Origin: a virus
Direction: 5' to 3' (one strand)
Length of the DNA stretch: 22,432 nucleotides
Virus record (IMG/VR): IMGVR_UViG_3300025133_000639
Coordinates: 1-22,432 of that record
In this document: piece by piece, positions 1 through 22,432 of the stretch
Numbering within the stretch: position 1 is the stretch's first letter
Layout: every line of letters begins with the position of its first letter
Translations under genes and position numbers: made by a program
Notes under the pieces: generated by a model
The model's database searches: none
What the model was told of the DNA's origin: nothing
The model's input: only the letters and a program-made list of their open reading frames with translations

Positions 1-1862
1 ACCCCTGCAGCAGCTAGAAACATCCCACCGGCAGCAAAGTGATTACCTGCCTCTTGTGGGGCTGTAAATAGAGCCGCTGTGCCTTTCGCAAATTGCATCA
101 ATGCTTCAACAGATGCCTGTTTACCAAGTGCAATTAATACATCACCCACTGACTCACTAAATGAGTCACCAAACAAGATTGATGCATATGCAGCTTCTGC
201 CAAGCCCCCTGCATATTGTGCACTAAACTCTCCTATTTGATCAATCTTAGCACGTGTAGCCTCTTGATTAATGCGTGTTCTCTCAATAGCCTCACGCCTA
301 TCTAGCTCTGTGATTTCTTTCTGGGTCTGTGCGTTTAATGCTCTCTCTTGATCATAGCGCACTGTTAACAATTGCAAGCGTTGCTCAGTCTCAGATTGCA
401 TTAATGATAGATCACCAAATAATGGCAACTCATCAACTAAGCTTGCTTCTCTAGTTTTCATCTCTAGATTGAATTGCAGTGTGTCAAGTGCTAGCACCTT
501 CTTATGCTTAGCAAGCTCATCATCAAGTGCTTTTTGCTTTTGTCTTTCAGCGTCTGCTTTATCACTCTCTGCTTTTTGTATGCGTGACATTTCTAAAGTA
601 AAACGCTTATATGCTACAAGCTTACTTGTTTCATTTTCACCGGCTGCTTTTAGCTCATCATCATAACGCTCAGACGCTAGCTTCAATGCAGAAGCACCAT
701 CAAAAGCCATCCTTTGTAATTCTAATTGTCTTAGCTTTTTAAGGTCTGCCTGCTTTTGTCTCTCAATAGCTAGCTCTCTGATGCGCCTTGTGTCTACTTG
801 CTTAATGGCACGCTTAGATGATTTATTCTCAGCATCTCTTGCACGCTTTATCTGCACTTTTCTCAGAGCATCTAATTGATCTAGTTGATTGAATTTTGTA
901 ACCTGCTTTTTAAGATTGGCCTCTTGTAAAGCTAATGCTTTTGCATCCTCTTCATTAGCTTTAGCTTTGATCAGATTAGCTTCTTTGTTAGCATTGATCT
1001 CAATCTGTCTTACTTTTAGTTTTGTGCCTACAAGCTCAATCTCTGCTTTGCGCAATTCTAATGTGTTTGCTAAAGCAATGGCCTCACGTATTCTGCCTAG
1101 TGTAGATTCTGCACTTTGCTCTTCTAGAGCTTTCTCTTTTTTGGCAGCTTCATCAAGTTTAGGCAAGTGCTTTGCGTGTAGCTTTTGCACACTATCAAGC
1201 TTTTTATCATAAGCTTTGGTGGCATCTGCTAGATCATCTTGTGCTACTTTGAGTGCACTAACGCCAGACGTAGACGCACGCAAAACATCAACAAAACCCT
1301 CTTGCCCTTCCCTGGCTGCTTCAACTGCTTGTTCTGCACCACGTAAATCTTCAAACTCATCACGCAACTTTTCTACTGCAGTCTGAAGCATTTCTTTTGA
1401 AAACTGTGCTTTGATGTTAGATCTGATAAAATCATCAAGTGCGTCTGTCGCAGGGATAACACCCTTCTCTGCTAATGCTTCAAGCTTGCTCTCTAGATCA
1501 GATGCTGCTGCTGCCATAGCCTCAGTGGTTTTCTCTGCCTCTTCTGCTGCCCCTGATATATTTAAGTAAGTTTCATATAGTGCAAAGCCTGCGCCTACTA
1601 CTGCACCAATGGCCGGCACTAACGCCATAAAACTCATCTTACTACCCTTGCCCACCGTTGTAGCTACTTGCCCAAATTCTTTAAATGAGCCCACAAGCCC
1701 TTCAACATTGCCTGCTAACTCTCCTAAGCCCTCACCTAGTTTGCCATTCTCATCACTAAACCGCTCAGCCATCTGGCCTGCAGTTTCACCAATACCATTG
1801 AGCCCCCTGCTTGCTTCCTCTGCACCAGATAGAACTACATCAATTTCTACTTGATTTGACAT
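1..1862 (-). CDS. Tape measure protein (N-terminal part, runs off the left edge)
   Basis: About 620 codons are open from ATG at 1862 to the window edge, with no stop. The protein begins MSNQVEIDVVLSGAEEASRG. A hydrophobic Ala/Gly/Val stretch follows near residues 77-97. Then comes a very long charged region rich in Ala, Lys, Glu and Gln, typical of coiled coil, to about residue 560. The visible part ends in a Gly/Ala-rich segment (GNHFAAGGMF). Tape measure proteins set tail length and are threaded through the tail tube. The position directly after a frameshifted chaperone pair is the standard order in siphophages. The start overlaps the end of the chaperone fusion by 23 bp, suggesting translational coupling. 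The family call rests on length, composition and position, not on a specific motif. Confidence 0.88.
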   Translation of the reverse strand, partial: MSNQVEIDVVLSGAEEASRGLNGIGETAGQMAERFSDENGKLGEGLGELAGNVEGLVGSFKEFGQVATTVGKGSKMSFMALVPAIGAVVGAGFALYETYLNISGAAEEAEKTTEAMAAAASDLESKLEALAEKGVIPATDALDDFIRSNIKAQFSKEMLQTAVEKLRDEFEDLRGAEQAVEAAREGQEGFVDVLRASTSGVSALKVAQDDLADATKAYDKKLDSVQKLHAKHLPKLDEAAKKEKALEEQSAESTLGRIREAIALANTLELRKAEIELVGTKLKVRQIEINANKEANLIKAKANEEDAKALALQEANLKKQVTKFNQLDQLDALRKVQIKRARDAENKSSKRAIKQVDTRRIRELAIERQKQADLKKLRQLELQRMAFDGASALKLASERYDDELKAAGENETSKLVAYKRFTLEMSRIQKAESDKADAERQKQKALDDELAKHKKVLALDTLQFNLEMKTREASLVDELPLFGDLSLMQSETEQRLQLLTVRYDQERALNAQTQKEITELDRREAIERTRINQEATRAKIDQIGEFSAQYAGGLAEAAYASILFGDSFSESVGDVLIALGKQASVEALMQFAKGTAALFTAPQEAGNHFAAGGMFLAAAG

Positions 1863-2789
1863 TTTGTGCTTCTCTCATCATTTGCTGATTAGTTCTATAC
1901 TGTGACTCTTCTGCATTATAGTGCAATATTTCAATAGCTTCAATAAGCGCACAAGATGGCGTGGGGTAGCTTTGACTAATCGGCAGTAAGCCGGCCTTGT
2001 GCCTTTGATATGCTTGCACTAATGATGCCACTCTGTTAGCACCTGCTACAGGGCATGAACGTATTTTATAGTCTGAATAACTATCACCGCTATCTGGTGC
2101 TACTCTATAGCCCATTATAAAAAGGCCTGCATCATCTTGCTCAGACTGTGGCAAGCCTTGCTTAAATGCGCCACCACAATTGCCCCTAAGTGCACGCAGA
2201 CCTTTTTTAGTTCTGCATTGTTCACAGGCCCATGCTCTGCCCCCGCTATGGTTGAGCCATATAGCTGAGGCTAATGCAATTTTCCCTCAGTACCGAGCAA
2301 GCTGATGCGTTGTATGTGCACCACTAATTCTGAGATAGTTAAAGCACGCTGTGCATCAGGTCTGATCAATTGCACTTGGTCTGCATTGGCAGGATTGCCG
2401 TCAATATGTGTTAATGAACTATTTAGCATCTCAATATATACACGCTCTAAATAAGCCTGATAATCACTCATTGCCTCACGCTCATCATCTGTTAGCTCAT
2501 GATGCCATCTTGCACGCTCATGTTTATCAAGTGGTGCTTCAGTCCACAACAACCTGCCAAGCTCACTGCGTTTATATGCACCGGCCCTCTGCTCTGCATC
2601 TTCTCTGTCAGATGGGCTCAGTGCCTTGAGTGTAAATGTAGTAACTTCATCACCCACGAAGCTTAAATCATCTAGATCACCACTCGACAAATAAGCTGAC
2701 TTTTCTGCGTCTGTGCACTCTACAGATGCATCACACGTAGCTACTACGTTCACTGATATATTTGCACTGGTGACAAACGATAACGCCAT
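1840..2789 (-). CDS. Tail assembly chaperone, long -1 frameshift product (lambda GT-like)
   Basis: The short chaperone frame ends at TAG 2271-2273. Just before it the mRNA reads GAG GGA AAA TTG, containing the heptamer GGGAAAA in the correct phase (G GGA AAA). Slipping back one base enters a frame that is open from the heptamer to a stop at 1840. This adds 146 residues to the first 170, giving a product of about 316 aa. The added part starts IALASAIWLNHSGG, includes a Cys-rich CEQC...NCGG segment and ends at KSSRN. Without the frameshift this frame has only a TTG at 2154 as a possible start, so fusion is the best explanation. In lambda the G and GT proteins chaperone the tape measure onto tail assembly. 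The expected function here is the same. Confidence 0.8.
2271..2789 (-). CDS. Tail assembly chaperone, short product (lambda G-like)
   Basis: This gene encodes 172 aa from ATG at 2789 (MALSFVTSANISVNVV). I chose this start because AGGTG lies 7-8 bases upstream. An in-frame GTG at 2798 would sit inside that ribosome site. The N-terminus is beta-like. The C-terminal half is acidic and helical (DDEREAMSDYQAYLERVYIEM). It lies between the tail tube gene, whose stop is one base away from the ATG, and the tape measure. That is the position of tail chaperones in lambda-like and many other siphophages. No specific sequence motif was recognised, so the call rests on position plus the slippery heptamer at its 3' end. 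Confidence 0.75.
   Translation of the reverse strand: MALSFVTSANISVNVVATCDASVECTDAEKSAYLSSGDLDDLSFVGDEVTTFTLKALSPSDREDAEQRAGAYKRSELGRLLWTEAPLDKHERARWHHELTDDEREAMSDYQAYLERVYIEMLNSSLTHIDGNPANADQVQLIRPDAQRALTISELVVHIQRISLLGTEGKLH
2280..2286 (-). promoter_or_regulatory. Programmed -1 ribosomal frameshift site GGGAAAA
   Basis: The heptamer fits X XXY YYZ and lies in phase with the upstream frame, three codons before its TAG. Lambda G/GT uses the closely related GGGAAAG. About 14 bases downstream, GCTATATGG can pair with CCATAGC around a 5-base loop, with two bases bulged, and could act as a weak stimulatory stem. Confidence 0.8.
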
Positions 2790-2790
2790 T

Positions 2791-4104
2791 TTATACACCT
2801 AGCCCTAGTCTAAATGGTGAGCAACCTGCATTGCTTTCATATGCATCAGCACCTGAGAAATCACCTGCATATCTACTCTGGCTATATGTGAGAGTCTGGC
2901 GCACAATATCATTTCCTGCAACATCATAAATGTTAGGATCATTATTCAACATAGCAGCAGGTAACATGATGGCACAGCCAAGGCCATTGCCCACCGGCCC
3001 TGTGCCTACAAGCACTTGTCTCACTACTCGATTTAAAAAGTCATCTTTAATAGCAGTGTTTACAGTGCTCAATGTTAAACTAAGCTCAACACTCACATCT
3101 GATATGTCCATCCCACTCATAGCTAAAATGCTGTTTGAATGGCCTAGCGGTGTGAGAGTGTTAGTTACTGTCAATGAGAAATCTTCAACATCTAAAGCAA
3201 TGCGCCCTTGTGTTTCACCCGCTGTGCCATTTGTTAAGCTTGCCGGTGAGCCATTACTGATGACTACATATGAGCCTCTGAAAAATGGTGCATTGCCTGC
3301 GTTGTAGCTTGGCTCAATTGGGCCTACTGCGTTATCATGATCATCAGTGATATATGCTGAGTTATAAACAAAATCACCCATTAGACGGCCATTGTCTAGA
3401 CTGATGCTGACACTTTCAAGCACACAGCCAAAAGCAAAAGTTCTGAAGTTTACCCCATCAACTCTAAAAGCTAATGAGCGTGTATATGTGCCAGATGCTG
3501 TACGGCTTGGCACATACCAAGTCTGCAGACCTTGAACATCTGTAAATGATGTTGAGCTAAATGCAGGTGAGATAGTCACATCACCGGCTAGGTCACTGTC
3601 AGTCACTGCGCTATACTCTGCACGCCCTGCAATAGTTGTGCTTAATAATGTGCCTGTGTCCGCCTCAGCATAAGCTGCTGAAGGTGTGTATTGATTTACT
3701 GATGTTTTAGCAGATGGTGTGTCTGCTTTAGCGTTAGCAGATGGTGCTTGTGTTAAGAAACCTGCACCTAGTAAGTAGCCTAGATAGTTTGCACTATAGT
3801 CAGCAGGGGTGCTGCCAATGGTTGTGAGATCAACACGCACTGTGATTTGGCCTGTGCGTCTGTGCACTCTATTGCCAGAGCTATTAAACACTGTGTCATT
3901 CTCAGGTGGCACAAAGTATGGGCCATCCCTTGCATCATTGCGCTCACTTATGACCGGCTCACCACTGATAATAATAGGGTCACGTTCACAGGGGATAGAA
4001 ACAAATAATAAACCGCTTGCTGATGGGATGCCATCTGTGCCAAGTGAGCCAAAGTCTGCAGCTCCTTCTAAAGCGACTGATAGTGATCTGTGTGTAACTG
4101 TCAT
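2791..4104 (-). CDS. Major tail tube protein (probable)
   Basis: The gene encodes 437 aa from ATG at 4104, chosen because GGAGG ends six bases upstream. In-frame codons reaching back to 4131 lack such a site. The sequence is rich in Ser, Thr, Gly, Ala and Asn with alternating hydrophobic residues, as expected of a beta-sandwich structural protein. It includes TGQITVRVDLTTIG near residues 84-97 and repeated SLTVTNTL/VELSLTLST strands near the C-terminus. It is the only large gene between the tail terminator and the chaperone pair, the place of the tail tube gene in non-contractile phages. No separate sheath gene is present. At 437 aa it is long for a tube protein and may carry an extra surface domain. 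It could instead be a sheath-like protein, but there is no second tube gene beside it. Confidence 0.6.
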   Translation of the reverse strand: MTVTHRSLSVALEGAADFGSLGTDGIPSASGLLFVSIPCERDPIIISGEPVISERNDARDGPYFVPPENDTVFNSSGNRVHRRTGQITVRVDLTTIGSTPADYSANYLGYLLGAGFLTQAPSANAKADTPSAKTSVNQYTPSAAYAEADTGTLLSTTIAGRAEYSAVTDSDLAGDVTISPAFSSTSFTDVQGLQTWYVPSRTASGTYTRSLAFRVDGVNFRTFAFGCVLESVSISLDNGRLMGDFVYNSAYITDDHDNAVGPIEPSYNAGNAPFFRGSYVVISNGSPASLTNGTAGETQGRIALDVEDFSLTVTNTLTPLGHSNSILAMSGMDISDVSVELSLTLSTVNTAIKDDFLNRVVRQVLVGTGPVGNGLGCAIMLPAAMLNNDPNIYDVAGNDIVRQTLTYSQSRYAGDFSGADAYESNAGCSPFRLGLGV

Positions 4105-4105
4105 T

Positions 4106-4570
4106 TTATGCCTCCAAATATAACAAGTCAAAAGCTAGAGATAACATAAATGCGAATGTATCACCCTGTGCATCTAGCACAGGTTCTAGCAGGGGTGTTA
4201 GTGGGATTAATGAGACTATGCCTGTGTTCACAGTGTCATAGTTTGGGCCTTTTAGTGTGTTGATTAATGAGCTTGTGTCTTCATTAATCATGCGCTTAAT
4301 ATAGCCTTGATCTTGTGGGATATCATAACGCACTCGACAATTGACCCTAATGCGCTTGCGCCCACTGAGCCCTGCTTGACCATCATCTTGTGCTAACCCT
4401 TCAAGCTCTAGCTCAAAATATCGGTTAGAGTTTGGCCTATCTTCAAGTGCTGCAGTGTAGCCATCCCCTCTATTAGTTGCTACAAAACCATGATGCGCAT
4501 CTGATTTGGGTGTGATGCTCTCTATTGAGTCTTCTAAATATTTGAGTGCTGAGAATGTACCTTGACTCAT
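4106..4570 (-). CDS. Tail terminator / tail completion protein (probable)
   Basis: The protein has 154 aa. Its start overlaps the stop of the previous gene as ATGA, and its end lies one base before the tail tube ATG. It has an N-terminal helix (SALKYLEDSIESI), beta-strands such as RYFELELEGL and KRIRVNCRVRYDI, and a hydrophobic C-terminal strand. This arrangement suits lambda gpU-like terminators of about 130-150 aa that cap the tail and join it to the head. The call is by size, predicted fold and position between the gpG-like protein and the tube protein. No diagnostic motif was recognised. Confidence 0.5.
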   Translation of the reverse strand: MSQGTFSALKYLEDSIESITPKSDAHHGFVATNRGDGYTAALEDRPNSNRYFELELEGLAQDDGQAGLSGRKRIRVNCRVRYDIPQDQGYIKRMINEDTSSLINTLKGPNYDTVNTGIVSLIPLTPLLEPVLDAQGDTFAFMLSLAFDLLYLEA

Positions 4571-5073
4571 TTGCGTAAACCTAGCTTTTTTCTGATCTCA
4601 ATATTAACAGACTCAGTTAAAATCTCCACATCATCTGGTGATAAACCTAAGAACTCACGCTTCTCATTTACATGATAGCCGTAGCTTGACACGTGCTTAG
4701 TAAGCCCTATTTTAAACTCAGTGGCAGTGGCATCAGTGACAATAAGATTATTCATTAACTGACCGCTTAGCACTAGATCCACTAGCACGTCATCATCAAC
4801 CTTTTTACTATCACGCTTGTATTGTTCATAACCACCTGCATAGTAAACTGACTTACCAGTGCGTGAAGGCCTGCCACCCTTGGGTGATAAGCGTGCACCA
4901 CGTTTAGAGACATACAGAGCTTTTTTGCTGTACTTCTTAAACCCTTTACCGTTTGCATCTATGCCCCTGCTTGTGCGCAACTTAATAGAAGCAAGCGTAT
5001 TTTGTGCAAGCTTCATTGTGTCTTGTGCAGACCAGATTGTTCTGGGTACATTGATGGCAATCTTGGCAGACAT
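4567..5073 (-). CDS. Mu gpG-like virion morphogenesis / head-tail completion protein
   Basis: The protein has 168 aa. Its ATG shares one base with the upstream stop (TAATG). The sequence contains a basic segment typical of the Mu gpG / HK97 gp10-like families: GKGFKKYSKK, then GGYEQYKR, VLSGQLMNNLIV and a C-terminal REFLGLSPDDVE. The R-x-FLGLS ending is a pattern I associate with the phage virion morphogenesis family. In Mu the protein helps complete or connect the head and tail. Position between a connector and a tail terminator agrees. Confidence 0.7.
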   Translation of the reverse strand: MSAKIAINVPRTIWSAQDTMKLAQNTLASIKLRTSRGIDANGKGFKKYSKKALYVSKRGARLSPKGGRPSRTGKSVYYAGGYEQYKRDSKKVDDDVLVDLVLSGQLMNNLIVTDATATEFKIGLTKHVSSYGYHVNEKREFLGLSPDDVEILTESVNIEIRKKLGLRK

Positions 5074-6017
5074 TAGTGTCTCATACCTCTACCCGGTGTG
5101 AATGTTAGATCATTATCCTTTTTGGTGTAGCCTTTCCAAGATGCCCTGAAATCTGTGTCACTGCCCCCACTTCTCTGCAAGCTTTCCTCACCATCATCTA
5201 CTACCCCATCCCCATCTAGGTCTAATGCAATGCTCTGCAATGCTCGATCTAATAACTCTGCACACCTTGTGCGCATAGCCTCTGCGTGATCAAACTGTAA
5301 AGCCTGCTCATAGATGATAGCTGCTGAGCAATAAGCGTGGGCCAGTTTAAATGACTCAGGATTAAACACCTCATCTTCTGTGATATGATCACTGTTTAGA
5401 TGGGCTCTAATTGCTAAAGTCAACTCATCTAAACTTGACTCTATTTGCTGACTAAAATCAGCTTGTCGTCTTGGTACCATGTCAGCTAAATTAGCAAACA
5501 ATGCAACAAGCTCAGTGTGTGTAAGCCCTGTGTTGAATGGCCTAGCACAAACCTTCAATAAGCCTTTATCTTTGTGCAGTTGGCCCATGTATAATTGGGT
5601 GTAATCTACAGCCCATGTATAATAACCTGAGGTAGTCAACACACCGGCTGCTATATCTACAAAGCTTGTAGGTAGATGTAGTGTAGCGTTAGATGATAAA
5701 TCAATCTCACGTGGCAACGGCTCTGCAAGTAGTGCTTGTGTGCCACCTAAGCGCACCACTCGCACTGAGTAATGTGTATCATGTGCAGTAAGTACAAAGC
5801 CTGCCTGCTGTTCTCTGTAATAGTTTGCAGGTGCTGTGCTCAATGTCAGTGTGCGTCTGTCAGATGCTATGGCTGTGATTGTTAAATCATTAGTGAATCG
5901 AGTAAGATTTTCACTCACAGCAATTGGACTAGCAATACTAAGTGAAGGTGTGCCGGTGATTGGTGTTTGTGGAGACCAGATAAATCTATGTGCTAGTGAT
6001 GTGATTGTTTTACGCAT
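5073..6017 (-). CDS. Head-tail connector-like protein with an EF-hand-like calcium loop
   Basis: This is a 314-aa protein starting at ATG 6017, with GGGGA nine bases upstream and two bases after the previous stop. Residues 1-160 are rich in beta-strand residues. Residues 165-265 are helical, including AHAYCSAAIIYEQALQF. At 266-277 the sequence is DLDGDGVVDDGE, which has Asp at loop positions 1, 3 and 5, Gly at 6 and Glu at 12. This is a complete EF-hand/dockerin-type Ca2+ loop. The helical half resembles head-completion adaptors, and the place in the operon between minor head and gpG-like genes fits one. I do not recognise the N-terminal domain. It may be a fusion of an adaptor with a beta-rich surface module. 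Confidence 0.55.
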   Translation of the reverse strand: MRKTITSLAHRFIWSPQTPITGTPSLSIASPIAVSENLTRFTNDLTITAIASDRRTLTLSTAPANYYREQQAGFVLTAHDTHYSVRVVRLGGTQALLAEPLPREIDLSSNATLHLPTSFVDIAAGVLTTSGYYTWAVDYTQLYMGQLHKDKGLLKVCARPFNTGLTHTELVALFANLADMVPRRQADFSQQIESSLDELTLAIRAHLNSDHITEDEVFNPESFKLAHAYCSAAIIYEQALQFDHAEAMRTRCAELLDRALQSIALDLDGDGVVDDGEESLQRSGGSDTDFRASWKGYTKKDNDLTFTPGRGMRH

Positions 6018-6019
6018 TG

Positions 6020-6919
6020 TTATGCATCCCCATTTGCTTTGCTTATGTCACTTGGTTTAGCTCTAGTAAGCTTTGCAGCTTCTATAAATGACTCTGTGAC
6101 AGGTGACCAAGAATGCCTGCAGTTATAGCCCCCGCCTGACGTTTTAACACTTAACCCTTGCTTATTGTTTAACTTGCTCATCTGCTTTTCAGTTACTACT
6201 TTATTAACTAGATCTCTGCAGAAATCACGTGTGATGCCATCCTTTGGGCCGGTGTATAAATAATGATCTAGCCCTGCAACTTCTGCAGCTATAGCTGTGA
6301 TACCCCTGCCATATTGTGAAATCTTAGTCTTGATCTCTGTTAGTTGCCCACCTTTTGCCCTTTGCATTCTAGTTTGCAGATTACTCATCACAGTAGCCAA
6401 TGGTACCGCTACTTCTAAATCTAACAAACTCTCTCTGATGTTTTGTTTTACTGAAGGCACAATTATGCCTTCAAAAATGGTTTCTATATTCTGTGCACTC
6501 AGTGCATCAATCTCAGACGTGAGACTATCTAAACTAAACGTGGGCCCAACAGCTGTGAGTGTTTTGCTTATGCTCAATCTAATTTTAGATTGCTGAGTTA
6601 TAAAGTCATCAATAGCAACACCAAGACCACCTTTTATAAGTAGCTCTAACAGTTGCTCATCTGATGCGTTTAACAATATATCTGGGCCTGCCTCTGCAAC
6701 TGCCTGCTCTATTGTATCGAGTAAAGCTTTAGTGCTTTTACTCATTGCTTTTTCAAAGTCTTTTTCTGCTGTGATTTCAGCTTTTAGCTGATCACGTCTA
6801 GCTTTGATCAATGTAGCCATTACGCCAGATGCTTCTTTAGCCTGCTTAGTTAAATCATTAACTGCACGCACGTCTGCATCAGACTCATTTAATAATGTAT
6901 GACTACACTGACAACGCAT
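6020..6919 (-). CDS. Minor head protein, Mu gpF-like C-terminus
   Basis: The protein has 299 aa. Most of it (residues 20-215) is charged and helical. The C-terminus carries the signature of phage head morphogenesis proteins related to Mu gpF/SPP1 gp7: TRDFCRDLVNK at 230-240 and GGGYNCRHSWSPV at 262-274, with Cys and His residues that may bind metal. Such proteins sit at the portal vertex, in few copies, and assist DNA exit or early assembly. In Mu the gene lies next to the portal. Here it lies after the capsid gene, a rearranged order. The start codon at 6919 has only a weak ribosome site, and the protein starts MRCQCSH, so the exact start is less certain. Confidence 0.7.
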   Translation of the reverse strand: MRCQCSHTLLNESDADVRAVNDLTKQAKEASGVMATLIKARRDQLKAEITAEKDFEKAMSKSTKALLDTIEQAVAEAGPDILLNASDEQLLELLIKGGLGVAIDDFITQQSKIRLSISKTLTAVGPTFSLDSLTSEIDALSAQNIETIFEGIIVPSVKQNIRESLLDLEVAVPLATVMSNLQTRMQRAKGGQLTEIKTKISQYGRGITAIAAEVAGLDHYLYTGPKDGITRDFCRDLVNKVVTEKQMSKLNNKQGLSVKTSGGGYNCRHSWSPVTESFIEAAKLTRAKPSDISKANGDA

Positions 6920-6924
6920 ACACT

Positions 6925-7917
6925 TTAGCAGCCTGTTAAGACGTGGCCTAAGGTTGAATCAACAGTGTGGAAACTGTTTACCTCTTCACCCCATACATAA
7001 CGTCTAGTCTGGTCAAGTGCATCGTATTGGCCAGCAATCATATCAGAGAACTGTAGATTAAGTGCAGCCACAGGCATGCCCTTTACATTTCCTGATTTTT
7101 GAACTACTGCATCAGAGCCACGTAAGATGCCCATGAAACATCTAGTGCCGGACCAGATGTATGCTTCTGAGCTTGTCGCACCTGCAACTGCAGTTTCTCT
7201 AATCGCTTGTCCCACATGGATGTTAGGGATGCCTAAAACATCTCTGAGCACTGCGATTACAGCACTATCATTCAAGATCTGATTACCTGAGCTAAATGCA
7301 CCGTTTTGTGATGAGTCACCAACATAGCCACGCACCTCAGGATTCTTAGCAAGTGCTCTGAAACAATCACGCCCTAAGATAAGTGTGTCTGGATTGATGC
7401 CATGCGCTGCTGCAAATACTGTGTCTTTCAGATCAAACAATTCAGACAGAGGCTCTGCACCGGCTGTGCCAAAGCCTGCAGCTGCTGCAGACGTAGTGAA
7501 TGTAGTGCTATCAAATAACACATCTGCACAACGCTTTTCACGATCAAGCTTGAGTACACGTGCAACTTTGCGTGCAATGCGTGCCTCTTCACTGCCTGCA
7601 TATTGTGAATCAAAAATATCTTCCATAGCGATACTATCAGATGCACTATAGATATTAGCTTTGAATGTTTGCGAACTACGATCAAAAGAACCAATCATTG
7701 CACGTGATGAGCCTGCTGCACGCTCTAGATCTAAGCCTGCTGCTGCACCCATGAAGTTGCGTGTTTGCTCTAGCAATAGAGTGCCACTGCGCTCAGGGAT
7801 AGTGATATTTTCAAGAACTTTGTCTGCAATTAATTGATCATCACTTGGAATAGCTTCAGCGATGAGGCTAGTCAAGATCTGATCAACAGGATGCAAATTA
7901 CTATAAGATGATGCCAT
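6925..7917 (-). CDS. Major capsid protein
   Basis: This is a 330-aa protein with a strong ribosome site (AGGAG, seven bases before ATG 7917). It follows the decoration protein gene by 10 bp. Features seen in phage capsid proteins include an N-terminal helical arm, then DTLILGRDCFRALAKNPEVR near residues 175-194, GIPNIHVGQAI and IWSGTRCFMGIL, and a terminal strand. The order protease/scaffold, decoration, capsid is standard. The length is typical for an HK97-fold subunit without a separate long delta domain. Confidence 0.82.
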   Translation of the reverse strand: MASSYSNLHPVDQILTSLIAEAIPSDDQLIADKVLENITIPERSGTLLLEQTRNFMGAAAGLDLERAAGSSRAMIGSFDRSSQTFKANIYSASDSIAMEDIFDSQYAGSEEARIARKVARVLKLDREKRCADVLFDSTTFTTSAAAAGFGTAGAEPLSELFDLKDTVFAAAHGINPDTLILGRDCFRALAKNPEVRGYVGDSSQNGAFSSGNQILNDSAVIAVLRDVLGIPNIHVGQAIRETAVAGATSSEAYIWSGTRCFMGILRGSDAVVQKSGNVKGMPVAALNLQFSDMIAGQYDALDQTRRYVWGEEVNSFHTVDSTLGHVLTGC

Positions 7918-7927
7918 TGTTTATCTC

Positions 7928-8311
7928 CTAAGGAATTAGATTCTGTGGGCCTGTGAAGTTGATCAGAATTTGATCATTTGCCACTGAGCTTACTTGATTA
8001 ATATTTGGGATGACTTGCCCAATGCTGTATTTTGTAGACCCTGTGTGGGGTGTTACTGCACCGGCTGTAGTAGCCATTACTAATGAGATTGTGTTTGCAA
8101 TAGTTGCACCGGCGATCACACGTGTGAGTCCAGACACAAGCACCTCTACAGAGTCACCATCTGCACAAGCACGTTGCGCAACACCTACACATCTAGTGTC
8201 TGTGCCTGCAGTAGTGACTGAGATCTTGCCTGCAGTAGTGACTGAGACTAGTGCAAATTCAGTGATAGCCCCATCAGCAATAAATGAAACAATGATATTA
8301 TTATCAGCCAT
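7928..8311 (-). CDS. Capsid decoration protein (DUF2190-like)
   Basis: The protein has 127 aa: a small all-beta protein with no Lys/Arg clusters. The pattern GVAQRACADGDSVEVLVSGLTRV at about residues 43-65 is typical of DUF2190 and related head decoration proteins. These bind the outside of the capsid lattice and stabilise it. The gene sits between protease/scaffold and major capsid, where lambda gpD-type genes sit. GGGGG lies eight bases upstream of the ATG. A 21-bp direct repeat (8203-8223 and 8227-8247) encodes a duplicated ISVTTAG segment. Confidence 0.7.
   Translation of the reverse strand: MADNNIIVSFIADGAITEFALVSVTTAGKISVTTAGTDTRCVGVAQRACADGDSVEVLVSGLTRVIAGATIANTISLVMATTAGAVTPHTGSTKYSIGQVIPNINQVSSVANDQILINFTGPQNLIP
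8203..8247. repeat. 21-bp tandem direct repeat inside the decoration gene
   Basis: TGCCTGCAGTAGTGACTGAG (plus one base) occurs at 8203-8223 and again at 8227-8247, a 24-bp period that keeps the frame (8 codons). It encodes a duplicated SVTTAG loop. Confidence 0.9.
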
Positions 8312-8313
8312 GA

Positions 8314-8733
8314 TTAAACCCCCATAGCTTTATTGTAGAAATCAGAATGATTTTGTTGAACATAATTTAAGGCCTCAGAATAGCTAATGCTCTTTTCTTT
8401 GGCAGTCTCTTTGATACGTGTGTCAAGTGCCTGTTTTGTGATCTCAGCACCTGATGCCCCATGCCCTATCTGTTGCAATGGCACTGCAGTGTTTGCAGGT
8501 CTTTCTGAGAACATCTGCCAAAACTCAGGCTGTAATTCTTTAAGCTCAAAAGCTTTATTAGCAAAAGCTTTTTCAGCCGGTGCAATACGACCCTCACGCA
8601 GTAATGAGCCCACTGCCTCACGCATCTCAACTGCACGCTTTTCACTTTCAATAGCTTCTAAGCGTTTTGATAGTTGCGTGTTAGCCTCACGTAGTGCAGT
8701 GACTTCTGATAGCATGATATTAGACTCACTCAT
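8314..8733 (-). CDS. Internal in-frame scaffold protein (possible)
   Basis: Met289 of the protease gene, ATG at 8733, has AAGG eight bases upstream and follows the acidic linker directly. Starting here would give a free 139-aa scaffold (MSESNIMLSEV onward). This matches the known design in Mu (I/Z) and lambda (C/Nu3), where scaffold is made from an internal start in the protease gene. The evidence is the site and the domain boundary only. Confidence 0.5.
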   Translation of the reverse strand: MSESNIMLSEVTALREANTQLSKRLEAIESEKRAVEMREAVGSLLREGRIAPAEKAFANKAFELKELQPEFWQMFSERPANTAVPLQQIGHGASGAEITKQALDTRIKETAKEKSISYSEALNYVQQNHSDFYNKAMGV

Positions 8734-9597
8734 ATTATAGCCCTTTTTATCATCATCAGCTTCTTTAAGTGATGCATCAACTTCTGCATCTTCATCAGCT
8801 TCTGGCTCTGTTAGTTTCTCAGCATCATCATCTGCTTTAGACTCTGTTAATTGAGCCTCTGCATCTGCTTGCATTTCTTTGATCTTGTCTTCAAGTTCAC
8901 GCACAATTTCATCTTTAGCGATGAGCATAGAGCGCATATCCTCAGCAGACATGTTATCTAGATTATCAATCATAGATAGCCTTTCATTTAAGGTAACCCT
9001 GCTAATTTTATCATTAGACTGCGCAGGGCGTGGGGTTAAAGTAATTGCTAATAGTTGGGCTGTGCCCACCGGTGTGCCCCCATCCCGTGTGAACACATCA
9101 CCGGCAATAAACTCAGGTGATGACCAAAGCACACCGCCTGCATTTTTTACGACGTCAAGGCCACGCTCATTATATGCAGGGGTAGCATATAAACCGTCAT
9201 CTCTGAGATCTAAATCTATAATGAGCCCCAAAGCATTGCCTGACTCTGGGGGTGCAGGTGCACCATTGTTAAATGGGCTTGTAGCGTGTTGCCAATCAAT
9301 GATCACAGGGTCTGCATTTTTGCGTTCATTATAAACCCTGAGCATCTCAGTGAGTAGCTCATTATCAATAGCTTGCCCAATTGCATCACCGTTCATTCTA
9401 GATGACACTTGACCTAATGCTAGGGTTTTAAATGGTTTGCCGATAGTTAATCCATCAGGCACATCATAAGCCGGCACGGGCTCTGCTAGTTGTAGTGCTT
9501 CACCGTATGCCCTAAGTGCTTGTGCTTTAGCTACATCTTGTGTGCTTGTATTATGTTTGATAGTTGCTTTTAGCTTCTTTTTTCTGCGTCTACTCAT
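8314..9597 (-). CDS. Prohead protease with C-terminal scaffold (Mu I-like)
   Basis: This is a 427-aa protein with two parts. Residues 60-205 match the Mu gpI-type prohead protease: VIIDWQHATS (His104 a candidate catalytic residue), GNALGLIIDLDLRDDGLYAT, and VLWSSPEF (Ser159 or Ser160 a candidate nucleophile). Residues 206-285 are a highly acidic linker rich in Asp, Glu and Ala. From Met289 comes a coiled-coil scaffold (EVTALREANTQLSKRLEAIE). Proteases of this type cleave scaffold and capsid during prohead maturation, and the scaffold is often fused or made from an internal start. The start overlaps the portal stop by eight bases, with AAGG upstream. Confidence 0.8.
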   Translation of the reverse strand: MSRRRKKKLKATIKHNTSTQDVAKAQALRAYGEALQLAEPVPAYDVPDGLTIGKPFKTLALGQVSSRMNGDAIGQAIDNELLTEMLRVYNERKNADPVIIDWQHATSPFNNGAPAPPESGNALGLIIDLDLRDDGLYATPAYNERGLDVVKNAGGVLWSSPEFIAGDVFTRDGGTPVGTAQLLAITLTPRPAQSNDKISRVTLNERLSMIDNLDNMSAEDMRSMLIAKDEIVRELEDKIKEMQADAEAQLTESKADDDAEKLTEPEADEDAEVDASLKEADDDKKGYNMSESNIMLSEVTALREANTQLSKRLEAIESEKRAVEMREAVGSLLREGRIAPAEKAFANKAFELKELQPEFWQMFSERPANTAVPLQQIGHGASGAEITKQALDTRIKETAKEKSISYSEALNYVQQNHSDFYNKAMGV

Positions 9598-10987
9598 TGC
9601 GTCTGCCTTTTATTAATCTCTCAGCAAATGACGAAAGGCCACCCTTGCCTGTAGCTGTGCGCTCTATTGATGAGCGTTGTGCCTCATCTGGCAAATCCCC
9701 TGCCCCAAGCCTCTGCCTGATAGCCCGTTCTAACTCATCATCTGGTGTCAGTATGCCGGCTTGCACAAGTTGTGGTAACATCCCCATGCTCTCTGCTAGA
9801 TCATCAGTGTCAAGACCTGTGTGTGTTAATTTTGGCAGCTTGCTTGGGTCAACACAACCATAGTTCCATCTGATAAGCCTACCGATTGTGCCACCCCCTC
9901 TGCGATCAACTCCACTAATGGCAGAGGCTACAACGTCACAAAGATTAATAGCAGCACGTCTAAAGATACTTAGGTGTATTTCACCCACTGAGCGTGCCCC
10001 TGTCTCAGTGTTACCCAGGTCTGCAAACTGTGCTAAGAAAGCTGCGGCAATTTGTCTGTCACACAGCTTAATAATATCAAGCGGCCCTTGACTATAAAGG
10101 TATGGGCTTGTTTCATAACTCTCAAACTTGACTACACTGCTTTCTACTAAGTAGCTTTGCTCAGTAGCTAGAAAGGCTTGTGCTTGCCCCTCTGCCTCAT
10201 CAATCATGGCGTTAACATCTGCATCAGTTAAGCCCATCATTTCAGCTTGTGATCTGTCTACGACAACCTTAGGCGTGGGTACTGCCCATCTATCCAAGCC
10301 TACGCACATTAAATTACTTGTGCGTTGTTTAGTACGCCACCAAAACCACACCGGCCTGAGCATCCCCACCCCCTCAAAGTTAGACCCTGTTTTGTTTAGT
10401 GTTAGCAATAATAGTTTGTGTGAAGGTATCGGCTCAGGTGGGTGTGAACTGCCCACAAGATTCTGCATAACTCCATCAAGCTTTTGGTTGTCTCTGCTAA
10501 GCCATTTTTGATGAGCAGATGGCTCACGGTCTGCATAGTGATCGAGCCACACCTTGATGTTACCATCTACATCTGGCCCAACCTTGTAGATCTCTTCTGC
10601 GTATCTATAGCCCAACGGCACAAACTCAAATAGGTATGCAAGCTGATCTTCAAAGCTTATTGTCATCTGACCACTGTGCCCATCAAAGCCATATGCTTCA
10701 TTAGCAAAACGAGCTAACTCATCAGACACTGCATCACCTTCAATGCCAGACTCAAAACGCCATGATGCACTGAGTAATGTTTGTCTTAGCATATGCCATG
10801 AACGCCTAACAATAGGATCTGTGCGTAACATCTCCTCAGCTTCTTTGACCCAATTAAGGCCGGTCAGCTGTGGATTTTGTTCTTTGCCACTGATAACACC
10901 ACTGTTTAACTGTGTGCCTGTTATGCCTCTTGTCGCGAGGCGTGGCTGCATAGCCCTCATGTGCTTTGGGTTTTTCTCTGTAGTCAT
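9590..10987 (-). CDS. Portal protein, DUF935 / Mu gp29-like
   Basis: The protein has 465 aa. The sequence follows the DUF935 portal pattern: an early helix with DPIVRRSWHMLRQTLLSASW near residues 56-75, then FEFVPLGYRYAEEIY near 116-130, FWWRTKQRT, and a C-terminal region with TGLDTDDLAESMGMLPQLV and GILTPDDELERAIRQRLG. The last pattern is typical of the end of this family. The portal forms the dodecameric DNA channel at one capsid vertex. ATG 10987 has AGGGG four bases upstream. It is the first gene after the promoter at 11022-11050 and appears to lead the head-tail operon. Length is close to the 450-520 aa of relatives. Confidence 0.85.
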   Translation of the reverse strand: MTTEKNPKHMRAMQPRLATRGITGTQLNSGVISGKEQNPQLTGLNWVKEAEEMLRTDPIVRRSWHMLRQTLLSASWRFESGIEGDAVSDELARFANEAYGFDGHSGQMTISFEDQLAYLFEFVPLGYRYAEEIYKVGPDVDGNIKVWLDHYADREPSAHQKWLSRDNQKLDGVMQNLVGSSHPPEPIPSHKLLLLTLNKTGSNFEGVGMLRPVWFWWRTKQRTSNLMCVGLDRWAVPTPKVVVDRSQAEMMGLTDADVNAMIDEAEGQAQAFLATEQSYLVESSVVKFESYETSPYLYSQGPLDIIKLCDRQIAAAFLAQFADLGNTETGARSVGEIHLSIFRRAAINLCDVVASAISGVDRRGGGTIGRLIRWNYGCVDPSKLPKLTHTGLDTDDLAESMGMLPQLVQAGILTPDDELERAIRQRLGAGDLPDEAQRSSIERTATGKGGLSSFAERLIKGRRNE

Positions 10988-11021
10988 AGTGCCCCTGCTA
11001 AAAAGTTAGGCGTTGCGATAC

Positions 11022-11050
11022 ATTATAGACATAGATTGAAGCTTTATCAA
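11022..11050 (-). promoter_or_regulatory. Leftward sigma70-like promoter for the head-tail operon
   Basis: On the minus strand TTGATA (11045-11050) and TATAAT (11022-11027) are separated by exactly 17 bases. It stands about 35 bp before the portal start codon, in the largest non-coding gap. Confidence 0.7.
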
Positions 11051-11063
11051 TATTTGTTATATT
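11036..11063 (+). promoter_or_regulatory. Possible rightward promoter overlapping the leftward one
   Basis: TTGAAG (11036-11041), a 16-base spacer and TATATT (11058-11063) lie on the plus strand. They face a hairpin with a T-rich tail about 100 bp downstream. No protein gene lies in this direction. Confidence 0.35.
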
Positions 11064-11077
11064 ATGCCTTGTAAGTG

Positions 11078-11096
11078 CTGTAAACTTTGTTTACAG
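11078..11096. promoter_or_regulatory. Perfect palindrome CTGTAAAC-TTT-GTTTACAG (operator or hairpin)
   Basis: There are eight-base perfect inverted arms with a 3-base centre, 28 bp upstream of the leftward -35 box. The inner 12 bases TGTAAACTTTGT also occur on the minus strand at 16886-16897, upstream of the RHH-SSB genes. This suggests a shared regulator site. Confidence 0.45.
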
Positions 11097-11123
11097 TATT
11101 TTGTTTAAGTCGGTTTTCTAGGT

Positions 11124-11186
11124 AAAGGCTCTGGCTCTGATAGGTCGCCAAACCGTTATGCAGAGTCAGAGCTTTAGCTTTTTCTA
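11124..11186 (+). terminator. Stem-loop with T-rich tail (possible plus-strand terminator)
   Basis: Arm 11124-11139 pairs with 11161-11175: 12 continuous pairs including one G-U, a one-base bulge, then three A-U pairs, with a 21-base loop. The tail is TTTAGCTTTTTC as read on the plus strand. On the minus strand the following bases are not a U-tract. Confidence 0.4.
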
Positions 11187-11202
11187 GAGTGTGTGCTAGA
11201 TG

Positions 11203-12585
11203 TTAAAATGATCTAACTGAATTGCGCCCTATTTGCACTTTGCGTTTATTATTACTCTGTGCTGAGCCTCTGACTCTTGGTGTGTACTCACGTTGATCTA
11301 CTCGCAAATCATGCCAATTAAACATAATGCAATCATATCTAAGCGCATCAAGTGGATCCTCCCTGCCATCCTTTTTCGGCTGTTCTTTATTATCCCATGC
11401 ATAGCTCAACAGTGCTTTACGCAAGCTGTTGTCTCTAGCACGTTCACCGGCCTGCCACACATCTGCTGTGATGAGATAGCGTTGATTATCAAAAGCACGT
11501 TTAAGGCGTTGTATACCGTTGAGCACATCAACTCTTATCGGGTCTGTAGTGTTGCGTAGTGCAAGCCCAATGCCTCCATTTTGTGGCAAGCTTCTCATTG
11601 CTCGAAAAGCACTTGCACCGGTCTGATCATTACGAGCCTTGCCGGCTTTATCTGCCACTCCATCATCTAGCCAAATCTTAGGCCCATTGGCTTGTGCTCT
11701 CAGTGACCTAGGCCATGCTATATCTAATATTAATTTAGCTAGCTGTGATGTGGTCACTTCGCTAGGGTTTATCTCATGGCAGATCACAGTAGCCTTTCTA
11801 CTCTCATCATATGCCATTATTAAAACAGATGGCTTTCTAAAGCCCCAATCTATTGCAATACGTCCTGTCATACTCTCATCATATTGCCAATCATCAATGA
11901 TGTGACTCTGTGTAAATTCAGAATAGATTAAGCCAGATGGGGGTGCAGGCTTATTCATGACCATTGCTTCACGCTCAGCCTCTGGTAATAGACGTGTGCT
12001 TTCAAACCATTGCTCAGATAGATTGGCTTTGTTCACATAGCTAGTGAATAATAATGGGTTATAGTTAGCACGCTCAGCCATAGCACACCACCAAGCATCT
12101 GCAACAGGCAAGCCCACAAGTACCATAATGGGGCTAGCCCCTGCCCTTAAACGCCCCAAAGCTTTGTGTGCAACTTCTGCGCTTAACGTCTGGCACTCAT
12201 CAATAAAGCACACACCACTTGTCACATTTAGGCCTTCAAGTGGATTGTGTGTAGCTTCTCTTGTATTGGGTCTAAAATAGCTTCTGCACCAGACTGTTGA
12301 GCCGGTGTGCGTGTCTGTCCATTGCCTCAATGTATGATTATAATCCCACCCCAAAGGGATTAACCATTTGCTAATCTCAGGCATCAGCACAGAGTTATAG
12401 CGTTGATTAGTATCTGTGATGAGCAATGAGCTACACCCCTTACGCCACTTGCTCACCATCAGCAATGCAAATACTAATGCAGATGTTTTGCCAGAGCCCC
12501 ACCCACATCTAGCACTAATGATTTCATCCTGTTTCATGATGCGTGCTATAATCTCACGCTGCAAGGGGTTAAGGTTAATCATCAT
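11203..12585 (-). CDS. Terminase large subunit (TerL)
   Basis: The protein has 460 aa with both terminase domains. The N-terminal ATPase has a Walker A-like CGWGSGKT at residues 27-34, Walker B VCFIDE at 125-130 and a coupling motif VLVGLP at 155-160. The C-terminal RNase H-like nuclease has candidate acidic residues D246 (AIDWG), D307/D308 (WLDDG) and D413 (DPLDALRY). TerL packages DNA into the prohead and cuts it. The start overlaps the small subunit stop by 11 bp and has only a weak ribosome site, as expected with coupled translation. The large subunit is short but complete. Confidence 0.93.
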   Translation of the reverse strand: MMINLNPLQREIIARIMKQDEIISARCGWGSGKTSALVFALLMVSKWRKGCSSLLITDTNQRYNSVLMPEISKWLIPLGWDYNHTLRQWTDTHTGSTVWCRSYFRPNTREATHNPLEGLNVTSGVCFIDECQTLSAEVAHKALGRLRAGASPIMVLVGLPVADAWWCAMAERANYNPLLFTSYVNKANLSEQWFESTRLLPEAEREAMVMNKPAPPSGLIYSEFTQSHIIDDWQYDESMTGRIAIDWGFRKPSVLIMAYDESRKATVICHEINPSEVTTSQLAKLILDIAWPRSLRAQANGPKIWLDDGVADKAGKARNDQTGASAFRAMRSLPQNGGIGLALRNTTDPIRVDVLNGIQRLKRAFDNQRYLITADVWQAGERARDNSLRKALLSYAWDNKEQPKKDGREDPLDALRYDCIMFNWHDLRVDQREYTPRVRGSAQSNNKRKVQIGRNSVRSF

Positions 12586-12961
12586 GCTCGATCATGTTAG
12601 CCTGTGCTTGTTCAATCATACTGACTACTACATCAGATCCATCTGATTTATTAATCGTGATCTCAGTGTCACGTTTTGAGCCATAGCGATCAGGGAAACG
12701 CCTTTCTAATATCCAAGCTGCAGCCCTCCAATCTTGCTTTGCACGCCCTAACTCTTTCAGCTCTGCGAGTAAAACAGCTTCACTAAAATCAATAGCTTCA
12801 TCTACACGCTGTGCAAGCTCTGCATCTTCATCACACCAACGCCAAAGAGTGCTTCTGCCTATGCCGGCTTGGGTGCAAGCTGCTTGTCTGCTCATGCCCT
12901 CACGTAAGTTGCTGAGTATTAACTCTAGCCTATCTTCTGTGTTCTTTTTCTTTGCGCCCAT
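12575..12961 (-). CDS. Terminase small subunit (TerS)
   Basis: The protein has 128 aa from ATG 12961, chosen because GGGTG lies six bases upstream. A GTG at 12970 overlaps that site. Residues 20-45 form a helix-turn-helix (REGMSRQAACTQAGIGRSTL, then W-RW). It is followed by WRAAAWILERRFPDRYG at about 78-94, the DWRAAAWxLERRxPxxY pattern common to phage small terminase-like proteins. TerS recognises viral DNA and recruits TerL, whose gene follows directly. Confidence 0.82.
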   Translation of the reverse strand: MGAKKKNTEDRLELILSNLREGMSRQAACTQAGIGRSTLWRWCDEDAELAQRVDEAIDFSEAVLLAELKELGRAKQDWRAAAWILERRFPDRYGSKRDTEITINKSDGSDVVVSMIEQAQANMIEHDD

Positions 12962-13133
12962 AGTGCTCACCCAATACCATTAAAAGTGTTTTCTCAATGT
13001 GCTCATATAGCTCAGCAGACTCATCACTTAAACAATCTGAGCTGTTTATTATCAGACGTTTTCTCAGCTTTGCTAGTGTCCTCATTGTCTGCGCCCTGCC
13101 AGTGTTTAAGTCTTGCTCTGATGATTTCGACAT
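12930..13133 (-). CDS. Small overlapping ORF, uncertain
   Basis: The ORF has 67 codons from ATG 13133, preceded by a purine-rich GAGAGAG stretch. It overlaps the last 110 bp of the methyltransferase gene and the first 32 bp of the terminase small subunit in other frames. The product is charged, with a helical segment SDESAELYEHIEKTLLMVLG and a basic end RKEKEHRR. No family was recognised. Because the methyltransferase C-terminus (QLRLF) looks genuine and the remaining gap is only 62 bp, this may be an accidental reading frame. Confidence 0.25.
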   Translation of the reverse strand: MSKSSEQDLNTGRAQTMRTLAKLRKRLIINSSDCLSDESAELYEHIEKTLLMVLGEHYGRKEKEHRR

Positions 13134-14298
13134 ACTCTAACTCTCTCTCTATACCAATAAAATTAAACTGCTCTAGATGAGCAGCAATAAGTGTAGTGCC
13201 AGAGCCTGCAAAGGGCTCTAATATTGTGCCATCTGGTGGTGTGATAAGCCGGCACAAATAGCGCATAAGGGCTATAGGCTTAACAGTGGGGTGTATGTTA
13301 GCTCTCAGTGGATGGTTAGTAGGTTTATTAGGTCTAGTCTCTTTACCACTCATGGCCCCCGCTTTTTTAAGTTCAAACATTTTCAATCCTGCCTCACGCT
13401 CTACTTTGCTCGCTTTAGCACAGAAATAAAAACGGCCTGTTGAGCCCATAGCTTTTAACGCTATCTCATCAAGCATAATATTAGCAGGCCATCTGCCTTC
13501 TTTTTCATCAAGTGGGATATTATGCCCTATATTATAATTGCCATAGCTCCACTCTGACTCACTAATCTGCTGTTGCTTTTGCACTTTGTCAAACTCTACT
13601 TTTTCACTTTGTGCATACGCTATTCTGTTCTCATCAATATTTAGCCCACCCACCCCATGCAGCAGGGTGTTATTAGCTATGCTACCTTGTGGTGCTTTTC
13701 TAGCTAAGATAATCGGTTCATAAGCGGGCTTCAGTGCAGTGCCCCAACCTGCCCACTGTTTAGCATCTTCAGTCTGTGGCTCATAAGATGGCACAGGGTT
13801 TGATGTGAGCTTTTTAGCTTGTTCTATATCGCAAGCTTGATAGCTAGAAGCGGTGGGGATAGCACGCCCTCTATTTTCACAGCCTGATGCTTTATCAATG
13901 CCTAAACTAATATTATGTGATTTTGGAAAACCAGATGAGTATAGCCACATGATTGTGTCTCTGATTTCAAAGCCTGCTAATCTAAGTGATATACTCATTA
14001 AGTCCTGAGTACGTGAGCCGGCAAAAGCTAAGATGTGCCCCCCATGTTTTAAGACTCTGTGTACTTCACGCCATAGCTCAGGTGGCGGCACCCATGCATC
14101 CCATGATTTACCCATGAAGCCTGCGCCCTTTGGCTGCCATGTTTCACCTGCCGCCCATGCTTTTAAACACTCAGCAACATTAGCTGTTGAGGTATTACCT
14201 AGGCCATATGGAGGATCTGTGACAACGCTATCCACTGAGCAGTCTGGCAATGCCTTTAACTCATTTAGACTATCTCCATGAATTAGCATATGACACAT
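13024..14298 (-). CDS. Site-specific DNA N4-cytosine/N6-adenine methyltransferase
   Basis: The protein has 424 aa. The catalytic motif DPPY is at residues 28-31, followed by a target-recognition stretch. HPTVKP is near 336-341 and the S-adenosylmethionine-binding FAGSGTT at 363-369. The order, catalytic motif first and AdoMet motif last, is that of beta-class amino-methyltransferases. It ends KQLRLFK. No restriction endonuclease gene is adjacent, so it is an orphan phage methylase that probably protects or marks the phage genome. DPPY allows either adenine or cytosine N4 methylation, and the target sequence cannot be read from the gene. ATG 14298 has no clear ribosome site; ATG 14289 is an alternative. 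Confidence 0.9.
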   Translation of the reverse strand: MCHMLIHGDSLNELKALPDCSVDSVVTDPPYGLGNTSTANVAECLKAWAAGETWQPKGAGFMGKSWDAWVPPPELWREVHRVLKHGGHILAFAGSRTQDLMSISLRLAGFEIRDTIMWLYSSGFPKSHNISLGIDKASGCENRGRAIPTASSYQACDIEQAKKLTSNPVPSYEPQTEDAKQWAGWGTALKPAYEPIILARKAPQGSIANNTLLHGVGGLNIDENRIAYAQSEKVEFDKVQKQQQISESEWSYGNYNIGHNIPLDEKEGRWPANIMLDEIALKAMGSTGRFYFCAKASKVEREAGLKMFELKKAGAMSGKETRPNKPTNHPLRANIHPTVKPIALMRYLCRLITPPDGTILEPFAGSGTTLIAAHLEQFNFIGIERELEYVEIIRARLKHWQGADNEDTSKAEKTSDNKQLRLFK

Positions 14299-14326
14299 AT
14301 ATGCGCATAGTTATGTGCTGAATGAT

Positions 14327-14665
14327 TTATTTCCTCCATCTGGCCACCCATTCTTTGTGATAATTAGGATTGCGCTTGCGCCAAGCTTTCGCATTAAGCC
14401 TTGCTTTTTCTTTGGCTGCTTTATAATGCTCAGCAATCTGCTCATCACTAAAGCCTTCAAAAGGTTTAGGCCTGTGTCCTTGCTGTGAGTTAATGCCAGC
14501 AGTCCATTTTCTTAGTGTAAACTCACCATAGGGCTTTAATGTGCGTGGGTTCACATAGCCCTCTTCTGAGAGCACAGCTAATAGCTCAGGCACTGTTAGC
14601 CCTTGTTCTTTCAGTTCAATAGTCCGGCTTTTAACAGCCCCCTCATCAGTGTCTAATTGCTGCAT
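14327..14665 (-). CDS. Small basic protein with possible DNA-binding region, unknown function
   Basis: The protein has 112 aa from ATG 14665, with AGGTG six bases upstream. It overlaps the end of the 476-aa gene by 20 bp. Residues 18-55 (KEQGLTVPELLAVLSEEGYV, then a short linker and TLRKW) resemble the segment of serine recombinases and HTH proteins that reads 'repeat, target, start of helix'. The C-terminus is very basic and helical, with an AKAWRKRNPNYHKEWVARWR stretch like those in phage HNH-type or other DNA-binding proteins, but no HNH catalytic pattern is visible. It could be a transcription regulator for the late genes or a nuclease fragment. Confidence 0.6.
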   Translation of the reverse strand: MQQLDTDEGAVKSRTIELKEQGLTVPELLAVLSEEGYVNPRTLKPYGEFTLRKWTAGINSQQGHRPKPFEGFSDEQIAEHYKAAKEKARLNAKAWRKRNPNYHKEWVARWRK

Positions 14666-16076
14666 CTCTGTCACCTAGCGCAATTGTGATTTCTTTAAGC
14701 ACGTTGAAGATGAGTGCAATTTGTTTTTCAAGTTTTATAATGTCTCTACCATTGTCTTTTATACTGTCTGCCAGATCAATCACTGTGTCTGTGATCATTT
14801 CTGTTAACTCTACCTTAGGCTCTGTGTTGAGCTCTGTAGGCACAGGCACAGGCTCAAGTGCAAGCTCAGGTGTAGATGCATTTAAAGCATTGAGTGCACG
14901 TTGTATAGCTCTAGACCTTACATCATGAATCATCCCTGCTTGATAGTGATATTTAAACAGCCTACTTTGAGCAGATTTTTTAAGGTTCTTGATGTTGGGT
15001 GTGTTTTCAAACCATTGTGAAATCACATCATAATCAATAGAAAATGGCCTGTAATCTAGTTGGTTTAGCCTATGTTTATCTAAACCACTTAAATGCTCAT
15101 CATAGATCTGTGCTATCACTCTCATGTGTGCCGTTAAATCAAAAGTGCGCAGCTGCTTAGGTGGTACCCTATCATTCAATTGTTTATGTGTTAGGTGCAC
15201 ATCATGCCCTTCTGACACCATTAAGTTGTGCATTAACAATGGGCTTGCACTGCGTTTCCCAAGCTTTTTATAAAAGTTGTAAAACCAAATATTTGCAGCA
15301 AGATCATCAGCGTCTGGCATATCAAAACCACAGTGTTTAAATATCAACTTTGGCTGTGCGTCTTTTACATCTTCCAATTTAAATACCTCTGTTTTAACAT
15401 CATCGTTATCAGGCAAGGCCGGCTGTGTAATTGTGCTCAGGTATGCAGGTGCTTTGGTGATGAACTCGATAGATTGCGCCTCACACGCTTTTAAGAATTC
15501 ACGTGCATTAGTTGTCGATTTTTTAGCAAGTGTGTGCTCGACGACAGCAGCGTGGGATAAGCATAAGCCCTCAGTACCCACAAATAATGAGTTTAATTCA
15601 CTTAAACTGCTCACTTGATAGATATGCATTTTATTATGATGACCCATCAACACTAGATGCTGAGCTTGTAGACTATCAAGCCCTTTCCAAGATGCTACCA
15701 ATTCAGCCTCTGTCTGATTACGTTGTTTACTGTAGAGAGTGACTAACAGAGTAAAAGGTTTAAAGCCATTCACTAACCGTCTTAACTGTGAGTAGACACC
15801 CTTTGAAAAGTCACCACTTGACTCATGTAGCTTCATTTGCAACACATTAATTGCAAGTGGATATTCACGTTTAAACCAGTGCCAGCATTTTGATTCAATC
15901 AAGCTGATAGGTTCACGATCACAGTTGACTTCTACTGCATCACAAGAATATCTAAGTGCTCTAAACTCTTTAGATGGAAGCACAGCACAATGTGAAGCCT
16001 CATCAAAAAAGTCTCTGTGTGCATCTTGCACAACTTCCCAAAGGGGTTTGTTTGTGTTATTTGTTTGATTGTTCAT
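14646..16076 (-). CDS. Unknown 476-aa protein, possible nuclease-like N-terminus
   Basis: The start ATG 16076 has AAGGA six bases upstream. Residues 35-75 contain YSCDAVEV (D46, E49), then PISLIESKCW with E61-x-K63. A strand ending E-x-K after an Asp strand is the pattern of PD-(D/E)XK nuclease cores, but this is a weak reading. The middle is a mix of helices. The C-terminus (after a Pro/Glu-rich linker at about 405-425) is helical and coiled-coil-like. The gene sits between SSB and a small DNA-binding-like protein, inside the replication/recombination block. A role in DNA processing, perhaps as nuclease partner of the RecT-like protein, is possible. I do not recognise a family. Confidence 0.75.
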   Translation of the reverse strand: MNNQTNNTNKPLWEVVQDAHRDFFDEASHCAVLPSKEFRALRYSCDAVEVNCDREPISLIESKCWHWFKREYPLAINVLQMKLHESSGDFSKGVYSQLRRLVNGFKPFTLLVTLYSKQRNQTEAELVASWKGLDSLQAQHLVLMGHHNKMHIYQVSSLSELNSLFVGTEGLCLSHAAVVEHTLAKKSTTNAREFLKACEAQSIEFITKAPAYLSTITQPALPDNDDVKTEVFKLEDVKDAQPKLIFKHCGFDMPDADDLAANIWFYNFYKKLGKRSASPLLMHNLMVSEGHDVHLTHKQLNDRVPPKQLRTFDLTAHMRVIAQIYDEHLSGLDKHRLNQLDYRPFSIDYDVISQWFENTPNIKNLKKSAQSRLFKYHYQAGMIHDVRSRAIQRALNALNASTPELALEPVPVPTELNTEPKVELTEMITDTVIDLADSIKDNGRDIIKLEKQIALIFNVLKEITIALGDRDAAIRH

Positions 16077-16088
16077 AGCAAATCCTTA

Positions 16089-16124
16089 CCCCTGTTGATG
16101 TTTGTTTGTTTACATCAGCAGGGG
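16089..16124. other. 13-bp stem-loop between SSB and the 476-aa gene
   Basis: Arms 16089-16101 and 16112-16124 pair over 13 positions, with one T-G wobble when read on the plus strand, around a 10-base loop. It ends 12 bases upstream of the next start codon and so could mask or expose its ribosome site. Read rightward it is followed by GTTTGTTTATT. On the coding strand no U-tract follows, so a leftward terminator is unlikely. Confidence 0.5.
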
Positions 16125-16133
16125 GTTTGTTTA

Positions 16134-16583
16134 TTAAAATGGTGATGTGTTTTGTTTTGGGTAGCCCCATGGGCTTGCTGGTTCAACTGTTGCGCTCTGT
16201 GGTGCACGCCATGTGCTTGTGCTTTCTGCATTGCTCGGTTCTGGGCCTAGCAGTTTTGATGAGTCTTGGTATTGTTCTTTTTTATCAAGTGCACGCCAGA
16301 TGATGGCCTTGACCTCCCATATCCTGCGCCCTTCAAATTCATATGATTTAAGTGTGCCCTCAACATATACAGTCACACCTGATTTAATCTTTTGAACTGC
16401 CATTTCAGAAGTGCGCCCCCATATTTTAATAGTGTGCCACTCTGTGCGCTTCTGCCATTGCCCTGAATTGTCTTTGAAGTTTTCATTAGTTGCTAAAGTA
16501 AATCGAGCATATTGATCAGCCCCTGCTGATTTCAACACTGCATCTTGTCCGGCATTTCCAATCAATGTGATTTTATTTATCAT
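16134..16583 (-). CDS. ssb: Single-stranded DNA-binding protein
   Basis: The protein has 149 aa. The N-terminal OB-fold begins MINKITLIGNAGQDAVLK and contains FTLATNENFKDNSGQWQKRT, EWHTIKIWGR, and VYVEGTLKSYEFEGR, the standard order of bacterial SSB. The C-terminal third is a Ser/Pro/Ala/Thr-rich tail ending NTSPF. Bacterial SSB normally ends in an acidic DDDIPF-type peptide that binds partner proteins. Here the final PF is kept but the acidic residues are gone. The start overlaps the upstream RHH-like gene by 11 bp. It coats single strands made during phage replication or recombination. Confidence 0.93.
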   Translation of the reverse strand: MINKITLIGNAGQDAVLKSAGADQYARFTLATNENFKDNSGQWQKRTEWHTIKIWGRTSEMAVQKIKSGVTVYVEGTLKSYEFEGRRIWEVKAIIWRALDKKEQYQDSSKLLGPEPSNAESTSTWRAPQSATVEPASPWGYPKQNTSPF

Positions 16584-16842
16584 GTAGTGTGTCGCTTTTT
16601 GATGTTTCTAACTGTTTAATAAGTGGAGCATTAGACTGCAGAACACGTAGCAGATTAATCCCTACCTGTGCCCCTTGTGCTTTTCTTTGGTAATCATTTA
16701 AACCATTGACTAGGATAATACGTGCAGTGAGTGATTTGGGGTGCAAGTGTTGCTCTGAGATTTGATTGATTAACTGCATCTCATCATTTGTTAAGCGAAT
16801 AGCTAACACCTGATCTCTGCGCTCGGCTTTGTTTGTCTTCAT
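16573..16842 (-). CDS. Ribbon-helix-helix-like small protein
   Basis: The protein has 89 aa from ATG 16842, chosen because GAGGTG lies six bases upstream; in-frame codons reach further to 16878. Residues 11-45 show a strand QVLAIRLTNDEM, helix INQISEQHLH and a second helix SLTARIILVNGLND, close to the RHH (CopG/Arc) DNA-binding layout. The remainder is a helical tail. It is the first gene after a regulatory gap that contains the repeat GTTTACAA, and it is coupled to SSB. It may regulate this operon or its own promoter; the function is inferred only. Confidence 0.6.
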   Translation of the reverse strand: MKTNKAERRDQVLAIRLTNDEMQLINQISEQHLHPKSLTARIILVNGLNDYQRKAQGAQVGINLLRVLQSNAPLIKQLETSKSDTLHDK

Positions 16843-16879
16843 ACATAACACCTCTTTATTTAGTCGTATGCATAACACA

Positions 16880-16898
16880 TTGTTTACAAAGTTTACAA
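16880..16898. promoter_or_regulatory. Repeated GTTTACAA motif upstream of the RHH-SSB genes
   Basis: Two direct copies of GTTTACAA lie at 16882-16889 and 16891-16898, nine bases apart. Read on the minus strand, 16886-16897 equals the 12-mer TGTAAACTTTGT found in the palindrome at 11079-11090. A weak leftward promoter, TTGTAA with TATGCA 18 bases on, overlaps it. Confidence 0.4.
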
Positions 16899-16912
16899 TA
16901 GCTAAATAAAAG

Positions 16913-16988
16913 TGTGAGCTTCTAAGTGAATAGAGTTTTCTTATACAAATTCCATTTCTGTCATTTGGTTAAAAATTAGAAGCTCACA
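16913..16988. repeat. Perfect 13-bp inverted repeat with 50-bp spacer
   Basis: TGTGAGCTTCTAA at 16913-16925 and TTAGAAGCTCACA at 16976-16988 are exact inverted copies separated by 50 bp. They lie in the 173-bp gap between the helicase loader and the RHH-like gene. On the coding strand the second arm is followed by CTTTTATTT, so it could be a long-loop terminator, a processed leader or a protein site. Confidence 0.7.
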
Positions 16989-17015
16989 TATTGAACTATA
17001 CATGATCTATATTTT

Positions 17016-17951
17016 TTACATACCAAAAACTTTGAAAGCTTCATTATTGCTGACACGTCTATCACGCCCTGTCATCTCAACAAGCTCACCAAACATATCA
17101 ACCAGCCTGCTCATCACTGCATAATTTCGATGAAAGAAGGCACCTAATTGCACAGGCCTCATGTTTGTACTCATCACAATACTCAGGCTGCCAGACTCCC
17201 ACCGCTCATAAATGTGGCCAATCATCTTGACAGTGTCACGATAGACCCAATCACCCTTCTCAATATTGCCACCAATACCACCAAGCTCATCTAATAAAAG
17301 CAACTCAACACCCTCAAGCCATCTATTATTTTCGATGGGTGAACGTGCACCATGATTACCCCATGTGCTTTTAATGCGCTCTAGCATTTCACTGTGCGTT
17401 ATATATAGAACACGGTAATCATTGAATATAGCTTCTTTAGCTAAAGCATAATGCAGTGTAGTTTTGCCATTGCCCTGAGGCCCATATAATAAAACAGACG
17501 GTGATCTTTGCTCATGTGCCTGACCGTACCTCATCCAAGTAAGCAGACTGTTGATTCTGTGGCGTTGCTCTGAGCTATCCCACTCGTACATATTCAGATG
17601 GGCATCTTTAGCATCAGCCGGCAACTCCAAATCATTTAAGCGTTTCAAGCGTCTTCTGGGCCGTTCACAGTCCTCACATATATGCACTGCACTGCTCTCA
17701 TCTGCTTGTGTCACTCTTACCCACCCATCCATGCAACGCCCACAAAAGGGCACGGGCTTAGATTGATAACACGCTGATGCCGGATAAATAAAGTTTTCAG
17801 TCTCTAGATTTGAGGCATTTAAATGTTTGAATGATTGCAGCTGTTTTGGTGGTCTGGCTTCTCGATCATTCACAATTGTTTTAAGTGAGTGTAATAGTCC
17901 ATTGATAGCAGGGCTATCACCTAGGCGTTGCATGGGTTTAGATTTGCTCAT
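17016..17951 (-). CDS. DnaC-like helicase loader (lambda P / IstB-type AAA+ ATPase)
   Basis: The protein has 311 aa from ATG 17951, with AAAGGTGG five bases upstream. An N-terminal zinc-binding cluster has C70xxC73 and C92xxC95. The AAA+ domain has Walker A GPQGNGKT at 157-164, Walker B LLLLDE at 217-222, sensor MSTNMRP near 260 and a candidate arginine finger in SRLVD near 281. This is the arrangement of DnaC-type loaders that bring the replicative helicase to the origin. The gene overlaps the initiator gene by 14 bp, like the lambda O-P pair in order and function though not in family. It is intact and of normal length. Confidence 0.85.
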   Translation of the reverse strand: MSKSKPMQRLGDSPAINGLLHSLKTIVNDREARPPKQLQSFKHLNASNLETENFIYPASACYQSKPVPFCGRCMDGWVRVTQADESSAVHICEDCERPRRRLKRLNDLELPADAKDAHLNMYEWDSSEQRHRINSLLTWMRYGQAHEQRSPSVLLYGPQGNGKTTLHYALAKEAIFNDYRVLYITHSEMLERIKSTWGNHGARSPIENNRWLEGVELLLLDELGGIGGNIEKGDWVYRDTVKMIGHIYERWESGSLSIVMSTNMRPVQLGAFFHRNYAVMSRLVDMFGELVEMTGRDRRVSNNEAFKVFGM

Positions 17952-18606
17952 AAAAGCCACCTTTCAAGAGTTTAATGTTTAGATGTAATTTAGCTATGTC
18001 AACACGTTCTGCATGACCCAAATTGCTACCATATGATTCTATGGTCTTGATCATTTCAGCTGTGAGTGTGTGTGTAGTTCTGGGTAGTGCGTTGTGTTTA
18101 GTTTGTGTTTGCTCTGTGTCAATATCAGTATTTTTAAAAGCAGAATGGGGCTGATCTAATTGTAAGTTAATTGTTTTATAATTGTTTAATTGTAAGGGCG
18201 CAGATTTTGCACCCCTAGCAGTGCATATTTTGCACCCCCCCTGTGCATATTTTGCACCCCTAGCAGTGCATATTTTGCACCCCTGTGCATATTTTGCACC
18301 CCCCTGTGTTTCTTGCTTGCTCATCATAGCGTGTGCATCTAATGCAATGACCGGCAATACTCGACCATTAACATTAGACCATGACCTATTGATGAGCTTC
18401 TGTGCTTCTAATTGTTTCAAGCTGTTTTGTATTGAGCGTCTTGAGAGTGCAGACAAGCGCATAAGCTCTGGCAGTGTAGCAACGCCACGCCATGTGCCCC
18501 AATCCACTTTTAACAGCAATGCAAACACTGTCAGTTTAACAGCTGCGCTCAAGTCTGTGCGTTGCAATATCATGCGTCTGATATCACATTCATTTATTTT
18601 GTTCAT
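17938..18606 (-). CDS. Replication initiator, lambda O-like, carrying the origin
   Basis: The protein has 222 aa from ATG 18606, with AGGAGG five bases upstream. Residues 18-75 form a winged helix-turn-helix (AVKLTVFALLLKVDWG, TLPELMRLSALSRRSIQNSL, LEAQKLINRSW) of the sort used by phage replication initiators. Residues 100-136 are a repeated linker: GAKYAQG-CKICTAR twice, then GAKSAP. It is encoded by the iterons at 18199-18302. An AT-rich tract follows. The C-terminal helical domain probably contacts the helicase loader encoded next. Repeats of this CKICT/GAKYA kind encoded by origin iterons are, as I recall, seen in other phage initiators. The two CKIC pairs might bind metal, but they more likely reflect the DNA repeats. 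Confidence 0.75.
   Translation of the reverse strand: MNKINECDIRRMILQRTDLSAAVKLTVFALLLKVDWGTWRGVATLPELMRLSALSRRSIQNSLKQLEAQKLINRSWSNVNGRVLPVIALDAHAMMSKQETQGGAKYAQGCKICTARGAKYAQGGCKICTARGAKSAPLQLNNYKTINLQLDQPHSAFKNTDIDTEQTQTKHNALPRTTHTLTAEMIKTIESYGSNLGHAERVDIAKLHLNIKLLKGGFYEQI
18154..18195. other. AT-rich putative DNA unwinding element
   Basis: Only 6 of 42 bases are G or C. AATTGT occurs at 18158, 18169, 18180 and 18188, the first three exactly 11 bp apart, giving tandem 11-mers. It lies four bases from the outermost iteron, as the unwinding region does beside lambda iterons. Confidence 0.65.
18199..18302. repeat. Five origin iterons (TGCATATTTTGCACCCC)
   Basis: Exact 17-bp copies lie at 18222-18238, 18244-18260, 18267-18283 and 18286-18302. 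A fifth copy with two mismatches is at 18199-18215. Start-to-start spacings are 23, 22, 23 and 19 bp. Each contains TGCA-N5-TGCA, a short dyad. They lie within the initiator gene beside an AT-rich tract, which is the layout of a lambda-type replication origin. Confidence 0.85.
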
Positions 18607-18623
18607 AGTCACCTCCTATACAA

Positions 18624-18652
18624 TACATATATAAGAGACTTCACACTGTCAA
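18624..18652 (-). promoter_or_regulatory. Leftward early promoter
   Basis: TTGACA on the minus strand (18647-18652) is followed by TATGTA after 17 bases, or TATATG after 15. It leads to AGGAGG and the initiator ATG. The -35 box overlaps the left operator arm. Confidence 0.55.
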
Positions 18653-18694
18653 AGATTTATTTGATTATTTAGTCAAAGTTTTATTTGACAGTGT
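18643..18694. promoter_or_regulatory. Tandem operators in the divergent control region
   Basis: TCAAA-N6-TTTGA occurs at 18649-18664 and 18673-18688, 24 bp apart. The outer ends extend into an 11-bp perfect inverted repeat, ACACTGTCAAA with TTTGACAGTGT. Each outer arm holds a TTGACA -35 box facing outwards, so a protein bound here would cover both divergent promoters. Confidence 0.65.
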
Positions 18695-18713
18695 ATTTTA
18701 TAGATGATAATCA
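18685..18713 (+). promoter_or_regulatory. Rightward early promoter
   Basis: TTGACA (18685-18690) is followed by GATAAT after 15 bases, or TAATCA after 17. It leads to the Cro-like gene starting at 18746. The -35 box overlaps the right operator. Confidence 0.55.
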
Positions 18714-18745
18714 TTATACATCTTCAATATACAGAAAGTTTAAAC

Positions 18746-18955
18746 ATGACTTCAGATAAACGCAAAGCACTGAAAAGCACAATCAAGCTGCAGGTGCTAG
18801 CACACATGACTGGCATAAGTATAAATTACTTGAGCTTGATCATTAACAATCACAGACCTTGCACTGATGACTTAGCAGAACGTCTAGCATACTGCGCTAA
18901 CAGACTGCTACTTGATCAGCCAATATTTAAACCAACTGACTTTCAAACCAAATAA
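18746..18955 (+). CDS. Cro/CI-like helix-turn-helix regulator
   Basis: The protein has 70 aa from ATG 18746 (MTSDKRKAL). In-frame codons before it run through the promoter region and have no ribosome site. Residues 13-50 form a compact HTH: LQVLAHMTGISINYLSLIIN, then NHRPCTDDLAERLAYCANRLL. The LAxxTGISxxYLSxIxN pattern is typical of XRE/Cro regulators. It is the first gene of the rightward operon, right beside tandem operators, so it probably binds them and controls the choice of direction. No CI-type repressor with a C-terminal dimer domain is present in this window. Confidence 0.72.
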   Translation: MTSDKRKALKSTIKLQVLAHMTGISINYLSLIINNHRPCTDDLAERLAYCANRLLLDQPIFKPTDFQTK

Positions 18956-18972
18956 ACTAAAAGGCTATGAAC

Positions 18973-19197
18973 ATGAAACCTTTAAAATCTACCACTATTG
19001 CTCGATACACTAACAAGCAACTCATCAAGCACCTTGACAGACTGCTTGATCAATTCACAGATGCGCCTTATCGAGTGGGCCTAAACGCTGTGCTTGAACT
19101 ACATGTTAATGCTTATGTGTGGTTTTGCTCTGATGCAAACACAGATGCAATCATAGAAGCGATCAACACCTGTTACACTAAGCTTGGATTACGATAA
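18973..19197 (+). CDS. Small unknown protein
   Basis: The protein has 74 aa from ATG 18973, with AAGG eight bases upstream. The ATG at 18967 is too close to that site. It shares one base with the next gene (TAATG). It has a basic start (KPLKSTTIARYTNKQLIKHL) and a hydrophobic aromatic segment with an acidic helix after it (WFCSDANTDAIIEAINT). No family was recognised. Its place in an early operon suggests a host takeover or regulatory role, which is only inference. Confidence 0.65.
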   Translation: MKPLKSTTIARYTNKQLIKHLDRLLDQFTDAPYRVGLNAVLELHVNAYVWFCSDANTDAIIEAINTCYTKLGLR

Positions 19198-19499
19198 TGC
19201 ACCCAGACAAACAATTGACAGATGATGCAGTGTATTTCACATTTATCAGCGTTATCACACTAATGTGCTTGTTCGCATATATGTCTAAAAATGCAGGCTA
19301 TGCACCGGCTGATGATTGCGCTAATCGAGTGATACGCACACTGAGCCCATATCAAGTGCAGCAGATGACAGATTCTAACACCTTACCTGCACGCTATGAC
19401 TATGTGCGCAGATGGTGTGAGACTAATGCAGATTATGAGCAGGCACTTATTAACGCTAAAACTTACCCTGAATTCCCATCAACACCAGATATGTACTAA
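19197..19499 (+). CDS. Small single-pass membrane protein, unknown
   Basis: The protein has 100 aa. The only membrane segment is near residues 11-29 (AVYFTFISVITLMCLFAYM), after a short acidic N-terminus. A 70-residue hydrophilic tail follows, with Cys residues at about 41 and 74. It could be an inner-membrane anchored protein facing the periplasm. The gene lies in the early operon between a small unknown protein and a RecT-like protein. Phage genes of this position and shape sometimes exclude superinfecting phages, but nothing here shows that. Confidence 0.65.
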   Translation: MHPDKQLTDDAVYFTFISVITLMCLFAYMSKNAGYAPADDCANRVIRTLSPYQVQQMTDSNTLPARYDYVRRWCETNADYEQALINAKTYPEFPSTPDMY

Positions 19500-19509
19500 G
19501 GTAAACATT

Positions 19510-20625
19510 ATGACTATGAACAATCCACTAAACCTGACTAAACACAGTTATTCAATCTGGACACCAGAAAGCAGAGAAGATGCATGGGAAATTGCAAAGC
19601 TTCTGAGCAGGGGTGATGAAAGACAAGCACATGATTTGATTCTTTGTCATGCTGCTTTTGGTCATCATTACGATTATGATATGGGGCTTGTGCTTGTAAA
19701 CACATCATCAATCAAAGGCAGACCCACAATCAAAGCTGATGCATTAGCCGGCATATGCAGAAGCACAGGCAATGTACAGAGATTGCACGTTGTGCACTTA
19801 GACAATGAGAAGTGTGTAGTCGAGTGCCAACGCAGAGACACAGGTGTATTACATACATACACGTTTACTTGGCTAATGGCTGAGCAGATGAACTTGACCA
19901 CTAATCAAAATTGGCGCAGGATGCCATTGCAGATGCTGAGAGCTAGAGCAATTGCCATGGCTTGCAGAGCAGTCTGGCCTGATGCTGTGAGTGGTATTTA
20001 TACAAGTGATGAGATTGCTGATAGCTTAGATATGAGTGATAGAGAGAGATTTGAAGCAACAGCTAAAAGCCTAGGTGCTGATGATCTTAAATATGATTCA
20101 CGCCCACCTGCACCTGCACAACTTACACAGCCACCTGCACCTGTACAAGTTGTACAAACACAAGCAACACGCAGATTATACGACATAGACACAGAGCAAG
20201 ATTTGCTAGATCTATGTGAGAGTCATAATATTGATGAAGCACAGATCAAAGGGCTAGTTAATGCTAAGCGTTTAACATTAAGCGACATGAGCCCAACTGA
20301 GCTTTATGAATTCTTTTATTCATACTGTCTGCACGCAGTCACACGCCAGATGCATAATATTGATTTAACAAAGTGGTGGGAACTAACAGACAGCAAATTG
20401 ACTGCAATAGACAACGCTTTTAAAACGCAGTATAAATGTCTGTCAGCATTGAAGCCTGTATTCTATGGCCCACGTATCACACAGCCGGCATGGGCAGAAA
20501 CAATGCGTCATGTGTGCATTTTAACTAATGATACGCAAATGGTCGAAGGCTTAAATGTGCTGCGACAAATGAAGCCTGATGATTGGTCTGCTTATGACTA
20601 CATTACTTCACTTGGTAATACCTGA
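19510..20625 (+). CDS. RecT-like single-strand annealing recombinase
   Basis: The protein has 371 aa from ATG 19510, with AAGG eight bases upstream; longer in-frame starts have no ribosome site. Residues 40-175 follow a RecT-type phage recombinase pattern: GLVLVNTSSIKGRPTIKADA, WRRMPLQMLRARAIAMACRA and WPDAVSGIYTSDEIAD. In relatives I recall 'W..hP..ML..RA...A.R..fPD...G.yt.eE'. Next comes a Pro/Ala/Gln-rich linker at about 205-230, then a helical C-terminal domain (DIDTEQDLLDLCESHN onward) that may interact with partners. SSAPs anneal complementary strands in phage recombination and replication. The expected nuclease partner is not obvious nearby. Confidence 0.7.
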   Translation: MTMNNPLNLTKHSYSIWTPESREDAWEIAKLLSRGDERQAHDLILCHAAFGHHYDYDMGLVLVNTSSIKGRPTIKADALAGICRSTGNVQRLHVVHLDNEKCVVECQRRDTGVLHTYTFTWLMAEQMNLTTNQNWRRMPLQMLRARAIAMACRAVWPDAVSGIYTSDEIADSLDMSDRERFEATAKSLGADDLKYDSRPPAPAQLTQPPAPVQVVQTQATRRLYDIDTEQDLLDLCESHNIDEAQIKGLVNAKRLTLSDMSPTELYEFFYSYCLHAVTRQMHNIDLTKWWELTDSKLTAIDNAFKTQYKCLSALKPVFYGPRITQPAWAETMRHVCILTNDTQMVEGLNVLRQMKPDDWSAYDYITSLGNT

Positions 20626-20858
20626 GGTCTGTTTAGTATTGCTTCCACTCTGGCAAGTGAACTCATCAACTTTTCTAGCTTTGCATCTATATTGCCTAGC
20701 CTTGTGTCTACTGTGCTTGCTCTGCTTTCTAAATGCTCGATCTGTGATTTAATCCGGCCCATGTCTTCTGCGTGATGTGCTCTATCTGATGACAGTTTAT
20801 AAAATAGGGCTATCACTGCTAAGATCTGGCCTATATCAAAAGCGTTCATTGTTTCCAT
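20598..20858 (-). CDS. Small coiled-coil membrane protein, lysis-like cassette
   Basis: The protein has 86 aa from ATG 20858, with AGGT upstream. One short hydrophobic segment (IGQILAVIALFYKL) is followed by a long heptad-like helix, RIKSQIEHLESRASTVDTRL and onwards. This shape resembles small holin-associated or XhlA-like proteins, though those place the membrane segment last. It is the last gene of the leftward cassette. Its 3' end overlaps the end of the RecT-like gene by 28 bp, tail to tail. Confidence 0.65.
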   Translation of the reverse strand: METMNAFDIGQILAVIALFYKLSSDRAHHAEDMGRIKSQIEHLESRASTVDTRLGNIDAKLEKLMSSLARVEAILNRPQVLPSEVM

Positions 20859-20864
20859 TGCAAC

Positions 20865-21311
20865 CTACTTTATCAATGCGAAAGTTATAGAAGCTGTACT
20901 TAATAAAGCAAAGCCCCCAGTGATGTACATAAGCATTTTATTATGATGCTCAGATTTTTGCAAATCACTTTCAATAGCTGTTAATCTAAGCTCATAAGCT
21001 GTTAATAGTTTTGCATCATCATGCTCTCTATTAAGCATAATCTGTTGCTCACGTTCTAGACCTGCTGTGCATGATTTGACAGTTTCACTAATTGCTAGCG
21101 TGCATAGATCTGGGCTGTTTTCTAAAGCTGATTTTACACGTACAAAATTATATGGTGTAATCAACATATATCTACCATCTGACACAAAACCCCGCTTAAT
21201 CTTTATGCTATGAATGGGCTCGATACCCTGCCCCATATAGATCATATTCGCAGGTATGTTATCTGGTAACAATGGTGCTAGTAGCAAAACTAATGCAGTG
21301 AATATATGCAT
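20865..21311 (-). CDS. Secreted or membrane protein with signal peptide and C-terminal TM, unknown
   Basis: The protein has 148 aa. ATG 21311 has GAGG five bases upstream and touches the previous stop. The N-terminus (MHIFTALVLLLAPLLPDNIPA) looks like a signal peptide. A charged coiled-coil stretch (LLTAYELRLTAIESDLQKSE) is followed by a C-terminal membrane segment, MYITGGFALLSTASITFALI. Two Cys are in the middle. A protein anchored this way with its body in the periplasm could take part in lysis or envelope modification. The neighbours are also small membrane proteins, but no family was recognised. Confidence 0.65.
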   Translation of the reverse strand: MHIFTALVLLLAPLLPDNIPANMIYMGQGIEPIHSIKIKRGFVSDGRYMLITPYNFVRVKSALENSPDLCTLAISETVKSCTAGLEREQQIMLNREHDDAKLLTAYELRLTAIESDLQKSEHHNKMLMYITGGFALLSTASITFALIK

Positions 21312-21608
21312 TTAATCCTCACATATTATATCAGTGTGATTCTTTAGTGCGTCTGCTACTTGCTTAGCACAGATAGGTGCACAGCTTAACACTGCACCCC
21401 CTGCTTGTTTAGACTCACACTGTGTGCGCTGTGTGTTGCACTCATGTGCAACTTGTGTCAACTGCTCTGCTTCAACTATATACTCAGCACATAGATGCTC
21501 TGGTGACTGATAGCCAAGCAAATAGCCTGCAATCATTGAGAGTAGAATTGATGTGATTGCTATAGCATATGAGATGCTATCACGATGTGCTAAAAGTTGC
21601 TCAATCAT
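21312..21608 (-). CDS. Cys-rich single-pass membrane protein (spanin-like?)
   Basis: The protein has 98 aa from ATG 21608, with GGAGA five bases upstream and an ATGA overlap with the upstream stop. The other ATG at 21620 lies inside the upstream gene. Residues 11-32 are a membrane anchor (SISYAIAITSILLSMIAGYL). The rest is a soluble segment with seven Cys residues, e.g. C-NTQRTQC and SCAPICAK. Cys-rich periplasmic domains behind an N-terminal anchor are seen in some i-spanins, which usually have longer coiled coils. Lysis function is only suggested. Confidence 0.6.
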   Translation of the reverse strand: MIEQLLAHRDSISYAIAITSILLSMIAGYLLGYQSPEHLCAEYIVEAEQLTQVAHECNTQRTQCESKQAGGAVLSCAPICAKQVADALKNHTDIICED

Positions 21609-22114
21609 GAGAATCTCCATATTTCGATTCGTGTTCTGCCCGCATATGTATACTGTGCGCTTGTTGCTCCGCTAGGGTCTAAAACAAACCCCGCCGAACT
21701 TGTCGTCAATACTCGACAGTCAATTGTCTGTGAACTACTCAATGCATCAATCAATGCAATAGCGTACTCATCACCACCATTTAATTTAGGTGACTCTTGC
21801 CAAACCAAATTACCTCTTCGGCCAACATATACACTTCCACTTGTATCATATAATTGATACGTGATTTGATCACCTGTCACCGTCGGGCCGTAGCTTGCGA
21901 GTGCTGCTCTAACTAAATAATATGAACCGCTGGGCAGTGTGATCACACCGCTCGATACTGTGTATGAATCACTACCGTGTGACTGAATTGATGAGCCCAA
22001 AGGCACGACTGAGCCCGCAGTTATTGCAATATCTGTCGAGCTATTATGTAGAATAGTGAGACTTGCTACATTCGCAGCTGTCTGATTTGAAGCTGAGCTT
22101 GGCATATATGTCAT
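21605..22114 (-). CDS. Beta-rich structural protein, possible fibre head or receptor-binding module
   Basis: The protein has 169 aa. The start shares one base with the upstream stop. The sequence is almost entirely beta-type with Ser/Thr/Gly-rich turns: GVITLPSGSYYLVRAALASY, QITYQLYDTSGSVYVGRRG, DEYAIALIDALSSSQTIDC, and a final strand TRIEIWRFS. The alternation resembles jelly-roll (C1q/TNF-like) heads of phage fibres, although no single motif proves it. It follows another beta-rich protein and precedes the membrane cassette, consistent with the end of the tail gene block. Confidence 0.6.
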   Translation of the reverse strand: MTYMPSSASNQTAANVASLTILHNSSTDIAITAGSVVPLGSSIQSHGSDSYTVSSGVITLPSGSYYLVRAALASYGPTVTGDQITYQLYDTSGSVYVGRRGNLVWQESPKLNGGDEYAIALIDALSSSQTIDCRVLTTSSAGFVLDPSGATSAQYTYAGRTRIEIWRFS

Positions 22115-22432
22115 TAGTGACTCACTTTTATTAGATTAACTCGGGCTGTAGTCGTATCAATGCTTGCTTTAATACTAGTTGTAAACGATGAGTCAGTCGC
22201 TATACACTCATCACTTGACTCAACATATGTTTGAAAAGATGTGTAGTAAGCATGCGCAGACTGTACATAAACGTTGTGATTTAAAAAATAAAAGCGTGTA
22301 GTTCCTGACGTTGTTTGTAGAGCGCAATTGCCTACCGCTTGCCCTGATAAACTCGCTGTGCGATAGCCTGAGCTTGTTGATGTAGCAACCCACGGTTCAC
22401 TGAATGCAGTAGGCCCATTCACAGCGAACGCA
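22114..22432 (-). CDS. C-terminal part of a beta-rich tail/fibre-like protein (runs off right edge)
   Basis: The frame is open to the window edge, with 105 codons visible ending VNLIKVSH. A GTG at 22422 is probably not the start. The sequence is rich in Ser, Thr, Tyr and Ala with alternating strands (TTRFYFLNHNVYVQSAHAYY, SSFTTSIKASIDTTTARVNL). It is probably part of a larger tail fibre or tip protein. Only the end can be judged. Confidence 0.55.
   Translation of the reverse strand, partial: AFAVNGPTAFSEPWVATSTSSGYRTASLSGQAVGNCALQTTSGTTRFYFLNHNVYVQSAHAYYTSFQTYVESSDECIATDSSFTTSIKASIDTTTARVNLIKVSH

Follow-up and report, generated by a model that had tools for sequence, protein, structure and literature searches.

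A probable lambda-type replication origin inside a diverged phage initiator gene and a proposed residue-base rule for its iterons

Phage lambda provides the closest described case of a replication origin lying within the gene of its own initiator. Lambda O binds the iterons and the strands open at an AT tract (PMC7466680), the AT-rich tract measures 38 bp (PMC3349717), and both sources treat iteron binding and unwinding by O. In the J02459 sequence, on which we ran the lambda comparison, the iterons occupy positions 39034-39118 inside O. Among plasmids, the chimeric pPR9 Rep has a PF13730 N-terminus, and its DNA-binding domain and origin were exchanged as one block (PMC5703833). Here we analyze a 22,432-nucleotide stretch of viral DNA (the window) for which an earlier note had proposed a lambda-type origin in an O-like initiator gene, with iterons and AT-rich DNA in the same order as in lambda. 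J02459 bears out that order, with AT-rich DNA on the 3′ side of the in-O iterons, and the proposed layout is confirmed in the window and recurs across clusters of related initiators. As judged from sequence, the region is very probably the replication origin of this phage, of the lambda in-gene type and recognized by the phage's own initiator.

Iterons, AT-rich tract and the initiator protein

The initiator gene opens with GTG at 18612 or, likelier and as in relatives L004-L007, with ATG at 18606. Within it lie five copies of GTGCATATTTTGCACCCC (plus strand, at most 3 mismatches), and the elements of the putative origin are as follows.

17938..18612, minus strand: O-like replication initiator gene, 224 aa (from the ORF list; phrog_270 "replication initiation protein", E=0.001)
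18285..18299, minus strand: iteron 1 in coding order, dyad GTGCA-AAATA-TGCAC, frame 1 (GAKYA)
18266..18280, minus strand: iteron 2, identical dyad, frame 2 (GCKIC)
18243..18257, minus strand: iteron 3, identical dyad, frame 1
18221..18235, minus strand: iteron 4, identical dyad, frame 2
18198..18212, minus strand: iteron 5, diverged dyad GTGCA-AAATC-TGCGC, adjoining the AT-rich tract
18154..18195, minus strand: AT-rich tract and probable unwinding element, 42 bp of which 6 are G/C, unequaled in AT content by any other 42-mer of the window

The copies at 18221, 18243, 18266 and 18285 are identical and the copy at 18198 has 2 mismatches; the count of four identical iterons plus a diverged one and their location in the initiator reading frame had been called correctly, and the identical unit needs correction from 17 to 18 bp. 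On the coding strand the iterons read GGGGTGCAAAAT[A/C]TGC[A/G]C five times at spacings of 19, 23, 22 and 23 bases, each forming a 15-bp 5-5-5 dyad GTGCA-n5-TGCAC within an array that spans 18198-18302. Shuffles led us to expect 0.08 copies by chance, with 0 of 100 reaching five, and the de novo dyad score of the gene was 56, whereas 100 codon shuffles and 100 dinucleotide shuffles each peaked at 30. A sixth dyad-like site returned by the dyad search in the wHTH coding part (TTGCATTAGATGCAC) was rejected, being by eye not kept in L003/L004, and terminator-like hairpins over the iterons were discounted as by-products of the dyads. The copies use two frames here, yielding the peptides GAKYA and GCKIC, and relatives use a third (VQNLH); because the same 15 bp encodes differing peptides in different frames, the iteron appears to be kept as DNA and not as peptide.

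The AT-rich tract at 18154-18195 directly follows the last iteron on the coding 3′ side. Its reported length and composition (42 bp, only 6 G/C, bordering the iterons) were borne out, and it falls within the third least stable 45-bp stretch of the window. On the coding strand it contains four ACAATTA repeats, at 18187-18193, 18179-18185, 18168-18174 and 18157-18163. In many gammaproteobacterial initiators (L096, L156-L162, L165), GAACC/AACCAGTCA repeats (peptide RTSHSFEPVNEP) come after the iterons in place of the ACAATTA repeats of the window, and are possibly a second conserved origin element. The GC skew of the window shows no switch at 18.2 kb and gives no support to an origin there.

The protein encoded around the iterons and the neighboring replication genes comprise the following features.

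18340..18591, minus strand: predicted winged-helix (wHTH) DNA-binding domain, residues 8-91 (AlphaFold2 model and Foldseek)
18436..18438, minus strand: codon of Arg59, residue 2 of the recognition helix, which covaries with base 3 of the iteron half-site
17944..18060, minus strand: conserved C-terminal segment, residues 185-223, a candidate loader contact
17016..17960, minus strand: DnaC/IstB-type AAA+ helicase loader (PF01695, E=1e-9; phrog_50 "DnaC-like helicase loader", E=1.4e-27)
16134..16583, minus strand: single-strand DNA-binding protein (SSB) of the same replication module (PF00436, E=2e-22)

An AlphaFold2 model built with four related sequences (mean pLDDT 51.6, about 65-85 in the wHTH part) places helices at residues 8-17, 23-35, 47-54 and 58-70 and strands at 74-81 and 84-91, the latter predicted to form a two-stranded wing. 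The best Foldseek matches are wHTH proteins, at E=0.002 at best; with a model of such low pLDDT this comparison establishes a predicted wHTH domain only and nothing finer. Residues 98-183, where the iterons are encoded, are unstructured in the model. The C-terminal segment, whose fold is weakly predicted, is conserved with relatives of 48-50% identity, and the linker is not. Initiators with the same layout are 95-98% and 48-50% identical to this one, identity to other clusters of iteron-bearing initiators is 10-36%, and a search of named phages for direct relatives found none. The protein has no match to Pfam PF04492 Phage_rep_O, which lambda O itself matches at 6e-36, and it scores 15.1 bits (E=0.02) with PF13730 HTH_36, under the curated cut-off of 25 bits. 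The description "O-like initiator" therefore stands for function and domain order and fails for Pfam membership, the initiator PHROG match being weak (phrog_270, E=0.001); by sequence comparison the protein is assigned to a broad O-like wHTH group mainly via its family and is outside the O family by Pfam.

The last bases of the initiator gene are shared with the loader gene, whose PF01695 and phrog_50 matches uphold the earlier reading of the next gene as a DnaC-like loader. Its matches are limited to AAA+ DnaC/IstB families, with no homology to lambda P, and the sole named-phage match found is a Listeria phage protein at 22%. Neither a helicase nor a primase turned up among the genes examined near the origin. 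The interval that separates the initiator from the divergent HTH gene 18704-18955 holds, at 18643-18694, an imperfect inverted repeat of 25 bp (ACACTGTCAAAGATTTATTTGATTA / TAGTCAAAGTTTTATTTGACAGTGT) and a promoter-like site; an early switch probably has its operator region here. The predicted protein of 13024-14298 contains DPPYG, adjoins probable terminase genes and looks like a DNA methyltransferase.

Recurrence of the layout in other phages and bacteria

Scanning viral contigs for TGCAnAATnTGC site pairs, together with loci from related scans, gave at least 130 loci with candidate ORFs. In at least 80 of the 130 listed loci the iterons lie inside a wHTH ORF, and the same dyad occupies the same place in initiator genes of at least 29 clusters that are less than 40% identical. 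Among the 29 listed clusters, 26 match phrog_270 and 23 the O-like phrog_391, PHROGs of replication initiators, and 22 of 29 representatives match PF13730 HTH_36 at E<=0.01. Across the listed initiators the iterons use three frames, compared with two in the window. The 60 bases past the last iteron are more AT-rich than the gene in 24 of the 29 listed clusters (Wilcoxon p=6e-5), and the 60 bases before the first iteron show no such enrichment over the gene in the same clusters (p=0.45). The same layout is present in bacterial contigs from genomes labeled Rothia, Thermoactinomyces, Gammaproteobacteria, Saprospiraceae, Kordiimonas and Gemmatales. Pattern matches in tail and other structural genes were rejected, as they look like simple-repeat matches.

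A second sample consisted of 18 named phages picked by protein similarity to one O-like initiator, because selection by repeats was to be avoided. A blind dyad search found repeated dyads just past the wHTH part in most of them, and in 11 of the 18, dyads with a 5-bp spacer are matched or beaten by no more than two shuffles (SfV, ST64B, SfII, mEp013, LESphi3, D14O, ST15-VIM1phi2.1, D72, phiV039C, Thermus Cumys and Synechococcus JY37). The arms vary among named phages (GTGCA, TGCCA, CGTCA, GTGAC, GTGTC, CGGCA, TGGCG), and the 5-bp spacer is constant. Separately, the initiator genes of Erwinia phage Pavtok (L152) and Klebsiella phage LASTA (L153) have no GTGCA dyads; by eye they contain GGTTC-n5-GAACC-like dyads, and the proteins have Ser at the Arg59 position.

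Palindrome pairs of GTGCAAAATTTGCAC, about 30 bp apart, occur in Lachnospiraceae and Holdemanella contigs (L016, L017, L018, L024, L026 and related loci), some of them directly upstream of a small regulator-like gene and outside any initiator; these are apparently an operator of the same sequence, in separate use from the initiator iterons. Such pairs in some Lachnospiraceae genomes, and the fact that wHTH folds belong mostly to transcription regulators, favor a reading in which the window repeats too are an operator through which the wHTH protein represses or counts its own operon, with the origin at another place. We consider this very unlikely: the iterons sit 300-400 bases inside the gene, far from the divergent promoter region 18613-18703, the AT-rich tract past the iterons in most listed clusters would be needless for an operator, and the next gene is a helicase loader.

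A recognition-helix residue and an iteron base

The first hint of a link between initiator and iteron came from the recognition-helix alignment: where half-site position 3 is G, the initiator carries Arg at the position of Arg59 of the window, and other initiators do not. We drew the covariation from hundreds of related phage sequences compared as non-redundant clusters. After scans for dyads with T or C at half-site position 3, Arg was present at the Arg59 position in 27 of 30 TGCA clusters and 2 of 19 others among the matches listed (p=2.5e-8), and the R59 column was the sole outstanding wHTH column in this first comparison (z=12.1, next 2.8). A prediction fixed before scans for GGCA and GACA dyads held, with Arg in 21 of 25 GGCA clusters and 3 of 14 GACA clusters among the matches listed (p=3e-4). 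Pooling the 88 clusters among the matches listed gave G with Arg in 48 of 55, A with Gln in 6 of 14, T with Asn in 8 of 17 and C with Thr in 2 of 2, with modest counts outside the G class. Over these listed matches the R59 residue is associated with half-site base 3 at Fisher p=1e-11, and the R59 column (z=13.5, next 3.8) is the sole wHTH column strongly tied to an iteron base; the exceptions among them are 7 of 55 G-type clusters that lack Arg and 5 of 33 others that have it. Q62 gives a weaker signal, which distinguishes TGCA from GGCA. The window conforms, with Arg59 in the initiator and G3 in the iterons. Gln, the most frequent residue in the A-type clusters, is well known from protein-DNA contacts to pair with adenine, just as Arg pairs with guanine.

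On the wHTH tree, which rests on only 82 columns, members of an iteron class occur at scattered positions (29 changes, compared with 30.4 for shuffled labels), and path-disjoint tree pairs of differing class were concordant in 15 cases, discordant in 0 and tied in 10 (sign test p=6e-5). Arg-type members are frequent in the seed profile, a bias that cannot explain the rule because Arg would then be favored in every class. In the gene, about 130 bases separate the codon of Arg59 from the iteron closest to it; therefore shared coding cannot explain the link, and direct reading by the wHTH domain can. The covariation is strong indirect evidence, and binding of the iterons by the initiator itself, as the earlier note had supposed, is well supported at the level of sequence comparison. 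We judge it likely that O-like wHTH initiators share an in-gene, dimer-on-dyad 5-5-5 plan and that the Arg59-aligned residue sets base 3 of the half-site, pairing Arg with G, Gln with A, Asn (or Ser/Gly) with T, and Thr with C. In-gene origins of the lambda kind are already known; our search of the open-access literature returned nothing relevant on the iteron sequence and no report of an initiator-iteron specificity rule.

Two further alternatives bear on the same evidence. That the iterons are an origin bound by another protein, either host DnaA or the HTH protein of 18704-18955, is compatible with the layout taken alone and is highly improbable given that the covariation involves the wHTH protein encoded around the iterons. 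That the repeats were selected as a repetitive protein linker, with the DNA repeat a by-product, is scarcely credible and already contradicted by the frame changes: the copies do sit in a linker predicted to be disordered, and yet their spacings of 19, 23, 22 and 23 bases put them in two frames in the window and in three across the family, with DNA kept and peptide differing, and dyad symmetry and base-residue covariation are meaningless for a peptide.

With the in-gene origin read by its own initiator as the preferred reading, we infer the following course for origin firing. The wHTH domain would sit as a dimer on each 15-bp dyad, in keeping with the dyad symmetry and the covariation, and the G at the third position of every GTGCA half-site would be read by Arg59, in the opening part of the recognition helix. 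By analogy with lambda, several bound dimers may assemble into a complex like the O-some, and the strain it exerts would open the AT-rich tract at 18154-18195. The C-terminal segment, held on the flexible iteron-encoded linker, may then recruit the DnaC-like loader, which would place the host DnaB helicase. The binding sites lie inside the initiator gene, and therefore site and reader would travel together between phages. Most phage origins are unmapped, and iteron-initiator specificity is usually solved case by case. An in-gene dyad with a one-residue rule would allow origin position and part of the specificity to be read off the sequence of many phage initiators; if the rule is true, an initiator gene predicts its origin and part of the origin sequence in phages of many bacterial phyla, and the old question of how origin and initiator change specificity jointly becomes testable with natural protein variants.

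Comparison with described origins

Compared on sequence, the window and the lambda origin share their plan and not their sequences. In both, the iterons lie in the initiator gene just past the DNA-binding part with the loader gene next (P in lambda), the iterons are dyads with an A-rich middle (in lambda CCCTC-AAAAC-GAGGG, of the CCCTC-n5-GAGGG type), spacings are similar (20, 24 and 23 in lambda; 19, 23, 22 and 23 in the window), several frames are used (three in lambda, two in the window), and an AT-rich tract follows on the 3′ side (38 bp and 42 bp). Unlike lambda, which has four annotated iterons, the window has five with GTGCA arms, an initiator with a short, different C-terminus and no Pfam Phage_rep_O match, and an AAA+ DnaC-type loader in place of P. 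A PDB sequence search with lambda O found no solved relative.

The O-like phage initiators with HTH_36 (PF13730) or PHROG matches, including those of SfV, SfII, ST64B, Pseudomonas LESphi3 and Thermus phage Cumys, resemble the window in having a wHTH domain followed by in-gene 5-5-5 dyads, in their initiator or O-like annotation and in following the same residue-base rule. They differ in that the window protein is 10-36% identical to other clusters and falls below the Pfam cut-off, and in that several have P or DnaB neighbors whereas the window has DnaC. The RepA_N plasmid initiators (pSK41 Rep and the chimeric pPR9 Rep) likewise combine a wHTH N-terminus, a central linker encoded by an in-gene origin and a C-terminal partner domain, and the window initiator profile matches RepA_N structures at E=0.002 only. 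In contrast to the window, these are plasmid proteins, the wHTH domain of pSK41 Rep is of a different family, and the C-terminus binds DnaG and not a phage loader. The block exchange in pPR9 agrees with a joint transfer of reader and site.
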